The position numbers and the translations under genes were made by a program. From the NCBI GenBank assembly GCA_001603075.1, contig LVBB01000014.1, positions 116,147-180,146 on the forward strand: DNA of 64,000 nt, given 5' to 3'. This document shows positions 1 through 64,000 of the stretch, piece after piece. How positions within the stretch are numbered: position 1 is the stretch's first letter; every line of letters starts with the position of its first letter. The notes under the pieces were generated by a model. That model saw only the letters and a list, made by a program, of their open reading frames with translations. It made no database searches and was not told the origin of the DNA. Source of the stretch: Phycisphaerales bacterium Planc_01. Lineage in GTDB: Bacteria; Planctomycetota; Phycisphaerae; Sedimentisphaerales; Anaerobacaceae.

Positions 1-1959
1 GACGAAGTCTTCACTGTCCTCCACATTCGTCGAACTGCGGAACCGCAGCATCGCAGCCGGATCGAAGCCATAGGCCGGATCGGCGAGCACATCGACAATG
101 GCCCCGCGGAGGTCAGCGGAAAATTGTGTGATGCCGGAATTCGTGAAGAGACTCCGCACCGCCGCCAGGTCCCGCGACAACATCCACATATCCTCAGGAG
201 GCCAGCGGTGATGCTCCGACAGTCGCCGGGCGATTTCCTCCCGCAGCGTCGGCCCGGAGATCGCCGGACGAATCTGCCATTTCGTCGGGTCGTCCAGGTC
301 GTCCGTCAGGTACAGGCCGTCCAAGACAATGACATCGTCGGTGGCATTGTACAACTCGATCCAATCGGGATAGTCGCCGGGCCGGCACGGATCCTGGACG
401 GTCGTCGTATTGTCGGCCATGAATTCGTTGATGACCAGGCCGCTGCGGACGGGCTGACCGTCGGAATTCGGTCGCCCCGGCGTCGGCGTGGAGAAGAACT
501 GCCACTGGCCGCCGCCGTCGGCCGATCGGCCATACGAGACATCACTCCGTTGTTTTTCGAAATGAACGACGTCGATGAGCGCCGCCCCATCGGCATCGAA
601 CAGTGCGATGGACTCGCCGTCTTTGCTCAACCGGAAGTTGGTGTGCACGGGACTGTGCTGTTCCTCGCCCGTTGCCCAGAACACGATGTGTCCGCCGGGT
701 GGAAGAAGCATGGACGGCGTCGGCGTCAGCGGCTGATCGAGGAACGCATTCCACACGTCGAAGGTCAGGGCGATGGCCTTGGGAGAGTTCTCGGGCACGG
801 CTTGCCGCAGAATGCTGAAGTTGGCCGCCTTGCCTCCGACGTATTGAACGTCGCAGGGCGCCAGCCCTTCGGTGGACACACCGATAGCCCCCCGTTCGGC
901 TACGGGCGTGATCGCCAGCGTTGCGGGCTTCTTGAGTTGCATGATCTGCGTCGCGGTGTCGTCATCGAGACGGCCCTCGACGTCGAGGAGTCGGAGGTTG
1001 CAGGCGCCATAGGAATCTTCATAGACGCCGACGATCACGGTGTGGCCGACCATCTGCTGCGCTGCAAGAGCGTCGGCGGAGACCGCCAGATACACGAACG
1101 GCACGCCATAGGTATTCGCAAGGATGGCCACGTGCGAATTCGGCGTAGAGGGCGCCAGCGTCATGATGCCGGCAACGTGGGGCAGTTCTGCCGGAATGCC
1201 ATCGGTCAACAGGATATCCTTGGATTCCAGAAGGCCCTTCTGATAGGCGTCGGCAATGGCCCCGGCGGAGAAGAACTTCAGCTTTCCAATCGCCCATCCC
1301 TGGGAATAGCCGACATTGCCCTGGGCCCAGCGAGCGGTTGAGCCAAGCAGAATCCCATGGGAGGCAAACCACTGGCGGTCGGCCTCCGCCGCAGCTTGCT
1401 GCTCGTACGTCGGAAAGTAGAACGCCTGCACGTCGGGCGAACAGACCACGTTGGCCTCGACCAGCGCGAACAGTTCGCGAATCCGCTCTCGCGGGAACGC
1501 GTCCTGACGTACGAATTGGATGCCATATTCCTGAAACAGCGGCACAGAACCCGAGTCCGTCAACGGCGGCAGGATCACCGTGCCGAGAATCGCCTGCTGA
1601 TCCCGCTCGAAGAAAGTCACGGCATTGAATTGCTGGGATGTCATGCCGGCGAAGGGAGCAAGCAGGTCGGCGGCGAAACCGTAGTGGAAGACGTAGCGTC
1701 GGCTGTCCTGAAAGTAGACGAGATTCGGGTCGTACGGCTCCAACAGGATGGTGAATTTCACCCAGCGAATGCTGTCCTGAGAGATGCCACGGGCGCAGAA
1801 CGGGTCATCCGGAAAGACAATCTGATTCTTCCAGAAGGACGAGGGGGCGATGGTCGGACCGTCCGCCACCGTCGGACGACACGCCACGAGGACAAGCGCC
1901 GGCAGTATCCACGTCGCCGGAAGTGCTCGCCTCGTCCTCCATCCGATCTTGATGGACAT
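1..1959 (-). CDS. Secreted PEP/pyruvate-binding-domain protein with embedded lamin tail segments (partial)
   Basis: The frame is open from an ATG at 1959 to the window edge, giving 653 codons, so the C-terminus is missing. A hydrophobic N-terminus ends in an LVAC-like lipobox, suggesting export or a lipoprotein. Around residue 276 a PNSHVAILA stretch resembles the swivelling His domain of PEP synthase/PPDK. GGKAANF (375-381) and RFRSSTN followed by an ED-rich stretch (from 639) resemble the nucleotide-binding domain of the same enzymes. Between these two halves lies lamin-tail-like sequence in unusual order: the C-terminal half (about 417-498) precedes an N-terminal half (about 508-563). It follows the LRR/beta-helix gene by 89 bp and may be co-transcribed. 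Substrate and role are unknown; a catalytic dikinase function is inference only. Confidence 0.8.
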   Translation of the reverse strand, partial: MSIKIGWRTRRALPATWILPALVLVACRPTVADGPTIAPSSFWKNQIVFPDDPFCARGISQDSIRWVKFTILLEPYDPNLVYFQDSRRYVFHYGFAADLLAPFAGMTSQQFNAVTFFERDQQAILGTVILPPLTDSGSVPLFQEYGIQFVRQDAFPRERIRELFALVEANVVCSPDVQAFYFPTYEQQAAAEADRQWFASHGILLGSTARWAQGNVGYSQGWAIGKLKFFSAGAIADAYQKGLLESKDILLTDGIPAELPHVAGIMTLAPSTPNSHVAILANTYGVPFVYLAVSADALAAQQMVGHTVIVGVYEDSYGACNLRLLDVEGRLDDDTATQIMQLKKPATLAITPVAERGAIGVSTEGLAPCDVQYVGGKAANFSILRQAVPENSPKAIALTFDVWNAFLDQPLTPTPSMLLPPGGHIVFWATGEEQHSPVHTNFRLSKDGESIALFDADGAALIDVVHFEKQRSDVSYGRSADGGGQWQFFSTPTPGRPNSDGQPVRSGLVINEFMADNTTTVQDPCRPGDYPDWIELYNATDDVIVLDGLYLTDDLDDPTKWQIRPAISGPTLREEIARRLSEHHRWPPEDMWMLSRDLAAVRSLFTNSGITQFSADLRGAIVDVLADPAYGFDPAAMLRFRSSTNVEDSEDFV

Positions 1960-2048
1960 ATCTTCTCTCCGATGCAGTTCGACCGCCACGGGCAAGCGGC
2001 CCGGTCCGTGGCTTCGGCCAAGGGCCTGTCGAAGTCCAAGAAACGCGA

Positions 2049-3764
2049 TCAGTAGGACTTGCTCGCCTCTGTGGTGCCCCCGTACGCACCCATGTTGATG
2101 ACGCCTGCGTTGGGAGCCGGCTCCCGGCCGACAGGCGCTTCCGGATCGCCACGGTCGATACAGGGACTGGTCACGGCATCCGGCGTCCAGGCCTGTGCGT
2201 TCGAGTCCCACCGGCCGGCCTGGGACTTCAAATGATAGTCTCCCGCCATCCAGACGGCCCCGGGGTACGTCGGTGCGATCTCCACTTCAGGGGCCGTCCT
2301 CGTGGCCCAATGACCCCGCCGCACAAACAGCGGGTCCTCGTCGATGTTGCCCGATCCCGGCCATCCGCCGGCGATATTGCTGTACCGAACCGATACGGTA
2401 CAATCCTCGTCGGCCAGAATCTGCTGCGGCGTATTCCCGAACACGATCGAGTTGGCCACCGTCACATCGCTGCCGACGGCGACAATCGCGGCGCCCTTGT
2501 CGCGACCGCAATTGTCCGCAATCGTACAGTTGTCGAAGGTGACTTTGCCGTTTTTGCAGTGGATCACGGCTTCGTCCGGACCGGTTCCCTGATTCCCGAC
2601 GATGAGGCAGTTGCGGATCGTCAGATCGCAATCCGCGGCAAACAGGGCGCCCACGGCCCCCCGTCCTCCCGTGACGACAAGCCCGCTGATTTCGCACCTC
2701 GGATCGCCGAAGTACGTGGTCTGTATGTGCAGGACGGGCCCTCGACCGCCCCCCTGGACGATCGGATACGCAGCGGCATCGGGGTCGTCGGGATCGATCC
2801 CGGTGATGTGAAGGCTCTTGCCGAGCAGATCGATCGTCTCGTAGTAGGTCCCCGGACGAACGACAATCGTCGCCCCGTTGCGCGCCACCGTCACCGCCTC
2901 CTGAATCGTGTCGAAGGGGTGTTCGGCCGTTCCGTCTTCACGCCAATCGCCGCGATCCGCGTCACCGGGCCCCGGATCGTTGGGCGCGTCATCGTCCACA
3001 TACAGGACGTTCTGAAGGCTCTGGAAATTCGCCTGAATCGCGTGATCTGCCTCCATCACGAGCAACTCGAAGTCCATCGAACTGAAGAAGGAGCCGGACC
3101 ACATGCGAAACTCATAGCCGGGCTCGGCCTCCACCGCCAGTGGGACCACCGTCCTGTACTCATAGCAGAATACGCCTTCACCGGGCTCGGCGACACTTCC
3201 CCCCCGCGTCGAAGAAATCTGCAGGCGGCGAAGATACGTCGGATCGTACGCGAACCAAATCCCGGGATTGTTGTCGAAAATCCGTTGAATATGCGTCTCA
3301 TACGCCTCCTCGTTCATGGGATTGAGCCGCAGGTCCAGCCAGGAAAGGGACGTCATATTCGCCAGCGTCGAGATATCCCGGATCTCGTTCCTGTGGAGAT
3401 TCACAGAACTCAGGTACGGCATGAAAGAGAGAACGCCGATATCACTGATGTGGTTCTCCTCAAGATCCAGCGACTGAAGATTGACCAGTCCCGCAAGGGG
3501 CGAGATATCACTCAGGTTGTTCCGCTGGAGAGTCAGCGACATGAGATTCGTCGCGTATTGCAGACCGACCAGGCTCGTGATCTCCCGGTTCATGATCGTC
3601 AGGCTCGTCAGGCCAAGCATATCCGTAGGGGTCGGATCCACCACCCACAACTTGTCTTCCACCGCCGCTCTCAGGACCGGGTCTTCGAAATCGACCGGGT
3701 CTTCCCCGCGCGCAGCCCCAACCAAAAGAGATACAAACAACAGTGAATGCAGAACCCTTCTCAT
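2049..3764 (-). CDS. Secreted LRR / InlB-like / beta-helix repeat protein
   Basis: The protein has 571 aa. The ATG at 3764 is chosen because it follows a GAGGAGG ribosome site and starts a clean signal peptide (MRRVLHSLLF...ARGED). Residues about 48-150 form leucine-rich repeats of the SDISPLAGLVNLQSLDL type. About 185-260 resemble an InlB-type repeat (GGSVAEPGEG ... GYEFRMW). About 275-500 read as a right-handed parallel beta-helix with NGATIVVRPGTY, 'TIRNCLIVGN' and 'FDNCTIADN' turns. The C-terminus has the CIDRGDP ... NMGAYGGT motif common in planctomycete secreted proteins. It is probably an extracellular adhesion or glycan-binding protein. No catalytic residues are obvious, and the function is inferred from architecture. 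Confidence 0.85.
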   Translation of the reverse strand: MRRVLHSLLFVSLLVGAARGEDPVDFEDPVLRAAVEDKLWVVDPTPTDMLGLTSLTIMNREITSLVGLQYATNLMSLTLQRNNLSDISPLAGLVNLQSLDLEENHISDIGVLSFMPYLSSVNLHRNEIRDISTLANMTSLSWLDLRLNPMNEEAYETHIQRIFDNNPGIWFAYDPTYLRRLQISSTRGGSVAEPGEGVFCYEYRTVVPLAVEAEPGYEFRMWSGSFFSSMDFELLVMEADHAIQANFQSLQNVLYVDDDAPNDPGPGDADRGDWREDGTAEHPFDTIQEAVTVARNGATIVVRPGTYYETIDLLGKSLHITGIDPDDPDAAAYPIVQGGGRGPVLHIQTTYFGDPRCEISGLVVTGGRGAVGALFAADCDLTIRNCLIVGNQGTGPDEAVIHCKNGKVTFDNCTIADNCGRDKGAAIVAVGSDVTVANSIVFGNTPQQILADEDCTVSVRYSNIAGGWPGSGNIDEDPLFVRRGHWATRTAPEVEIAPTYPGAVWMAGDYHLKSQAGRWDSNAQAWTPDAVTSPCIDRGDPEAPVGREPAPNAGVINMGAYGGTTEASKSY

Positions 3765-4186
3765 GGCTTCCTCCTCCGTCTCGTCGAAACATGTTATCTC
3801 CGTACCTCGCACATCGCCAGTCCGCCGCTCGGCGATCGGTTCGATTGTAGCAGGTGCCACCCGATACTGCAACAGAAATTTCCCGATCTGTGGAGGAGTT
3901 CGTCGGCCGTGCGCGCCGCTTCGGCAGGTCCAGAGTGATCATCGTGGAGTGCATGGATCGTGATTGTGAGCAGGACGCCATCGCACGGGCAGTGGAAAGA
4001 CGCTCGCATCGACGCGGCGCCGCGCCGGTTTCACGACAGGGACACAGAGCGGTGCATGGCGGCAGAAGACGGTGGATTCGGGTGGAGGGACACGGCAACG
4101 GGACCGCTCCGGTCAGACCGTGGGGAAACCGCGATTAGGGGGCAAGAACGCGGATTGTGGCCCATCAAGGCCGCCGGGACAAGAAA
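3765..4186. other. Intergenic, no gene recognised
   Basis: About 420 bp lie between the LRR gene start and the tRNA-Gln 3' end. Open frames here have unnatural composition and no ribosome sites. I see no repeat or clear promoter, although this stretch must carry the control region of the minus-strand secreted-protein pair. Confidence 0.5.
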
Positions 4187-4257
4187 CTGGGGAACCAGGA
4201 TTCGAACCTGAACTAACTGATCCAGAGTCAGTCGTGCTACCGTTACACTATTCCCCA
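4187..4257 (-). tRNA. tRNA-Gln (anticodon CTG)
   Basis: The minus strand folds as a cloverleaf. The acceptor stem TGGGGAA pairs with TTCCCCA, and the D arm is GTG/CAC. The anticodon stem ACTGA/TCAGT encloses loop CTCTGGA (anticodon CTG), and the T arm has loop TTCGAAT. The discriminator base is G, as in bacterial tRNA-Gln. The CCA end is not encoded. It lies 35 bp downstream of bioY on the same strand and could be co-transcribed with it. Confidence 0.95.
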
Positions 4258-4292
4258 AAGAGCCATATGCCACCGAGATGGTGACGAACTTA

Positions 4293-4901
4293 TCATATTG
4301 TCGGCGTCTTGGCAAACCCAAAATGACGGATCAACGTCCATCCGGCGGGCAAAAGCGCGGTCGCCAGGGCGATTTTGACGATTTCCCCCGGCAGGAACGG
4401 ATAGAGCCCGACGGCCAGGACGCTGCCGAGAGGCCGGCCGAGGAGGTGGACAAGGCAGGCCAGCCAGGCCAGACCGCACCCGTAGAGCACGACGTTGCCC
4501 AGCATCATCGCCAGGACGGTGGTAACCGGCCGGCGATCCCAGCCCCGTTCGGCCAGCCGGCCCACGACGTAGGCCGCCAGCACAAAACCGATCAAATACC
4601 CGCCTGTGGGCCCGAAAAAGACGCCCAAACCCGCCTTTCCGTGCGAGAAGACCGGCAGTCCCGCCAGTCCCTGCATCAGGTACGCCAGGACGGACAGGGC
4701 CCCCCGCCGCGAACCCAGCAGGGCACCGACCATCAATACGGCAAACGTCTGCCCCGTCCATGGCACCGGATAGCCGACGGCGATCTGCGTACACAGCGCG
4801 ATCAGCAGCGATCCGCCAAGCACCAGAGCCCCGTCGTACAGCCGTGCGGCCTTCTTCTCATCCGGCCGAATCAGATCCGCCACAGTCAGTTGTGCAATCA
4901 T
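4293..4901 (-). CDS. bioY: BioY biotin ECF-transporter substrate-binding component
   Basis: The 202-aa integral membrane protein is the usual length for BioY. Recognisable family stretches are PVPWTGQTFAVLMVGALLG, LGVFFGPTGGYLIGF and the C-terminal YPFLPGEIVKIALA. About six hydrophobic segments are visible. BioY is the biotin-specific S component of energy-coupling factor transporters; no ECF ATPase or T-component gene lies in this window, so a shared module elsewhere or solitary action is likely. The start at 4901 follows GGAAGAG, and a strong promoter lies about 70-95 bp upstream. No biotin synthesis genes are adjacent. Confidence 0.93.
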   Translation of the reverse strand: MIAQLTVADLIRPDEKKAARLYDGALVLGGSLLIALCTQIAVGYPVPWTGQTFAVLMVGALLGSRRGALSVLAYLMQGLAGLPVFSHGKAGLGVFFGPTGGYLIGFVLAAYVVGRLAERGWDRRPVTTVLAMMLGNVVLYGCGLAWLACLVHLLGRPLGSVLAVGLYPFLPGEIVKIALATALLPAGWTLIRHFGFAKTPTI

Positions 4902-4967
4902 TGTTTCTCTTCCTGAAAAACAACCTCTCAGTCGAGCTTCACATACCCAAGCCCGATACGGGGCCGA

Positions 4968-4996
4968 ATTATATGCGCGAGCCCCCCGCGCGTCAA
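4968..4996 (-). promoter_or_regulatory. Sigma-70 promoter of bioY
   Basis: On the minus strand TTGACG (4991-4996), a 17-nt spacer and a perfect TATAAT (4968-4973) predict a start near 4961, leaving a leader of about 60 nt before bioY. I looked for a BirA-type palindrome and did not find one. Confidence 0.75.
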
Positions 4997-5316
4997 ATAG
5001 CTGGATCGAACTATATTCGCCGTTTGCAGAAGATCTGCGCAATCGGGCTCAAGCATGGCGTGCCCCCTGCATCCGAAAGGAAATTCGCACTCGCGCGAAA
5101 TCCCGTGCCGCCGGCAACGACTATGTGTCAAAGAAACGATATAAAGCTGAGCGGCAGTACTCAACGTCGAAGGAAAACGTATAATGGCCGACCATGATTG
5201 TGTGACGCAGGACGCCCGGCCCGCCTTTCTCTGGCGCCGGCGAAGGCAGCATCGCACGGAAGACACACGAAGGGTCCATCACGATTCGATAATCAGGCAA
5301 AATGGGAGACGTCACA
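4997..5316. other. Divergent intergenic region
   Basis: This separates bioY from the DUF4097 lipoprotein gene. A TATAAT at 5180-5185 faces the plus-strand gene but has no good -35 element at normal spacing. No coding sequence was recognised. Confidence 0.4.
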
Positions 5317-6396
5317 ATGGAACAATCTCGTATGGGACGACAGGCCGCATGGATGCTCTCGATGGCAGCGGTCTTCATGGTGACCGGTTGCAGTGTCCGC
5401 GGGGGCAACTGGGCGCAACGCACATATGAGCGAACGACAACGGCGCGGATGCCGCTGGAGCCCGGCTCGACCCTGGACGTGGAGACCTCCTCCGGGTCGA
5501 TCGTCATTCACGGCGCCGATGTGACGGACTGCGACGTCTTGGCCACCATCGCAGCCCATGCCCCGACGGAGGCGGAGGCCGAGGAACTGGCCGAACAGGT
5601 CGTCATCACACCCGAGTTCATCGGCCGCACGTTGAACGTGCGTGCCGAGACACCTCGCACCACAAACAACCGGTCGATCAGCGTCAGCTATCGAATCGTC
5701 GTACCTCGACAGACGAACGTCAGGTGCCACAGCTCCTATGGCAGTCTTGAACTGACCGAGATTGAAGGAACGGTCACCGCACGGACCAGCAGCGGCTCCG
5801 TGAGGGCCGAGAGCATCCAAGGCTCGACCAGCCTGAGCAGTTCGTACGGGTCCATCACGTGCCGTGCGTTCTCCGAAGGCGATCTGGCGATCAAGACCAG
5901 CAGCGGCAAGATCGAGCTCTCCGAAGCCACGTTCGGAAAATGCGATGCCGAAACATCCTACGGATCGGTCGGCGGGCGTTCGCTGCGAGGCGAGACCATC
6001 CGGTTCCGATCCAGCAGCGGAAGCCTCGACCTTATCGATGGAACGGCTGAGGCAATCGATCTTTCGACCTCGTACGGCCGCATCGATGCACGGCAGATCG
6101 CCGTCGGCGACCTGCGAGCCACCTCGGGCAGCGGCAATCTCGATGTCGTCTGCGCCGAGGGCTGTCCGCCGAACCTTGCCGCCAACGTCAAAAGCTCCTA
6201 CGGCAGCGTCGCATTCACCGCGCCGGCGGCGTTCTCCGGCACGGTCTATCTGGCCACCAATTATGGCTCGGTCCGCACCCTTCGTCCTATCACCGTCAGC
6301 GGACAGATCGATAAGAAGAAGATCGAAGGCACAATCGGGGATGGGCCGGGCAACCTCCGCATCGAAACCAGCAGTGGTTCGGTCACACTGCGGTAG
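5317..6396 (+). CDS. DUF4097-family beta-solenoid lipoprotein
   Basis: The protein has 359 aa from the ATG at 5317, which has GGGAG about 8 nt upstream; an in-frame ATG 15 nt earlier lacks a ribosome site. The signal peptide ends in the lipobox VTGC. The mature part consists of short turns in which Ser-Tyr-Gly and Ser-Ser-Gly motifs alternate (SSYGS, TSSGS, SSSYGS, TSSGK, TSYGS, SSSGS and so on) about every 20 residues, the signature of DUF4097/GIN-type adhesin-like domains that form beta-solenoids. It is probably anchored in a membrane facing the periplasm. The function of such proteins is not established. It is a single-gene unit between divergent bioY and a convergent hydrolase. Confidence 0.85.
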   Translation: MEQSRMGRQAAWMLSMAAVFMVTGCSVRGGNWAQRTYERTTTARMPLEPGSTLDVETSSGSIVIHGADVTDCDVLATIAAHAPTEAEAEELAEQVVITPEFIGRTLNVRAETPRTTNNRSISVSYRIVVPRQTNVRCHSSYGSLELTEIEGTVTARTSSGSVRAESIQGSTSLSSSYGSITCRAFSEGDLAIKTSSGKIELSEATFGKCDAETSYGSVGGRSLRGETIRFRSSSGSLDLIDGTAEAIDLSTSYGRIDARQIAVGDLRATSGSGNLDVVCAEGCPPNLAANVKSSYGSVAFTAPAAFSGTVYLATNYGSVRTLRPITVSGQIDKKKIEGTIGDGPGNLRIETSSGSVTLR

Positions 6397-6497
6397 CAAC
6401 AGACAACCGCCGTTCCGCCGACGCGGGCGGCGGCATCACGGATTCTGCCGGACGGGCGGAGGCGCGTGCGTTTCTCGTCGCCTCCGCTCGCTCCCTG

Positions 6498-7349
6498 TCA
6501 TCGGGTCTTGCGGGTCGCCGGCTCAAACCGATCGTCGCCCACGAAGTCCAACCATTCCGTCCACGCGTTCCTGTACAGATCGCCCGAAGTCAGAAAGCCG
6601 TCGTTGTGACCGCCGGTGATCTCCACGAATCGCTTCGGCTCGCGGGCCGCCTCGAAGAGCCGCCGCCCGAATTCGAAGGGAACAAGCTCGTCCTCTGGAC
6701 TGTGTATCACGAGCACGGGACATCGCGCGCGGGCGAGATGGGCCCGCGTGTCATACCGGAACCGGGCAAACAGCCGCACGGGCATATAGGGATACATCCG
6801 AGCCCCCATATCAGGGTAGGACGTGAAGGCGCTTTCGACGACCACAGTCCGCGTCTCGACCTGCCCGGCCAGGTGCGCGGCAATGCTGCCTCCAAGCGAA
6901 CGTCCGAACAGAACGATCTGCTCGGCCGCAACCCCCTTGCGCTGCGTCAGCCAGTCGTAGGCCGCCCGCGCATCGCGATAGGTCCCGACCTCCGTCGGTC
7001 GGCCCTCGCTTCTGCCGTAGCCGCGATAGTCGAAGACGAAGCAGTTCAGACCGAGACTGTGGAACAGGCTGACCGTGTCGAGGCGATGCATGATGTTGCC
7101 GGCGTTGCCGTGGCAGAACAGAACGGTGAACGGCGCGCCGTCGGCGGCGACGTACCAACCGTTCAGGGCCAGGCCGTCCTGCGTCTGGAACATCACATCG
7201 TCGAAATCCAGGCCCACATCCTCCGGCGTGAAGGCGACATCCCGTATCGGGCGGTACAGGAGACGGGCCTGCGAAAACAGCAGCACCAGCCCGAACCCCG
7301 CATAGACGATAACGAGCGCGGCGCCCACGTACAACAACATGAATCCCAT
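6498..7349 (-). CDS. Membrane-anchored alpha/beta hydrolase (BEM46/ABHD13-like)
   Basis: The 283-aa protein has an N-terminal membrane segment (about residues 4-26) followed by an alpha/beta-hydrolase domain. The likely catalytic triad is Ser151 in GRSLGG, Asp220 in SPEDELVP and His248 in GGHND. The FCHGNAGN stretch forms the oxyanion-side loop, and FDYRGYGRSEG is typical of the BEM46 family. The ATG at 7349 is preceded by TGGAG; upstream in-frame starts have no ribosome site. These proteins are serine hydrolases or thioesterases of unknown substrate, here probably acting at the membrane surface. It is divergent from ispG with about 105 bp between starts. Confidence 0.88.
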   Translation of the reverse strand: MGFMLLYVGAALVIVYAGFGLVLLFSQARLLYRPIRDVAFTPEDVGLDFDDVMFQTQDGLALNGWYVAADGAPFTVLFCHGNAGNIMHRLDTVSLFHSLGLNCFVFDYRGYGRSEGRPTEVGTYRDARAAYDWLTQRKGVAAEQIVLFGRSLGGSIAAHLAGQVETRTVVVESAFTSYPDMGARMYPYMPVRLFARFRYDTRAHLARARCPVLVIHSPEDELVPFEFGRRLFEAAREPKRFVEITGGHNDGFLTSGDLYRNAWTEWLDFVGDDRFEPATRKTR

Positions 7350-7420
7350 ATCACTCCAGCAAATCCGACAGCGTATCGAGCCACCTGCCCGCGGTCCATG
7401 CACGGCAGCGCCATTTTAGT

Positions 7421-7449
7421 TTGCCGGGCACCAGGGGACAAGCTACAAT
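7421..7449 (+). promoter_or_regulatory. Promoter of ispG, leaderless arrangement
   Basis: TTGCCG (7421-7426), a 17-nt spacer and TACAAT (7444-7449) lie directly before ispG. The ATG begins 7 nt after the -10 hexamer, at the expected transcription start, so the mRNA probably has no leader. Confidence 0.65.
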
Positions 7450-7455
7450 CGGCCC

Positions 7456-8514
7456 ATGATTGCCAGAAGACCCACATCTTCCGTTTCGGTCGGTTCGGTG
7501 CAACTGGGTTCGTCGGGCCCGGTCGTTATCCAGTCGATGACGAAGGTTCCGACCACCGACGTCGCCCGCTGCGTCCGGCAGATTCAGCGGCTCGTTCGCG
7601 CCGGGTGCGGACTGGTCCGCATCGCCGTGCCCCGCCGGGCCGACACGATCGCGTTCGGGCAGATCGTGCAGAAGGTGCGCGTTCCGTTGATCGCCGACGT
7701 ACACTTCAGTGCCGATCGCGCCGTCGAGGCGATCGAGGCCGGGGCCGCCAAGGTCCGCCTGAACCCCGGCAACATCAAGAAGCAGCAGGACATCTTCCGG
7801 ATCATCGACGCGGCGAAGATGCACCGTGTGGCCGCCCGCATCGGCGTCAACGAGGCCAGCATTCGCGACCTGAAGAAGGCCCCCGTCCCGCCCGAGAAGC
7901 GAACGGCGCTGATGCTCGAAGAGATGCGAAGCTACATCCGGCTGTTCGAGGCTCGGGGGTTCGATCAGATCGTCCTAAGCGCCAAGAGCAGCGACGCGCT
8001 GCGCACCATCGAGGTCAACCGGGCCATCGCCGAGACATTCGGCTATCCCATCCACCTGGGTCTGACCCACGCGGGCCTGCCTGCCGACGCGAGCATCCCG
8101 TCGGCGGTGGCCCTGGGGACGCTGCTGGCCGAAGGCGTCGGGGATACCGTTCGCGTCAGTGCGGCCGGCGACCCGGTCGTCGAAACCGAGATCGCCAGGG
8201 CCATCCTCATCTGCCTGGGGCTCCTTGAGCGAACGCAGCCGGAACTGATCGTCTGCCCGACGTGCGGGCGGACGGAGATCGACGTTGTCAAGCTCGCCAA
8301 ACGGGTCGAGAGCGCGCTGCGCAAGGTCGCCAAGCCCTGTCGTGTGGCCGTGATGGGCTGTATCGTCAACGGTCCGGGCGAGGCCGCCGACGCCGACATC
8401 GCCGTCTGCGCCGCCAGAGAAAAGGCCGCTCTCTATCTCCACGGCCGCAAGATCGCCGTGGTCCCCGAGGCCGAGATCATCCCCCGCCTGCTTGGGGCGA
8501 TCGCACAGGTGTAG
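7456..8514 (+). CDS. ispG: 4-hydroxy-3-methylbut-2-enyl diphosphate synthase (IspG/GcpE)
   Basis: The 352-aa protein has the compact bacterial IspG length. This [4Fe-4S] enzyme converts MEcPP to HMBPP in the non-mevalonate isoprenoid pathway in the cytoplasm. The N-terminal TIM-barrel part contains IADVHF and KVRLNPGN. The C-terminal iron-sulfur part shows CPTCGR (about residue 266) and MGCIVNGPGEA (about residue 300), which supply the three cluster cysteines. It is a single gene between a divergent hydrolase and folC. The start is fixed by the promoter immediately upstream, with no Shine-Dalgarno sequence, so translation is probably leaderless. Confidence 0.95.
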   Translation: MIARRPTSSVSVGSVQLGSSGPVVIQSMTKVPTTDVARCVRQIQRLVRAGCGLVRIAVPRRADTIAFGQIVQKVRVPLIADVHFSADRAVEAIEAGAAKVRLNPGNIKKQQDIFRIIDAAKMHRVAARIGVNEASIRDLKKAPVPPEKRTALMLEEMRSYIRLFEARGFDQIVLSAKSSDALRTIEVNRAIAETFGYPIHLGLTHAGLPADASIPSAVALGTLLAEGVGDTVRVSAAGDPVVETEIARAILICLGLLERTQPELIVCPTCGRTEIDVVKLAKRVESALRKVAKPCRVAVMGCIVNGPGEAADADIAVCAAREKAALYLHGRKIAVVPEAEIIPRLLGAIAQV

Positions 8515-8901
8515 CCAAACCCCCTTCTGCCGGAATTGGGGAGAATCGCCCCACAGATCTTTGCCATCGCGCGGGGACTCTTATGTTCTTGTCTTCACAT
8601 ACCTTGCAGAAAAACCACCAATTCGCGACCGGGTATCTTCGGACGGCCGTGTAACAAGCGCCTGTTCCGGCGCATCTTCTTACAACACCCGAACGAGATG
8701 TCGTTTCCGCCGTCAGGGAAGACTCCGCCAGGGCACCATTAGCACAGCTTTTCACTAAAGAAGTTGCAGTTATGATGTCTAATTCTGACCGTGACCTTTG
8801 CCACGAGGCGACATTTGTGCATATCCTTTTTTAGCAATTACTTACATTCCATATGATCCGGAAAATGAGCGGCATTTCGCCGCGTATTCGCCCCATAACA
8901 G
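8515..8901. other. Intergenic upstream of folC, AT-richer
   Basis: About 390 bp follow ispG without a believable gene. The second half (8740-8900) is clearly richer in A and T than its surroundings. No terminator with a T-tract was found directly after ispG. Confidence 0.4.
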
Positions 8902-8930
8902 TTGACTGGAACGTCGCAGTTTGCTAAGAT
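8902..8930 (+). promoter_or_regulatory. Promoter of folC, near-leaderless
   Basis: TTGACT (8902-8907), a 17-nt spacer and TAAGAT (8925-8930) end 9 nt before the folC ATG at 8940. The predicted transcript starts within about 3 nt of the start codon, and no Shine-Dalgarno sequence fits in between. Confidence 0.7.
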
Positions 8931-8939
8931 CAGCCGTCC

Positions 8940-10376
8940 ATGACAAAAATAACGAAGAAAACCGGAAAGAAACGGGCAGCACGAAGCTCTTCAAAAGTCG
9001 TCTCAATCAAAACCAAGAAGCCTTTCAGCAACTACAGGCAGGCCACGGCCTACCTCTTTGAGAAGACCGACTACGAAAAAGAGGAGCACGTACGCTATAA
9101 CGTAACGACCTTCAGCCTCGATCGGATGCGAAACCTGTTGTCTCTGCTGGGTGATCCCCATGCGAAGATCAACACCGTCCATATCGCCGGTACGAAGGGC
9201 AAGGGCTCGACCGCCACGATGCTGGCGAAGATGCTCGAATCCAACGGCTACACCGTCGGGCTGTATACCTCTCCGCATCTGGTTCACCTGCACGAACGCA
9301 TCGTGGTGAATTCGCAGATGATTAGCGAAGCCGAGATGCTCGGGCTGATGAACCGCATCTATGCCCCTGTCGAGAAGCTGTCCAAGGACGATCCGCCCAC
9401 GTTTTTCGAAATCATGACCGCCCTGGCGTTCATGCACTTCGCCGACCGAAAGATCGACATCGGCGTCATCGAAACAGGGCTTGGCGGCCGCCTGGACAGC
9501 ACCAACGTCATCCTGCCCAAGGTGGTGGGGATCACCAGCCTGAGCATTGACCACAAGCTCCAGCTCGGCGATACGATCGATCAGATCGCGCTGGAGAAGG
9601 CGGGCGTCTTCAAGAAAGGCGTCCCGGCCATCACCGTGCAGCAGGAGCCGACGGCCATGAGCGTGCTGAAGGAGCAGGCCATCGCGGTGAAGGCCCCATT
9701 GAGCGTTACGGGCAGCAGCGACATCGACTTCTCGTATCGGTTCGAAACATCGCGCGAACACGGTCCGCACACGCGGATCTGCCTGACGACACCCACCAGC
9801 AGGTTCGAGCACATTCGCGTGCCACTGCACGGGAAGCACCAGGCGATCAATTGCGGGCTGGCGCTGGCCCTGCTGGACCAGCTCAAGTCCTCCGGATACG
9901 AGATCGACATCGAGAAAGCGGCGGCCGGCCTGCATGGGGTCACACTGCCCGGTCGGATGGAGATGGTCTGTGAAGATCCACGCATCATGATCGACGGGGC
10001 CCACAACGCCGCCAGCGTGCGAGCGCTGATCCACGCCATCGGCCAGAACATCCCCTACGACTCGATGGTCGTGATCTTCGGCTGCAATGCCGACAAGGAC
10101 ATTCCCGGCATGCTCACCGAGCTCCAGTACGGCGCCGACAAGGTCATCTTCACACGCAGCAGTTCGATGAAGGCGGTTTCGCCGCAGGATCTGGCGGACA
10201 TGTACACCGACATCTGCGGCAAGATGTGCCAGACCTCCAGCAGCCTGGGCGAGGCCCTGCAACTGGCGCGCAGCGCGGTCGGGCGCGAAGACCTGATCCT
10301 GATCACCGGCAGCTTCTACCTCATCGGACAGGCCAAGGTGCGTTTTCAGCCGAATGTCACTCTGGCCGCCTCCTGA
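8940..10376 (+). CDS. folC: Folylpolyglutamate/dihydrofolate synthase
   Basis: The 478-aa protein belongs to the Mur-ligase-like FolC family, which adds glutamate to dihydropteroate and folates using ATP. The ATP-binding loop GTKGKGS lies at about residues 84-90, followed by YTSPHLVHLHERI, ETGLGGRLDSTN and SLSIDHKLQLGDT. The C-terminal domain has LPGRMEM and IDGAHNAASV. A strongly basic N-terminal extension of about 25 residues (rich in KK and RR) precedes the domain and is unusual for FolC; it does not look like a signal peptide. The gene is monocistronic by context, with its own promoter and a possible stem-loop after it. Confidence 0.93.
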   Translation: MTKITKKTGKKRAARSSSKVVSIKTKKPFSNYRQATAYLFEKTDYEKEEHVRYNVTTFSLDRMRNLLSLLGDPHAKINTVHIAGTKGKGSTATMLAKMLESNGYTVGLYTSPHLVHLHERIVVNSQMISEAEMLGLMNRIYAPVEKLSKDDPPTFFEIMTALAFMHFADRKIDIGVIETGLGGRLDSTNVILPKVVGITSLSIDHKLQLGDTIDQIALEKAGVFKKGVPAITVQQEPTAMSVLKEQAIAVKAPLSVTGSSDIDFSYRFETSREHGPHTRICLTTPTSRFEHIRVPLHGKHQAINCGLALALLDQLKSSGYEIDIEKAAAGLHGVTLPGRMEMVCEDPRIMIDGAHNAASVRALIHAIGQNIPYDSMVVIFGCNADKDIPGMLTELQYGADKVIFTRSSSMKAVSPQDLADMYTDICGKMCQTSSSLGEALQLARSAVGREDLILITGSFYLIGQAKVRFQPNVTLAAS

Positions 10377-10390
10377 AGACCGCCGAACCG

Positions 10391-10431
10391 TCGAGTTTAG
10401 CCTTGACGGTCCTTCTCCATGCCTTTTTAAT
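10391..10431 (+). promoter_or_regulatory. Promoter of the rhamnose gene cluster
   Basis: TTGACG (10403-10408), a 17-nt spacer and TTTAAT (10426-10431) predict a start near 10438 and a leader of about 160 nt before rhaB. The stem ACCGTC/GACGGT (about 10389-10409) overlaps the -35 box and could terminate folC transcription or bind a regulator. No regulator gene lies in the cluster. Confidence 0.6.
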
Positions 10432-10598
10432 CTCTGTCTTGAGTCGTCGCCGGTGGCATAACACCTGAAAAGACGCCACACGCCGGATTCGTCGGGGGCA
10501 AAGACAGACGCTTCGACCCATCGGACGACCTGGCACATGGTGCAGGGCCCTGCCCGGCATGCGGAACGATGGATACATCACAGGATTGGGAGTCGGAG

Positions 10599-12071
10599 AT
10601 GTCAGAGACCGCAAGCTACATTGCCGTAGACCTCGGGGCCGAGAGCGGGCGCGTCATGCTGGGTACGATTGCGGGCGGGAAACTACATCTTGAAGAGCTG
10701 CATCGCTTCAGTAACGGGCCCGTGGAGACCGACGGCTCGCTGCGATGGGACTTCGACCGACTGCTCAAAGAGGTCAAGACGGGCATCGGTTTGGCCACCA
10801 GGAAAGCCGAGGGAACACCGCTCGGTATCGGCGTGGACACGTGGGGGGTGGACTTCGGCCTGATCGGCGACGACGGCCGGCTCCTCGAAGCCCCCTACCA
10901 CTACCGCGACAGCCGGACCAACGGGATGATGGAGAAGGCCTTCGCGCGGATGCCCAAGCGGGATATCTACCGGAACACCGGCATTCAGTTCATGCAGTTG
11001 AACTCGCTCTACCAGGTCCTGGCCATGCGGCTGGCCGATTCGGCGGCGCTCGCCAAGACCAGCAAGCTGATCTTCATGGCCGACCTGCTGAGCTATTTCC
11101 TCTGCGGCAAGGCCTTCGGCGAGTACACGCTGGCCAGCACCTCGCAGATGATGGACATGGCGACCGGACGATGGTCCAAGGCGATCTTCGAGATGCTCCG
11201 CCTGCCCATCGAGATCATGCCCGAGATCGTCATGCCCGGGACGGTGGTCGGGCCGCTGACCGACGACGTGGCCCGCGAGATCGGCTGCCCGAAGATCCCG
11301 GTCATCGCGGTCGGCTCACACGACACGGCCTCGGCGGTGCTCGGCGTGCCGGGCTCCGGTCGCAACTGGGCGTATCTCTCGTCGGGCACATGGAGTCTGA
11401 TGGGAGTCGAGATTCCCAAGGCGATCATCAACGAGAAGACATTCGACTACGGGTTCACCAACGAGGGCGGCGTGCAGAACACGATCCGCCTGCTGAAGAA
11501 CATCATGGGGCTCTGGCTGGTCCAGGAGTGCAAGCGGCAATGGCAGCGCGAGGGCCAGGACCTCTCCTATGGCGAGCTGACCGACCTGGCCTCGAAGGCC
11601 AGGCCCTTCTTTGGGATCATCGACTGCGATTGCAGCGACTTCCTGTCGCCGGGCGACATGCCGACCCGGATCAACAATCACCTGGCGCAGACCGGCCAGC
11701 CAACCACTGCCGACAAAGGACAGATGATCCGACTGATTCTCGAAAGCCTGGCTCTGAAGTACCGACGCACACTCGAAGCCATCGAGGACGTCACGGGCGA
11801 TCCCATCGACGCGCTCCACATCGTTGGCGGTGGGATCCAGAACGAACTGCTGTGTCAGTTCGCGGCCGATGCCACGGGCAAGCGAGTCGTCGCCGGGCCG
11901 ATCGAGGCGACCGCCAGCGGCAACATCCTGATGCAGGCCGTCGCGACGGGCCACCTCAAGGGCATCAATGAAGCGAGGGCCATCGTTCGTCATTCCTTCG
12001 ATCTGAAAGAGTACCGGCCGCAGGACACGCCGGCATGGACGCAGAGATACGAGCGATTTACGAAACGTTGA
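10599..12071 (+). CDS. rhaB: Rhamnulokinase
   Basis: This 490-aa FGGY-family sugar kinase phosphorylates L-rhamnulose at O-1. It has the N-terminal phosphate loop VDLGAESGRV, the GVDTWGVDFGLI and HYRDSRT stretches, the SHDTASAV and YLSSGTWSLMGVE motifs, and the C-terminal ATP-site motif IVGGGIQNELLCQFAADATG. These are typical of RhaB rather than xylulokinase or glycerol kinase. The ATG at 10599 is used because GGGAG lies 6 nt upstream; an earlier in-frame ATG at 10569 has none. It is the first gene of a long co-directional cluster with rhaA and a rhamnulose-phosphate aldolase, which supports the substrate call. Confidence 0.95.
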   Translation: MSETASYIAVDLGAESGRVMLGTIAGGKLHLEELHRFSNGPVETDGSLRWDFDRLLKEVKTGIGLATRKAEGTPLGIGVDTWGVDFGLIGDDGRLLEAPYHYRDSRTNGMMEKAFARMPKRDIYRNTGIQFMQLNSLYQVLAMRLADSAALAKTSKLIFMADLLSYFLCGKAFGEYTLASTSQMMDMATGRWSKAIFEMLRLPIEIMPEIVMPGTVVGPLTDDVAREIGCPKIPVIAVGSHDTASAVLGVPGSGRNWAYLSSGTWSLMGVEIPKAIINEKTFDYGFTNEGGVQNTIRLLKNIMGLWLVQECKRQWQREGQDLSYGELTDLASKARPFFGIIDCDCSDFLSPGDMPTRINNHLAQTGQPTTADKGQMIRLILESLALKYRRTLEAIEDVTGDPIDALHIVGGGIQNELLCQFAADATGKRVVAGPIEATASGNILMQAVATGHLKGINEARAIVRHSFDLKEYRPQDTPAWTQRYERFTKR

Positions 12072-12081
12072 CGCCGCCGAC

Positions 12082-13431
12082 ATGGCGTCCCAAGGAGAGA
12101 ACCACTTGATCGAGTCACTCGAACAGCAACTGGACAGTTTCGATCTGGCCGAGCGCCAACGGGCGCTGGCGGCCTTGTGCGACAGGATCGAATCGGGTCA
12201 CCTGGAACTGCCGGAACCGGGCGAGTTCGTGAATCTGCATTGCCACACCTTCTTCTCGTACAACACATACGGCTATTCGCCCACGAAATTCGCCTGGCTG
12301 GCCCGCAAGGCCGGTCTGGCGGTAGCCGGAACGGTTGATTTCGACGTCCTCGACGCCCTCGATGAATTCCGGCAGGCGCGAGGCCGGCTTGGCCTCAGAG
12401 GCTGCTCGGGCCTGGAGACGCGGGTCTACGTGCCGGAGTTCTCCACGCGCGTCATCAACTCGCCGGGTGAGCCGGGCATCTCGTACCACATGGGCGTCGG
12501 GTTCCCCAGCGCCAAGGTACCGGCATCCGAGAGAGATTTCCTCAAGGGTCTCAAGGACACCGCGCAGAAGAGGAACCGCGATCTGATGGCGCGGGTGAAC
12601 GCGCATCTGTGCCCGGTCGAACTGGACTACGAGCGTGACGTGCGGCCACTGACGCCGGCCGGCAATGCCACGGAACGGCATATGTGCCTGGCCTACGCCC
12701 GCAAGGCGGCTGCACACTTCGGTAGCGACAAAACCCTCGCCGAATTCTGGGCCGAGAAGCTGGGCGTCGGCGCCGAGACCCTGGACCTGCCCGAGGGCCG
12801 CAACCTGCTGAACACCATCCGTGCCAAGACGATGAAGCGAGGCGGAGTCGGCTACGTCCAGCCGGACACCGGCTCGTTCCCCCTGATGGCCGAGACGAAC
12901 CGGTTCATCCTCGCCTGTGGCGGAATGCCCACCCACACGTGGCTCGACGGCACCAGCGACGGCGAACGGGACATCGAGGAACTGCTCGACGTGGCCATGA
13001 GCACCGGCGCCGTCGCAATCAACGTGATCCCCGATCGCAACTACACACCCGGACGACAGGACGAGAAGGTCAAGAACCTCTACGAGGTGATCGAGATCGC
13101 CCAGCGACGCCACCTCGTCGTCGTCGGAGGCACCGAGATGAACAGCCCGGGCCAGAAGTTCGTCGACGATTTCGCCACGAGCGAACTGGCCCCCCTGCTG
13201 CCGGTGTTTCTGAAAGGGGCGTGCATCGTGTACGCTCACTCGGTCTTGCAGCAACAATGCGGTCTGGGCTACACCAGCGAGTGGGCCCGCCAGCGATTTG
13301 AGGACCGAGCAGCGCGCAACGATTTCTTCGCGACGTTCGGCCGGTCGATGCAGCCGGATCAGGAGACGAACCTGGCCGGACTCAGCGAGAGAGCCACGCC
13401 CGAAGAGGTCCTCCGTCAGGTTGGAAAATGA
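12082..13431 (+). CDS. PHP-domain metal-dependent hydrolase-like protein in the rha cluster
   Basis: The protein has 449 aa. The N-terminal region shows a PHP-like metal site with FVNLHCHTFFSYN, AGTVDFDVLD and later GMPTHTW, NVIPDRNY and VVGGTEMNSPG. PHP domains typically act as metal-dependent phosphoesterases. The exact substrate is unknown; its place directly after rhaB suggests a role in rhamnose or related sugar-phosphate metabolism. The ATG at 12082 has no ribosome site, whereas an in-frame TTG at 12106 has AAGGAG at good spacing and may be the true start. It is cytoplasmic, with no signal peptide. The spacing to rhaB is only 10 bp. Confidence 0.8.
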   Translation: MASQGENHLIESLEQQLDSFDLAERQRALAALCDRIESGHLELPEPGEFVNLHCHTFFSYNTYGYSPTKFAWLARKAGLAVAGTVDFDVLDALDEFRQARGRLGLRGCSGLETRVYVPEFSTRVINSPGEPGISYHMGVGFPSAKVPASERDFLKGLKDTAQKRNRDLMARVNAHLCPVELDYERDVRPLTPAGNATERHMCLAYARKAAAHFGSDKTLAEFWAEKLGVGAETLDLPEGRNLLNTIRAKTMKRGGVGYVQPDTGSFPLMAETNRFILACGGMPTHTWLDGTSDGERDIEELLDVAMSTGAVAINVIPDRNYTPGRQDEKVKNLYEVIEIAQRRHLVVVGGTEMNSPGQKFVDDFATSELAPLLPVFLKGACIVYAHSVLQQQCGLGYTSEWARQRFEDRAARNDFFATFGRSMQPDQETNLAGLSERATPEEVLRQVGK

Positions 13432-13542
13432 AGAACCGTCAAACGCCGTCCGGCTCCGAGAATCCGTGCTGTGAGACGACGCAATGAATCGCCGAACACC
13501 TGTCTTTGATGTGCAACCAGCACAGAAACGAAGGCTTCGACC

Positions 13543-15207
13543 ATGACGAATATCCCCGCATCACAATGGGCCGTGCAACTGGTGGGCCCCGATCAGCTTG
13601 TCCTCAATCCATCCAAAGAAGTCTTCCGCCCGGGCCCGCGCCAGATCCTGGCAAAGGTCGAGGTCGTTGGGCTGTGCTTCTCCGACCTGAAGCTGCTCAA
13701 GCAGTTCACCGGCCACGTCCGCAAGGGTCCGGTCGTCTCCGGTATCGAGCCCGATGCCCTGGGACAAATCCCCAGCTACGTTCCGAACGAGGAGCCGACG
13801 GTGCCGGGTCACGAGACCGTCGTTCGCATCGTCGCGGTGGGCCCCGGCGTCACGAGACACAAGCCCGGCGAACGGTATCTCGTGCAGACGGACTATCGCT
13901 GGCTGCGCACCGCCAGTTCAAATGCGGCTTTCGGCTACAACTTCGAGGGCGCCCTGCAAGAGTATGTCCTGATGGACGAGCGGGCGATCACCAGTCCCGA
14001 CGGCGAATCCATGCTGATTCCGGCCGGCGAGGACCGGTCGGGCTCGGCGATCGCCCTGGTCGAGCCCTGGGCCTGCGTCGAGGACGCCTATGCCTCGCAG
14101 GAGCGCACGACGCTGAAGGCGGGCGGCCAGATGTTGATCGTCGTGGAAACCGACCTGCCGGAAGGCCGGCTCGGCAATCTGTTCAAACGCTACGGCACGC
14201 CGGCGCAGATCACGTGGGTCTCGAAGTCGGGTCCCCCGGCCAACCTGCCGGCGCCGGTGGTTCGGGCGCGCGAGCATGACGACGTGGACGATGCCGCCTT
14301 CGATGACGTGGTCTATTTCGGATCGAACGCCGGGACGGTGGAAGAGCTGTTCGCCAAGGTCGCGGCGCATGGGATCCTGAACATCGTGCTCTGCGGCGAT
14401 CGCTTCAGCCGGCCCGTTGTCACGATGGTCGGTCGGGTCCATTACGGCGGAATTCGCATCGTCGGAACCACCGACACCGACCCGGTCGGATCGATGAAGA
14501 CCATCCCCAGGACCGGCGAGATCCGCCACGGCGACAAGATCAACGTCGTCGGGGCCGGTGGACCGATGGGAATGATGCACGTCATCCGCAACCTGTGCCA
14601 GGGGGTCGAGGGCGTCAGCGTCTACGCGGGCGACGTCGACGACAACCGACTGGCGATGCTGACGAAGATCGCCCGGCCGCTGGCCGAGAGCAATGGTCTC
14701 GAATACATCACATACAACGCCAAGCAGCCCCCGAGCGACACGGAGTTCGGCTATTCGGTCCTGATGGCGCCGATCCCGGAACTGGTGGCCTCCGCCGTGC
14801 AGGACGCCGCACTGCATGGGATCATCAACATCTTTGCCGGCATCCCGGCCACGGTCACAGGCAAGATCGACATGAACGCCTATATCGAGAAGCGCCTGTA
14901 CTTCATCGGGACCAGCGGGTCAACGCTCGACGATATGAAACGGATGCTGGCCAAGGTCGAATCCAACCGGCTCGACACGAACGTCAGCGTCGCGGCCGTT
15001 TCCGGGCTGGCAGGCGCACTCGACGGGATTCGGGCCGTGGAGGATCGCTCGATCCCCGGCAAGATCGTCGTTTATCCGGCATGCAGAGATCTTCCGCTGC
15101 TCCGGCTCGAAGAGCTTGGGGCCAGACTGCCGGACGTCGCGGCCTGCCTGAAGGACGGACTCTGGACGCGTGAAGCGGAGAAGAAGCTGCTCGAAACGTG
15201 CGTCTGA
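13543..15207 (+). CDS. Atypical zinc-type (MDR) dehydrogenase
   Basis: The 554-aa protein is far longer than usual medium-chain dehydrogenases (about 350 aa). The catalytic domain has GLCFSDLKLLKQ (Cys as probable zinc ligand) and VPGHETVVRIVAVG. A Rossmann motif, VVGAGGPMGMMHV, lies near residues 344-356. An additional segment of about 150 residues (from AGGQMLIVVETDLPEG) sits between the two, giving a second Rossmann-like region. It resembles the sorbose/tagatose-phosphate reductase branch of MDR enzymes, but the substrate is uncertain. Within the rhamnose cluster a role in sugar or lactaldehyde redox chemistry is plausible. It lies 111 bp after the PHP gene and overlaps the following gene's upstream frame. 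Confidence 0.8.
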   Translation: MTNIPASQWAVQLVGPDQLVLNPSKEVFRPGPRQILAKVEVVGLCFSDLKLLKQFTGHVRKGPVVSGIEPDALGQIPSYVPNEEPTVPGHETVVRIVAVGPGVTRHKPGERYLVQTDYRWLRTASSNAAFGYNFEGALQEYVLMDERAITSPDGESMLIPAGEDRSGSAIALVEPWACVEDAYASQERTTLKAGGQMLIVVETDLPEGRLGNLFKRYGTPAQITWVSKSGPPANLPAPVVRAREHDDVDDAAFDDVVYFGSNAGTVEELFAKVAAHGILNIVLCGDRFSRPVVTMVGRVHYGGIRIVGTTDTDPVGSMKTIPRTGEIRHGDKINVVGAGGPMGMMHVIRNLCQGVEGVSVYAGDVDDNRLAMLTKIARPLAESNGLEYITYNAKQPPSDTEFGYSVLMAPIPELVASAVQDAALHGIINIFAGIPATVTGKIDMNAYIEKRLYFIGTSGSTLDDMKRMLAKVESNRLDTNVSVAAVSGLAGALDGIRAVEDRSIPGKIVVYPACRDLPLLRLEELGARLPDVAACLKDGLWTREAEKKLLETCV

Positions 15208-15227
15208 AAATCAGAGAAGGGAAGAAC

Positions 15228-16430
15228 ATGAGACCAGACAACTACCGATCCACGCGTCAACTCCCTCTTGGTCTGCGCCCCGGCAGGCTCGGCGTCCTGG
15301 CCGGTGGCGCCGCACTGCTGCTCCTGCTGACGGCCGGAGCGTTGCGCGCCGCCGAGACGCCGTTCAGCGGTCTGAACATGAGCCTGAGCAGCCTGCCCAG
15401 GCTGTCCGACGCCAGGACGCGCTCGATCAGTCCGGAGAACTTCACGGGCGAGAAAGGCAAAGGCGGCATGGCCACCGAAGGGACCGGCCAGCACGCCGGG
15501 CGCGAACTCGGTCGAGGCTGGAAGATCTCGCCGTCGGTCAATATTGCGGCCGGCCAGACCTTCACGATGGCCGAGATCAACGGCTCCGGCGCCATTCAGC
15601 ACATCTGGATGACCCCGACGGGCGACAACCGCCTGAACATCCTGCGAATCTACTGGGACGGAGAAGAGACTCCGTCGGTGGAGTGTCCTGCGGGTGATTT
15701 CTTCGCGTGCGGCATGGGCGAATACACCCAGGTGACTTCGCTGGCCGTCTGCGTCAATCCGGGCAGCGGCTTCAACTGCTACTGGATGATGCCCTTCCGC
15801 AAGAGCTGCAAGATCACGATGACCAATCTCGATGAGAAGGGGATGGTCCTGTACTACCAGATCGACTACACCCTGACAGACGTGCCGGACGATATGGCCT
15901 GTTTTCACGCGCAGTTCCGTCGTGTGAACCCGCTGCCGTACAAAGACGTCTACACCCTCATCGACGGCGTCAAGGGTCGAGGCCAGTATGTCGGGACGTA
16001 CATGACATGGGGCTCGAACAGTCCCGGCTGGTGGGGCGAAGGGGAGATCAAGTTCTACATGGACGGTGACGAGGAATTCCCTACGATCTGCGGAACGGGG
16101 ACAGAGGACTATTTCTGTGGCTCTTATGGCTTCATGAGACCGGGCACCCGCGAGTACATGGAGTTCAACACGCCGTACGCGGGCATGCCGCAGGTGATCG
16201 CATCCGACAAGCAGCCGTGGTTCGGCCTCTATCGCTGGCATATCATGGACCCGATCCGTTTCGAGCGGGACCTGAAAGTGACCATGCAGGCCCTCGGCTG
16301 GCAGAGCGAGGGCCGGTATCTGCCGCTGCAGGATGACATCTCCTCGGTGGTCTACTGGTACCAGACCGAGCCGCATGCTCCATTCCCCAGGTTGCCGGCG
16401 AAGAAAGACCTGATCATCGTCAGGCCATAG
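15228..16430 (+). CDS. Secreted glycoside hydrolase family 172 (DUF2961) protein
   Basis: The 400-aa protein has a signal peptide (about residues 1-40 with a long hydrophobic core) from the ATG at 15228, which has GAAGGGAAG upstream. Family features include AINGSG-like IQHIWM, LRIYWDGEE, the acidic CGTGTEDYF motif and the GLYRWHIMDP stretch. GH172 enzymes act on fructofuranose or arabinofuranose linkages in characterised members; substrates in planctomycetes are largely unknown. A probable extracytoplasmic debranching enzyme within the rhamnose cluster would fit use of a complex rhamnose-containing glycan. It is separated from the dehydrogenase stop by 20 bp. Confidence 0.88.
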   Translation: MRPDNYRSTRQLPLGLRPGRLGVLAGGAALLLLLTAGALRAAETPFSGLNMSLSSLPRLSDARTRSISPENFTGEKGKGGMATEGTGQHAGRELGRGWKISPSVNIAAGQTFTMAEINGSGAIQHIWMTPTGDNRLNILRIYWDGEETPSVECPAGDFFACGMGEYTQVTSLAVCVNPGSGFNCYWMMPFRKSCKITMTNLDEKGMVLYYQIDYTLTDVPDDMACFHAQFRRVNPLPYKDVYTLIDGVKGRGQYVGTYMTWGSNSPGWWGEGEIKFYMDGDEEFPTICGTGTEDYFCGSYGFMRPGTREYMEFNTPYAGMPQVIASDKQPWFGLYRWHIMDPIRFERDLKVTMQALGWQSEGRYLPLQDDISSVVYWYQTEPHAPFPRLPAKKDLIIVRP

Positions 16431-16466
16431 CGCGGGCCCCTGCATCTCTTGACCGAAGAGGACGAA

Positions 16467-17732
16467 ATGAGCGATTTGAAGAAGGTCGAACAGGCCTATC
16501 AACTGGCACGCGAACGATACGCCGAGCTTGGTGTCGATACCGACAAGGCGATGGACCGGCTCGGCAAGATCCCGATCTCGCTGCACTGCTGGCAAGGCGA
16601 CGATGTGGGTGGATTCGAGAATCCCGAAACGGGACTCGACGGCGGCCTGGCGGTGACCGGCAACTATCCGGGCAAGGCCCGCACGCCCGACGAGTTGCGG
16701 ACCGACCTGGAGAAGGCCCTGAGTCTGATCCCCGGCAGGCATCGCCTGAACCTGCATGCGATCTACCTTGACGCCAAGGCCACGGTACCACGCAATGAGC
16801 TGGAGCCCGAGCATTTCGCGAGTTGGGTCCAGTGGGCCAAAGCCAACGGCTTGGGCATGGACTTCAACGGAACCTACTTCTCGCACCCCAAGGCCGACAG
16901 CGGATTCACGCTCTCCAGCGCCGATGACGGCATCCGGCGGTTCTGGATCGAACATGGAATCTGCTGCCGCAGAGTCGGAGCCTACATCGGCAAGGAACTG
17001 GGCACCCCCTGCGTGACCAACGTTTGGATCCCCGACGGCTATAAGGACATCCCGGTGGACCGTCTGGCCCCGCGGCAGAGGCTGGCCGACTCGCTCGACC
17101 GGATCTTCGCCGAGAAGATCGACAAGGCGATTCACCTCGACGCTGTCGAATCGAAGCTGTTCGGCATCGGCGCCGAGAGCTACACGGTCGGCTCGCACGA
17201 GTTCTACATGGGCTACGCGACGTCGCGACAGGTCCTGCTGTGCCTGGACGCAGGCCACTATCACCCCACTGAAGTCATCTCCGACAAGATCTCGTCGGTG
17301 CTGACGTTCGTGCCCCAGTTGCTGCTGCACGTCAGCCGTCCGGTGCGATGGGACAGTGACCACGTGGTCATTCTCGACGACGAACTGCGGGCCATCGCAC
17401 AGGAGCTGGTGCGCAGCGGCAGGCTCGACAAGGTGCACATCGGCCTGGACTTCTTCGACGCCAGCATCAATCGGATCGCCGCCTGGGTCATCGGCACGCG
17501 CTGCATGATCAAGGCCCTGCTGATCGCCCTGCTCGAGCCGGCCGACCGGCTGCGCCAGGCCGAGGCGAACGGCGACTTCACAAGCCGCCTGGCCATGCTG
17601 GAGGAACTGAAGACATTGCCCTACGGCGCGGTCTGGGACTGCTATTGTGCCAGATCCGAGGTGCCGGTCGGCCCCGCCTGGCTGGCGGAGGCCAAGACCT
17701 ACGAGAAGAACGTGCTCGCCAAACGAGCGTAG
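16467..17732 (+). CDS. rhaA: L-rhamnose isomerase
   Basis: The 421-aa cytoplasmic enzyme interconverts L-rhamnose and L-rhamnulose with divalent metal. Family stretches include [51 protein letters not shown]-like [17 protein letters not shown] and [17 protein letters not shown]-like [13 protein letters not shown]. The conserved Glu, Asp and His metal ligands are visible in these motifs. The start is set at ATG 16467, which has GAGGA 5 nt upstream; the frame extends 6 codons further to a TTG without support. It lies 36 bp after the GH172 gene and works upstream of RhaB in the pathway. Confidence 0.96.
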
Positions 17733-17765
17733 CAGATCACGCACACTGCGGGAAGGGACAGACGC

Positions 17766-19196
17766 ATGAGCGAAGAACGGCAGTCACAACAGACGCAGGC
17801 GGGAGATGAATTCGAGCGTGAGCCGGTGCCGCAGAGAAGACTGCTCGGCTTCAAGAGTTTCGTCGGCATGTACGCGGGCGAGCATTGCGCCGGCACCGAA
17901 CTGATGATCGGGCCGTTGTTCGTGGCCGCCGGCGTCAGCGCGTTCGACGTCGTCGTCGGACTGATCGCAGGCAACGTACTGGCCGTGCTGAGCTGGGTGT
18001 TCCTGTGCGCCCCGATCGCCACGCGGGCCCGCTTGACGCTCTACTACCAACTGGAGAAGATCTGCGGACGCCAGCTTGTGACGCTCTACAACCTCGCCAA
18101 CGGCGTGATGTTCTGCTTCCTGGCCGGCGCCATGGTGACGGTCTCGGCCACAGCGCTCGGCGTCTGGTTCAAATTCCCCATGCCGGAACTGAGCGACAAT
18201 TACCCGAACAGCATCGGATGGGTGATCGCGGTGCTGGCGTGCGGCGCGATGATCTCCGTCGTAGCCGCCTATGGCTACGAGGTGGTCTCCAAGGTCGCCA
18301 ATGTCGCGGCCCCGTGGATGGTGCTCGTGTTCATCGCCTTCGGGCTGGTCGGCTTGCGGCAGTTCATCGATGCCACCGGCTCGGAAGTCAACAGTCTTAC
18401 GGACGTCTGGACGCTCGCCAAGACGCACATCTGGCAGGGAGGCGACCCGCACCCCGGACGGGTCAAGTTCACCTTCTGGCACGTGGCGTTCTTCGCATGG
18501 TTCTGCAACATGGCGATGCACATCGGGATGAGCGACCTGTCGGTTCTTCGCTTCGCGAGGAAATCGTGGTACGCCGTGGCCAGCGGGACCGGCATGTTCC
18601 TCGGGCACTTCCTGGCCTGGCTGGCGGCGTCCATCCTCTACGCATTCCAGATGCACGCCGAGCCGGGCAACACGAAGGTATTGCCGGGTCCGCTCGCCTA
18701 TCAGGCCGCCGGCCTGGCCGGCCTGATCTGCGTCATCATCGCCGGCTGGACCACCGCCAACCCGACCATCTACCGCGCCGGCCTGGCGTTCCAGGCGATC
18801 GTTCCCAGGTCCTCGCGTTTCCGCGTGACGTTGATCACGGGCGCCATCGCGACCGTCGCGGCGATGTTCCCGGCGCTGGCGATGAGGCTGCTGGACTTCG
18901 TGGCCCTTTACGGGCTGGTCCTGATGCCGATGGGCGCCGTCGTCTTCGTGGACTTCTGGCTGATCCCCAAGCTCGGCCTGCAAGGCTCTTATGCCGAACT
19001 CAGCGGCCGTCACTTCAACTGGGCCGCCTTCGCCGCCTGGATTGTGACCCTGGCGATCTGCTTGGGCATCGTCTTCATCGTCGGCAACTGGACGCTGTAC
19101 TTCGTCGCCCTGCCGGGTTGGTTCATCGCATCAGCCGTATACATCGTTCTGAGCCGGGTCTATCAGAAACAGGGCCGCCCTGCCGCGTCGCTATAA
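17766..19196 (+). CDS. NCS1-like permease, probable sugar or nucleobase transporter
   Basis: The 476-aa membrane protein has about 12 hydrophobic segments and an APC/NCS1 (cytosine/purine permease) appearance: RLLGFKSFVGMYAGEHCAGTELMIGPLFVAAG, the unwound-helix-like WTTANPTIYRAG, and LYGLVLMPMGAVVFVDFW. NCS1 proteins import nucleobases and related compounds with Na+ or H+. Its position between rhaA and a small membrane protein suggests it instead imports L-rhamnose or a degradation product; this is inference. The ATG at 17766 has GGGAAGGGAC upstream. It ends 11 bp before the next gene. Confidence 0.82.
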   Translation: MSEERQSQQTQAGDEFEREPVPQRRLLGFKSFVGMYAGEHCAGTELMIGPLFVAAGVSAFDVVVGLIAGNVLAVLSWVFLCAPIATRARLTLYYQLEKICGRQLVTLYNLANGVMFCFLAGAMVTVSATALGVWFKFPMPELSDNYPNSIGWVIAVLACGAMISVVAAYGYEVVSKVANVAAPWMVLVFIAFGLVGLRQFIDATGSEVNSLTDVWTLAKTHIWQGGDPHPGRVKFTFWHVAFFAWFCNMAMHIGMSDLSVLRFARKSWYAVASGTGMFLGHFLAWLAASILYAFQMHAEPGNTKVLPGPLAYQAAGLAGLICVIIAGWTTANPTIYRAGLAFQAIVPRSSRFRVTLITGAIATVAAMFPALAMRLLDFVALYGLVLMPMGAVVFVDFWLIPKLGLQGSYAELSGRHFNWAAFAAWIVTLAICLGIVFIVGNWTLYFVALPGWFIASAVYIVLSRVYQKQGRPAASL

Positions 19197-19207
19197 GGAG
19201 AAATCCC

Positions 19208-19411
19208 ATGCGTTCGATCCTGAAAGTCGTCTCGCTGCTGTCGTTGGTTGCTCTGATCCTGCCCTCGATCCTGTTTCTGGCCGGTCGGGTGGACCTGGAC
19301 AAAGCCAAGTGGATCATGGTCCTGGCGACCATCATCTGGTTCGTCACCGCCACCGGCTGGATGTGGAAAGAGCCGACCAAGGTGCAGAAGGACGAGGTTG
19401 TCGTGCCGTAG
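19208..19411 (+). CDS. Small two-helix membrane protein in the rha cluster
   Basis: The 67-aa protein has two predicted membrane helices (about residues 5-27 and 35-51) and a short charged C-terminal tail. The ATG at 19208 has a good AAGGAG site that overlaps the end of the permease gene region, and the gene is tightly spaced between the permease and the sulfatase. I do not recognise a family. Its size and position suggest an accessory subunit or stabiliser of the preceding permease, but nothing in the sequence proves this. Confidence 0.75.
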   Translation: MRSILKVVSLLSLVALILPSILFLAGRVDLDKAKWIMVLATIIWFVTATGWMWKEPTKVQKDEVVVP

Positions 19412-19444
19412 TTCGCAGAGGGGATATGCCAGAAGGAGGCGCGC

Positions 19445-20836
19445 GTGACCGAATCGAGAAGGGGTTTTCTGCGCCGACTGGGCCTCAGCGCGGCCGGCGT
19501 CGTCCTGGGCGGGTGCGCCATAGATGGACCGTCTACCCGGAAGACCAGACCCAACATTGTCTTCATCCTGCTGGACGACATGGGCTGGTCGGATCTGGCC
19601 TGCTACGGCCACGCGTTTCACCAGACGCCCAACATCGACCACCTGGCCAGGCAAGGCATGCGATTCACGGACGCCTACGCGGCCTGTCCGGTCTGCTCGC
19701 CGACGCGGGCCAGCATCATGGCGGGCCAGTATCCCGCCCGGGTCGGGATCACCGACTTCATCCCGGGCCACTGGCGGCCCTACGAGAAGCTGCGCGTGCC
19801 GACGAACCGAACGCAGCATCTGCCGCTCGAAATCGTCACGCTCGCCGAGGCCCTTCGAGCCGCAGGCTATGCCACAGGCCACGTCGGCAAGTGGCATCTC
19901 GGCGGGGCCGACCACGAGCCGCAATCGCAGGGCTTCGATTTCGTCCGCCTGGGCGGACAGAATCGAACCGACAAGCAGGTCACCGCGTTCACCGACAGCG
20001 CCATCGAGTTCATTGAGACCCACAGTGACCGGCCGTTTTTCCTGCACCTGTCCCACCACAGCGTCCACATTCCGCTCGAAGCCCCGCAGCACCTCGTCGA
20101 GAAATACGAGAACAAACCCAAGCCGGCCACCGGGATCAACAACCCTGTGTACGCCGCGATGGTCGAACACGTGGACTACAACGTCGGGCGGGTGCTGGCC
20201 AGGCTCGACGGGTTGAATCTGTCCGGCAACACGATTGTGATCTTCTTCTCCGACAACGGCGGCCTGCACCAGATGTACACGGGCGAAGGCCCGATCGTGA
20301 CAACCAACGCCCCATTGCGAGGCGAGAAGGGCACGCTGTACGAAGGCGGCATTCGCGTGCCGCTGATCGTGCGCTGGCCCGGTGTGATCCGGCCGAGGAG
20401 TGTATGCCCGACGCCTGTGACGAGCGTGGACTTCTACCCGACTCTGTTGGAGATCGCCGGCGCCGCAAGACCGGTCGAACAGGGGCTCGACGGCCGGAGT
20501 CTGCTCCCCCTGCTTCAACAGACAGGCCGATTCGAGGACCGCGCCCTCTACTGGCACTACCCGCACTACCACCATTCGACGCCCGCCGGCGCGATCCGCG
20601 AAGGCGACTGGAAGCTCATCGAATTCTTCGAGAACAACCTCTCGCGATTGCACAATCTGCGAGACGACATCGGCGAGCAGACCGACCTGACCGCCGTGTT
20701 TCCTCGAAAGGCGCTGGAGCTTCAGACCAAGCTGGCGCTGTGGCGGCAGTCGGTGGGCGCCGCGATGCCACAAGCCAACCCCGACTTCGACCCCGCCCGA
20801 CGCCGGGAATGGGGAACCCACCCCGACCGAAGGTAG
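19445..20836 (+). CDS. Exported formylglycine-dependent sulfatase
   Basis: The 463-aa type I sulfatase starts with GTG at 19445, preceded by AAGGAGG. A twin-arginine-like start (ESRRGFLRRLGL) and lipobox LGGC (Cys24) suggest export as a lipoprotein. The metal site begins with NIVFILLDDMGWSD. The active-site CSPTR motif (residues 84-88) supplies Cys84 for conversion to formylglycine. GHVGKWHLGG and FFSDNGG are further family motifs. It probably removes sulfate esters from a polysaccharide outside the cytoplasm. Together with rhamnose catabolic genes this points to a sulfated rhamnose- or fucose-containing glycan such as an ulvan-type polymer, which is inference. No formylglycine-generating enzyme is in the window. 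Confidence 0.92.
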   Translation: MTESRRGFLRRLGLSAAGVVLGGCAIDGPSTRKTRPNIVFILLDDMGWSDLACYGHAFHQTPNIDHLARQGMRFTDAYAACPVCSPTRASIMAGQYPARVGITDFIPGHWRPYEKLRVPTNRTQHLPLEIVTLAEALRAAGYATGHVGKWHLGGADHEPQSQGFDFVRLGGQNRTDKQVTAFTDSAIEFIETHSDRPFFLHLSHHSVHIPLEAPQHLVEKYENKPKPATGINNPVYAAMVEHVDYNVGRVLARLDGLNLSGNTIVIFFSDNGGLHQMYTGEGPIVTTNAPLRGEKGTLYEGGIRVPLIVRWPGVIRPRSVCPTPVTSVDFYPTLLEIAGAARPVEQGLDGRSLLPLLQQTGRFEDRALYWHYPHYHHSTPAGAIREGDWKLIEFFENNLSRLHNLRDDIGEQTDLTAVFPRKALELQTKLALWRQSVGAAMPQANPDFDPARRREWGTHPDRR

Positions 20837-20946
20837 GCGTCGCACTCATCGTCCATGCCAAAGCCAGAACACCGTGGACAGAAGCGGATAGATGTGTTAG
20901 TAGTGGTCGCTTCGAATGACATTCTGGAACCTCTCGTAGGGAATTC

Positions 20947-22917
20947 GTGCAGATGGACAAGGCATTAGCGGATCTGATCAAGATATCGACGACGACCGGC
21001 AAGGACCCCGAACTGGTGCTCGGCGGCGGGGGCAACACATCGGTCAAGACGGCCGACGGCAAGCACATGTACATCAAGGCCAGCGGCACAGCGCTGAAGG
21101 ACATGAGCGCCGATCGCGGCTGGCGGCGACTGCGGATCGAATCGGTGCTGTCGATTCTCAGCGACAAGTCTCTCGGCAAGCAGGACGCGATCCGGCGGGA
21201 AACGGAGGTCGTCAACCGCCTGCTGCAAAGCTGCGACGACGATGTGACCAGCGGCGCGCGGCCCTCCGTCGAGGCCCATCTGCACGCGCTGCTGGATACC
21301 CACGTGATCCATCTGCACCCGCTCGTGGTCGCCGCCTATGTCAGCGCCAGGAACGGGCGGAGGGCGATCGAGAAGCTGTTTGCCGGCGAACGAATCACAC
21401 CCCTGTGGGTGCCCTATACCGATCCGGGCTTCATGCTTGCCGGGAAGATCGCCAGGCTCGTTGGCGAGTACGAGCAGGAGCATGGCCGCAAGCCGAACGT
21501 TCTCTTCCTGGAAAAGCACGGCCTGTTCGTCACCGCCGGCAGCGCCAATACCGCCATTCAGATCGTTCGGCATGTCATCGCGCTGTGCACGAACGGGCTC
21601 AGACCCGTCAAACCCGGCCAGATCAGACTGGCCTCGGCCGAGAGCATTACCGGCACGATGCTGGCGATTCGAAAGGCCGTCTTCGTGGCCACCGGCCAAT
21701 ACCTCCCTGTCAGTTATTACCCCGCCCATGAGGCGGTTGCGTCGTTCATGGCCCACAGACAGGCGGCCAGACTGCTGGCGACCCCCGCGCTGAATCCGGA
21801 TGAGCTGGTCTACGCCAACGGTTCGGCGATGTGGGTGGAAACGGTCAAAGCCGAAGCGATCGCCAGGCGGCTGCGGTCGCTGGCCGAGCGCGGGCAGAAG
21901 GTCCCGGCGGCGTTCGTTGTCAAAGGCCTGGGCCTGTTCGTCGCCGCCGAGAAGAACGTCTCGGGATTGATTGCCGACATCACCGACACCAGTCTGAAGG
22001 TGCGGATGCACGCGGCCCGGATGGGCGGCGTCCTGGCGCTGACCGCCCGCGAGCAGGACTTCATCAACAACTGGGAGTCGGAGGCGTTCCGCAAGAAGCT
22101 CGTCAGCAGCGAAGGGCCGGGCGAGCTGGCCAATCGCATCGCCATCGTGACCGGCGCCGGCAGCGGCCTCGGCAGGAGCATCGCCGTGGGCCTGGCGCGA
22201 GCCGGGGCCATGGTGGCGTTGGCGGACGTGGATGAGCAAGCCGCGATGGAAACCGCCGAGAGGATCGCCGCCGAGCGGCCGGCGAGCCAGACGATGGTCG
22301 TGCCCTGCAACGTCACCAGCGAGTCCGGCGTGCAGAAGGCGTTCGAGGCCCTGCTCGCACACTGGGGCGGCCTGGACATCGTGGTCAATGCCGCAGGTCT
22401 GGCACCGGCTTTCGCACTGGTGGATATGCCGGCCGACAAATGGCGGATGGCCCTTGAAGTCAACCTGACCGGCTATTTCCTCATGGCCCGCCAGGCCGCA
22501 CGCATCATGATCCAGCAGGGTATCGGAGGCAACATCATCAACCTCAGCTCCAAATCGGGGCTCGACGCCAGCAGGAACAACTCCGCCTACAATGCCACGA
22601 AGGCCGGGGAACTGCATCTGGCCCGAGGCTGGGCCCTCGAACTCGGCGAGCACGGCATCCGTGTCAATTCCGTCGCACCGGGCAACGTATTCGAAGGTTC
22701 CAGGATCTGGAACCCCGAGTACATCAAGGTCTGCGCCAGGAAGTACGGGATCCGACCCGATGAGGTCCTCCCCTACTACGTCGGCAAGACGGCGCTGAAA
22801 CGGGAGATCAAGGGCCAGGACATCGCCGATGCGGTGGTGTTTCTCTGCTCGGATAGGGCCAGAACGATCACGGGCCAGGTCCTCGTCGCCGACGCCGGAC
22901 AGGTCATGGTCAGGTGA
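20947..22917 (+). CDS. Bifunctional rhamnulose-1-phosphate aldolase / short-chain dehydrogenase
   Basis: The 656-aa fusion has an N-terminal class II aldolase domain with LGGGGNTSVK (phosphate loop, about 25-34), a Glu near 109 and an HLH metal motif (about 122-124). The C-terminal short-chain dehydrogenase starts near residue 400 with TGAGSGLGRSIA and has a YNATK active site near 547. This matches the RhaEW type, in which rhamnulose-1-phosphate is split to DHAP and L-lactaldehyde and the second domain oxidises the aldehyde. GTG at 20947 has AGGGA upstream; an ATG two codons later is also possible. It is the last gene of the rhamnose cluster, 110 bp after the sulfatase. Confidence 0.9.
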   Translation: MQMDKALADLIKISTTTGKDPELVLGGGGNTSVKTADGKHMYIKASGTALKDMSADRGWRRLRIESVLSILSDKSLGKQDAIRRETEVVNRLLQSCDDDVTSGARPSVEAHLHALLDTHVIHLHPLVVAAYVSARNGRRAIEKLFAGERITPLWVPYTDPGFMLAGKIARLVGEYEQEHGRKPNVLFLEKHGLFVTAGSANTAIQIVRHVIALCTNGLRPVKPGQIRLASAESITGTMLAIRKAVFVATGQYLPVSYYPAHEAVASFMAHRQAARLLATPALNPDELVYANGSAMWVETVKAEAIARRLRSLAERGQKVPAAFVVKGLGLFVAAEKNVSGLIADITDTSLKVRMHAARMGGVLALTAREQDFINNWESEAFRKKLVSSEGPGELANRIAIVTGAGSGLGRSIAVGLARAGAMVALADVDEQAAMETAERIAAERPASQTMVVPCNVTSESGVQKAFEALLAHWGGLDIVVNAAGLAPAFALVDMPADKWRMALEVNLTGYFLMARQAARIMIQQGIGGNIINLSSKSGLDASRNNSAYNATKAGELHLARGWALELGEHGIRVNSVAPGNVFEGSRIWNPEYIKVCARKYGIRPDEVLPYYVGKTALKREIKGQDIADAVVFLCSDRARTITGQVLVADAGQVMVR

Positions 22918-23026
22918 AACGTCCGCCGGACCGCGACGTTGCGCTGCCTGACCTGCCTTTCTTGCCATCGCGATGGAAAAAGTCCGAAAAGAACACCCCT
23001 GTCCGCCCATTCTGCCAAGTTTTCTC

Positions 23027-23055
23027 TTGACATTCCCGACATGAGCCGGTAATAA
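23027..23055 (+). promoter_or_regulatory. Sigma-70-like promoter facing a gene-free region
   Basis: A perfect TTGACA (23027-23032), a 17-nt spacer and TAATAA (23050-23055) predict a transcript starting near 23062. No credible gene follows, which is why a non-coding RNA is proposed. Confidence 0.5.
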
Positions 23056-23061
23056 GGGGGC

Positions 23062-23560
23062 GTAAACTCACATGGTCCTCACGTATGGAGGAGGCCATCC
23101 CGAATCGCTCTTGCGGGTCCGGCCATAGGACTATGTGTTCAAGGAGGAGAGCCTCTGGTTGGAGGCAGAGGCATGGTTGCATACGCACAATGCTTATGGA
23201 CAGCAGGACTGTCGGTGCCCAGGCGTGCCCCGCTCGGATCGGGGCTGGCCGGCCGGGGCCTTTTCGGGCCCTCCCGTGCGGATGATCGCAGGCCGGACAT
23301 ACGCTCGTCGGGATGCCGCCAGACGCTTCTTACGGCTCCAAATCTCTCCTCATACGACCTTTGCGCCCTCGCTGCCGCCCAGACCCCGTCTTGCATGTCT
23401 GAAAGAGACGGCGGTTCTCTGGACCGCATGGGCGAGAGATCGACGGACCGACGCCTGAACGAAATTCACGGAGGACACCATTTTCGCTCTCTCTCTTACT
23501 TATCTCTCACTCTCCGTTGCGCAGCCCTCCCGTCAGGGTGGCTGGAGGGCTGCGTGACAC
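23062..23560 (+). ncRNA. Candidate structured non-coding RNA (unassigned)
   Basis: Downstream of the promoter about 500 bp hold a series of local hairpins. These are ATGG+TCCTC/GAGGA+CCAT at 23072-23098, GCCTCT/AGAGGC at 23151-23172, GCCCCG/CGGGGC at 23227-23245, GGGCC/GGCCC at 23256-23271, CCGTCT/AGACGG at 23386-23411, GCGGT/ACCGC at 23411-23427, and a 12-bp stem at 23519-23556. I checked for RNase P RNA, tmRNA, 6S and SRP RNA hallmarks and did not recognise them. Open frames here have compositions unlike the neighbouring proteins. The ends are uncertain. Confidence 0.35.
23519..23556. repeat. Long inverted repeat / stem-loop
   Basis: GCGCAGCCCTCC and GGAGGGCTGCGT form a 12-bp stem (one G-T end pair) around a 13-nt loop. 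Neither strand has a T-tract after it, so it is not a standard terminator, although it could end the proposed RNA. Confidence 0.7.
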
Positions 23561-23822
23561 CTTCGTTCGCGAGGCGCCATGTCCGCGTCTCAGCGACAAT
23601 CCGAAGAAGGCGTGCAAGGTGCACCCTGCAGTCGATGTCATATTCCCATAGCCCCGCACCGTGGCAATCCAGGGGCCCACAGGGGGCGCTCCCACAAGCC
23701 GTGGGGGTACCTTCTGAGGACCTCGCCTGTTGCAGACGATGGCCTTCGTGGCCTCTGGGTTGCCTGTTTTTCTCTCCCTTGCCGTTCCGGATCGCCTGAG
23801 GCGGTCTGTCTGTCACCAGCGT
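23561..23822. other. Intergenic, hairpin-containing, no gene recognised
   Basis: This stretch follows the GDPD gene on the minus strand. It contains a CCCAC/GTGGG hairpin near 23691-23705 and a GCCCC/GGGGC pairing but no convincing ORF. It may belong to the candidate RNA or be the 3' region of the GDPD gene. Confidence 0.35.
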
Positions 23823-24767
23823 CTATGGCGACCGGTCCATCGACTCTGCGAGGGACGGCATCGATCCGACAGGCGTCTCCAGCCGGCCCAGCAGGGCCAG
23901 CAGCCGGTCGGGGTAGTCCGTTACGATCCCATCGACACCCAGCGTCAGCATTCGGTGCATATCACGGGTCTCGTTGACCGTCCAGACATGGATCTCCATG
24001 TTGCGTCCGTGGACCGTCGCGATAAACCGGGGAGTGACCACCCGACGGGGCCCGTGGTACTCAGGCACCTGCACGGCTTGGGCAGGCGGGCGATACGTCC
24101 ACCCGAGCCGCAGCAGTCCCAGCGTGTAGAGGGTCCGCACCTCGGCCTCGGTGGCGGCCGTGGCCGCTTCGGGGCAGAGGCGACGAAACTCCCGCATGAC
24201 GTCCACATCGAATGAGACGATCAGAACGCGTCCAGACATGCCATGGTCGCGGATCAACTGGGCCAAACGCCCTGCGACAGCCGGCCCAGACGACTTGATC
24301 TCGATGTTCATGGGGACCTCGGGCAAGGCGGTGAAGACTTCCGCCAAAGTCGGGACGGTCAGGCCGCGTCCCCGATACGGAAAGCTCTGTCCATCGTCGG
24401 CCGTCCAGGTGTAGCCGGCGTCGAGCCGGCGGAGTTCAGCCAGTGTGAGATCCCCAACGGCGCCCGTGCCGTTTGTCGTCCGATCCACGGTCGAATCGTG
24501 CAGGACGACGATCTCGCCGTCCTTTGTGACTTGAACGTCCATCTCCAGGACATCGACACCGAGCGCCGCTGCCTGCCGGAAGGCGTACAGGGTGTTCTCC
24601 GGCCAGAGCCCCGCGCCGCCCCGGTGGGCAATCGCAAGAACGCCGTCCCGGTCGAAGAGCGGCCCCGAGCGAATCGGCCTGGCCCGAACGACCAGCAAGC
24701 CATAGGCTACAACCACAGACCCGACCAGAGACGCAAGCAGGAGAAACGGTCTTTTGCGCATCTTCAT
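23823..24767 (-). CDS. Glycerophosphodiester phosphodiesterase family protein
   Basis: The 314-aa protein has an N-terminal signal anchor (about residues 5-27) followed by a complete GDPD TIM barrel. Catalytic features are IAHRGGAGLWPENT (His-Arg and Glu), EMDVQVTKDGEIVVLHDSTVDRTTNGTG split around the metal site, and MNIEIK. The domain hydrolyses glycerophosphodiesters to glycerol-3-phosphate and an alcohol. The membrane anchor suggests activity on the outer side of the cytoplasmic membrane. The ATG at 24767 is preferred because it starts the basic MKMRKRPF signal sequence; the frame extends 30 codons upstream without signal-like sequence. It stands alone on this strand. Confidence 0.92.
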   Translation of the reverse strand: MKMRKRPFLLLASLVGSVVVAYGLLVVRARPIRSGPLFDRDGVLAIAHRGGAGLWPENTLYAFRQAAALGVDVLEMDVQVTKDGEIVVLHDSTVDRTTNGTGAVGDLTLAELRRLDAGYTWTADDGQSFPYRGRGLTVPTLAEVFTALPEVPMNIEIKSSGPAVAGRLAQLIRDHGMSGRVLIVSFDVDVMREFRRLCPEAATAATEAEVRTLYTLGLLRLGWTYRPPAQAVQVPEYHGPRRVVTPRFIATVHGRNMEIHVWTVNETRDMHRMLTLGVDGIVTDYPDRLLALLGRLETPVGSMPSLAESMDRSP

Positions 24768-24865
24768 GCCCCGACGGTTGCATGCAGCCAAAGAGAACGC
24801 CTTGCACGCCTGTGAAATCGCGAAAGAGACGACAACCGCATCAGAAACATGCGACAACCTGAGAT

Positions 24866-24893
24866 TTGGACTTGGTCAAGTGCGCAGTATACT
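24866..24893 (+). promoter_or_regulatory. Promoter of the STAS-domain gene
   Basis: TTGGAC (24866-24871), a 16-nt spacer and TATACT (24888-24893) predict transcription from about 24900, giving a 60-nt leader before the ATG at 24960. Confidence 0.65.
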
Positions 24894-24959
24894 TTATGTA
24901 GGAAAGGGTGCAATATCGCAGACCTCACCAGACATGGACCTCGGAGCGATGGTGAAACG

Positions 24960-25331
24960 ATGGGCGATGAAAAGGAACGCAACACAGATACCGGGCACGC
25001 ATCAGAACAAGTCCTCGTCATCGCCCTGCCTCGCGAGAAGGATGGGAGCGATGCGCTGGACATCGCCGCCGAGATGGCAAACAGCGACCCGGCGCGACAT
25101 GTGGTCGTCGATTTCTCCTGCGCCCAGGTGATGACGTCAGGCATGCTCTCGCAACTGATGGTTCTCGAGCGGCAACTCGATGCACGCGACAGAAGACTCG
25201 TCCTCTGCTCGGTCCCGGACAGCATCATGCGACTGTTGCGGTGCGTCGGTCTGTGGGGTCTCTTCCGGTTCGCCAAAGACCGCCAGGCGGCGATGGAGTC
25301 TCTGAGCGGCGCCTGCTGCAGACCGTCGTAA
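24960..25331 (+). CDS. STAS-domain protein (anti-sigma factor antagonist-like)
   Basis: The 123-aa soluble protein has the STAS pattern: a beta strand VLVIALPRE, then HVVVDFSCAQVMTSGMLSQLMVLERQL, RRLVLCSVPDSIMRLLRCVGLWGLF. The residue usually phosphorylated in SpoIIAA-type antagonists would fall at the MTSGML turn, where Thr-Ser are present. Such proteins bind anti-sigma kinases or act in partner-switching and signalling complexes. No RsbW-like kinase gene lies nearby, so the partner is unknown. The ATG at 24960 is chosen because it lies a normal distance from the promoter; the frame is open for 37 codons upstream but that would start upstream of the -10 box. Confidence 0.8.
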   Translation: MGDEKERNTDTGHASEQVLVIALPREKDGSDALDIAAEMANSDPARHVVVDFSCAQVMTSGMLSQLMVLERQLDARDRRLVLCSVPDSIMRLLRCVGLWGLFRFAKDRQAAMESLSGACCRPS

Positions 25332-25353
25332 GGGCGGCCCATCCCCGTCGGGA

Positions 25354-26700
25354 TCAACGCAACAGCCACTGCTCGACGATCTCGTCGAGCGCGTCGGGCA
25401 GCACGCCCGTCATCCACGCCAGATCGACGACGGTGAACCGTTTGCGGATCTCGTGCATGTGCAGGGCCGCCCCTTTGAGCCGCTCCTTCGAGCATCCGAT
25501 ATCGGCGGCGCAAGTCGCCCCGCCGGCCTGTTCGAGCCAGGTGCGAATCGTCTGCGGGCGGCGCGATCGCTCGCCCAGTTCAGACCTCAGTCGGTCCCAT
25601 GCGTCTCGATCGGCCAGATGACGCCGGGCTGCATCCAAAGCGGCCCTCTTGGCCTCATACTGCCGCGCGACCGCCTCGGCAACCACGCCGCCGGACCAGA
25701 AACCCGTATCGATCTGCGCCGGCATCGCGCGAAACTCCGGGCTTTCGATCGCCAGAATCTTCTCGTACAGGGCCGCCGAGAGAATCGTGCCGACTCCCAC
25801 CTGGCGGCCGTGCAGATCGTGCCGGTGCCCTCGGACTGAAGCGATCATGTCCATTGTATGGCTGAGCAGGTGCTCGCCGCCGCTGGCCGGGGCGCTGGTG
25901 CCCACGAGTGTCATGGCCACGCCGCTCCAGAACAACGCCGCAAAGAGCCCCTCCACGGCCGGCGCCCCGGCCTCCCTGATTTCCTCGGGCCGGTTCAAGT
26001 AAAGCGGTTCCAGATCGGCCACGATGCCGGCGCAGAAGTCGCAGTAATACTCCCCGAACAGCCGGCGATTCATCCACCAGTCTGTGTTGCTCTGATGCTT
26101 GGCAATCGTATCACCGAACCCCGCCTCGATCATTTCGTGCGGCGCGCGGGCAATGGTCTGCGGCTCGGCGATCACGGCCACCGGTGGTCGGGCCTCAAGC
26201 AGGACTTTCACGCCGGCGATGGTCGCGGCGACGTTGGCGGCGGCGTATCCGTTCATCGAAGCAGCCGTCGCCACCACGAGATAGGGGATTCCCCGCTCGA
26301 ACGACACCCACTTGCACAGATCGTTGATCACCCCGCTGCCGACGGCCACAAGGACCTCGGGCTTGGCCTCTCGCAGTCGGGCCAGGAGCGTTCGAAACGT
26401 CGCTTCATCACAGACGGGCGAGCCGTGCTGGCCATCGGCGACGACGACCTCCTTCGCCTCCTTGTGCGTTCGTCTCAAGGCCGCCAGCGTCCGGCGTCCG
26501 CAGACCTCCCACGTGCGCGAATCGGCCACAACGGCCACTTGCACGCCATGGCCGGCACACTGCCGCACGATATCGGGCAGCCGGTCGATGGCCGTCGCAT
26601 CGTAGACAAACCGCCGTACCGTCAGACCGTGCGTTCGGCCGCAGTCGCAGCGAAATTCCGTTCCCAACAACTCCGACAATCCCACGTGCTGCCGCTCCAT
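25354..26700 (-). CDS. sn-Glycerol-1-phosphate dehydrogenase (AraM/EgsA-like)
   Basis: The 448-aa iron-containing-dehydrogenase-fold protein shows VGSGVINDLCKW (NAD-phosphate binding), TAASMNGYAAANV, IEAGFGDTIAK (metal Asp), HTMDM and HRHDLHGRQVGVGT (metal His). These match the glycerol-1-phosphate dehydrogenase group, which makes the archaeal-type enantiomer sn-glycerol-1-phosphate from DHAP and in some Bacillota is called AraM. A bacterial role in lipid or glycerophosphate metabolism is likely; the product is not proven here. The start at 26700 is the first ATG after the UbiB stop (41 bp gap); the ribosome site is weak. It is probably co-transcribed with ubiB and the phasin-like gene. Confidence 0.85.
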   Translation of the reverse strand: MERQHVGLSELLGTEFRCDCGRTHGLTVRRFVYDATAIDRLPDIVRQCAGHGVQVAVVADSRTWEVCGRRTLAALRRTHKEAKEVVVADGQHGSPVCDEATFRTLLARLREAKPEVLVAVGSGVINDLCKWVSFERGIPYLVVATAASMNGYAAANVAATIAGVKVLLEARPPVAVIAEPQTIARAPHEMIEAGFGDTIAKHQSNTDWWMNRRLFGEYYCDFCAGIVADLEPLYLNRPEEIREAGAPAVEGLFAALFWSGVAMTLVGTSAPASGGEHLLSHTMDMIASVRGHRHDLHGRQVGVGTILSAALYEKILAIESPEFRAMPAQIDTGFWSGGVVAEAVARQYEAKRAALDAARRHLADRDAWDRLRSELGERSRRPQTIRTWLEQAGGATCAADIGCSKERLKGAALHMHEIRKRFTVVDLAWMTGVLPDALDEIVEQWLLR

Positions 26701-26741
26701 CCTGCAGATCGTTGTCGATATCGCCTCGGGGTGGACTGCCG

Positions 26742-28436
26742 TCACATCCGGTCGCTGCGGGAGATGGAAATCAGCAGCCAGATGCCGATGACGGCGGCGA
26801 TGCTGTAGCCGACAATCCCCATCGTTTGCAGCCGGAACAGGCCCAGAACCGTGCCCTCCTGAGCCACGAGCATGCTGGAGGCCACCAGCAACGCCGCCGT
26901 AATCAACGAGAAGCTGATCCGATTGGAACTGCGGTGCACCGTCTTGGTCAGGTTCTCCAGGTGCTCGTGGTGGACGCGGACCTGGAAACGGCCCTGCCGG
27001 AACTTGCTGAGGATCACGTTGATGTCTTCGGGCAGCCGCATCACCAGGTCGCCGGCATCCTGGACCACCTGACGCATCTGCCGCGCCATCCGCTTGGGCT
27101 CCAGATCGCGCAGCATCGCCCGTCGCGCGTACGGCTTCATCGCTTCCATGATGTTGAAATCCGGGTCCAGCGACCGGGCGAACGACTCCACCGTGGCCAG
27201 CGTCTTGAGCATCAACGTGAACTGTGCGGGCGAGCGGATGTAGTTCGTCCGAAACAGGTCGAAGGTCCGCGTCACGACCGTGCCGAAAGCGATGCTCTTG
27301 AGCGGCAGGTTGCGGTACGTATCGATGAGCTGCTCCATGTCGCCGGTCAGCTTGCTGACGTCCGTCCGCTCGTCGGTCATCTCCTCGCGCTCCAGCGAAC
27401 GGATGACCCGCGCGCTTTCGTTCTCCACAATCGCCAGAACGATCTCGTTGAACAGCCGGCGGTACTGTGAGCTCATCCGCGCCACCTGCCCGAAGTCGAT
27501 CGGGGCCAGCACGTTGTCGGGCAGCAGGAAGAAGTTCCCGGGATGCGGGTCGGTGTGGAAGAAGCCCAGTTCGAAGATCTGACGCAGAACGAAATCGGCC
27601 CCGCGCTGGGCCACGAGCTTGCAGTCGATGCCACGCTCGGCGAGAAGCTCCGGATCGGCGGGTTTGATCCCGTCGATATACTCCATCGTGAGCACGCCAC
27701 TGGTACAGTACGGCTCGTAGACCTTGGCGATGTGGACGGTTGGATCGTCCTTGAAATTGGCGGCGAACCGCTGTTGATTGCGTCGCTCCTCGGCGAGGTT
27801 CGTCTCCCTGGAGACGGCATCGACGAACTCCTTGACCATCTGCTGGGGATCGATGGTTTCGTGCTCGAAGACGGTGACTCTGAGGATGGCGGTCAGCTCC
27901 TCGAGGATGTCGCACTCGGCGTGGATAATCTCGACGATCCCCGGGCGGCGGACCTTGACAACGACGGAATCGCCCTCCTTCGTCGTGGCCCGATGAACTT
28001 GGGCAATGCTGCCGGCCGCCAGCGGCTCGGAATCGAAATGGGCGAAGACATCTTCCAGCTTGCGGTCGAACTGGTATTCGAGTTCGTCACGGATGCGTTT
28101 GAAGTCGTCCGGCTTGACCTGGTCCTGCAAATGCTCGAACTCATGGACGTAGTCGGCCGGCACGATGTCGGGGCGCGTGCTCAGAAGCTGGCCGAACTTG
28201 ATGAACGTCGGCCCCATCTCCTCGAGGGCCAGCCGGACACGCTGCGGACGGCTCTGCCCGACGGCCGCCCGTTTGACACGCAGCGGCGCCGCCTTCTCCC
28301 CCACGCGAACGAGCAGGCGGGCCCGCAACGCCTCGGCGACCTCCTCCAGGCCGTACTTCATCAGCACGCCCATGATATGCCGATAGCGACGCAGCCTGTG
28401 CAGCCGACTCTTGAAGCGAGGCCGCCAGAAGCTCAA
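26742..28436 (-). CDS. UbiB/ABC1/AarF atypical kinase-like protein
   Basis: The 564-aa protein starts with TTG at 28436, 5 bp after the upstream gene. The core contains MGPTFIKFGQLLSTRPDIVP (KxGQ motif), the Ala-rich PLAAGSIAQVHRA loop, VVVKVRRPG (catalytic Lys), an ExD motif in AECDILEEL, FFHTDPHPGNFFL and PIDFGQVARM (metal-binding). Two C-terminal hydrophobic segments (about residues 505-560) anchor it in the membrane. Family members are ATPases needed for quinone synthesis or other isoprenoid-lipid processes. Because planctomycetes use menaquinone, the ubiquinone-specific role is unlikely. Its neighbours (phasin-like protein and G1P dehydrogenase) suggest a lipid-linked function. Confidence 0.92.
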   Translation of the reverse strand: MSFWRPRFKSRLHRLRRYRHIMGVLMKYGLEEVAEALRARLLVRVGEKAAPLRVKRAAVGQSRPQRVRLALEEMGPTFIKFGQLLSTRPDIVPADYVHEFEHLQDQVKPDDFKRIRDELEYQFDRKLEDVFAHFDSEPLAAGSIAQVHRATTKEGDSVVVKVRRPGIVEIIHAECDILEELTAILRVTVFEHETIDPQQMVKEFVDAVSRETNLAEERRNQQRFAANFKDDPTVHIAKVYEPYCTSGVLTMEYIDGIKPADPELLAERGIDCKLVAQRGADFVLRQIFELGFFHTDPHPGNFFLLPDNVLAPIDFGQVARMSSQYRRLFNEIVLAIVENESARVIRSLEREEMTDERTDVSKLTGDMEQLIDTYRNLPLKSIAFGTVVTRTFDLFRTNYIRSPAQFTLMLKTLATVESFARSLDPDFNIMEAMKPYARRAMLRDLEPKRMARQMRQVVQDAGDLVMRLPEDINVILSKFRQGRFQVRVHHEHLENLTKTVHRSSNRISFSLITAALLVASSMLVAQEGTVLGLFRLQTMGIVGYSIAAVIGIWLLISISRSDRM

Positions 28437-28441
28437 CGGAC

Positions 28442-28732
28442 CTACCCCTGTGCGAGCAACTGGTCGAGCTTCTGCTCGATCCGCCGGACATCGTCCTGCG
28501 TGGCCAGATGCAGTTTCGTCACCGTCTCCTGCACCTGTTGCGAAATCATCTTCTCCAGCTCCGATCGCGTCCGTTCGGCGCTGTCCATCACCTCCTTGAC
28601 AAATCCGCTGCGCCCTTCTCTCGCGGCTTTCCCCTTGCTGACGTATTCGTCAAACATCTGCTCCGCTCGCTCGCGCGTCATCGATACCGCTCCGAGTCCG
28701 GCCAACATCATCTTGTCCAGCGTCTCAAACAT
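28442..28732 (-). CDS. Phasin-like coiled-coil protein
   Basis: The 96-aa protein starts at ATG 28732, which follows GGAGG by 8 nt; an in-frame ATG 7 codons upstream lacks a site. A hydrophobic Gly-Leu-Ala-rich N-terminus (MMLAGLGAVSMTRERAEQ) and a heptad-type C-terminal half (VRRIEQKLDQLL) resemble phasin/PhaF-like granule- or membrane-associated proteins. It sits 5 bp before the UbiB-like gene and is certainly in the same operon. Small proteins of this type often accompany UbiB/AarF genes; the physical partner is therefore probably the kinase. No polyhydroxyalkanoate synthase is in the window. Confidence 0.78.
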   Translation of the reverse strand: MFETLDKMMLAGLGAVSMTRERAEQMFDEYVSKGKAAREGRSGFVKEVMDSAERTRSELEKMISQQVQETVTKLHLATQDDVRRIEQKLDQLLAQG

Positions 28733-29240
28733 GCCTCGATCCTCCAGATCCATGCTTTCGTTTCGTTGATCCGTCCGATGTTCACGACCTGTTCACGATT
28801 ATAGGCATCGCGCCCCGCCCGACAAGGAGAATCGTCCAATGTGCCGCAGGGAATACGCGCCCCATACACATCGAGGAGCGCCTTGCCGAATCCTCGATCC
28901 CCTGGTCCACAGGAAAGACCGACAGACACCCCGTTTGCCCCAATCTGCCGTAGCCGAGCAAGGCCCGCCACTGCCGCGACCGAACAGCCGGGCGAACGCG
29001 AGTGGGACACAACCTGCGGCGACGAAACGGCGTGGGCCCGAGAAAATCCCGGCGCAGTGCACAAATTGTCGAACATTGCCCTTGACCGCGTTCGTATAGC
29101 GGATAAGCTTAGACTTGTCATTTTCTGCGACGCCCGAGAATGGACACTCCCGTCGCCAAGAAAATCCGTTGTCGTATCAAAAGCGAGTGGCAGAACACGT
29201 TTTGTTGCTCTTGTTGGCTTTGCCCAGGGAGGGACAAGGA
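28733..29240. other. Divergent intergenic region with a candidate promoter
   Basis: About 500 bp without a credible gene lie between the phasin-like gene and the glycosyltransferase. A plus-strand promoter candidate has TTGACC (29082-29087), a 16-nt spacer and TAAGCT (29104-29109), leaving a leader of about 130 nt. No structured element was recognised. Confidence 0.4.
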
Positions 29241-30515
29241 ATGAAGGTAAGGACGCTCATGCTCGGCTGGGAGTTCCCCCCGTTCATCAGCGGAGGGCTG
29301 GGCACGGCATGTCTGGGCCTGACCAAAGCGATGGATCGCCTCGGCATGCCCGTCATCTTCGTACTTCCCAAGGCCAAACCGATGCATCTGTCCGCCGGTT
29401 CGGCTCCCCTCTTCGAGAGTGATTCCCCCATCGATTTCGGATTCCGCAACGTGCAGTTTCGACCCGTCGCCGCCGCATTGAACCCCTACGCCGCCACACG
29501 CTCGGGAACCCCCGCCACGATGATGGGGGATCTCGACGAGGCCGATCTCGCGGACGACGACCTCGATTCCGGTGAGCCGGGCAACTATGGTCCCGACATC
29601 TATGCGGAAGTGGCTCGCTACAGCCGCAAGGTTCTGGCGCTCGGCTTGACCGAGCCGTTCGACCTGATCCACGCGCACGACTGGATGACGTTTCCCGCCG
29701 GCGTCGCCCTGGCCGCGCAAAGCGGCAAGCCCCTCGTGATTCAGGTCCACTCCACCGAATTCGATCGCAGCGGGGAGCACGTCAATCAGTACGTCTACGA
29801 CATCGAACGGCACGCCATGCACGCCGCCACCAGGATCATCGCCGTGAGCAACTACACGCGAAACATCATCATCAGCCGGTACGGCGTGCCGGCCGAGAAG
29901 GTCGAGGTGGTCTACAACGGCGTGGAGCACCAGAACGGCTGCTGGTCCGGGCAGCGGCAGACCTGGCCGGACAAGTCCGATAAGATCGTTCTTTTCCTCG
30001 GCCGGATCACCATGCAGAAGGGGCCGGAGTATTTCCTCCACGCCGCCAGGGCCGTGCTGGAGAAGATCGACAACGTCAAGTTTATCATGGCCGGCGACGG
30101 CGACATGCTCTACCAGAGCATCGAACTGGCCGCCCAGCTCGGCATCGGCAACCGGGTGCTGTTCACCCGGTTCCTGCGAGGCGACGACGTTCGCAAGGTC
30201 TATCAACTGGCGGACCTCTACGTCATGCCGTCGGTCTCGGAGCCGTTCGGCATCGCCCCGCTCGAGGCGCTTCAGCACGATGTGCCGGTGCTGCTGAGCA
30301 AGCAAAGCGGCATCGCCGAGGCCTTTCGCAACGCCCTGAAGGTGGACTTCTGGGACGTCCAGGAAATGGCCAACAAGATGGTCGCGGTGTTGCGACACCC
30401 CCCGCTTCAGGGCGTCCTTCGCAGCGAGGGGCGGCGCGAGGCGCTGAAGTTCCGCTGGGAAGACTCGGCCGCACGCATGAATGAGATCTATCACCAGACG
30501 CTGGGCGTCGCATAG
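29241..30515 (+). CDS. Family 4 glycosyltransferase, glycogen-synthase-like
   Basis: The 424-aa protein starts at ATG 29241, with GGGAGG 8 nt upstream. The N-terminal domain begins MLGWEFPPFISGGLGTA, the pattern of GT4/GT5 glycogen or starch synthase-like enzymes. The HAHDWMTF motif follows. The C-terminal nucleotide-sugar domain has FLGRITMQKGPEYFLHAA, AGDGDM and SEPFGIAPLEAL, the E-x7-E motif. The enzyme probably transfers glucose from ADP- or UDP-glucose to an alpha-glucan. It is 23 bp upstream of a GH57 amylase gene, a pairing common in bacterial glycogen or maltooligosaccharide metabolism. Confidence 0.88.
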   Translation: MKVRTLMLGWEFPPFISGGLGTACLGLTKAMDRLGMPVIFVLPKAKPMHLSAGSAPLFESDSPIDFGFRNVQFRPVAAALNPYAATRSGTPATMMGDLDEADLADDDLDSGEPGNYGPDIYAEVARYSRKVLALGLTEPFDLIHAHDWMTFPAGVALAAQSGKPLVIQVHSTEFDRSGEHVNQYVYDIERHAMHAATRIIAVSNYTRNIIISRYGVPAEKVEVVYNGVEHQNGCWSGQRQTWPDKSDKIVLFLGRITMQKGPEYFLHAARAVLEKIDNVKFIMAGDGDMLYQSIELAAQLGIGNRVLFTRFLRGDDVRKVYQLADLYVMPSVSEPFGIAPLEALQHDVPVLLSKQSGIAEAFRNALKVDFWDVQEMANKMVAVLRHPPLQGVLRSEGRREALKFRWEDSAARMNEIYHQTLGVA

Positions 30516-30538
30516 GCGAGTCATACAGGGAGAGTGCA

Positions 30539-31807
30539 ATGGCTTCGGTGTGTTTCTACTTTCAGGTTCACCAGCCTCACCGTCTTCGTCATTACACGAT
30601 CTTCGACAGCGGCAGCGACTACTTCGACGCGTACAAGAACGCCGAGATCTGCCGCAAAGTGGCCCAGAAGTGCTATCTGCCGACCAACCGCCTCCTCCAG
30701 GAGCTGATCGAGCGCTACGCCGGACAGTTCAAGGTCGCTTTCAGCATCACCGGAACGGCCCTCGAGCAGTTCGCCACCTACGCGCCCGAGGTCCTGGTCG
30801 GCTTCCAGCGTCTGGCGGCGACGGGCTGCGTTGAGTTCCTGTCCGAGACCTACCACCACAGTCTCAGTTTCCTGTTCTCGCCCGACGAGTTCGCCGATCA
30901 GGTCGCCGCACACCGGAAGTTGATCCGCGACCTCTTCAGCCAGACGCCTCAGGTCTTCCGCAACACCGAACTGATCTACAGCAACCAACTGGCCCAGGCT
31001 GTCGCCCGGATCGGCGGGTTCAAGGCCATTCTCGCCGAGGGGGCCGACCACATCCTGGGCTATCGAAGCCCCAACTACGTCTACAGGCCCCCGAACGCGC
31101 CGGGCCTCAAATTGCTCCTGAAGAACTACCGCCTCAGCGACGACATCGCCTTTCGGTTCTCCAATCGGCACTGGAGCGAGTGGCCACTGAGCGTCGGCAA
31201 GTTCGCTCAGTGGGTCAACGCCGTCAACGGCAACGGGTACGTGGTCAACTTGTTCGTCGATTACGAGACCTTCGGCGAGCACCAATGGGAAGACACGGGG
31301 ATCTTCGAGTTTCTCCGCGCCCTGCCGGAAGAGATCCTCAAGCACCCCGACAACGACTTCAAGACGCCCGGCGAGGTGGCCGACGCCTATGAGGCGGTGG
31401 ACGCTGTCGATGTGCCCCACCTGATCAGTTGGGCCGACACGGAGCGCGATCTGTCCGCCTGGCTCGGCAACGCCATGCAGCAGAACGCCATCACCGAGCT
31501 GTACCGGATGGAGCAGACGGTCAAGCAGACCGGCGATCCGGACATCCTGCGCGACTGGCGGCGGCTCCAGACCTCGGACCACTTCTACTACATGTGCACC
31601 AAGTACTTCGCCGACGGCGACGTGCACAAGTACTTCAACCCGTACGACACGCCCTACGACTCCTACATCAACTTCATGAACGTCCTGGACAACATGCGGT
31701 CGCGCTGCGCCGCGGCACGACCCGCCGCAGCGCCTGCCGCCCGCATCGTCGAAACGCAGCCCCCCAAGTACCCCCGCCGCCGGACCGACACATCCGTCAC
31801 CGTCTGA
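30539..31807 (+). CDS. Glycoside hydrolase family 57 alpha-amylase-like enzyme
   Basis: The 422-aa protein has the GH57 conserved regions: FQVHQPHRLR (region 1), the nucleophile-containing FRNTELIYSN (Glu about 144), and VDYETFGEHQW with the acid/base Asp near 241. There is no signal peptide, so it acts in the cytoplasm on alpha-glucans as an amylase, branching or transferase-type enzyme. The Ala/Pro/Arg-rich last 45 residues look like a disordered tail. It follows the glycosyltransferase by 23 bp with GGGAG before its ATG and is terminated by a strong hairpin, so the two form an operon for storage-glucan turnover. Confidence 0.92.
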   Translation: MASVCFYFQVHQPHRLRHYTIFDSGSDYFDAYKNAEICRKVAQKCYLPTNRLLQELIERYAGQFKVAFSITGTALEQFATYAPEVLVGFQRLAATGCVEFLSETYHHSLSFLFSPDEFADQVAAHRKLIRDLFSQTPQVFRNTELIYSNQLAQAVARIGGFKAILAEGADHILGYRSPNYVYRPPNAPGLKLLLKNYRLSDDIAFRFSNRHWSEWPLSVGKFAQWVNAVNGNGYVVNLFVDYETFGEHQWEDTGIFEFLRALPEEILKHPDNDFKTPGEVADAYEAVDAVDVPHLISWADTERDLSAWLGNAMQQNAITELYRMEQTVKQTGDPDILRDWRRLQTSDHFYYMCTKYFADGDVHKYFNPYDTPYDSYINFMNVLDNMRSRCAAARPAAAPAARIVETQPPKYPRRRTDTSVTV

Positions 31808-31851
31808 GACCCTGAGGGAATGGCCCTCGTAGTATGCGGAAGGTCAAACCC

Positions 31852-31882
31852 AGGCCGGGCCGTTGGCTCGGCCTTTTCTTTT
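31852..31882 (+). terminator. Rho-independent terminator after the GH57 gene
   Basis: AGGCCG-G-GCC and GGC-T-CGGCCT form a 10-bp stem (one G-T pair) around GTT, followed by TTTTCTTTT. The stem sequence resembles the terminators of the sigma cassettes downstream. Confidence 0.8.
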
Positions 31883-31973
31883 GCGAGGACAAAATTCGCG
31901 GGCAGAATACGAAACGCGGGCTTCGAGCGTGGTACATTGTGAGAATGATCGTTCTTGATGGCAACGTAAGCTG

Positions 31974-32522
31974 ATGGCGATAGTCGAAGATGAGCTGTTG
32001 AAATGGAAGTTCCGCCGGGGCAGCCCGGAGGCGTTGGCGCGGATCTACGAGAAGTACCTCGACTCGATGCTGACCCTGGCGATGGGATTGCTGAACAACC
32101 GGGCGGCCGCCGAGGATGTGGTGCACGACGTGTTCGTCTCGTTCGCCCGTCTGGGCCCGGGGTTCCGGCTGCGGGGCCGGCTCAGCGGCTACCTGGCGAC
32201 GAGCGTGGTCAACCGCGTTCGAGACCATCGCCGGCGTTCGCGGCGCCGGGTGCAGGCGTCGAGCCGCGAAGCCAGACCCGCCCGCGAGTCGGTCGGACCC
32301 GACGACGTGGCGAGCTTCACCGAGCAGGCGGCCCGGCTCAACGAGGCTGTCGCCCAACTGCCCGACGAGCAGCGCGAGGTCGTGCTGCTGCGGCTGAAGG
32401 CAGACATGAAGTTCCGCGACATCGCCAAGCTCCAGCAGACCTCGGTCAACACAGTCCTGGGCCGGTACCGGTACGGCCTGAATCGACTGCGAAGCACCTT
32501 GAACGGCGAGGCAGAAGAATGA
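31974..32522 (+). CDS. Sigma-70-family RNA polymerase sigma factor, cassette 1
   Basis: The 182-aa protein has region 2 (SPEALARIYEKY, then DVVHDVFVSFARL) and region 4 (QLPDEQREVVLLRLKADMKFRDIAKLQ followed by a helix-turn-helix SVNTVLGRYRYGLNRL). It lacks regions 1 and 3 and is ECF-like in size. The N-terminus (VEDELLKWKFRRGS) aligns with those of the next two sigma factors and of a relic at 39284, so they form a local paralogous group. The stop codon overlaps the start of the next gene (ATGA), implying translational coupling to a membrane partner that may be its regulator. A promoter-like motif shared with the other cassettes lies about 36 nt upstream of the start. Confidence 0.9.
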   Translation: MAIVEDELLKWKFRRGSPEALARIYEKYLDSMLTLAMGLLNNRAAAEDVVHDVFVSFARLGPGFRLRGRLSGYLATSVVNRVRDHRRRSRRRVQASSREARPARESVGPDDVASFTEQAARLNEAVAQLPDEQREVVLLRLKADMKFRDIAKLQQTSVNTVLGRYRYGLNRLRSTLNGEAEE

Positions 32523-33994
32523 AACCGAAGAAGAAAGTCGAAAACGCCATTCGCAACAAACTGCGGTTCACCGCACGCTCGACGCTGCGCGACCGACTGT
32601 TGACGGATGTCATGAACGCACGGGAAGAATCCATGCAAATTAGACCGGTCCCTTGCAGGCCGGGTATCGGGAGACGAATCATGAAGACTCGAATCGCAAA
32701 AGTAGCTTCCGTCGCGGCGGTCATCGCCGTGGCGGCGCTGGCCCTGACGTTCTGGAGCCGGTCCAGCTCGCCCGCCTATGCCATCACGGACCTGCCCGCC
32801 CAGTTCGAACAGGCCCGTACCATCCACGTGCGGGGCTGGCACTACTTCCCGGAGCACACGATGCCCGACGGCAGCCCGGTCCCGCCGTCGGCGATCGACA
32901 ATTGGACGGACGTGGTGAACGCCCGCTCCCGGTACACCACAACAGGTCTGCTGACCGGCGGCGTCGATGGTACCAAGGTGATCGTAAGCGAAGTCGTCCG
33001 CGATGGCCCTTCCTGGATGCGAATCGACCACGGCGATAGAAGGTCCGTCACGTACTTTCGCGTGAGCGAATATCAACAGAAGCTGGGCGTGCGCCAGATC
33101 TCGAAGCTGATTTCGGGACAACTGTTCGGCGACATCACACAGCTTTCCGATTCCATCGTGGTGGGCGCCGAGCGAATCGACGGCGTCGCCTGCGACATCT
33201 GGCAATCGGACGATTCTCACGGCGGGCGATGGAGGCAGTGGCTGGCGGCTGATACCGGCCGGCTGGCGCGGGCACAGTTCTTGCGGAAGATGGGCTCGGG
33301 TGAATGGAAGATCGCGACGGACTATTCGCTCATCGAGTACAACACCGAGCCGCCGGAGGGCACCTTCTCTTTGGAGCCGCCCGAGGGTTATACAGCGGAC
33401 AATTCCCCCCAGACCGGTTACTCCATGGATCTCGGCGACGGCGGCCACCCGGGATTTCAAGACGACCAATGGCACTACAAGTGCGGCCCCGAGATGGCCT
33501 TTGCTCTGGCGGATGGGAGCATCGTTCTCGGATGGCGGAGCTTCGACCCCAAGGACACGCAAAAGCAGACGCTGCTTTTTGAGGGTGTGGCGTTCGGCGG
33601 GCCTTTGCCGAAGCTGCCCATCGAATTCTATGCCCTCAAACCGGCCGAGGGTCCCGGCGGGCCCCTCTATACGGGCTACCATCTGGCCTTCACACGCAAA
33701 CAGGACAGATTCACCGAATGGGGTTTGTACGTTCCGAACGGCCCACCACCCGCGGATGTCCAGGAGACCGGGTACGAGATGCTCTACCGATGGAATCTCG
33801 AATTCGCACGGAACTTCGTCTTCGAGCACATGACCGTGAAGCCCGAATTCACGATCGAAACGACCGCCGAGTTCGACGAATGGGTCCTCGGTGCGATGGC
33901 CGAACTCGCCGACAACGGCACGGCCCCGGCGGATGTGACCTATCAGAAAGTCATCGATCTGGCCCAACAGGTTCGCACGTCGGTCGCACCGTAG
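32519..33994 (+). CDS. Membrane partner of sigma factor 1, possible anti-sigma/sensor
   Basis: The 491-aa protein starts at an ATG overlapping the sigma stop. Residues about 6-38 carry a charged motif (VENAIRNKLRFTARSTLRDRLLTDVM) also found at the start of the partners in cassettes 2 and 3. A membrane helix follows at about 58-80 (IAKVASVAAVIAVAALALTF), then a large extracytoplasmic part of about 410 residues with YPE-type LolA-like or outer-membrane-lipoprotein-sorting-like strands and no recognised enzyme motif. I infer that the cytoplasmic head binds the sigma factor and the outer part senses a signal. No zinc-binding anti-sigma (HxxxCxxC) motif is present, so this is unproven. Confidence 0.78.
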   Translation: MKPKKKVENAIRNKLRFTARSTLRDRLLTDVMNAREESMQIRPVPCRPGIGRRIMKTRIAKVASVAAVIAVAALALTFWSRSSSPAYAITDLPAQFEQARTIHVRGWHYFPEHTMPDGSPVPPSAIDNWTDVVNARSRYTTTGLLTGGVDGTKVIVSEVVRDGPSWMRIDHGDRRSVTYFRVSEYQQKLGVRQISKLISGQLFGDITQLSDSIVVGAERIDGVACDIWQSDDSHGGRWRQWLAADTGRLARAQFLRKMGSGEWKIATDYSLIEYNTEPPEGTFSLEPPEGYTADNSPQTGYSMDLGDGGHPGFQDDQWHYKCGPEMAFALADGSIVLGWRSFDPKDTQKQTLLFEGVAFGGPLPKLPIEFYALKPAEGPGGPLYTGYHLAFTRKQDRFTEWGLYVPNGPPPADVQETGYEMLYRWNLEFARNFVFEHMTVKPEFTIETTAEFDEWVLGAMAELADNGTAPADVTYQKVIDLAQQVRTSVAP

Positions 33995-34020
33995 GCGTGA
34001 AATCCTCCGGAATCGATTCA

Positions 34021-34048
34021 GGCCGGACGGCGGAGGTCCGGCCTTTTT
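34021..34048 (+). terminator. Terminator of sigma cassette 1
   Basis: GGCCGGAC and GTCCGGCC form an 8-bp perfect stem around GGCGGAG, followed by TTTTT and CATGCGC. Nearly identical copies end cassettes 2 and 3. Confidence 0.9.
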
Positions 34049-34168
34049 CATGCGCGTTTGTCGCCGGGAGACGGGCGGAGAGAAATCTCGGCATTTTCCC
34101 ATACCCAAAGGAGCATCTGGTTTGTGGTATAAATGACGGTGATCCTGAACTTGGGAAAGTCGGTGCGG

Positions 34169-34714
34169 ATGCTGGAAGACACGGTGCTCATCTGGAGGTT
34201 CAAACGCGGCAGCCGCGAGGCGCTGTGCCGGATCTACGAGAAGTACCGCACCGACCTGCTCCGGCTGGCGGCCCTGCTGCTGAGGGACAAAGGCGACGCC
34301 GAGGACGTGGTGCACGACGTCTTCGTGTCCTTCGCCCGGTCGGCCGAAATGCTGAGGCTCGTCGGCAGCCTGAAGGGGTATCTGCTGACCTGCGTCGCCA
34401 ACAACGCACGCAATCGCAACCGGGCCCGGCAGCGCAGGCAGACGGTCGGACTGGACGAGGCGGCGGAGTTGGCCTCCCCGGATACGACGCCCGACCAGTG
34501 GATCGCATACAGCGAAGAATTGCAGCGGTGGAGCGATGCACTGGCAGAGTTGCCCTACGAACAGAGGGAGGTCGTCACGCTGCACCTGCGGGCGGGCATG
34601 ACGTTTCGCCGGATCGCCCGTTCACAGGCGGTCTCCGTCAACACCGCCAAGGGCCGGTATCGTTACGCCCTGGCAAGACTGCGGTCAACGTTCAATGGCG
34701 AGTTGGAACCATGA
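34169..34714 (+). CDS. Sigma-70-family sigma factor, cassette 2
   Basis: The 181-aa protein has region 2 (GSREALCRIYEKYRTDLL, EDVVHDVFVSFARS) and region 4 (LPYEQREVVTLHLRAGMTFRRIARSQ, SVNTAKGRYRYALARLRS). The ATG at 34169 is preferred because the frame's earlier ATG at 34133 overlaps a TATAAA promoter box; the chosen start also aligns with the GTG start of the cassette 3 sigma factor. It is closely related to the sigma factors of cassettes 1 and 3. Its stop overlaps the next gene's ATG (ATGA). Confidence 0.88.
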   Translation: MLEDTVLIWRFKRGSREALCRIYEKYRTDLLRLAALLLRDKGDAEDVVHDVFVSFARSAEMLRLVGSLKGYLLTCVANNARNRNRARQRRQTVGLDEAAELASPDTTPDQWIAYSEELQRWSDALAELPYEQREVVTLHLRAGMTFRRIARSQAVSVNTAKGRYRYALARLRSTFNGELEP

Positions 34715-35157
34715 GATCGGAACAAGACATCGAGCGGTCTTTCAAACAGGCGAATCTCCAGGTCACAATCGGCGCCGAGCGGGACGGCCGGATTCTGGAT
34801 GAACTGGTTGAAGTACAGTGTAAGTCCGCTTCGCCGCATCCCGCCCTGCGGCCGGCGTCCCGCTCCTGGGCACTGAGCCTGGCCGCTGTCGTGGCAGTCG
34901 TCATCGTCATCGCCCTGCTCGTCAGCCGCAACGGGCCGCCGGAACCCGAACCAGCGCCGTCGAGACCGCAGATCGTATCGAGGATCGAACTGGCGACCGC
35001 CATCTCGCTCGAAAAGGCGTTTCGACAAGGCGGAATCGAGGCGGTGGAGAAACAGTACAAAGAGACTTTTGGAGCCTTTCGGGCAGACGCGAAGACTCCA
35101 TCGGTCGACGAGTTGCTGACGCACCTGGAAAACGAGATTACAGACCTTAAGAGGTGA
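34711..35157 (+). CDS. Small membrane partner of sigma factor 2, putative anti-sigma protein
   Basis: The 148-aa protein has a charged cytoplasmic head (IERSFKQANLQ, RDGRILDELVE), a membrane helix at about residues 52-72, a proline-rich linker (PPEPEPAPSRP) and a C-terminal segment with SLEKAFRQGGIEAVEKQY. The tail motif is repeated in the partner at 52985-53419 (SLRASYRQGGEEAL). The head motif matches the partners of cassettes 1 and 3. Size, topology and coupling to the sigma gene are those of an anti-sigma factor, although the classic zinc motif is absent. The next gene begins 5 bp downstream. Confidence 0.78.
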   Translation: MRSEQDIERSFKQANLQVTIGAERDGRILDELVEVQCKSASPHPALRPASRSWALSLAAVVAVVIVIALLVSRNGPPEPEPAPSRPQIVSRIELATAISLEKAFRQGGIEAVEKQYKETFGAFRADAKTPSVDELLTHLENEITDLKR

Positions 35158-35162
35158 GACCT

Positions 35163-36329
35163 ATGACAGCGAAAAGGAGTCACGTGATGGGACTGCTGTT
35201 TGCCGTGGCATTCGCGCCCTGTGCGTCGCCGGCCGCGGCGTACCCGCCGGACAACGCCGCCGTGCTCTACTACCAGGCCTTCATGCTCTATCAAGCCGAA
35301 GACGAGATCAAGCCGATGCTGGATGATTACTGGCATGGCCAGATCGAGCTCAATGAGACACTGGAGACATATCTCGCGAAGAACCGACGCATCATCGACA
35401 TGGTGCTCGATGCCACGCGCATCGACCGCTGCGACTGGGGTATGGACTACTCTCAGGGCACCGAGGTGCTGCTGCCCCCCCACAACCAGGCCAGGAACAT
35501 CTTCTTCCTCATCGCGGCCGAGGCCACCATGCAGTTCGACCGGGGGCACACGAGGACGGCCCTGGAGCGCTGCGTGGCCATGTACCGCATGGCGCGGCAC
35601 CTCAACGAGCGTCCGCTGATCTGCTATCTGGTCGGCGTCGCGATCAACGCGGCGACCCACAGGTGTCTCACACGGTTCCTTTCTGAGATGCCGACGGACG
35701 TCGAGACGCTGACCTGGCTGCAATCGGAGCTGGCCGGACTCGACAAGAGACCGTTTGCGATCGAGCCGGTGCTCCAGTGGAAGCGCGAAGCAGCGATCGT
35801 CTCCATGTCGCCCGACAAGATCGGCAGCGCCGTGCAGGCTGGCCTGGACGATAGCGATCAGAAGAACAAGACTCTGGAACGCGTTCGCACTGCCGACGCG
35901 CCGTTCTACACCAGGAACATCGCCTACTGGAACGATTTCATGGATCACGTCGAAGCGGCCTTCGCGATGCCCTATCCGCAAGCGTACGCGGAACTCCAGA
36001 AACTCGACAAGAAACCATGTGAGGAATTTGACGCGAATCCGGATGCGACGTTGACCGCCTGTTTCTCGCCGGAGTTCCTGCGAATCTACGCCCTGTCCAT
36101 TCGACTGGACGCTCATTCCAAAGCGTTGCGGACTGCGGTCGAGGTGTATCTGACCAAGGCGCGAACGGGCCAACTGCCCGAGAGCTTGCCTGAGGGGCTG
36201 CCACACGATCCGTTCAGTGGCGAACCATTCCAGTACGAGACGACCGTGGACGGCTTCACCCTGCGATGTGCCGGCAGGGACCTGGACAAGAACGAACCCT
36301 ACACCTTCGAGTACGGCGTCAAGAAATAG
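35163..36329 (+). CDS. Secreted protein of sigma cassette 2, unknown function
   Basis: The 388-aa protein has a signal peptide (MTAKRSHVMGLLFAVAFAP...AAA). The start at 35163 has GAGGTG upstream; an internal ATG at 35187 with AAGGAG is an alternative but would remove the basic n-region. Conserved stretches shared with the protein at 51792-52964 are NAAVLYYQAF, RCDWGMDYSQG, ISYLVGVA-like ICYLVGVAIN, LPHDPFSGEPFQY and LRCAGRDLDK. The body is mainly helical with no catalytic signature. It is probably the secreted output or ligand of the sigma/partner pair. Function is not recognised. Confidence 0.82.
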   Translation: MTAKRSHVMGLLFAVAFAPCASPAAAYPPDNAAVLYYQAFMLYQAEDEIKPMLDDYWHGQIELNETLETYLAKNRRIIDMVLDATRIDRCDWGMDYSQGTEVLLPPHNQARNIFFLIAAEATMQFDRGHTRTALERCVAMYRMARHLNERPLICYLVGVAINAATHRCLTRFLSEMPTDVETLTWLQSELAGLDKRPFAIEPVLQWKREAAIVSMSPDKIGSAVQAGLDDSDQKNKTLERVRTADAPFYTRNIAYWNDFMDHVEAAFAMPYPQAYAELQKLDKKPCEEFDANPDATLTACFSPEFLRIYALSIRLDAHSKALRTAVEVYLTKARTGQLPESLPEGLPHDPFSGEPFQYETTVDGFTLRCAGRDLDKNEPYTFEYGVKK

Positions 36330-36353
36330 ACGCAGCCTTGCACTATCATGAGA

Positions 36354-36382
36354 GGCCGGACGGCGGAGGTCCGGCCTTTTTT
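36354..36382 (+). terminator. Terminator of sigma cassette 2
   Basis: The stem GGCCGGAC/GTCCGGCC with loop GGCGGAG is identical to the cassette 1 terminator and is followed by TTTTTTATGCGCG. Confidence 0.9.
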
Positions 36383-36516
36383 ATGCGCGGGCGCTGGCTG
36401 CCGGCTCGATTGGGTGGGCAATCGCTTTTTGAATGAGTAAAACCGGCCTGGCGGGTGTTATATAGGCGAATGTGGATCGATCCCCGATGGCCATCGGGAT
36501 TCGGAGGCTCGGCGTC

Positions 36517-37092
36517 GTGCTGGAAGACCGATATCTCGTTTGGCGGCTGAAGCAGGGAAGCCGCGACGCGCTATGCCGCATCTATGGCAAGTACAGAGAC
36601 GATCTGCTCCGGCTGGCGGTTTCGCTGTCCAACGAGACGACGTTGGCGGAGGACGTCGTCCAGGACGTGTTCGTCGCGTTCATCGGCGACGCGCCTCAGT
36701 TCCGGCTGACCGGCTCTCTGAAGAGTTACCTGGCGACGTGCGTGGCCAACCGCGTGCGAAACGCCAACCGCGACCGCCGGCGGCGCGAGCAGGTCGGCCT
36801 CGACGAGATCCAATCGGTCGCCTCCGAATCGGTCCGGCCGGACCAGTGGGCCATCTGTAGCGAGGAACTGGAGCGCGCCGCCCGCGCGATGGCCCTGCTT
36901 TCATACGAACAACGCGAGGTGATCGCCCTGCGTCTTCAGGGTGCACTGAAGTTCCGCCAGATCGCGGAACTGCAAGGCGTGCCGATCAAGACGGTCCTGA
37001 GCCGATACCGGTGCGGACTCGGGAAGCTTCGGTCGCTGCTCAATGGTGAGGTAATACGATGCGATCGCTCAGAGATATCGAGAAGTCTGTAG
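36517..37092 (+). CDS. Sigma-70-family sigma factor, cassette 3
   Basis: The 191-aa protein starts at GTG 36517, with GGAGG about 10 nt upstream; the GTG aligns with the start of the cassette 2 sigma factor (VLEDRYLVWRLKQGSRDALCRIYGKY). Region 4 is LLSYEQREVIALRLQGALKFRQIAELQ followed by VPIKTVLSRYRCGLGKLRS. The C-terminus runs 34 bp into the following gene, a longer overlap than in the other cassettes. It has the same compact ECF-like architecture and probably regulates its own cassette. Confidence 0.88.
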   Translation: MLEDRYLVWRLKQGSRDALCRIYGKYRDDLLRLAVSLSNETTLAEDVVQDVFVAFIGDAPQFRLTGSLKSYLATCVANRVRNANRDRRRREQVGLDEIQSVASESVRPDQWAICSEELERAARAMALLSYEQREVIALRLQGALKFRQIAELQGVPIKTVLSRYRCGLGKLRSLLNGEVIRCDRSEISRSL

Positions 37093-39089
37093 CCCAGGCA
37101 GGCATTCGAACGGCCCCCGGCGCCGACCGGGTGGTCCTGGAACATCTGCTTGAGCAATTGCCCGACAACCAAAAGAGATCTTCGGCGGCGTACAATCCGC
37201 CGAAGGGAAGGAGAAGCATTATGAGAAGTCCAGTCACGAAACTGGCTGCGGCAGCAGTATTCACAGGCGTCGTAGGCGTGCTTGTCGCCGTAATGGTCCG
37301 GACAACGACGCCGGCCTACGCCTTCGGGCAGACGGTGCAAGCGATGCAGGGCAAACGCTCGTTCCACATCCAAACCTATTTCCAACAGCAACGCAAAGAT
37401 GAATTCTGGGCCGAGTTCGACGAAGATGGAAACCTGATTCGCTTCCGGCAACACGAAGGCGAAGGTCCGGAGAACACGCTCGTGACGATCTGGGAAGACA
37501 ACGTCATGAGCCAGTACTATCCACCGCCGTGGGGCCTTCATCTGATGACGCACGTCGAGAACACCGGCGGCGGATTGGAGGGACTGGAGCAGTTCGATCC
37601 GGAAACGATCGTCAAAGGGATTGATGCGATGGTTGTGGAGGGCAAGGCCGTCATGGAGATGGAAGAGTCTTTGCGCGATACGTACCGGATGACGATCCAT
37701 GTGAAGCGCACAGACGGCAAGCCGCTGAAACAGACTCTGGTTGTCGATCCCGCCACGAAGTTCGTCGTCAGAATCGACGACTACTGGGGCCAGGAAGACG
37801 GCGGAACGATCCACCACGGCATTGAGGTGCTGGGATACAACGAGGTGATGGACACCGGACTCTTCGAGCGCACCTTCCCGGAGGGCACTATCCTGATAGA
37901 CCAGGTGACGCAGGAGGTCGGGATGGCGCAAGGTGACATGACCAACGAGGAGGCTGCCGCGGAAGTTCTTCGTCAGATGCTGGAAGCCTGGGCGCAAGGG
38001 GATTACGCTACGGCGGGCAACCTATGCGGCGGCGCGCCGGTCGAGATGCTGAGCGAGCGTTATGTCCACCTGCGGCCCGTACGCATCCTCTCCATTGGAC
38101 AGCCGGCGCCGATCAGGTACATTTCGCCCAGGTACAGGGTTCCATGTCAGTACGAAGTCGAGCGTGACGGGCAAACGGAGGTCACAAGCCAGGAGTTCCG
38201 TGTTTTCTCCGTGAATGGCCGCCCCGGACGTTGGTATGTGTTCATTCCACACACCACCCCGATCCCCTCCAGGGACAAAGAGGTCAAGGCGATGCAGGAC
38301 GATGACGGCGCCTCCGAGGGGCACCCCGTCGCCCTGGCCGGTGCGGTGGTCGACCCGCAAGGCAACGTCGTGCCCGATGCGTGGATCTTCGCATCCTATG
38401 CCGCACCAGGTCAAACGGATGCCCAGGGGGTATTCGCCCTGCCCGCCCCGCCGACAGACGGCAGCCACACGATAGGAGCGGTGGACTTGCCTTTGTTCGT
38501 CTGGGCTTATACGGACGGCGATCCCTACAGCGTCGCTTGGACCGTGATCCGACCGCCTTCCGGGCCCACGCCGGTTCGGCGCCGAATCCCCGATGCGGCA
38601 GATAGTCCGGACGAGCGCGTTGAACAAACGCATCAGGGTGTGACACTCACCATCCGCAGCGAAGAGGATTTCCTTGCGAACTTGCCCGGCGATCCGGGCC
38701 AGCTCGCCGGCGGCGGGTCCATGGACGGCGACCCCCAGATTGGCGACGTCGTGCTCGTCACCGGTCCCGCTGACGCTGTCACGGGACAGGTAACTGACGC
38801 CAACGGCGTCCCCGTCGCCGGCGCCCTCGTCCTGGCCAAGGCGATCGAATTGCAGATCGGATCGAATACACTCCGGGTCACGCGGCTCGATGACGAATGG
38901 AAAGCCGGGTTCGCTTCGGAAACGGATGCCGACGGCCGTTACGGCCTGAACCACTTGCCGTCCTGCTGGACGCAGGCGACGCTCGTTGTACGAGCCGAAG
39001 GACGCGGAAGCACGCAACAGGTGGTTCTCCACGCCGGCGTGGATACGACATGCGACATCGTCCTGGCGGAGGCTGGCCAAGAGGATTGA
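37059..39089 (+). CDS. Membrane partner of sigma factor 3 with carboxypeptidase-regulatory-like domains
   Basis: The 676-aa protein starts inside the sigma gene; ATG 37059 has GAGGT upstream. The head (IEKSVAQAGIRTAPGADRVVLEHLLEQL) matches the partners in cassettes 1 and 2. After a membrane helix at about 62-82 come a LolA-like region (85-290), an NTF2-like stretch (EVLRQMLEAWAQGDYATAGNLC) and two carboxypeptidase-regulatory (transthyretin-like) domains. The first is ALAGAVVDPQGNVVPDAWI (about 425-475) and the second VTGQVTDANGVPVAGALVLA (about 570-676). It is probably a transmembrane sensor whose outer part binds a cell-surface or extracellular ligand; this is inferred. Confidence 0.82.
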   Translation: MRSLRDIEKSVAQAGIRTAPGADRVVLEHLLEQLPDNQKRSSAAYNPPKGRRSIMRSPVTKLAAAAVFTGVVGVLVAVMVRTTTPAYAFGQTVQAMQGKRSFHIQTYFQQQRKDEFWAEFDEDGNLIRFRQHEGEGPENTLVTIWEDNVMSQYYPPPWGLHLMTHVENTGGGLEGLEQFDPETIVKGIDAMVVEGKAVMEMEESLRDTYRMTIHVKRTDGKPLKQTLVVDPATKFVVRIDDYWGQEDGGTIHHGIEVLGYNEVMDTGLFERTFPEGTILIDQVTQEVGMAQGDMTNEEAAAEVLRQMLEAWAQGDYATAGNLCGGAPVEMLSERYVHLRPVRILSIGQPAPIRYISPRYRVPCQYEVERDGQTEVTSQEFRVFSVNGRPGRWYVFIPHTTPIPSRDKEVKAMQDDDGASEGHPVALAGAVVDPQGNVVPDAWIFASYAAPGQTDAQGVFALPAPPTDGSHTIGAVDLPLFVWAYTDGDPYSVAWTVIRPPSGPTPVRRRIPDAADSPDERVEQTHQGVTLTIRSEEDFLANLPGDPGQLAGGGSMDGDPQIGDVVLVTGPADAVTGQVTDANGVPVAGALVLAKAIELQIGSNTLRVTRLDDEWKAGFASETDADGRYGLNHLPSCWTQATLVVRAEGRGSTQQVVLHAGVDTTCDIVLAEAGQED

Positions 39090-39145
39090 GGCAGCGGCTG
39101 ACAGTTGACCTGAACCTTAAGCCGCGGCGATTTCATGAACTTGCA

Positions 39146-39173
39146 GGCCGGACTGCGGAGGTCCGGCCTTTTT
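39146..39173 (+). terminator. Terminator of sigma cassette 3
   Basis: GGCCGGAC/GTCCGGCC with loop TGCGGAG is followed by TTTTTCATGCGC. It differs from the cassette 1 copy at one loop base. Confidence 0.9.
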
Positions 39174-39283
39174 CATGCGCCAGAATCCGCGTGTGATTCG
39201 CATCGGCGTATGTAAATGCCCCCGGCTCGGTCGTTATGATGGTGGACGATCGTCAAGGTGGTGCGAATCGGACAGGTGGATCG

Positions 39284-39366
39284 ATGCTGGAAGACAGGCT
39301 ACTGGCTCTGAGGTGTTGACACGGCAGCAAGGACGCAATGAGGCGGATCTATCTGAAGTACAAGGG
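39284..39366 (+). pseudogene. Relic of a fourth sigma-factor gene
   Basis: Reading from ATG 39284 gives MLEDRLLALRC, a stop (TGA), then HGSKDAMRRIYLKYKGG. This is the same N-terminal pattern as the cassette 2 and 3 sigma factors (LEDxxLxWRxKxGSxxALCRIYxKY) in a single frame, interrupted by one nonsense codon. The similarity ends after about 27 codons and the rest of the gene is deleted. A promoter-like motif precedes it and a terminator remnant follows, so a whole cassette has collapsed. Confidence 0.75.
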
Positions 39367-39387
39367 TGGCGTCGCCGAGACACACCG

Positions 39388-39426
39388 AGAGGCCGAGTCA
39401 TCCCGCCCGGCCTCTTCTGCTGCGCC
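39388..39426 (+). repeat. Decayed cassette terminator
   Basis: AGAGGCCG and CGGCCTCT arms separated by about 13 nt, followed by TCTGCTGCGCC, resemble the cassette terminators, but with a longer loop and eroded T-tract. It lies directly behind the sigma relic and just beyond the helicase stop. Confidence 0.6.
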
Positions 39427-39443
39427 GGTGGGGGCGAGGCTCG

Positions 39444-41474
39444 CTATGTCTGCTCGCCGGGGGGCAGGCAGTTGCGCTCGTTGCCGCCGATCAGATGAGG
39501 CAGACCTTCCTCCAGCTCCATCTGCTCGGTCAATTCTCGCGATAGTTCCGTGAGGAAGCGGCTGGGCTTCATCATAATGAGGTTGCCGCCGCGATTGCGA
39601 TAGATCTCGGGGACGATCAGGTACAGCTCATCCCGCGCCCGCGTGACGGCGACGTGGAAGACCCGCCGTTCTTCTTCCAGTTCGTCCTTGCGATTCATCG
39701 CCATATCCGACGGGAACCGGCCGTCGGAGAGCCAGGGGATGAAGACGATGGGCCATTCGAGTCCCTTGGCCTGGTGCACGGTGCTGAGGATGACGAACTC
39801 CTGCTCGTCCGGTCCGGCTACCACGTTCTCGCCGCTGAACTCCCCCGCCAGCGCCACGTCAGCCAGAAACGCCTCGACGTTCTTGTACTGGGACGCGAAA
39901 TTCGCCAGCCCGTTGATGTCTTCTTTCCGCAGCGACGCGCCGTCGTAGTGCGAGACCAGATAGTCCTCATACGACCGCTTGAGCACGAGGTCGATGATCT
40001 CGGCGGGCGAGTCGATCTCGCGGGCGTCCTGGATCAGCGCCGCGAAATCCTCATAGAACGGCCGCGCGCTGGCGGGCAGCAGGCTGGCCGTCTCGACGGT
40101 GAAGACCTCCTTGACCGGATCGGCCGAATCGCTGATGTGCCGCCAGACGCGGCGCGACAGCGCGCTGCCGACGCGGGGCAGCATCTTGAGCAGCCGCAGC
40201 CAGGCGAGTTCGTCCGTCGGGTTCTGCATCACCCGCAGGTAGCAGAGGATGTCCTTCATGTGGGCCTGCTCGAAGAAACGCAGGCCGCCGCGGATGTGGA
40301 ACGGGATGTTGCGCCGCTGGAATTCGAGTTGGATTTCCAACGAGTGCCAGTGGCTGCGGTACAGCACCGCGATGTCGGCAAGCGTACGCCCTTCGTCGAG
40401 CAGGTGCAGCACATACTCGGCGATGAACCGCGACTGCGTGTAATGGTCGTGACACGGCACAATCGCGGGTTTGAGGCCTGACGAGCGAATCGCCTGCAGG
40501 TTCTTGGGAAGCCGGCGCACATTCCGGGCGATGCTTGCATTGGCCAGAGTCAGGATCTCGGGCACCGAGCGGTAATTCGTTTCGAGCTTGTATTCGCGGG
40601 CATCGGGGTAGCGATCTTTGAACGTGATGATGTTGTCGAAATTGGCCCCGCGAAAGCTGTAGATCGACTGCGAATCGTCCCCGACCACCGTCAGGTTGCG
40701 GTGCCTGGCCGCCAGCAGATCGATGATCGCGCCCTGGATCTTGTTGGTGTCCTGGTACTCGTCGACGAGGATGTGAAGGAACTGGCCGGCGAGCTGATCG
40801 CGCACGTCCTCGTGCTCGGCCATCAGCCGCAGCCAGGCGCTGAGCAAATCGTCGAAGTCCAGCAGTTGCCGCAGACGCTTCTTCTCCGTGTACAGCACCA
40901 GCACCTTCTCGATGCCGGCGATCTCCTCGACGAACATCGGATAGCGTTTGCTCAGGACCTCGTCGAGCGATTCAAGCGTGTTCTGGAGAAACGACGAGAT
41001 CGCCGCCAGCACCGCCTTCTGCGGGAAACGCCGCTGACGAATATCGATGCCCGCCTCGTCGACGCACGAGGCCAGCAGGTCGCGGGCGTCTTCCCGGTCG
41101 AGGATGGTGAAATCGGGCGAGATCCCCAGGAGCTTGCCGTGGATACGCAGGATGCGATTGGCGATGTGGTGGAAGGTGCCGCCCCAGATCTCGCGGGTCT
41201 TCTGCTTGACGAGCACCTCGACCCGACTGAGCATCTCGCGGGCCGCCCGGTTGGTGAAGGTCACCAGCAGGATGCGCGATGGATCGATCCCGTGATGGAC
41301 CAGCCAGGCCAGCCGGTAGGTCAGGGCGCGAGTCTTGCCGCTGCCGGCCCCGGCGACCACAAGCATGGGCCCGCCAGGGGCCGTCGCCACCGCCAGTTGT
41401 TCGCGGTTCAGGTCGGCGGAGAAATCGATGTCTCCGGCTGCTGTCCGCGATTGCAGTGTGAATTTTCTGGCCAT
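39444..41474 (-). CDS. UvrD/Rep-family superfamily 1 DNA helicase
   Basis: The 676-aa protein has all SF1A helicase motifs: the Walker A AGAGSGKT (41-48), FTNRAAREM, LVDEYQDTN (motif II), VGDDSQSIYSFRGA (motif III), LETNYRS (motif IV), STVHQAKGLEW (motif V) and VAVTRARDEL (motif VI). It is slightly shorter than PcrA/UvrD (about 720 aa) and has no nuclease domain. It is an ATP-driven 3'-5' DNA helicase, likely in repair or recombination. The ATG at 41474 follows GGAGAAGG. It is monocistronic and convergent with the sigma cassettes. No specific symbol is assigned because UvrD, Rep and PcrA cannot be separated here. Confidence 0.94.
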   Translation of the reverse strand: MARKFTLQSRTAAGDIDFSADLNREQLAVATAPGGPMLVVAGAGSGKTRALTYRLAWLVHHGIDPSRILLVTFTNRAAREMLSRVEVLVKQKTREIWGGTFHHIANRILRIHGKLLGISPDFTILDREDARDLLASCVDEAGIDIRQRRFPQKAVLAAISSFLQNTLESLDEVLSKRYPMFVEEIAGIEKVLVLYTEKKRLRQLLDFDDLLSAWLRLMAEHEDVRDQLAGQFLHILVDEYQDTNKIQGAIIDLLAARHRNLTVVGDDSQSIYSFRGANFDNIITFKDRYPDAREYKLETNYRSVPEILTLANASIARNVRRLPKNLQAIRSSGLKPAIVPCHDHYTQSRFIAEYVLHLLDEGRTLADIAVLYRSHWHSLEIQLEFQRRNIPFHIRGGLRFFEQAHMKDILCYLRVMQNPTDELAWLRLLKMLPRVGSALSRRVWRHISDSADPVKEVFTVETASLLPASARPFYEDFAALIQDAREIDSPAEIIDLVLKRSYEDYLVSHYDGASLRKEDINGLANFASQYKNVEAFLADVALAGEFSGENVVAGPDEQEFVILSTVHQAKGLEWPIVFIPWLSDGRFPSDMAMNRKDELEEERRVFHVAVTRARDELYLIVPEIYRNRGGNLIMMKPSRFLTELSRELTEQMELEEGLPHLIGGNERNCLPPGEQT

Positions 41475-41689
41475 CCTTCTCCAAACACGTTTCCATCGGG
41501 CGTCCCCTCCCTGCCTGCCTTGCGGCGATCAGCCCCAGTCTACCACAGAATCACATAGCTGTCATCCCGGATCGCAGGACGCGCCGGGAACGGCTGAATT
41601 CTGGTTTTCTTGTGACCGGCAGGCGGGCAAGTGCCTCTATGCCCATAGGAGATGTCCGGTGCGTCGATCGATAAGGCCGATGCAAACAT

Positions 41690-41718
41690 TTGACAACGTG
41701 AGGCGTATGCCTTAAGAA
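41690..41718 (+). promoter_or_regulatory. Promoter of the CsgG-like lipoprotein gene
   Basis: TTGACA (41690-41695), a 17-nt spacer and TAAGAA (41713-41718) predict a leader of about 43 nt before the ATG at 41768. Confidence 0.5.
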
Positions 41719-41767
41719 TACGGGCCAGAATCTTGATGGATAGTTGTCTATGCAGGAGGTCAACGCA

Positions 41768-42433
41768 ATGAGAATCGTATGTCTGCTGACACTGATGAGC
41801 GCTTCGCTTGTGGCCGGGTGTGCGTCGAGCAAGGGCGAAAGCTACGCCATGGCCGGCTATGATTTCGCCAGTCTCAATCGGGTGGCGATCGTGGAGGTCA
41901 CCGGCCGCGTCTACGGCGACGTGGTCAAGAACCAGATCAGCGACTTCTTCGTAATGGAACTGATGAAGCGGGGCTATGCGGTCGTTGAACGCAAAGACGT
42001 CCAGGCCCTGCTGAAAGAGCAGGAATTCCAGGCCTCGGACCTGACGTCGAACTCGGACGCCGCCCGGGCCGGGCGCATCCTGAACGTGCCGGCGGTCCTG
42101 GTCATCAACATCCCCAAGTACCAGGAGAAGATGGAGATGACGGCCAAGCTCATTGACGTCGAGGACGCTTCGATCCTCTGGATCGGCAGCGGCTCGGGCA
42201 GCACAGGCAAGGGGTTGGCCACGTTTGTCGGGGCGGCAGCGGGCGCGGCGGCCGGAGCGGTGCTGGCCGGCGGCGACACCAGCGATCGCGTCATCGGCGG
42301 CGTCGCGGGCGGCGTGGTCGGCGGTGTGGCCGGCAATGCCCTCTCGCCCGAACAGAGCGAGCAGGTCAAGAAGGTCATCGCGAAGGTCTGTGACACGATG
42401 CCAACGAGGATACCCCAGGTGCAGAAGAAGTAG
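41768..42433 (+). CDS. CsgG/curli-assembly-like lipoprotein
   Basis: The 221-aa protein starts at ATG 41768, which has AGGAGG 8 nt upstream. The signal peptide ends in lipobox LVAGC. The mature N-terminal half (LNRVAIVEVTGRVYGD, FFVMELMKRGYAVVERKDVQALLKEQEF) is typical of CsgG/HfaB-like proteins that bind or form outer-membrane secretion pores, or of related lipoproteins. A strongly glycine/alanine-rich segment (about residues 154-195, GAAAGAAAGAVLAGG, GVAGGVVGGVAG) resembles the glycine-zipper membrane segments of some lipoproteins. It is probably an outer-membrane-associated lipoprotein. It stands alone with its own promoter and terminator. Confidence 0.8.
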   Translation: MRIVCLLTLMSASLVAGCASSKGESYAMAGYDFASLNRVAIVEVTGRVYGDVVKNQISDFFVMELMKRGYAVVERKDVQALLKEQEFQASDLTSNSDAARAGRILNVPAVLVINIPKYQEKMEMTAKLIDVEDASILWIGSGSGSTGKGLATFVGAAAGAAAGAVLAGGDTSDRVIGGVAGGVVGGVAGNALSPEQSEQVKKVIAKVCDTMPTRIPQVQKK

Positions 42434-42440
42434 ACGTGCG

Positions 42441-42463
42441 GTGGCCCCGTGAGGTGGGGCCCA
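42441..42463 (+). terminator. Stem-loop after the CsgG-like gene
   Basis: TGGCCCC and GGGGCCCA arms form a strong stem around GTGAGGT. It is followed after several bases by a short T-rich stretch (GGTTGTTT), so it is a probable but imperfect terminator. Confidence 0.5.
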
Positions 42464-42477
42464 TCACAAGGTTGTTT

Positions 42478-42510
42478 CAGGGCTGAGGACGATCGCTGTT
42501 CTCAGCCCTG
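42478..42510. terminator. Bidirectional stem-loop between convergent genes
   Basis: CAGGGCTGAG and CTCAGCCCTG form a perfect 10-bp stem around 13 nt, between the CsgG-like gene and the convergent PilZ gene. T-tracts are weak on both sides. Confidence 0.55.
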
Positions 42511-42530
42511 TTCGTGCGCGGAGGCGTCGG

Positions 42531-42923
42531 CTATACCGCCAGGGCGTCCAGTTCGTCGGCCGAGTCGGTCTCGAAGGCGGTCTGTTGCTCGCCCGGATGG
42601 AATGGCAGCGGCTCGGCAAAGTGCATCGCGATGCGGCGAAGCATGCTGTTGACGTCGTCCACACGACAGACGTGACCGAAACGGACGAAATCCACCATGT
42701 CGAACGAGCCGTCCTGGCCGTATTGCGGGACGCTGAATCGGGCCGCAACCTGTTGGCCCGGATACGGGCAGTTCTGGTCGGCATAGCACGTGAAAGCCGC
42801 GCCCCGACTGGAAATGTCCGACATCTGTCCCTGGGCCAGCTCTCCATCGGCGTGCTCGGCAAACCAGATGGGCCAATGGTAGTGCAATCGCTCCTCTGCT
42901 CGTCTGTCATTCGTCGCGTTCAT
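42531..42923 (-). CDS. PilZ-domain protein (cyclic-di-GMP binding)
   Basis: The 130-aa protein consists of little more than one PilZ domain. It shows the RxxxR-type start RRAEERLHYHWPIWF and the second motif MSDISSRGAAF (DxSxxG), which together bind c-di-GMP, then FSVPQYG and FVRFGHVCRVD strands. It is a cytoplasmic single-domain receptor that probably acts through protein contacts. There is no cyclase or phosphodiesterase beside it. It is 210 bp downstream of murD on the same strand but has a clear gap. Confidence 0.85.
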   Translation of the reverse strand: MNATNDRRAEERLHYHWPIWFAEHADGELAQGQMSDISSRGAAFTCYADQNCPYPGQQVAARFSVPQYGQDGSFDMVDFVRFGHVCRVDDVNSMLRRIAMHFAEPLPFHPGEQQTAFETDSADELDALAV

Positions 42924-43133
42924 GTCTGTTTGTCCTTCGTTACCCGTCTCCAGGCCGTTACTGTGTCATTCACAGCCCAGATCGGTCGCCAGACACACCC
43001 GCTTTACTGAGCGTTGCCAGGAAGACGGCAAGGCATTGCGCTGTTACAAACGATATGCCCGTTCCGAGCGGAAAAAAGCGAGATGAGACGATGGGATTTT
43101 TTGTGAGGGCGCGCGTCGTCCGCGCGGAACTTC

Positions 43134-44513
43134 CTATAACTCGGCGGCCGGCCCGCGTACCAGCTCGGCGAACTGCCGTCCCCGCTGCTGGTAATTCTCG
43201 AACATGTCGTAGCTGGCGCAGGCCGGGCTCAGCAGCACCACATCGCCCGGCTCGGCCAGTTCGCGGGCCCTCCGGACGGCTTGGGCCAGCGAGTCGGCGA
43301 ACTCGATGCGTGCCGCCGAACCGCCGCCCGATCCCGCTCGAATCGCCTGGGCGATCTGCTGGGCCGTCTGACCGATCAGGATGGCGGCTTTGGCCTTCTG
43401 TGCGATCTTCCTGCCGAATTCATCGAATGGCAGGTGCTTGTCGTAGCCGCCGGCAATGAGGATTTCGGGCCGGTCGAAGGCATCGAGGGCCACGATCCCG
43501 CTCAGGGGCGTGGTCGCCTTCGAATCGTTGTACCAGCTCACGCCGTTTGATTCGGCGACGAGTTCGAGACGGTGCGGCAGGGCTTTGAACTCCGGCAGCG
43601 CGGCCCGGATGGCCTCATCGTCCACGCCCAGGCCCCTGGCGATCGCCATCGCCCCTGCCAAGTTCGATCGGTACGCCCGGCCGGGCAGCCGGTAGGCGTC
43701 TCGGAATTCGCCGGCCACGTCATCGGCCGAGAACTTCATGCAGATCCGACCGGTCTGCCCGTCATAGCGGTCGAACCACTGAGAGGCAACCTCATCGTCG
43801 GCATTGAAGAGCGAGATCGATGGGGCAGCCGGATCGCACGGCTGGTGTTGGAACAGCCCCTTCTTGGCATCGCAGTAGGCCTCGAACGTCCCGTAGCGGT
43901 CGAGGTGGTTCGGCGTCAGGTTCGTCAGCAGTGCGATCTGCGGGGCCATGCCCTGCTCGGCCAGTTGCTCGATCTGAAAGCTCGACAGTTCCAGGACCAC
44001 AACGTCGTTCGGCTCGATTCGATCGAGGATCGTCAGCAAGGGCTGGTCGCCGATGTTGCCGCTGAGCCAGACGTTGCCGTAGGGCCTGTCCGGCTGCGCA
44101 TGCCGGAGCAGATGAGCGGTCAACGCGGTCGTGGTGCTCTTGCCGTTGGCGCCGGTGATCCCAACGATGCGGGCCGGACACAGTCCAAAGAACAGTCCCA
44201 CCTGCGACGTGACGACCTTGCCGTGCTGCCTGGCCACCTCAAGAAAGCGGTTGTCCGGCTTGACCGCCGGGTTTGCGACCACGAAATCGGCGGACGCAAA
44301 ATCGGCGGGGTCGTGCAGACCCAACCGAAACACGATATCGGGACACGGGCCCAACCGTTCCATGGAATCGGCCAGTTGCTCTTCCGTCGCCAGATCGGTG
44401 ACGGTAACGCAAGCGCCGGCCTCGATGGCGAATTGCGTCACGTCAACACCTCCGCCGAAGCGTCCCAGCCCCATCACCAGAACTCTCTTGCCTGCCAGAT
44501 CCCTCGCGTTCAC
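43134..44513 (-). CDS. murD: UDP-N-acetylmuramoyl-L-alanine--D-glutamate ligase
   Basis: The 459-aa Mur ligase adds D-glutamate to UDP-MurNAc-L-Ala. The N-terminal Rossmann motif MGLGRFGGG, the ATP loop GITGANGKSTTT (121-127), the ELSSFQIEQL motif diagnostic of MurD, TNLTPNHLDRYGT, and the C-terminal WYNDSKATT and LSPACASYDMFENYQQRG are present. It starts with GTG at 44513; the GTGA overlaps the stop of menG, so the two are translationally coupled. Peptidoglycan genes otherwise usually lie in the dcw cluster, so murD stands apart here. Its presence indicates that this organism makes peptidoglycan precursors. Confidence 0.95.
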   Translation of the reverse strand: MNARDLAGKRVLVMGLGRFGGGVDVTQFAIEAGACVTVTDLATEEQLADSMERLGPCPDIVFRLGLHDPADFASADFVVANPAVKPDNRFLEVARQHGKVVTSQVGLFFGLCPARIVGITGANGKSTTTALTAHLLRHAQPDRPYGNVWLSGNIGDQPLLTILDRIEPNDVVVLELSSFQIEQLAEQGMAPQIALLTNLTPNHLDRYGTFEAYCDAKKGLFQHQPCDPAAPSISLFNADDEVASQWFDRYDGQTGRICMKFSADDVAGEFRDAYRLPGRAYRSNLAGAMAIARGLGVDDEAIRAALPEFKALPHRLELVAESNGVSWYNDSKATTPLSGIVALDAFDRPEILIAGGYDKHLPFDEFGRKIAQKAKAAILIGQTAQQIAQAIRAGSGGGSAARIEFADSLAQAVRRARELAEPGDVVLLSPACASYDMFENYQQRGRQFAELVRGPAAEL

Positions 44514-45268
44514 AGGTCCCCCCCGTCACTTGGAGCCTTCGAGCCTTTGTAGATCGACGCGACGCCGCCGGTCAGCGGCGCGGCCGAAACGTCGCGAAAG
44601 CCGGCCTGCTCCATCATCGCGCAGAACGCCGCCGGGCCGTGAAAGGCCTCGATCGACTGGTTGAGATATCGGTATGCCCCTCGGTCTCTCGATACGAGAG
44701 CGCCAATCACAGGGATGACGAAACGCAGATAGGCGAGATAGCCCCATCGCATGACGGGGTTTGCCGGCAGCGAGAACTCGAGGACCACCGCCGTGCCAGC
44801 CGGCCCGAGCAGTCGATGAATCTCGTCGAGCGTTGCCTTCGCATCAGGGGTATTGCGGATTCCAAACGCCATCGTCACCGCATCGAAACTCGCGTCGGAA
44901 AACGGTGTGTTCGTCGCATCCCCCCGCACGAGCCGCACCCGATCCGACAAGCCGCGCCTGCCGATCTTCTCCCGGCCCACCCGCAACATCTCCTCGGAGC
45001 AATCCACGCCGACGACGTCGCTGATACGGGGACACTCCTGCAACAGGGCGATTGGAAGATCGGCCGTTCCCGTCGCCAGATCGAGGACTCGGATGGGACC
45101 ACGATCCCCCAGACATCGAGCGGCCCGGCGGCGCCACGCGACATCCCGTCCAAACGACAGCAGGCGGTTCAAGAGGTCGTACGTCGGTGCGATGCGGTCG
45201 AACATCCGGCCCACGCACAACTCAGCCGGCCGTGAAGCATCGCTCGCCGTGGAAATGCCCTTCTGCAT
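44510..45268 (-). CDS. menG: Demethylmenaquinone/ubiquinone methyltransferase (MenG/UbiE)
   Basis: The 252-aa SAM-dependent methyltransferase begins at ATG 45268. Family features are MFDRIAPTYDLLNRLLSFGRDVAWRRRA, the SAM loop VLDLATGTADLP, VVGVDCSEEMLRVGREK, FDAVTMAFGIRNTPD and the C-terminal GGVASIYKGSK. It catalyses the last C-methylation in menaquinone (or ubiquinone) synthesis at the membrane surface. Menaquinone is more likely in a planctomycete. It is coupled by a 4-bp overlap to murD and follows pyrF by 61 bp, so pyrF-menG-murD may be one transcript. Confidence 0.92.
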   Translation of the reverse strand: MQKGISTASDASRPAELCVGRMFDRIAPTYDLLNRLLSFGRDVAWRRRAARCLGDRGPIRVLDLATGTADLPIALLQECPRISDVVGVDCSEEMLRVGREKIGRRGLSDRVRLVRGDATNTPFSDASFDAVTMAFGIRNTPDAKATLDEIHRLLGPAGTAVVLEFSLPANPVMRWGYLAYLRFVIPVIGALVSRDRGAYRYLNQSIEAFHGPAAFCAMMEQAGFRDVSAAPLTGGVASIYKGSKAPSDGGDL

Positions 45269-45329
45269 GCGTTGCACCCGACAACGAGGAGAGTCCGGCC
45301 CGCCCCCCAGGAGAACCCTGCGCCGACGG

Positions 45330-46280
45330 CTACAGCTTGCTCTGCATCGCCGTGGCCAGTTCGACCTTTGCGTCGATGACCGCCTGCTCGATGCACTTCT
45401 TCCAGTCGTCGCCGAACTGGTCGCGGTACTTCGGTCGCTCGTAGGCATAGATGATCGAACGCGAGGCGTTGATCAGCGCCCCGGTCCCGTCGGTCTTGCA
45501 GAACCGCAGACAGTCGGCAGCCGTCGCCCCCTGCGAGCCGTAACCGGGCACCAGGAACCAGATCTTGTCGTATTTCGTCCGCAGCGCCGCGGTCACCTCG
45601 GGCGCCGTCCCGCCGACGACCATCCCGATGTTGCTGTAGCCGCTGCTTCCGACGCGCCCCGGCTTGGTGGCGATGTCGTTGACGATTTCGGCCATCTTCT
45701 CGTACAAGGCCTGGCCCTGGGCGTCGGTGAAGTCCTGCAGCGCCGCTGCCGAGGCGTTGCTCGTGCGAACCAGGACGAAGACGCCCTTGCCCTGCGAGTC
45801 GGCCATCTGGGCGAACGGCTCGATCCCGTCGAGGCCGGGATAGCCGTTGACCGTGATCGCGTCAGGCGCCAGCGTGTCTTCCAGACCGGCCAGCTCGGGA
45901 TTCTGAAGATGGGCCGAGGCATAGGTCTCCGCCGTGTGCCCCACGTCCCCGCGCTTGATGTCGCCGATGATCTCCAGACCGAGATCGTTGGCCTCGTTGA
46001 TCAGGGCGTAGTACGTCTCGATCCCTTCCCAGAGATACCTCTCGAAGAACGCGATGTTGATCTTGATCGCCGGCACCATCGGCGCCACGATCCGCATCGT
46101 CTGCGTGCAGAAGTCGAAAATCGCGTCCACGGCGGCGGCCGCGTCGAATTCGTCATTCATCTGACGGTGGCTGGTGATCGCTGCCGGCAGGCGGCTGTAC
46201 ACGGGATCCAACCCGACAATCAAAGAGGTCTTCTTCGCCTGCACAGCTTCGCACAACCGGTCCGCAAAGTGGCTCGCCAT
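45330..46280 (-). CDS. pyrF: Orotidine 5'-phosphate decarboxylase (type 2)
   Basis: The 316-aa enzyme is the longer subfamily-2 form of OMP decarboxylase, which makes UMP. Family stretches are SLIVGLDPVYSRLP, PAIKINIAFFE, the catalytic GDIKRGDVGHTAE (Asp107, Lys109, Asp112), DAITVNGYPGLDGIEPF, FVLVRTSN and WFLVPGYGSQGATAAD. The ATG at 46280 is used because it precedes the conserved SHFADRLCEAV start; the open frame runs on upstream to overlap the promoter. It lies at the head of the pyrF-menG-murD series. Confidence 0.95.
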   Translation of the reverse strand: MASHFADRLCEAVQAKKTSLIVGLDPVYSRLPAAITSHRQMNDEFDAAAAVDAIFDFCTQTMRIVAPMVPAIKINIAFFERYLWEGIETYYALINEANDLGLEIIGDIKRGDVGHTAETYASAHLQNPELAGLEDTLAPDAITVNGYPGLDGIEPFAQMADSQGKGVFVLVRTSNASAAALQDFTDAQGQALYEKMAEIVNDIATKPGRVGSSGYSNIGMVVGGTAPEVTAALRTKYDKIWFLVPGYGSQGATAADCLRFCKTDGTGALINASRSIIYAYERPKYRDQFGDDWKKCIEQAVIDAKVELATAMQSKL

Positions 46281-46431
46281 AGTCTGAGAAACCTTTCTTT
46301 TCTTTCCAAAAACCCGGAGATCGTCATCACTCGTCCGGACCTGCGCCCCTGCATCCACGCGCACTCCATTGGGGCGCCCGACCTGACGCGAACCCGGCAA
46401 CAAAAAGCTCTTTTTCATCAACGTCGGAGCC

Positions 46432-46460
46432 ACTATAATCACGCCGAAACGATCGAGCAA
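46432..46460 (-). promoter_or_regulatory. Promoter of pyrF, overlapping a divergent -10 box
   Basis: On the minus strand TTGCTC (46455-46460), a 17-nt spacer and TATAGT (46432-46437) give a leader of about 145 nt. The same bases read TATAAT on the plus strand, facing the gene at 46615, though without a good -35. Confidence 0.55.
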
Positions 46461-46614
46461 GACAGAATTCGGCTCCCGGGCCCATTTGTGGGAAACTATT
46501 TCCCCCGCCCGGCGGCTTCTAACGAAAGACGATGCGGTCTCCGGGTCGATCGGCGTTGTGTGCGCGGCCCCGGAGGATTGTCACCGGCGGATGGTTTCCC
46601 AGGATCGCACAAAC

Positions 46615-47358
46615 ATGATATCGGCCAACGACCAAGTCGAACGTGGAACGCCTGCCCCGGCGTCGGCCACCAAACCGGCGAAACAGAAGAAATCGAAGCG
46701 CCGAAAGCTCTTCTATTGGCTGCTGATCGACACGACCGTCGCCGTGGTCATTCTCGCGCTGCTGCTGTACAAGCCGGCCCGTTACAGTTCCGTGCTTCGC
46801 TCACGGACCATTTCGGACAGCGAGCGCGTCCACCCCTACCTATCCCACGACCTCGGCCCGCAGCTCTACAACGGCGCCCAGAGCCGGCGTCCTTTCCATC
46901 TCATGGTGGAAGACCGAGCCCTCAACGAAGCCATCGCTCAGTTTCGATGGCCGCGAGAGACCGGAGGGATTGTCTTCTCGGCACCCACGGTGCTCTTTCA
47001 TCCCGGCCGCATCGTCCTGATGGGCACCGCCGACATCGAAAGGGCCGGTCTGGTCATCACCATTGAACTGGAGCCGCAACTCCATGAGGAGGGACGGCTC
47101 AACCTGAACGTGACAAAGGTCAAGGTCGGCGCCGTGAACATCACGCCGCTGGCCAGGATGCTGGCGCGACGGATGTATCAGGAGCGTCTGGAAACCGTGC
47201 CTGTCGACACCGACGACATCCGTGCCCAGATCGCGGCGTCTCTGCTGGTCGGGGAGCCGTTCGATCCGGTCTTCAAGATAGAAGACAAATGGGTGCGACT
47301 CAAGGACTTCACCATCGCACAGGGCAAGCTCGAAACCGCGATCGTCCCCGCCCGGTAG
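46615..47358 (+). CDS. Membrane-anchored protein of unknown function
   Basis: The 247-aa protein is set to start at ATG 46615, with AGGA about 9 nt upstream; the frame is open for 43 codons before that without typical sequence. It has a basic, proline/lysine-rich cytoplasmic N-terminus (PAKQKKSKRRK), one membrane helix at about residues 33-52, and an extracytoplasmic domain of beta strands (RIVLMGTADIERAGLVITIELEPQL, LNLNVTKVKVGAVNITPLA). The last part (IEDKWVRLKDFTIAQGKLETAIVP) suggests a lipid-binding DUF2993/LmeA-like fold, but I cannot assign it. It is divergent from pyrF and convergent with the NRAMP-type gene. Confidence 0.75.
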   Translation: MISANDQVERGTPAPASATKPAKQKKSKRRKLFYWLLIDTTVAVVILALLLYKPARYSSVLRSRTISDSERVHPYLSHDLGPQLYNGAQSRRPFHLMVEDRALNEAIAQFRWPRETGGIVFSAPTVLFHPGRIVLMGTADIERAGLVITIELEPQLHEEGRLNLNVTKVKVGAVNITPLARMLARRMYQERLETVPVDTDDIRAQIAASLLVGEPFDPVFKIEDKWVRLKDFTIAQGKLETAIVPAR

Positions 47359-47429
47359 ACGCTCCCCCGTTGCCCGTCCTCCGGGGAATCGGACGCCACC
47401 GTCACCAGCCGGCGCTTTGCGGAAAGCAC

Positions 47430-47461
47430 GCGAGCCCGGAATCAGACTGTACCGGGCTCGC
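47430..47461. terminator. Stem-loop between convergent genes
   Basis: GCGAGCCCGG and CCGGGCTCGC form a perfect 10-bp stem around 12 nt. It can serve both the plus-strand membrane protein gene and the minus-strand transporter gene, although T-tracts are lacking. Confidence 0.55.
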
Positions 47462-47483
47462 ATGATCGGTCAGTATTGTTCGC

Positions 47484-49247
47484 TTATGCCACAGCGGACG
47501 CCTTCTTGTCGACGCGGGCGTAGCGCACCACGACGACCACGACGATGAAGACCACCAGCAGGATGATCCCCATCCACTGGAGTCTCGACCACAGGCTCCA
47601 GACACTGCCGAACGCCGCGGCGCCGGCCGCCAGGGCCATCAGCACATTCCACAGGACGCGTTTGCCGCCCCTGGGTCTGTACTTGCCGAGATAGCTCTCC
47701 TGGTTCATCAGGAAGAAGAACGCGAAATAGGCGATGGGCAGCAGGACCATCGCAAAGACCGACGTCGGCACCGCCAGATACGGCGCCGCATCCTTCCAGA
47801 AGAACGGCCCGAGCGCCCCGACACAGACCATCAGACTGCCGAACCGTTGCGGCCAGCCGCGCGCCGGAAGATTCAGCAGTTCGCAGAAGCATAGACCGTT
47901 GATCGTCATCAGCATCGTCGCGGCACTGAGGGCCATACCGATGACACCGAGACCGAACACATACTGCGCCCACTTGGTGCCGATCAGCGGGGTGAGCGTC
48001 TCGGCGAGGTTGAACGCGTCGCGCTTGACGAGGATGGCCGCCATGCGCTTGTCGGCCCAAGGCAGCGCCTCGGCCGCTGCCGTCACCTGTTCGGCGGACA
48101 GCTTGCCGAACGCCTCGTCACCGATCTCGAACCTGACGCGGTCGGCCAGAAGCCCCTTGTAGGGCCCGACGAGATTCGCCGCAGGTTGTTCGGTCACCAG
48201 ACCGCCCGGCTCGTCCGCCACGAGACCCTGTGCCGGCTGGGCGTGGAACTGGCTGCTCGACGCGATCACCACGCACCCCGTCGCCAGGATGAAGGGGATG
48301 AACAGGCCCGTGGACAGATCGAAGATGGCCAGCCCGCGGAAGTCTTTGTCCCAGCCCTTGCGCAACATCGAGTAGGGCAGCAGGAACGTCATATTGATGC
48401 CGACCGCCGTGGCGGCGGCGCTGATCATCACGTCGCGCTGCTGGCCCACGATCATATTCGTCCAGAAGGACCGGAACTGCTCGCCGACGAGGTGGATGTG
48501 CGGCATGATCCTGTCGGTCGGCTTCATAAACAGGCTCAGGTCGGGAATCAGGCCCCGACCGATCTCGCCCCAGTTCATCCGACCGTCGATACTCAGCTTG
48601 ACCACGACGCCCACGAAACAGAGCACGATGAGGCTCACGATGCCCTTGATCAGGATCTCGAAGACCTTGACGCCTCTGCCGCCGGCACTGTAGGTAAAGG
48701 CGGCGGTCAATGCGATCGCGAGAAACATCGCCCCCGCGATCATCTTTCCGGGGATCTCCTCCATCACTCCGGGGCCGATGAACCCAGGCAGCAGGTTCTG
48801 GCGAATGGCGGCCGTGCCGAGCGCGAACTGCGGCAGCGACCAGACGAGGTTGGCCATCATCGAGGCCAGCAGCCAGCCCCAGCCGAGGACCGGGCTGACG
48901 TGCTCGTTGATCCCGCGCAGGGGCCGCTCCCCCGTCGAGAGCGTGACATAGGCGATCGCGCTGAGCATGATGACGCCGAGGATCATCGCCAGCGGCTGGA
49001 GCCACATGAAGCTGAAGCCCACCAGGACGCCGAGATACAGGCTGGATGACAGCGAGCCGCCGCCCAGCGTGATGCCGCTTTGAAGCCAGCCGGGACCGGA
49101 CAGCCGCATGAACGCCTTCAGCGTCGCTGCTCGCCCCCTGGCCTTCGCATCGAGAATCATCTGCCGATCCTTCGCGATGCGGGGGTTCATGTGCATCACA
49201 GATTGCTGCGGCTTGGAGGCGGCACCGCCGCCGTCGTTTGACGCCAT
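47484..49247 (-). CDS. NRAMP-family divalent metal transporter-like protein
   Basis: The 587-aa membrane protein starts at ATG 49247, which has GGGAGG 8 nt upstream. It has about 11-12 hydrophobic segments in a LeuT/APC-type fold, with SGPGWLQSGITLGGGSLSSSLYLG in helix 1 and an internal loop of about 90 residues (about 340-430) enriched in acidic and Gln/Ala residues. Helix 1 lacks the canonical DPGN metal-binding motif of MntH, so the transported ion or solute is uncertain. NRAMP-like proteins of this long type are common in planctomycetes. The gene is monocistronic with its own promoter. Confidence 0.78.
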   Translation of the reverse strand: MASNDGGGAASKPQQSVMHMNPRIAKDRQMILDAKARGRAATLKAFMRLSGPGWLQSGITLGGGSLSSSLYLGVLVGFSFMWLQPLAMILGVIMLSAIAYVTLSTGERPLRGINEHVSPVLGWGWLLASMMANLVWSLPQFALGTAAIRQNLLPGFIGPGVMEEIPGKMIAGAMFLAIALTAAFTYSAGGRGVKVFEILIKGIVSLIVLCFVGVVVKLSIDGRMNWGEIGRGLIPDLSLFMKPTDRIMPHIHLVGEQFRSFWTNMIVGQQRDVMISAAATAVGINMTFLLPYSMLRKGWDKDFRGLAIFDLSTGLFIPFILATGCVVIASSSQFHAQPAQGLVADEPGGLVTEQPAANLVGPYKGLLADRVRFEIGDEAFGKLSAEQVTAAAEALPWADKRMAAILVKRDAFNLAETLTPLIGTKWAQYVFGLGVIGMALSAATMLMTINGLCFCELLNLPARGWPQRFGSLMVCVGALGPFFWKDAAPYLAVPTSVFAMVLLPIAYFAFFFLMNQESYLGKYRPRGGKRVLWNVLMALAAGAAAFGSVWSLWSRLQWMGIILLVVFIVVVVVVRYARVDKKASAVA

Positions 49248-49367
49248 ATCTTGCCTCCCGTTCACAGATTTCGGCTACGCGACCGACCATCCTTGTGATC
49301 GCGACGGCGATCCCGGAAGACCGGCAACAGAAGACGGAGCACCCGTCCACAGGCAAACGTGCCGCCT

Positions 49368-49396
49368 ATTCTGGGTCGCGGCGCGGCGCGTGTCAA
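49368..49396 (-). promoter_or_regulatory. Promoter of the NRAMP-like gene
   Basis: On the minus strand a perfect TTGACA (49391-49396), a 17-nt GC-rich spacer and CAGAAT (49368-49373) give a leader of about 115 nt. Confidence 0.6.
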
Positions 49397-49606
49397 CTTC
49401 CTTTTCCAGGCCCGGCCGACTTGCGACTTTCGGCCCGCCTCGTTTGTCGTAAACCGATCCCCGGAAACTCCGCAATGGTTCCCAGCAGCCATTCCACATG
49501 GCGGCCCACGGCAAGCCCAGAAAGGCCAAAGAGCGCAACTCGCTTTTTCGCAATTACTTATGTCGCATCCACAAGAGAAATCAATCCCAATCGCCTGCCG
49601 TGGCGA

Positions 49607-49634
49607 TTGACAGATGCAGAGGGGTTGCTATGCT
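49607..49634 (+). promoter_or_regulatory. Promoter of pckG
   Basis: TTGACA (49607-49612), a 16-nt spacer and TATGCT (49629-49634) predict a start near 49641 and a long leader of about 205 nt before the pckG start codon. Confidence 0.6.
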
Positions 49635-49847
49635 GTCTTGGCTCATCGGGTCCGACACACTGTAGTTACGGTCGCGGGCGAACGGGTATGCCGCGATTCG
49701 CACAGGGACTTCTCAGAGCCACACGACAGAACCGCTTGCGCGGGCGGAGCGATCCGGCTGCGTGAACGTGCCGTAGAAGGTCGGCGCCGCCGGTCGGAGC
49801 AGTTGCCCGGACGGCGGCCTTCCGGGGAACGACAAGAAGGAGAATCA

Positions 49848-51716
49848 ATGGATACACAATCGATCCTGAAAAGCAAGATGGACGAGAGCAGTCTGAGCAG
49901 ACTCCTGGCGCTGAGGAACGAAGAGGCAAACGCGTTCATCGCCCGCGCGATCGAGCTGTGCGAGCCGGACCGAGTGTGGGTCGGCACGGATTCGGCGGAA
50001 GACGCCGCCTATTGCCGCCAGTTGGCCATCGACAACAAGGAGGAACTGCCCTTGGCGGTGGCGGGTCACACCGCTCACTTCGACAGCTACTACGACCAGG
50101 GGCGCAATCCCGAGGTCACCAAGTACCTGGTCCCCAAGAGCGAAACGCTGGACCTCAAGCTCAAGCAGATCGATCGCGACGAGGGCTTTGCCGAGATCGA
50201 AGACCTCCAGCGCGGGGCGTACAAAGGGCGGACCATGCTGGTGCGCTTCTTCTGCCTGGGCCCGGTCAACAGTGCGTTCGCGATCCCGTGTCTGCAGATC
50301 ACCGACTCGGCCTATGTCGTCCACAGCGAAGACATGCTGTATCGCAAGGGCTACGAGGAATTCAAGCGGCAGAGCGCCTGCGGCCCGTTCGAGTTCTTCC
50401 GATTCCGCCACTGCACCGGCCAGGTCACCGAGCGCATGACCTGCAAGGACATCGAGCACAGCCGCGTCTATATCGACTACATTCACAACACCGTCTACTC
50501 GGTCAACACGCAGTACGCCGGCAACACGGTGGGCCTCAAGAAGCTCTCGCTGCGCCTGGCCATTCGCAAGGCCGACCGCGAAGGCTGGCTGGCCGAACAC
50601 ATGTTCATCATGGGCGCGCACGGTCCCGGCGGCCGCAAGACCTATCTCTGCGGCGCCTACCCCTCGGCCTGCGGCAAGACTGCTACCGCCATGATCCCGG
50701 GCGAGACCATCGTCGGCGACGATCTGGCCTATTTCCGCGTGATCGACGGGCAGTTCCGGGCCGTCAATATCGAGGCCGGCATCTTCGGCATCATTCAGGA
50801 CGTCAACGCCAAGGGCGACCCCGTGATCTGGGACGTCCTGCACCGTCCCGGCGAGGTCATCTTCGGCAACGTCCTGATTACGGACGGCAAGCCCTACTGG
50901 CTCGGCATGGGGGAACAAATCCCGACCCGCGGCACGAACTATGCCAGCGCCGACTGGACGCAAGGGACCCACGGCCCCGACGGCGAGGAGACCACGCCCA
51001 GCCACAAGAACGCCCGCTACACGGTGCGCATGCAGGACCTGAAGAACAAGGACCCTGAATGGGACAACCCCAACGGCCTGCCCGTCGGCGGGATCATCTA
51101 CGGCGGACGCGACAGCGACACCAACGTCCCCGTGCGCGAGGCCTATAGCTGGGAACACGGCATCTGCACGATGGGCGCGATGCTCGAATCGGAGACGACC
51201 GCCGCCACCACCGGCGCCCAGGGCGTCCGCAAGTGGAACGTGATGAGCAACATGGACTTTCTGTCCATGTCCGTCGGCAAGTACCTGCGGAACAACCTGG
51301 AATTCGCCGCCGGACTCAAGCGGCCCAAAGTCTTCGGGACGAACTACTTCCTGAAGAAGGACGACAAATACCTCAACGGCATGCTCGACAAGGCCGTCTG
51401 GGTCAAGTGGATGGAGTTGCGAATCCACGGCGACGTCGAGGCCCTCGACGCCGCGTACGGACTGATCCCCAAGTACGACGACCTCAAGAGACTCTTCAAG
51501 GACGTTCGCAACCAGGAATACACCAAGCAGGACTACGTCGATCAGTTCACCATCCGCATCCCCAAGGTGCTCGCCACGCTCGACCGCATGGCGAAGATCT
51601 ACGACACAGTCGCCGACACGCCGAAGGTGATGCGCGACGAAATGGCCGCCCAGCGCCAGCGGCTCGAAGCCCTGAAGGCCGCCAAAGGTGAGTACATTTC
51701 GCCCCTGGATCTGTAG
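49848..51716 (+). CDS. pckG: Phosphoenolpyruvate carboxykinase (GTP)
   Basis: The 622-aa enzyme has the usual length of GTP-dependent PEPCK and interconverts oxaloacetate and PEP. The ATG at 49848 has AAGGAGA upstream. The GTP/phosphate loop is AYPSACGKT (about 270-278) with the reactive cysteine. Other family stretches are ENGL-type RNEEANAFI, WVGTDS, GAHGPGGRKTYLCGAYPS, GDDLAYFRV, NPNGLPVGGIIYGGRDSDT and GMLDKAVWVKWM. It belongs to central carbon metabolism, acting in gluconeogenesis or anaplerosis. It is monocistronic with a long leader and a strong terminator. Confidence 0.96.
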   Translation: MDTQSILKSKMDESSLSRLLALRNEEANAFIARAIELCEPDRVWVGTDSAEDAAYCRQLAIDNKEELPLAVAGHTAHFDSYYDQGRNPEVTKYLVPKSETLDLKLKQIDRDEGFAEIEDLQRGAYKGRTMLVRFFCLGPVNSAFAIPCLQITDSAYVVHSEDMLYRKGYEEFKRQSACGPFEFFRFRHCTGQVTERMTCKDIEHSRVYIDYIHNTVYSVNTQYAGNTVGLKKLSLRLAIRKADREGWLAEHMFIMGAHGPGGRKTYLCGAYPSACGKTATAMIPGETIVGDDLAYFRVIDGQFRAVNIEAGIFGIIQDVNAKGDPVIWDVLHRPGEVIFGNVLITDGKPYWLGMGEQIPTRGTNYASADWTQGTHGPDGEETTPSHKNARYTVRMQDLKNKDPEWDNPNGLPVGGIIYGGRDSDTNVPVREAYSWEHGICTMGAMLESETTAATTGAQGVRKWNVMSNMDFLSMSVGKYLRNNLEFAAGLKRPKVFGTNYFLKKDDKYLNGMLDKAVWVKWMELRIHGDVEALDAAYGLIPKYDDLKRLFKDVRNQEYTKQDYVDQFTIRIPKVLATLDRMAKIYDTVADTPKVMRDEMAAQRQRLEALKAAKGEYISPLDL

Positions 51717-51738
51717 AATCCGATCGCGAACCAACAGA

Positions 51739-51774
51739 AGAAGCCGGGGCTCAGTTCAGTCCCGGCTTCTTTTC
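51739..51774. terminator. Terminator between pckG and the convergent sigma cassette
   Basis: AGAAGCCGGG and CCCGGCTTCT form a perfect 10-bp stem around 12 nt, followed by TTTCGTT on the plus strand. A-rich sequence before the stem gives Ts on the minus strand, so it can work in both directions. Confidence 0.85.
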
Positions 51775-51791
51775 GTTCGTAAAGCCCCCTC

Positions 51792-52964
51792 TCACCGCAG
51801 GGTGAAGGCGTACTCGTGGACAAGGTCTTTGTCGAGGTCCTTGGCGCGGCAACGAAGGACGAAGCCCCGGTCCGTCGGCCGGTACTCGAAGTCCTCGCCG
51901 CTGAACGGGTCTTTCGGCAGGCCGGGCGGCAGCGTCGCCGGCAGCTTGCCCGTCTCGGAGCGGTGCAGACAGATCCCGATTCCCGCTCGGACGGCGTTGG
52001 CGTGCGCTTCGGTCCGGATCTTCGAGCCATACACGCGGCTCATCTCCGGGGCGAACGTGCCGGCGAGAACGGAGGCCGGATCGGCAGGATCGGAATCGTC
52101 CTTCAGTTGTTTCAGTCGCGAATGAACCTCGCTGTAGGACAGGGGGCCATTCAGGACATCCAGCATCTCCTGAACGCGCTGCGAGTACATCCGGCGGGCC
52201 CGTCCGAGGACCTGCTCATTCGCACGCGCTGCGATCCGCTCAGCCTCCTTTTGTTCCAGTTCGCCGCCCAACGTGCTCGCCAACTCCCGGACGCGTTCCA
52301 TCCGCATCAGGTCCATCACGATCTCCCGCTCGATCTGGAACGGCCGGACCGGCGAAACCTCGCGCACCGGCGGGTTCGCCAATTCGCTTCGCAACCATCG
52401 CAGCAGCGTCGCGTCGTTCCAGGCCCGGCCGATCACGTCTTCCATGCACCTGTAGCTCAGATCGCGGACCGCCAGCCCTACCAGATACGAGATCAACGTG
52501 TCGTCGCCCAGGTGGTCGGCCATCCGTTGGAGCTGGAAGCAGCGGTCCAACGCCGTCTCGTGGCCGCCCTGATGGGCCGCGAGTCGCGCGTCCGCGATGA
52601 TCAGCCTGCCGAGCGACCGATAGTGGGACAGGTGCGAAAGGAGCATCGAGAAGCCCTTCGAATAGGGCAACCCCCAATCGCAATCCTGCACCTTGCTCGC
52701 CAGCGTCGCGTAATCCAGCGCTGCGCGAGAACTCGCCACGTACTGTCTGATTTCGTCTGCAGGCCCGGTCTTTCCGGCAACGAAGTCCTGGTACGCCGAG
52801 GCAATCGCATCGTTGGGCTCGTGGTGAATCAACAGCGCCTGGTAGTACAACAGGGCCGCGTTGTCGGGGTCCGGCGGAATCGCCTGGACCTGAGGTGACA
52901 ACAATGTCAGGATCAGCATCCCCGCTACCGCGCTGCCGATTCGTCCCCTGATTCTCGTCCGCAT
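51792..52964 (-). CDS. Secreted protein of sigma cassette 4, paralogue of the 35163-36329 product
   Basis: The 390-aa protein has a signal peptide (MRTRIRGRIGSAVAGMLILTLL...VQA) and a start at ATG 52964 preceded by AAAGGA. It shares with the cassette 2 secreted protein the blocks NAALLYYQAL, DCDWGLPYSKG, TLISYLVGLAV, LPKDPFSGEDFEY and LRCRAKDLDKD, at matching positions. The middle is helical and charged with no catalytic motif. Being the third gene of both cassettes supports a common role, perhaps as the exported target or ligand of the sigma system. It follows the partner gene by 20 bp. Confidence 0.85.
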   Translation of the reverse strand: MRTRIRGRIGSAVAGMLILTLLSPQVQAIPPDPDNAALLYYQALLIHHEPNDAIASAYQDFVAGKTGPADEIRQYVASSRAALDYATLASKVQDCDWGLPYSKGFSMLLSHLSHYRSLGRLIIADARLAAHQGGHETALDRCFQLQRMADHLGDDTLISYLVGLAVRDLSYRCMEDVIGRAWNDATLLRWLRSELANPPVREVSPVRPFQIEREIVMDLMRMERVRELASTLGGELEQKEAERIAARANEQVLGRARRMYSQRVQEMLDVLNGPLSYSEVHSRLKQLKDDSDPADPASVLAGTFAPEMSRVYGSKIRTEAHANAVRAGIGICLHRSETGKLPATLPPGLPKDPFSGEDFEYRPTDRGFVLRCRAKDLDKDLVHEYAFTLR

Positions 52965-52984
52965 ATTCGTTTCCTTTCATTCTC

Positions 52985-53419
52985 TTAGCCATCCAGATCA
53001 CCGAACATCTTCAGCGAAGAAAGCCTGCCGGGCCGCGGTCCCAACGTCTTCATCGCTGTGTCGAGCTGTTCATACAGGGCCTCTTCCCCGCCCTGCCGGT
53101 AGGACGCTCGCAACGACATCATGCTGACGATATGCGCAGGCGAGGGGGCCTTGACGATGTCCCCTCCGACCGGCTCCTGCTGAATCTGCGACGGAGTCCG
53201 CGTCAACAGGATCGCTGCGCCGATCAAAACCACTGCCGCAGCGGCCAGACCGCCCGCCGCCCAATGCACCCTGCGCACCCTTCGCCCTCGCGAAACCAAG
53301 GCCTGATATGCCCCGGCGTGGTCGCGTTTCCACATCTCCGCGTCGAACTCGGGGGCCGTCATATTGATCGCCCGCCGCAGTTGCTCATCCAGCCAGCGTT
53401 CGTCTCTGCGTTCGTTCAT
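52985..53419 (-). CDS. Small membrane partner of sigma factor 4, putative anti-sigma protein
   Basis: The 144-aa protein starts at ATG 53419, overlapping the sigma stop (ATGA), with AGGTG upstream. A cytoplasmic head of about 65 residues (WLDEQLRRAINM, MWKRDHAGAYQALVSRG) precedes a membrane helix at about residues 69-88. The outer tail contains SLRASYRQGGEEALYEQL, homologous to the tail of the partner at 34711-35157. The head is not clearly related to the heads of cassettes 1-3, matching the different sigma factor here. Its architecture is that of an anti-sigma factor without the zinc motif. Confidence 0.78.
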   Translation of the reverse strand: MNERRDERWLDEQLRRAINMTAPEFDAEMWKRDHAGAYQALVSRGRRVRRVHWAAGGLAAAAVVLIGAAILLTRTPSQIQQEPVGGDIVKAPSPAHIVSMMSLRASYRQGGEEALYEQLDTAMKTLGPRPGRLSSLKMFGDLDG

Positions 53420-53970
53420 AGTTGCACCTCGCCGAACCCTTCGCAACGCAAGAGCCTCGCCAGTTCCTTCTTGGCCCGTCTGAGCCGCCCATTGATCGCC
53501 TGCTCGGAGATTCCGAGGATCTCGCCGATCCGCTCATAGGACAGGCCATCGTAGAACCGCAGGTAGATCACCTCTCGGGCCTGCGGCTCAAGCTGCTCCA
53601 GCGCCCGGCGCACCGCCGGACCGGCGTCGTCCGGCGCAGGCTCGACCGCCTCGACCCGCGCCTCCTCGGCGTTCCGAAACCGCCGGTTAGCCTGCGCCAC
53701 ATCGTAGGCGGCGTTGCGGCAGATCGCCGCCAGCCACGAGCCGAAGTGCCCGGCCTTCCGCAAGCCGGACAGATGCAGCGCCGCCTTGGCCAGCGCCTGC
53801 TGCGCCGCATCCTCCGCCAGGTGCCGATCCCCCACGATCGCGTGCGCGATCGCCACCATCGCAGGGTAATACCGCCGGCACAACTCCGTGAAGCTGTCCC
53901 CGTCCCCTGCCCCGGCCTTCTCGACCAACACGTTGTCAGGCGTCTCTTGCGTCAATTCGCTGCATTCCAA
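53416..53970 (-). CDS. ECF sigma factor (RpoE-like), cassette 4
   Basis: The 184-aa protein starts with TTG at 53970. Region 2 is FTELCRRYYPAMVAIAHAIVGDRHLAEDAAQQALAKA split over two helices, followed by FGSWLAAICRNAAYDVAQANRR. Region 4 is LEPQAREVIYLRFYDGLSYERIGEILGISEQAINGRLRRAKKEL, a standard ECF helix-turn-helix. It is a conventional RpoE-type ECF factor, clearly different from the three sigma factors at 31974-37092, yet its partner and secreted genes are homologous to those of cassette 2. Coupling to the partner is by ATGA overlap. Confidence 0.92.
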   Translation of the reverse strand: MECSELTQETPDNVLVEKAGAGDGDSFTELCRRYYPAMVAIAHAIVGDRHLAEDAAQQALAKAALHLSGLRKAGHFGSWLAAICRNAAYDVAQANRRFRNAEEARVEAVEPAPDDAGPAVRRALEQLEPQAREVIYLRFYDGLSYERIGEILGISEQAINGRLRRAKKELARLLRCEGFGEVQL

Positions 53971-54128
53971 AGAACCTGTATCCCGACGTTCAATCGGTCT
54001 TCATCCCAAAGACGTATCCTCCCACCGAGAATGGGCGCAGAAAACCGCATGTCCGGTCAGAATTGTACCGCCGCCCGCCCCCTTGCGTCTCCGGTCCATC
54101 GCCTGCCGCCTGCGGCCGGATTTCTTCT

Positions 54129-54157
54129 TTGTCCCGCCGCCCCGTCGCGACTATAAT
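54129..54157 (+). promoter_or_regulatory. Promoter of the 139-aa lipoprotein gene
   Basis: TTGTCC (54129-54134), a 17-nt spacer and a perfect TATAAT (54152-54157) predict a leader of about 75 nt before ATG 54238. Confidence 0.6.
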
Positions 54158-54237
54158 GGAATGGTGCGTATGAGATTCTGAGACAAAGGTGCATCGTGCG
54201 GCAAGAGGCTATTGGCTATTCTTGTAGGGAGCAAACC

Positions 54238-54657
54238 ATGAGTGCACACCGCTTCACACCGAATCCCGTCCACGTCGCCCTGGCAGTCATCGTTTCCCTC
54301 TCGGTCGTCGGATGCACGACTCGACCGGCCTCGAAGGCAGCGCCAGCCTCGCCACGCTTCGACATCGAAGGCACGTGGTCCTGGGTACAGGACCCCTGGG
54401 AGGGCGAGTTTGTGCTGACGAAGAAGGGAGATTCGTACACCGGCACACTCGACGACGTTGTCGAAGGGACCTTCGGCGACAAGATCGACGATGTCGAGGT
54501 GTCCGGCAACACAATCAAGTTTACGCGGTACGGCCGGTTCGGCATCCAACGCTGGGAAGGCACGCTCAAGGCCGAAGACGGCCGCCTGACAATCACCGAC
54601 GGCCGATGGACCAAAGGCGGCGACTCCGGCACCTTCTCCGCCGAGAAGAAGAAGTAG
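54238..54657 (+). CDS. Small lipoprotein with a lipocalin-like domain
   Basis: The 139-aa protein starts at ATG 54238 behind AGGGAG. The signal peptide ends in lipobox SVVGC. The mature part has the pattern of a short beta-barrel or lipocalin-like protein: FDIEGTWSWVQDPWEGEFVLTKKGD, YTGTLDD, KIDDVEVSGNTIKFTRYG, WEGTLKAEDGRLTITDGRWTKGG. Its function is unknown. It probably stays at a membrane surface. It has its own promoter and lies 111 bp before a membrane protein gene. Confidence 0.78.
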   Translation: MSAHRFTPNPVHVALAVIVSLSVVGCTTRPASKAAPASPRFDIEGTWSWVQDPWEGEFVLTKKGDSYTGTLDDVVEGTFGDKIDDVEVSGNTIKFTRYGRFGIQRWEGTLKAEDGRLTITDGRWTKGGDSGTFSAEKKK

Positions 54658-54768
54658 AGCCGCGCCAGAACGGGGACGATCCGTCGGCGTTGCTCCGAGG
54701 CATCGACGCAGGCTTTTGGTGTGCGATGCACACCCTACGACTACTGTATCATGGTTGGAAACAGAGAT

Positions 54769-55419
54769 ATGAACAGGCTTCGGCGCGATGTAAGGCGGCA
54801 TCGGATCGCAATGGTGGTCACATCGGCATGTGCCGTCGGCCTCGGCCTGTACAAGCTGGTTCAATTGAGCACGGGTCTCGAAGAGCAGGAGTTCTACAGA
54901 CAGTACCCGGCAAGCTGGTGGATCGTAGTCACGATGGGATCTGGTTTCATCATTGGCTTGGCCTACTCGGTCAGGAAGAGCCTCGACATCGATCCCAATG
55001 TCCAGCTTCGCTCGCAGGCGGACGAGGCCTTGATGGACGTCCTCGCGGACCCGGACTACAAGCCCTGGCACCCGGAAGCTCAGAACCTGCTTGCGGAAAG
55101 ACACTCACCATCGCACAGCAGAAGGAGATGGGGCGTGGAGCTTCTGAGCGTCCTCCTCGTCGTCTTCCTGGTCTTTCTGCGTGTCGTCGCCCGGGGAATC
55201 CACGAAGATCTCAGGCCGAAGAATGGTGGCCTTGTAGACATGGTCGGCCTCTTTCTTTACATGACTGCAGGGTTGTTTATCTTCATGAGCAGTCTCGATA
55301 GGATCAAACGCATTCGACTGCGCCGCCACAGTATCCCTCTCTCCATGGCAGTGTACTCATGTTTCTGTCTATGGCTCCTCGGATCCATGCTCTGGGTAAT
55401 CCAGATGTTCGATTCCTGA
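54769..55419 (+). CDS. Multi-pass membrane protein of unknown function
   Basis: The 216-aa protein has a basic N-terminus (MNRLRRDVRRHRIAM) and four predicted helices at about residues 14-32, 51-66, 124-140 and 155-170, with a fifth near the C-terminus. The start is uncertain: ATG 54769 gives the most natural membrane-protein N-terminus, while ATG 54751 and 54721 are in frame and none has a good ribosome site. I do not recognise a family. It might be related in origin to the next membrane protein but no sequence motif proves it. Confidence 0.6.
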   Translation: MNRLRRDVRRHRIAMVVTSACAVGLGLYKLVQLSTGLEEQEFYRQYPASWWIVVTMGSGFIIGLAYSVRKSLDIDPNVQLRSQADEALMDVLADPDYKPWHPEAQNLLAERHSPSHSRRRWGVELLSVLLVVFLVFLRVVARGIHEDLRPKNGGLVDMVGLFLYMTAGLFIFMSSLDRIKRIRLRRHSIPLSMAVYSCFCLWLLGSMLWVIQMFDS

Positions 55420-55428
55420 TTCCGCAGA

Positions 55429-55452
55429 GGAGTAAGGCGGGGAGTAAGGCGG
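55429..55452. repeat. 12-bp tandem duplication
   Basis: GGAGTAAGGCGG occurs twice in direct succession, just after the membrane protein stop codon. It looks like a recent slippage or duplication event. Confidence 0.8.
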
Positions 55453-55638
55453 GACAGATCCGAATGGCGGTCGGTTAAGGCCTTTGTTGTCGCTTTGATC
55501 CACGTTCTTGGGTCAGAAACGAGGATTCCATGCGTGGTGCGTCCTTTAACGGACCGCCATTCGCGATAGACCGCTTTTTGCAGCCGGTACATACCGCGAT
55601 TCTGGCGATTCGGCACTGTCGATGGGAAAGGTGCTGAG

Positions 55639-56262
55639 ATGAGACGATGGACGGGAAGGATTCTGATGGGTTTAGCTGTCATCGCGGCGGTGTTGACGGC
55701 GCTCTGGATCGTGAACGGTCTCGTGGCGATGCCGCGCGATGCCAATGAGGACCAGCGCACCGAGCGGAATGCCGCCCTTCTGTTTGCGGGTGCGATGCTG
55801 GCGGTAGAGGCTGCCCTGTTCTTCCTGGGACGGTGGCTGCACCGCTCGAATCCCAACGAGGCGGCCGAGATGGGGCGTCCTCTCAGACGCCGGCGCTGGC
55901 TGCTGGCCCCCTACCTTCTGGGCAGCGTGGGGCTCGCGACGCTGGCGATCGTTCTGTCTCGAACCACCTGGAAAGGTCTCGAGCCATTAGGACTGCTCGT
56001 TTGCCAGCCACACATTCTCGTGCAGATTATCGGCGGCGGTATCCTCGGCATCAAGCTCAAAGGCGACACGATGCAGCACATCGTGACGGCGGCGGCCAAC
56101 CTGCTGTACTTCCCGATCCTTCTCTATCCCCTGTACCGCCTCCTCACGATGGACCCCCAGGCCGAGGCGAGAACCCGCATGCTGATGAAGGTCCTTCTGG
56201 GTTTGTTCATCAGCGCGCACGTCCTCATCACCCTGTTTCTGCTGGTGGCCTCACAGGCCTGA
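55639..56262 (+). CDS. Multi-pass membrane protein of unknown function
   Basis: The 207-aa protein begins MRRWTGRILMGLAVIAAVL and has five or six hydrophobic segments (about 8-29, 47-65, 88-109, 122-138, 148-165 and 183-204). Charged loops (PRDANEDQRTERN, GRPLRRRRW) separate them. I do not recognise a family or catalytic motif. It follows the preceding membrane gene by 220 bp and is upstream of a degraded PIN-domain gene on the opposite strand. Confidence 0.65.
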   Translation: MRRWTGRILMGLAVIAAVLTALWIVNGLVAMPRDANEDQRTERNAALLFAGAMLAVEAALFFLGRWLHRSNPNEAAEMGRPLRRRRWLLAPYLLGSVGLATLAIVLSRTTWKGLEPLGLLVCQPHILVQIIGGGILGIKLKGDTMQHIVTAAANLLYFPILLYPLYRLLTMDPQAEARTRMLMKVLLGLFISAHVLITLFLLVASQA

Positions 56263-56336
56263 GGACAACCGACGGCTCTGGCTGCAAATCATAGCCAGAC
56301 AGACACCCCAGTTCGCACGATGGATACGGCGGGTGG

Positions 56337-56501
56337 TCAGCGGGGGGTGAGAGGGCGGAGGAAGCGGACGAAGGGGCCGGAGTTGAAGGCGTTGGCCCAG
56401 CGGCGGTCGGCGGTGACGACGGTGGCGCCGAGTTCGACCGCCAGGGCCAGATAGAGACTGTCGTAGACGGTTCGGCGAGTGGCGAGGTATAATGGGGTCA
56501 C
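56337..56501 (-). pseudogene. C-terminal stump of a PIN-domain (VapC-type) toxin gene
   Basis: The last 54 codons before the stop at 56337 read LYLATRRTVYDSLYLALAVELGATVVTADRRWANAF and a short tail. This is the standard C-terminal half of a PIN-domain RNase toxin, with YDSLYLALA and TADRR containing two of the acidic active-site residues. The N-terminal part with the first acidic residue is absent; the open frame continues upstream only as antisense sequence of the PHP gene. No antitoxin gene is adjacent. It is a truncated relic. Confidence 0.75.
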
Positions 56502-56567
56502 TGTGGCCGGCGGTGTCGCCGGCTGCGCGTGCCGAGAGATTCGCTTCGCTCGTTGGATGGAGAAGCC

Positions 56568-57749
56568 ATGAAGAAGTTCATCGTCGCCATCACCCTGCTG
56601 TCCGTCACCTGGTTTGTCCTGTCGGTCCCCCGCGTCGCCGTTGCGGGCGACGACGCGCCCCTGGTGCGCACGGCGCCGGCGTTCCCCGACATTCTCGTCG
56701 GCACGCAGCGCTACTCGGTGCTGCGCGGGGACTTTCACATCCACACGCCCTACTCCGACGGCAAGCTGACGCCCGCCGAGCGCGTGCGCGAGGCGTGGAC
56801 GTACGGCTACGACGTCATCGCCATCACCGACCATCGCAGCTTCGAGGCCTACGCCGAGGCGCTGCCGGTCGCCAAGGAGTTCGGCCTGATCCTGATTCGC
56901 GGCATGGAGACGGGCCTGCACGAGATGGAGCACCTGGTCGCCCTCGATTTCGCCGCCGACTACGCGCCGCGCGACCCGCACTCCTGGGCCGATGCCGAGG
57001 GCGGCCCCCGCGTCTACTACCGCCAGCAATGGCGAAAGCTCACCGACGCCGGCGGCTTCGTCCTGTACGCCCATCCCCACGTCGGATTCAACGGCGACGG
57101 CGCCTGGGCGGCCGAGACCGGAGAGCCGCTCGACCCGCCGCTGCGGCATCGCCTGCGCGAGCCGATCCAATGGGCCCTCGCCCAGGGTCTGCTGCACGGC
57201 ATCGAGGTACGCAACCACGCGACCGATCGCGGGTGGGGCACCGTCAGGGACCGGGGGACGCTGTGGTTTCCGATGGCCCTGGACTGGGCGGACGAATACG
57301 GGCTGACCGTGTTCGCCAATACCGACGTCCACCAGGCCCGCGCCCAGGACGGCAACGCCCACGAGCCGCAGTCGGCGACCCTGCTTCTCGTACGCGAGCG
57401 TTCGCCCGAAGGCGTGATGGAGGCGCTGCGGGCCGGACGCACGGTGGCCCACTTCGGCGGCATGCTGTGTGGGCGCAAGGACATGGTCGGCCCGCTCGTG
57501 CAGGGGCTGACGCAGGTGGACTTCCGTGGCAGCTCCGACGGCGCCGGGCGGGTCCGGATCGAGAATCACGGGCCGGTGGCGATGACGGCCGAGTTCCGGG
57601 GGCTGGACCTCATACCCGTGACGATTGACGCGCATCAGACGGCGCTGGTGGAGCTTGCCGCCGCACCAAACGAACTTTCGATCGTCTGGACGAACGCGGT
57701 GGTGCGGTCCACGGAATCGCTCGTCACCATCCATCGCCGCACGCCCTGA
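56568..57749 (+). CDS. Secreted PHP-domain phosphoesterase-like protein
   Basis: The 393-aa protein has a signal peptide (MKKFIVAITLLSVTWFVLSVP...AVAG) and starts at ATG 56568 behind GGAGAAG. The PHP metal site is formed by RGDFHIHTPYSDGKLTP, VIAITDHRSF, GMETGLHEMEH, YAHPHVGF and FANTDVH. Domain-specific His and Asp residues needed for three metal ions are all present. PHP proteins of this secreted type are usually annotated as metal-dependent phosphoesterases of unknown substrate. It is the second PHP protein in this window but is not closely similar to the cytoplasmic one in the rhamnose cluster. Confidence 0.88.
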   Translation: MKKFIVAITLLSVTWFVLSVPRVAVAGDDAPLVRTAPAFPDILVGTQRYSVLRGDFHIHTPYSDGKLTPAERVREAWTYGYDVIAITDHRSFEAYAEALPVAKEFGLILIRGMETGLHEMEHLVALDFAADYAPRDPHSWADAEGGPRVYYRQQWRKLTDAGGFVLYAHPHVGFNGDGAWAAETGEPLDPPLRHRLREPIQWALAQGLLHGIEVRNHATDRGWGTVRDRGTLWFPMALDWADEYGLTVFANTDVHQARAQDGNAHEPQSATLLLVRERSPEGVMEALRAGRTVAHFGGMLCGRKDMVGPLVQGLTQVDFRGSSDGAGRVRIENHGPVAMTAEFRGLDLIPVTIDAHQTALVELAAAPNELSIVWTNAVVRSTESLVTIHRRTP

Positions 57750-57873
57750 CGCCGGGATGGGGCAGGTTTCGGCTGATACCCGGCGTCTTCCCTGCGAGAG
57801 ATCTTGACCTGCCTTCCTGTGTCTTGGGCAGGTCTAACCGACATTTCCTGCACGCAATTGCGATTTATCCGCA

Positions 57874-57901
57874 TTGACTGCCGGACGGCCTGCGGTACAA
57901 T
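57874..57901 (+). promoter_or_regulatory. Promoter of the coiled-coil lipoprotein gene
   Basis: TTGACT (57874-57879), a 16-nt spacer and TACAAT (57896-57901) predict a start near 57908 and a leader of about 43 nt. Confidence 0.7.
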
Positions 57902-57950
57902 CGCAGTCCGTACTTCCCACCACTTTGGCCTTTCTTGAAAGGGACGTGAG

Positions 57951-58388
57951 ATGAAATTCGAGAGAAACGCTGTCCTGTCCTGCCTTCTTGCCCTTGTGCT
58001 TCTGGTCGCAATCGGGTGCGACAAGAAGACCGATCAGGACCAGCCCCCGGCGTCCGTGAAGAGCCAGACGACGGCCCCGGCGGTCGCCACCGACAAGCCG
58101 GTGAGCGAGGTCCAGGCGGAGGCCGAGACGATGAGCATCGAGAACCTCAAGGCCACCGCCCTGAAGTACAAGGACGCAATCGTCGCCAAGCAGGCCGACA
58201 TCGAGAAGCTCGCCGCCAAGGTCAAGGAGATCCCGCTGACCGAGGCCCTGGGAGACGAAGCGAAGACGCTCAAGGCCGATCTCCAGAATCTGGAGACCGA
58301 TCTGAAGGCGCTGAAAGACCGCTTCCAGGTCTATTACAGCAAGCTGAAGGAAAAGGGCGCCGACGTCGCCGGCCTGACCCTGCCATAG
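57951..58388 (+). CDS. Coiled-coil lipoprotein
   Basis: The 145-aa protein starts at ATG 57951 behind AAAGGGAC. The signal peptide ends in lipobox VAIGC. A short Pro/Thr/Ala-rich linker is followed by a helix-rich region (about 60-140) with heptad repeats such as LKYKDAIVAKQADIEKLAAKVKEI and LKADLQNLETDLKALKDRF, likely a coiled-coil bundle. It is probably a structural or spacer lipoprotein on the inner or outer membrane. No specific family was recognised. It is monocistronic with a strong promoter. Confidence 0.8.
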   Translation: MKFERNAVLSCLLALVLLVAIGCDKKTDQDQPPASVKSQTTAPAVATDKPVSEVQAEAETMSIENLKATALKYKDAIVAKQADIEKLAAKVKEIPLTEALGDEAKTLKADLQNLETDLKALKDRFQVYYSKLKEKGADVAGLTLP

Positions 58389-58468
58389 CCCCGCACGGAC
58401 AGCCCTGCGGATCTTGCGGCATTTGAGGCTCCACAAAGACCTGACACAGGCAGCGGGGAGATGGCCTG

Positions 58469-59773
58469 TCAGCGGACGAAGCCGAGTTTGTCGGGCAGCC
58501 AGAGCGAGATCTCCGGAACGAAAGTGCAGATCAGCAGCGTCACGAGCATCGCGCCGAAGAACGGCAGGATGTGACGCATGACCCTGGTCACGGTCGTCTC
58601 GGCGATCCCGCAGCCGAGGAACAGGCACGTCCCGACCGGCGGGGTGCACAGGCCGATGCACAGGTTCATGATCATGACGATGCCGAAGTGCAGCGGGTGC
58701 AGGCCCAGCCGCTCGGCCACCGGCAGGAAGATCGGCGTGAAGATCAGGATCGCCGGCGTCATGTCCATGAACGTCCCGACCGCCAGGAGGATCGCGTTGA
58801 TCATCAGCAGCAGCAGGACCTTGCTGTCGGTCAGTCCGACGAGATAGGCGCTGATGTCCTGCGGGACGTTCTCCGAGGCCAGCACCCACGACATGGCCAT
58901 GCTCGTGCCGATCAGCAGGAACACGACCGACGTGGTGATCCCGCATTGCAGCAGGATGCGCGGCAGGTCGCGAATCCGCACCTCGCGATAGACCACCACC
59001 GCCAGGAAGAACGCATAGAGCACCGCGACCGCCGAGGCCTCGGTCGGCGTGAACCAGCCCAGCAGGATGCCGCCGATGACGATGAAGACCAGCAGCAGCG
59101 CCGGGACCGCCTGGAAGAAGCGGACCACGCCCTCGCGGAACGGAAACGTCTCGCCTTTGCCATAGCTGTGGCGGACGCTGATGCCGGCGCTGACGAGGAT
59201 CAGGCCGAGCCCGACGAGGAAGCCGGGCAGGAAGCCCGCCATGAAGATCGCCGCGATCGAGACCGCCCCGCCGGTGGCCAGCGAATAAACGATCATCACG
59301 TTGCTGGGCGGGATCAGCAGGCCGGTGGTCGCGGCGGTGATCGTCACCGAGGCGTTGAAGTCGCGATGGTAGCCCATCTTGTTCATCAGCGGGACCATGA
59401 AGCCGCCGACGGACGAGATGGCGGCCGTCGCCGAGCCGCTGATGGCGCCGAAGAACATGCACGTGACCACGTTGACGAAGGCCAGTCCGCCGCGAAAGCG
59501 TCCGACGAGCGTGTTGGCGAAGTCGATCAGCCGCCGGGCGATGCCGCCCTGGCCCATCAACTGGCCCGACAGGATGAAGAACGGGATCGCCAGCAGCGCG
59601 AAGCTGTCGATGCCCGTGGCGATCTGGTGTGCGACGGCCACGTAGGCGGGCAGCTCGCCGCTCATCGTCAGGAACGCCAGCACCGTCGCGATGCCCATGC
59701 AGAACGCGACCGGGACATTCAGCACGAGCAGGACCACGAAGCTGACGACCAGGACCACAACGGGTAGATCCAC
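58469..59773 (-). CDS. TRAP transporter large permease (DctM family)
   Basis: The 434-aa membrane protein starts with GTG at 59773 behind AGGGGAG. It shows the DctM pattern: AIPFFILSGQLMGQGGIARRLIDFANTLVGR, FGAISGSATAAISSVGGFMVPLM, GLLIPPSNVMIVYSLATGG, GTFMDMTPAILIFTPIFLPVA and LCTPPVGTCLFLG. It forms the sodium-driven ion-transporter subunit of a TRAP system with the DctQ and DctP genes upstream on this strand, all in one operon with a DUF1080 hydrolase. Substrate is unknown; see the operon finding. Confidence 0.95.
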   Translation of the reverse strand: MDLPVVVLVVSFVVLLVLNVPVAFCMGIATVLAFLTMSGELPAYVAVAHQIATGIDSFALLAIPFFILSGQLMGQGGIARRLIDFANTLVGRFRGGLAFVNVVTCMFFGAISGSATAAISSVGGFMVPLMNKMGYHRDFNASVTITAATTGLLIPPSNVMIVYSLATGGAVSIAAIFMAGFLPGFLVGLGLILVSAGISVRHSYGKGETFPFREGVVRFFQAVPALLLVFIVIGGILLGWFTPTEASAVAVLYAFFLAVVVYREVRIRDLPRILLQCGITTSVVFLLIGTSMAMSWVLASENVPQDISAYLVGLTDSKVLLLLMINAILLAVGTFMDMTPAILIFTPIFLPVAERLGLHPLHFGIVMIMNLCIGLCTPPVGTCLFLGCGIAETTVTRVMRHILPFFGAMLVTLLICTFVPEISLWLPDKLGFVR

Positions 59774-59804
59774 GCCAAACTCCCCTTCTATGCGAGCCAG
59801 ATTC

Positions 59805-60320
59805 TCAACGCGCCACGTTCGTTTCTGCCACGCCCTTGAGCAGACCCTGAATTCTCTCGACCAGACCAATCGCGGCGTACAGCGTCAGGAAGAACCCGCT
59901 GATCGGCACAGCGAGATACACGTACCCCATCCGCACGCCCAGGGCCGGCGATTCCTGGCCCAGCTCCAGCGTGCTGCGAACCAGATCGACGCCGCCGATG
60001 AGCATGACCAGCAGCGAGAAGGCCGCGACGCAGAAGAACACGAACACCTCCGTCGCCAGCCGCGTCCGCTCGGGCAGCTTGCCGACGAAGTAGTCGATGC
60101 CCAGATGCGCCCCCCGGCCGAGCGCCACGGCCGCGCCCAGCAGCGAAACCCAGACCAGCAGGAACACCGCCAGTTCCTCCGTCCACGTGCTCGGATCGTT
60201 CAAAATGAACCGCGTGAAGACCTGCCACAGCACGTCCAGCACGAGGACCGCCACGACAACCATCACCAGCACTTCGAGCGAGCGGTCCAGCACGGCCTTG
60301 ATGGATCGGACAAGGTTCAT
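59805..60320 (-). CDS. TRAP transporter small permease (DctQ family)
   Basis: The 171-aa protein has four hydrophobic helices, the DctQ length, and family stretches SLEVLVMVVVAVLVLDVLWQVFTRF and STWTEELAVFLLVWVSLLGAAVALGRGAHLGIDYF. The ATG at 60320 overlaps the stop of dctP (ATGA) with CAGGAGG upstream, so translation is coupled. DctQ and DctM together form the membrane domain of the importer. A gap of 31 bp separates it from dctM. Confidence 0.93.
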   Translation of the reverse strand: MNLVRSIKAVLDRSLEVLVMVVVAVLVLDVLWQVFTRFILNDPSTWTEELAVFLLVWVSLLGAAVALGRGAHLGIDYFVGKLPERTRLATEVFVFFCVAAFSLLVMLIGGVDLVRSTLELGQESPALGVRMGYVYLAVPISGFFLTLYAAIGLVERIQGLLKGVAETNVAR

Positions 60321-61297
60321 GGCACCTCCTGGATTCGGCGGATCAGATCGCCGATCTCGGTCCCTTCGAATTCCTCCCACACGCTGCGAACCGACTCGCG
60401 AAACGGCCCCTTGTCGGGCCGCAGGATCGTGACGCCGGCCTCTTCGACCGCCTTGAGATCGGCGGCCTCGGCCTCGGCCCAGAGCCTGCGCTGATAGGCG
60501 ACGGATTCGTCCGCCGCCTCCTGCAGGATCCTCTGCTGCTCGGGCGTCATGCGGCTCCAGACGCGCGTGCCGATCACCACGATGTCGGGCAGGCACGTGT
60601 GCTCGTCGAGAATGTAGTATTTGCAGACCTCATAATGCCGGGACGTCCGCAGCGACGGCGCGTTGTTCTCGGCGCCGTCCACGACGCCCTGATCGAGCGC
60701 CGTGTACAACTCGCCCCACGGGATCGGGGTCGGCGAGCCGCCCATCGCCTGGACCATTTTCATGGACATGACGCTGTTCTGCACGCGGATCTTCAGGCCC
60801 GTCAGGTCGGCGGGCGTCTCGATCGGGCGGTCCTTCGTGTAGAAGCTCCTGGCGCCGGCGTCGTAGTAGCACAGCCCGCGCAGCCGCTTGGCCTCGCCGG
60901 CCAGCAGAAGCTCGCGGCCGAGGGGGCCGTTGAGCACCGCCCAGAGATGGTCGGCGTCGCGAAACAGATACGGCACGCCGAAGATCCGCATCTTTGGCAC
61001 GAATCCTTCCATCGGCGCGCTGCTGGTCTTGGTCATCGCCAGATAGCCCAGTTGCAGGGCCTCGATGCACTCCTTCTCCGTGCCGAGCTGCTCGCTGGGG
61101 AAAACCTCGACCTTCATGCGGCCGTCGGACCTGGCGGCGACGCGCTCGGCCATGAACAGCATCGCCTCGTGCACCGGGTGGGCCGTCGGCAGGCCATGCG
61201 CCAGCTTGAGCACCAGTTCCGGCCGGGCCGAGACGCCGCCCGACGTGCACAGGACCACCGTCAGTAGAATGAAGACTCGTCCATAAGATCGACGCAT
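60317..61297 (-). CDS. TRAP transporter substrate-binding protein (DctP family)
   Basis: The 326-aa periplasmic binding protein has a signal peptide (RVFILLTVVLCTSGGVSA). The DctP/SBP family is shown by KLAHGLPTAHPVHEAMLFMAERV, SDGRMKVEVFPSEQLGTEKECIEALQLG, the ligand-contact GLKIRVQNSVMSMKMVQAMG (with the conserved Arg), and PWGELYTALDQGVVDGAENN. This version resembles the DctP group for organic or sugar acids, but ligands differ widely. It lies 3 bp after the DUF1080 gene and couples to dctQ. Confidence 0.94.
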   Translation of the reverse strand: MRRSYGRVFILLTVVLCTSGGVSARPELVLKLAHGLPTAHPVHEAMLFMAERVAARSDGRMKVEVFPSEQLGTEKECIEALQLGYLAMTKTSSAPMEGFVPKMRIFGVPYLFRDADHLWAVLNGPLGRELLLAGEAKRLRGLCYYDAGARSFYTKDRPIETPADLTGLKIRVQNSVMSMKMVQAMGGSPTPIPWGELYTALDQGVVDGAENNAPSLRTSRHYEVCKYYILDEHTCLPDIVVIGTRVWSRMTPEQQRILQEAADESVAYQRRLWAEAEAADLKAVEEAGVTILRPDKGPFRESVRSVWEEFEGTEIGDLIRRIQEVP

Positions 61298-61300
61298 CGC

Positions 61301-62572
61301 TCACCTGTTCCCCTGACGACCCCAGATCATCACATCGTCGATGTGGCCGGTGTCGTCGAAGGTCCCGAAGCCGATCCCGCCGGCGCCGAAGGTGGTGTCC
61401 ACCGCCCGCATGATGGGCTTGCTCATGTCGTTGAAGAAGACCTCAATCGTGCCGCTCGCCGTGTGGCGGACGATCCGCACGTCGTGGTAGCCGGTGGCCC
61501 AGTCGGTTCCGTCGGTGCGCTCCTTGGCAATCGAGACGCGTGGCTCGCCGTTGACCAGAAAGATCGAGTTGGCGTGCGGGTCGGCCTGCGTGGCGATGTG
61601 GACGTAGTAGAAATGGGCCGGGTCCTGATAGCCGAAGAACAGGCACATGTCACGATGCCCATACTCCCGGCTGGTCTGCTTCATCCGCGCCTGGAGCACG
61701 AAGTCGCCCACCTTCAGGTCCTTGATCCGCGCCATGTTCAGCGGCGAGCGCACGGGCGGCTGGTAGCGGCTCTGCTGGTGCTGGGCGTAGACGTGGTTGC
61801 CGTCTTCGGCGACGATCTTCCAGGCGTTTGGATCGGTCTGCGTCCAGCGGCCGGCGCCGCTCTCGAAGTCCTCGAAGAATACCAGCGGCATGTCGTTGCG
61901 GGTCTCGGCCATCGCCGCCGGCGTCTTGAGTTCCCGGATGCGCAGGTTGCGGAAGCGGTACATCTTGCCGGCCTCGCCGTGATGTTGAATCGCGATGTAT
62001 CCCTCACGGTCGGTGGTGTCGATGGTGTCGGTGGTCAGGACGTCGTTGACGTAGATGCGGATGCTCGGGCCGACGCAATGGATGCGGTAGCGATTCCAGT
62101 CGTCGCGCTGGAACGCCCCGCCGGCGTTCTCGACGAACGCGCGGGCCGACTGCGGGTTGTCGCTTTGCGGATGGAGCCAGCCGCGTCGTCCCTCGTCATA
62201 GAGTCCGCCGGACCACTGCCGGTCCGAGGGATCGACTTCGGCCTGATAGCCATAGACGTTGTTGCGCTCCTGGTGACAACGGAACATGAAGCCGGAGTTC
62301 GACGGCCGCGGCGGCATCTTCACCTCGGCCTCGAAGAGGAAGTCACGATACCGCTTGTCCGTCACCAGAAAGAACTTCTTGTCGGCCTGAAGGACAATCT
62401 GGCCATCCTGGACCCATGCCTTACCCCAGTCGTATGGGTTGCTCCAACCCTCCAGGTTCTGCCCGTTGAACAGGGCCGTCCACTCGCCCGAGGCCAGGGA
62501 CGCCGACGCGCACAAGCACAGCGCCGCCAGGAGAACTACAGGCTTGTTCCGGTGCAGATTCAGACTGGTCAT
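61301..62572 (-). CDS. Secreted DUF1080 (3-keto-glycoside hydrolase-like) protein
   Basis: The 423-aa protein begins at ATG 62572 behind AAGGGG and has a signal peptide. The N-terminal domain has WTALFNGQNLEGWSNPYDWGKAWVQDGQIVLQ, DFLFEAEVKMPPRPSNSGFMFRC, and DWNRYRIHCVGPSIRIYVNDV, the DUF1080/3-keto-disaccharide hydrolase pattern (jelly roll). A second, laminin-G-like beta-sandwich follows (about 230-423, FFEDFESGAGRW, FFGYQDPAHFYYVHIA, DVRIVRHTASGTIEVFFND). It probably binds or cleaves an oxidised glycoside in the periplasm. As the first gene of an operon with a TRAP importer it likely produces the transported ligand. Confidence 0.88.
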   Translation of the reverse strand: MTSLNLHRNKPVVLLAALCLCASASLASGEWTALFNGQNLEGWSNPYDWGKAWVQDGQIVLQADKKFFLVTDKRYRDFLFEAEVKMPPRPSNSGFMFRCHQERNNVYGYQAEVDPSDRQWSGGLYDEGRRGWLHPQSDNPQSARAFVENAGGAFQRDDWNRYRIHCVGPSIRIYVNDVLTTDTIDTTDREGYIAIQHHGEAGKMYRFRNLRIRELKTPAAMAETRNDMPLVFFEDFESGAGRWTQTDPNAWKIVAEDGNHVYAQHQQSRYQPPVRSPLNMARIKDLKVGDFVLQARMKQTSREYGHRDMCLFFGYQDPAHFYYVHIATQADPHANSIFLVNGEPRVSIAKERTDGTDWATGYHDVRIVRHTASGTIEVFFNDMSKPIMRAVDTTFGAGGIGFGTFDDTGHIDDVMIWGRQGNR

Positions 62573-62692
62573 GGTGGCTACCCCTTTTCTTCCCGGGACC
62601 GATCGCGATCCTGCGCGGTCCGTCGTACTCCCGATGCGTCTGTTCAAGGCTCACGACGGCGAACCCGGAACCTCGCCGCCGAACGGAATGGT

Positions 62693-62721
62693 ATTGTGCC
62701 GTTTCTGCACAATATCGTCAA
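62693..62721 (-). promoter_or_regulatory. Promoter with overlapping operator-like palindrome for the DUF1080-TRAP operon
   Basis: On the minus strand TTGACG (62716-62721), a 17-nt spacer and CACAAT (62693-62698) form the promoter. The perfect inverted repeat ATTGTGC-N7-GCACAAT (62693-62713) covers the -10 box and most of the spacer, where a repressor would block polymerase. Confidence 0.6.
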
Positions 62722-62796
62722 GCACCGACCGGCCCGGCCGCAACGAGCAGCGCATCCCGCCGGCAAAAAAAGCTGACGACGGAACTGGGTATTGTA

Positions 62797-62825
62797 TTGA
62801 CAAGGGACATAGAACCTCGTAGATA
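62797..62825 (+). promoter_or_regulatory. Promoter of the PAS-domain gene
   Basis: TTGACA (62797-62802), a 17-nt spacer and TAGATA (62820-62825) predict transcription from about 62832, with a leader of about 92 nt. Confidence 0.5.
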
Positions 62826-62854
62826 AGACGTGTGATGTAGGGGACATTTGGAAT

Positions 62855-62871
62855 CGCCGCAACTTGCGGCG
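62855..62871. repeat. 17-bp palindrome in the leader of the PAS gene
   Basis: CGCCGCAA-C-TTGCGGCG is a perfect palindrome with 8-bp arms located downstream of the predicted transcription start. It could be an operator or a small RNA hairpin. Confidence 0.75.
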
Positions 62872-62924
62872 TAGCACCGCACGATTCCGTCAGGGACGTT
62901 TGCCTCGGATGTGAGGACGGTACC

Positions 62925-63824
62925 ATGGACGATTGCGGGACTTCAGACAGGCATCACACGGGCAGCGCCCCGCCGATGGATGCCCAAGGCCAGACATCGC
63001 CGATGGCCCCGGCCGGACGCATCGAAGCATCCCGATCGGAGGCCCAATCGGACCGCCTCTTCCACGCTGCTCCCATCGGAATCGGTCTCATTGCCCACCA
63101 TCTCATACAGGAAGCAAACGCGTGTCTGTGCACGATGGTCGGCTACGGGCGGGGCGAACTCATCGGTCAAAGCGACAGACGGCTGTACCCGACGGACGAC
63201 GCGTATCAGGGCGCCGCGGCGGCGTTCTCTCGCGTGAGCGCTGCGGGGCGGGCAGAGACGGTCGAAACACGTTGGCAACGCAAGGATGGAACCCGGATCG
63301 ACGTGCTCGTGCACCTGGCGCCGCTGAATCCGGATGACGCATCGGAAGGCATCGCCTTCACGGTGCGCGATACCACCGAACACAAGCAACGGCAAGAACA
63401 TCTGGATCGCGAACGAGAACGAATGTGGAAGTGCCTGGACCTCGCCGAGGTGATGTTCATCGCGCTCGACGCCAGCGGCCGTGTCAGTCTGGTCAATCGG
63501 AAGGGGTGCCAAATCCTCGGGTACGACGAGCGGGAGATTCTCGGCATGGACTGGTTCGCCAATTTCGTGCCGGAAGCCATGCGACGAAACGTCTGGGAGA
63601 TTTTCGACAGGCTCCTGCGCGGCCAGATGCGCATCGCCGAATACGCCGAGACGCCCGTCCTCGTGCGAGGCCACACGCAGCGACTGATCGCCTGGCACAA
63701 CACCGTGCTGACGGACGGAACAGGAGCCATCGTAGGCACCCTGAGTTCCGGAGAAGACATCACCTCTCGCCCGCCCGACAAACGGAAACCGGCCGCCGGC
63801 GCACGTTCGGACAGCGGAGGCTGA
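62925..63824 (+). CDS. Tandem PAS-domain protein without effector domain
   Basis: The 299-aa protein contains two PAS domains. The first spans about residues 40-155 (FHAAPIGIGLIAHHLIQEANACLCTMVGYGRGELIG ... RWQRKDGTRIDVLVHLAPLN ... FTVRDTTEHK) and the second about 165-285 (CLDLAEVMFIALDASGRVSLVNRKGCQILGYDEREILGMDWF ... GTLSSGEDIT). No kinase, GGDEF or DNA-binding domain follows. A signalling partner is therefore needed; the next gene, 7 bp downstream, encodes a membrane protein and is the obvious candidate. The protein is cytoplasmic. Confidence 0.85.
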   Translation: MDDCGTSDRHHTGSAPPMDAQGQTSPMAPAGRIEASRSEAQSDRLFHAAPIGIGLIAHHLIQEANACLCTMVGYGRGELIGQSDRRLYPTDDAYQGAAAAFSRVSAAGRAETVETRWQRKDGTRIDVLVHLAPLNPDDASEGIAFTVRDTTEHKQRQEHLDRERERMWKCLDLAEVMFIALDASGRVSLVNRKGCQILGYDEREILGMDWFANFVPEAMRRNVWEIFDRLLRGQMRIAEYAETPVLVRGHTQRLIAWHNTVLTDGTGAIVGTLSSGEDITSRPPDKRKPAAGARSDSGG

Positions 63825-63831
63825 GGCAGCC

Positions 63832-64000
63832 ATGAGCGTCTTTCAGAAAATCGCGATCGGTTCGCTTGCTCTCTCGCTGCTGGTGGCGACGATCGGGCAA
63901 TTGGCCGCCGTCCACAGTCAGCGAACGCTCCAGGAGGCGACGCGCAGAGGATCGGAGATCGTCGCCACCGAGACGATGGACAAGATCGACCGCTGCATCC
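63832..64000 (+). CDS. Membrane protein, start of a probable signalling receptor (partial)
   Basis: The frame begins at ATG 63832, behind GAGGCAG, and is open to the window edge (56 codons). It has a hydrophobic segment (about residues 8-26, AIGSLALSLLVATIGQLAAV) followed by a polar region (SQRTLQEATRRGSEIVATETMDKIDRC) that looks like the start of an extracytoplasmic sensor domain. The position just after a PAS-only protein suggests a sensor kinase or cyclase. The rest lies outside the window, so this is an inference. Confidence 0.7.
   Translation, partial: MSVFQKIAIGSLALSLLVATIGQLAAVHSQRTLQEATRRGSEIVATETMDKIDRCI

Follow-up and report, generated by a model that had tools for sequence, protein, structure and literature searches.

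Class II anti-sigma domains, such as those of CnrY from Cupriavidus metallidurans and of NepR, consist of two short helices without zinc, and helix 2 of CnrY binds sigma-2 (PMC7406223; PMC4598750). Typically for the class, the last helix binds sigma-2 at regions 2.1/2.2, the first helix binds sigma-4, and the complex adopts a closed, wrap-around conformation. Class I zinc anti-sigma domains (ZAS) carry an Hx3Cx2C ligand motif. In the RpoE-RseA-RseB and AlgU-MucA-MucB systems, an ECF sigma factor is combined with a single-pass anti-sigma factor and an exported partner of LolA fold; the anti-sigma domain of RseA is of class I and has four helices, and RseB has a gene of its own. RsiV and RsiP have a signal-peptidase motif behind a single membrane helix, and their signal-dependent cleavage activates the sigma factor.

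The three cassettes described here lie in tandem on the forward strand of a 64,000-nucleotide stretch of DNA (the window), and they resemble these systems in part. As in CnrY and NepR, the partner proteins begin with a motif of two short helices, and the binding of CnrY helix 2 to sigma-2 matches what co-variation of this motif indicates. However, there is no detectable sequence relation to either protein (class members share little sequence), a contact between helix 1 and sigma-4 is not established, and the very large paralogous expansion and the nested start are found on the side of the window family. In contrast to class I domains, the window partners lack the HxxxCxxC zinc ligand motif, with at most one cysteine in each cytosolic part. 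The combination of ECF sigma factor, single-pass anti-sigma factor and LolA-like part recalls the RseA and MucA systems, but the motif has two helices rather than four, and the LolA-like part is fused to it and apparently also made alone from the nested start. As in RsiV and RsiP, for which no nested start is reported in the literature searched, a single membrane helix is followed by a signal-peptidase motif; no regulated cleavage is known for the window partners.

Sigma factors 1 (31974-32522; Sigma70_r2 4.5e-12, Sigma70_r4_2 2.9e-7), 2 (34169-34714; 8.5e-11 and 2.7e-8) and 3 (36517-37092; 2.6e-12 and 4.8e-6) are 181-191 aa long and exceed the cut-offs for both domains; sigma 3 also exceeds that of TIGR02937 (sigma70-ECF). 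Partner 1 (32519-33994, 491 aa; motif match 5.7e-28) consists of the two-helix motif, a signal-anchor and an outer domain, starts in a 4-nt ATGA overlap with the sigma 1 stop, and has a motif under purifying selection (dN/dS 0.18). Partner 2 (34711-35157, 148 aa), with the same 4-nt ATGA overlap, has the motif, a membrane helix and a short tail, and lacks a nested start. Partner 3 (37059-39089, 676 aa), whose gene overlaps that of sigma 3 by 34 nt, comprises predicted motif helices at residues 4-13 and 20-33 (local pLDDT modest, 56-72), a signal-anchor (58-82), a LolA/RseB-like domain (86-285), an NTF2-like domain (~293-398) and CarboxypepD_reg domains. In cassette 2, a third gene coupled to partner 2 (35163-36329, 388 aa from its ATG; alternative start GTG at 35154) encodes a separate exported protein with a signal peptide, which has no match in Pfam or NCBIfam, a mostly helical structure model (pLDDT 70.9), and relatives 3' of other short-tail partners. 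Each cassette is followed by an intrinsic-terminator repeat of family D4 (34019-34055, 36352-36388 and 39144-39180), with 95-97% identity between copies. A decayed fourth sigma gene, reduced to the first 30 residues with an in-frame stop, lies at 39284-39373 (tblastn with sigma 3, 50% identity, E 4.5e-4).

A preliminary description, made from sequence alone, had proposed three tandem sigma-70-family genes, each overlapping the start of a partner with a similar N-terminal motif. Both points held: all three sigma factors are of ECF type, with overlaps of 4, 4 and 34 nt, and the two-helix motif opens all three partners. That the sigma/anti-sigma pair is stoichiometric, as it also claimed, is not shown. 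In partners 1 and 3, the membrane helix that it described resembles a signal peptide and is preceded by a Shine-Dalgarno sequence and ATG of its own.

Adjacency of motif and sigma gene is shown, by computation, well beyond the window. The motif, which has no Pfam match, gives exactly eight strong profile matches in the source genome (E 2e-30 to 4e-22; the ninth-best reaches only 2.9e-5), and all eight adjoin a sigma gene of the cassette type. Across genomes, such a sigma gene lies immediately upstream in 140 of 156 strong matches, most commonly with the 4-nt ATGA overlap, and the remainder are mostly contig-edge cases or cases with a different N-domain. A motif found mostly away from sigma genes would have refuted the preliminary description, and this is not what is seen. 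The reverse search, starting from the sigma factor alone, yields 56 loci that could be read, practically all of which have the motif downstream of the sigma gene, and an independent set gives 17/17. Planctomycetota of the same order carry up to ~35 sigma/partner pairs per genome. No natural sigma-motif fusion was found among the loci examined. At four loci (L069, L103, L121 and L138), sigma and partner are in frame and readable through the stop.

That the motif is a small zinc-free anti-sigma domain is well supported. Direct contact with the sigma factor is supported by co-variation between residues of the two proteins; this is the only evidence of contact, and there are no binding data. In 181 non-redundant sigma/partner pairs, motif helix 2 co-varies with sigma region 2 through charge swaps; the inter-protein couplings score 3.03 and 2.98, whereas 40 shuffled pairings reach 1.65 at most. 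Sigma K/R30 occurs with motif D22 in 105 of 108 cases (p 6e-34), and sigma H52 with motif D/E28 (p 9e-19); both pairings are visible also among paralogs within single genomes. When tested on the tree, eight changes fall on the same branch in the same direction, against 0.67 expected and a maximum of 4 in 5000 draws. The second pair is weaker once phylogeny is allowed for, with 7 shared changes against 2.0 expected and a null maximum of 7.

Helix 1 residues were also considered as sigma-4 contacts, but such a contact is only weakly indicated: motif I6 couples with sigma 141 (1.38) and 171 (1.07), scores that lie inside the shuffled-pairing range. A PDB sequence search with the motif gave no significant match, the best being the N-terminal domains of MucA and RseA (E 0.26 and 0.33). 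Partners 2 and 3 match NCBIfam NF038083 (CU044_5270 family) and NF052375 (anti-sigma factor) weakly (E 3e-4 to 7.5e-3) over the N-terminus and membrane helix, at 16-21 bits against a family cut-off of 100. Some paralogs of the module do carry CxxC, and elsewhere CxxC (zinc-type) domains replace the motif ahead of the same module.

Just ahead of the membrane helix, partners 1 and 3 contain a second in-frame ATG at codon 55, which the preliminary description had missed and which would make the dosage of the outer domain separable from that of the anti-sigma domain. In partner 1, GGGAGA (32669-32674) precedes the ATG at 32681-32683, which opens a signal-peptide-like segment of codons 55-88 ending in AYA (32681-32782); in partner 3, AAGGAGAA (37208-37215) precedes the ATG at 37221-37223. 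The source genome contains the 16S-type tail CACCTCCTTTC. Methionine occupies this column in 153 of 181 partners, and 150 of these 153 have a Shine-Dalgarno match (GGAGA, at least 4 nt) before it; after synonymous shuffling such a match remains in 27%, and among 1436 other internal ATGs it occurs in 22%. Position -4 carries W, R or G, in other words an NGG codon, and the arginine at -3 is coded AGA in 137/153 against a background of ~15%; synonymous deviation peaks exactly at these two codons (1.36 and 1.44, median 0.20). Amino-acid conservation alone cannot account for the W/R-R-x-I-M motif, because the choice of codons (AGG, GGG, AGA) is constrained as well.

Further start signatures are shown computationally. 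A-rich codons follow both the outer and the nested ATG, and mRNA structure around the nested ATG is weaker than in synonymous shuffles (-3.4 vs -6.0 kcal/mol, p 5e-20), whereas flanking windows differ from shuffles by no more than 0.7 kcal/mol. Of 134 relatives, 122 have an [AVSTG]xA signal-peptidase site behind the helix, whereas more distal control stretches contain one in 20-27% of cases. Loss of the methionine and loss of the Shine-Dalgarno sequence go together (p 1e-16), and in intact short-tail partners without the nested ATG, as in cassette 2, a separate gene for an exported protein comes next. The second product is not universal, because some of the 28 partners without the aligned methionine retain a long outer domain. 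The constraint on the DNA points to a ribosome-binding-like element and says nothing about the amount of product; that the nested start is used in the cell is inferred, as no experiment shows it. All evidence is comparative and mostly from MAGs, and protein, RNA and binding data do not exist. The literature searched, which did not include the main ECF classification paper, holds no earlier report of internal starts in anti-sigma genes.

The outer domains fall into ~22 groups, mostly LolA/RseB-like, and that of cassette 1 has been exchanged between congeneric genomes with a breakpoint right behind the signal peptide. Different cytosolic domains occur ahead of the same inner module. For partner 3, the top Foldseek match of the model is RseB (E 6e-8), residues 86-282 superposing on it with Z 11.1 and rmsd 4.5 over 171-172 residues; residues 293-398, which were not folded on their own, match NTF2-like folds and apparently stand where RseB has the C-terminal domain that binds RseA. 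The preliminary description had called the outer domains of two partners LolA-like, which held for the partner 3 model and remains a bare claim for partner 1. Its view of the motif as a small anti-sigma domain without the classical zinc site is supported by adjacency, co-variation and the missing ligands, and its view of the outer domains as interchangeable by the groups and the exchange. That they are sensors, as it also proposed, is not shown and can only be inferred.

We consider a two-start model likely for these cassettes as a whole. Each cassette would be an ECF sigma/anti-sigma unit, in which partner residues 1 to ~38 form a minimal two-helix anti-sigma domain whose helix 2 would contact region 2 of the cognate sigma factor and probably keep it off RNA polymerase. 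Most partner genes, including 1 and 3, would be translated from two starts in one frame. Initiation in the overlap with the sigma stop would yield an anchored protein with anti-sigma domain, membrane helix and outer domain; initiation at the nested ATG, which has its own Shine-Dalgarno sequence, would yield this outer domain as a normal precursor with a signal peptide, to be released outside the cytoplasm. A single gene may thus provide both an anchored inhibitor comparable to RseA and a free sensor comparable to RseB, while in short-tail cassettes such as cassette 2 the exported protein would come from the separate downstream gene. Sigma inhibition, sensing and any effect of the free form on the anchored form are inferred.

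One alternative takes the AxA site mainly as the point of regulated site-1 cleavage, at which signal peptidase would cut the full-length anti-sigma factor on signal, after which a site-2 protease would free the sigma factor. The frequency of the site behind the helix (122/134) and the role of signal peptidase as site-1 protease for RsiV and RsiP (PMC8844934; PMC4598750) speak for it, but it leaves the signatures of the inner start unexplained; we hold it to be less likely than not, and it is compatible with the two-start model, as cleavage could act on the long form as well. It is unlikely that the partner is a single-product anti-sigma factor in which the inner GGAGA-ATG is no start but a ribosome pause that helps the membrane helix to insert. 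Ribosomes can be slowed by internal stretches resembling a Shine-Dalgarno sequence, and nearly all partners have the element immediately ahead of the membrane segment. However, a pause needs neither an ATG at fixed spacing, nor weak mRNA structure over it, nor A-rich codons after it, and ATG and Shine-Dalgarno sequence are lost jointly, often together with a short tail and a separate exported gene, while the membrane helix is kept. That the inner start is a functionless relic of a past fusion of anti-sigma and exported-protein genes would fit the separate genes of cassette 2-type loci and the different cytosolic domains preceding the same module, but is very unlikely: diverged paralogs preserve the element down to its bases, and 98% of those with the methionine have the Shine-Dalgarno sequence too, far more than a decaying relic would show. 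Equally improbable is a merely co-transcribed partner whose motif has another membrane role, for which the lack of binding data and of a Pfam match could be cited. Against it stand the co-variation with sigma region 2, which is specific to single residues and complementary in charge, and the zinc-type CxxC domains that elsewhere take the motif's place ahead of the same module.

Returning to the two-start model, the anti-sigma domain is not covered by any Pfam or NCBIfam family, and its two residue pairs represent a testable binding code that could help to predict cognate sigma/anti-sigma pairs. Two ribosome-binding sites within one gene may determine the balance between anchored and free forms of a sensor. 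We consider a bolder reading fairly likely, in which every gene of this anti-sigma family encodes two proteins from two conserved in-frame starts, namely the anchored inhibitor and the exported sensor in free form; the inner module of start, signal peptide and sensor would sit behind several unrelated anti-sigma domains, and its sensor would be swapped by recombination. Hardly any signalling system of this bacterial group has been investigated; if this reading is true, the signalling repertoire of the order would diversify through module exchange.

As the preliminary description had claimed, the three partners (the predicted anti-sigma factors) share an N-terminal motif: a profile search of the genome with this stretch of about 38 residues returned exactly eight strong matches, all adjoining a sigma gene of the same type. 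The outcome that it named as refuting, a motif mostly away from sigma genes, was not seen. In fetched DNA, a sigma gene lies immediately upstream of 140 of 156 strong matches, most often by a wide margin with an exact ATGA overlap of 4 nt; the matches lacking such a sigma gene mostly lie at contig ends or carry a different N-domain, with one intact exception (L100:3173). Reverse retrieval starting from the sigma factor, with record titles mostly of Phycisphaerae, Sedimentisphaerales, and Planctomycetota MAGs, found the motif in the downstream gene at essentially every readable locus, and in a later independent set the pairing was seen in 17 of 17 cases. Across 61 genomes, 60 relatives plus the one the window comes from, a single genome contains up to 35 matches. 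The family occurs mainly in the order to which the window belongs, which accounts for 45 of the 50 motif-positive genomes among 298 of the class and for four of the five among 392 phylum-wide. Between the window and the congeneric locus L094, dN/dS of the motif is 0.09-0.18 in all three cassettes, indicating purifying selection.

Direct coupling analysis of 181 non-redundant sigma-motif pairs from MAG sequences (effective number 158) singles out two inter-protein contacts, scoring 3.03 and 2.98, where 40 shuffled pairings reach at most 1.65. Sigma column 52, which corresponds to His 51 in sigma 1 (within EDVVHDVF), is H opposite a D or E at motif position 28 and Q where that position is mostly R or K. 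Motif position 22 as D goes with K or R in sigma column 30 (105 of 108), and as R, H, or Y with L, E, V, or A. This co-variation is also seen between paralogs inside single genomes. In a phylogeny from which the test columns were left out, joint changes of the 30/22 pair fall on eight branches (0.67 expected) and those of the 52/28 pair, the weaker of the two, on seven (2.0 expected). The co-varying sigma positions fall in the sigma-2 domain, to which anti-sigma domains of classes I and II bind through their last helix (PMC7406223), and in the model of partner 3 the sole substantial cytosolic elements are helices 4-13 and 20-33. Given the sigma-2 co-variation and these two helices, by far the most likely reading is that the motif is a two-helix, zinc-free anti-sigma domain acting in the manner of class II (CnrY), with binding itself inferred in the absence of wet data. 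The likeness is one of mode of action; common descent with class II is not shown.

On reading the partner sequences, we noticed an in-frame ATG preceded by a purine-rich stretch just ahead of the membrane helix, with the consensus nGGAGA, 6 nt, then ATG across relatives. Of the 181 partners, 153 have the inner Met, and 150 of these 153 also have a Shine-Dalgarno match of 4 nt or more, compared with 27% of synonymous shuffles and 22% of other internal ATGs (86% at the first ATG). A matching 16S-type anti-Shine-Dalgarno tail is present in the genome. Residue -3 is R in 153 of 181 partners, encoded by AGA in 137, and residue -4 is W, R, or G in 171 of 181, dissimilar residues that have an NGG codon in common (AGG or CGG for R, mostly GGG for G); synonymous deviation is maximal exactly at these two codons. 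Both ATGs are followed by A-rich codons, as true starts are. Around the inner ATG, the mRNA is predicted to fold far less stably than synonymous shuffles do (p 5e-20), an effect that is small or absent 20-45 codons away. Inner Met and Shine-Dalgarno disappear jointly (p 1e-16), and their loss tracks short exported parts (<120 aa in 9 of 23, vs 2 of 138). A signal-peptidase site, [AVSTG]xA, follows the inner start in 122 of 134 cases.

The module of Shine-Dalgarno, ATG, and signal peptide also stands behind other cytosolic N-domains, CxxC (zinc) types included, and proteins of this kind with an inner Met carry the Shine-Dalgarno in 37 of 43 cases. Loci with CxxC or several other N-domains and the common inner start/signal-peptide module include L030 (9733-11071), L125, L145, L152, L186, and others. 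The NGEV/NSEV conserved at the C-terminus of these sigma factors is encoded exactly where the first start of the partner has its Shine-Dalgarno, GAGGT (sigma 3' end, for example at 32500-32521); because the two coincide, this C-terminal conservation may partly be conservation of the ribosome site.

The outer domains differ between partners, as initially described, forming about 22 groups, most of them joined in one LolA-like superfamily. For the first outer domain of partner 3 (86-285), RseB is the top Foldseek match (E 6e-8; Z 11.1), with LolA-type carriers reaching Z 14.4. The second (293-398) is NTF2-like, its matches including the anti-sigma factor RsgI9 (Z 9.4). Cassette 1 is 87% identical throughout to its counterpart in the congeneric genome G001 (L270); against G002 (L094), identity is about 91% as far as about 32797, a point directly after the signal peptide, then falls to about 62%. 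Most simply, this is read as a swap of the outer domain as one unit.

The genome (5.65 Mb) has 40 Sigma70_r2 matches. The tandem ECF sigma genes at 31974-32522, 34169-34714, and 36517-37092 overlap their partner genes by 4, 4, and 34 nt, and each cassette ends in a terminator repeat, the copies being nearly identical. Downstream of the array lies a decayed fourth sigma gene (39284-39373). At the corresponding place, L094 has a longer array containing its own truncated sigma copy of about 73 residues (7360-7578), and cassettes are therefore gained and lost in the array. The window also holds another type of ECF sigma gene (53680-53880, minus strand), whose partner is a short membrane protein of 144 aa with a similar tail end.

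Upstream of sigma genes (36457-36483 in the window, and in relatives) we observed a TGTTATAT box and, 4-8 nt further on, a perfect palindrome no shorter than 10 nt, a combination present in 33 of 102 cases against 3.4 expected. The palindrome varies by cassette group (CAATCGATTG, CAAACGTTTG, GGATCGATCC, and others) and remains unexplained; judged from sequence alone, it resembles a group-specific operator close to where transcription starts.

The coupled exported-protein gene of cassette 2 starts at 35154 or 35163 and ends at 36329. Its product (taken as 35163-36329) has PPDNAA after the signal peptide and a mostly helical model, and no Pfam or NCBIfam family was found for it; its relatives adjoin other short-tail anti-sigma genes.

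The following scheme rests on MAG sequences, without wet data. Sigma factor and long partner would be made by coupled translation and then bind, the co-variation being shown and the binding inferred. From the inner start, whose signatures are shown and whose use is inferred, the outer domain would also be made in a free, exported form. Binding of a ligand by the LolA-like domain might then alter the long form, perhaps allowing signal peptidase to cut at AxA, by analogy with RsiV and RsiP, which are cut by this enzyme (PMC8844934). Alternatively, the free form may compete with or shield the long form, by analogy with RseB and MucB, which shield RseA and MucA (PMC7400510). The choice between these two possibilities is undecided.

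Partner 2, which has a short tail, is without an inner start and is directly followed by the separate exported-protein gene. Intact short-tail partners elsewhere are likewise followed by the gene of a YPPDNAA-type exported or lipoprotein-like protein, starting at -4 to +19 nt relative to the partner's stop; the two exceptions, L104 and L217, appear truncated or degenerate. Since intact short-tail partners come with a separate exported gene and most of the others with an inner start, the cassettes tend to provide both an anti-sigma factor and a separate exported protein, either from two genes or, as we infer, from two starts in one gene.
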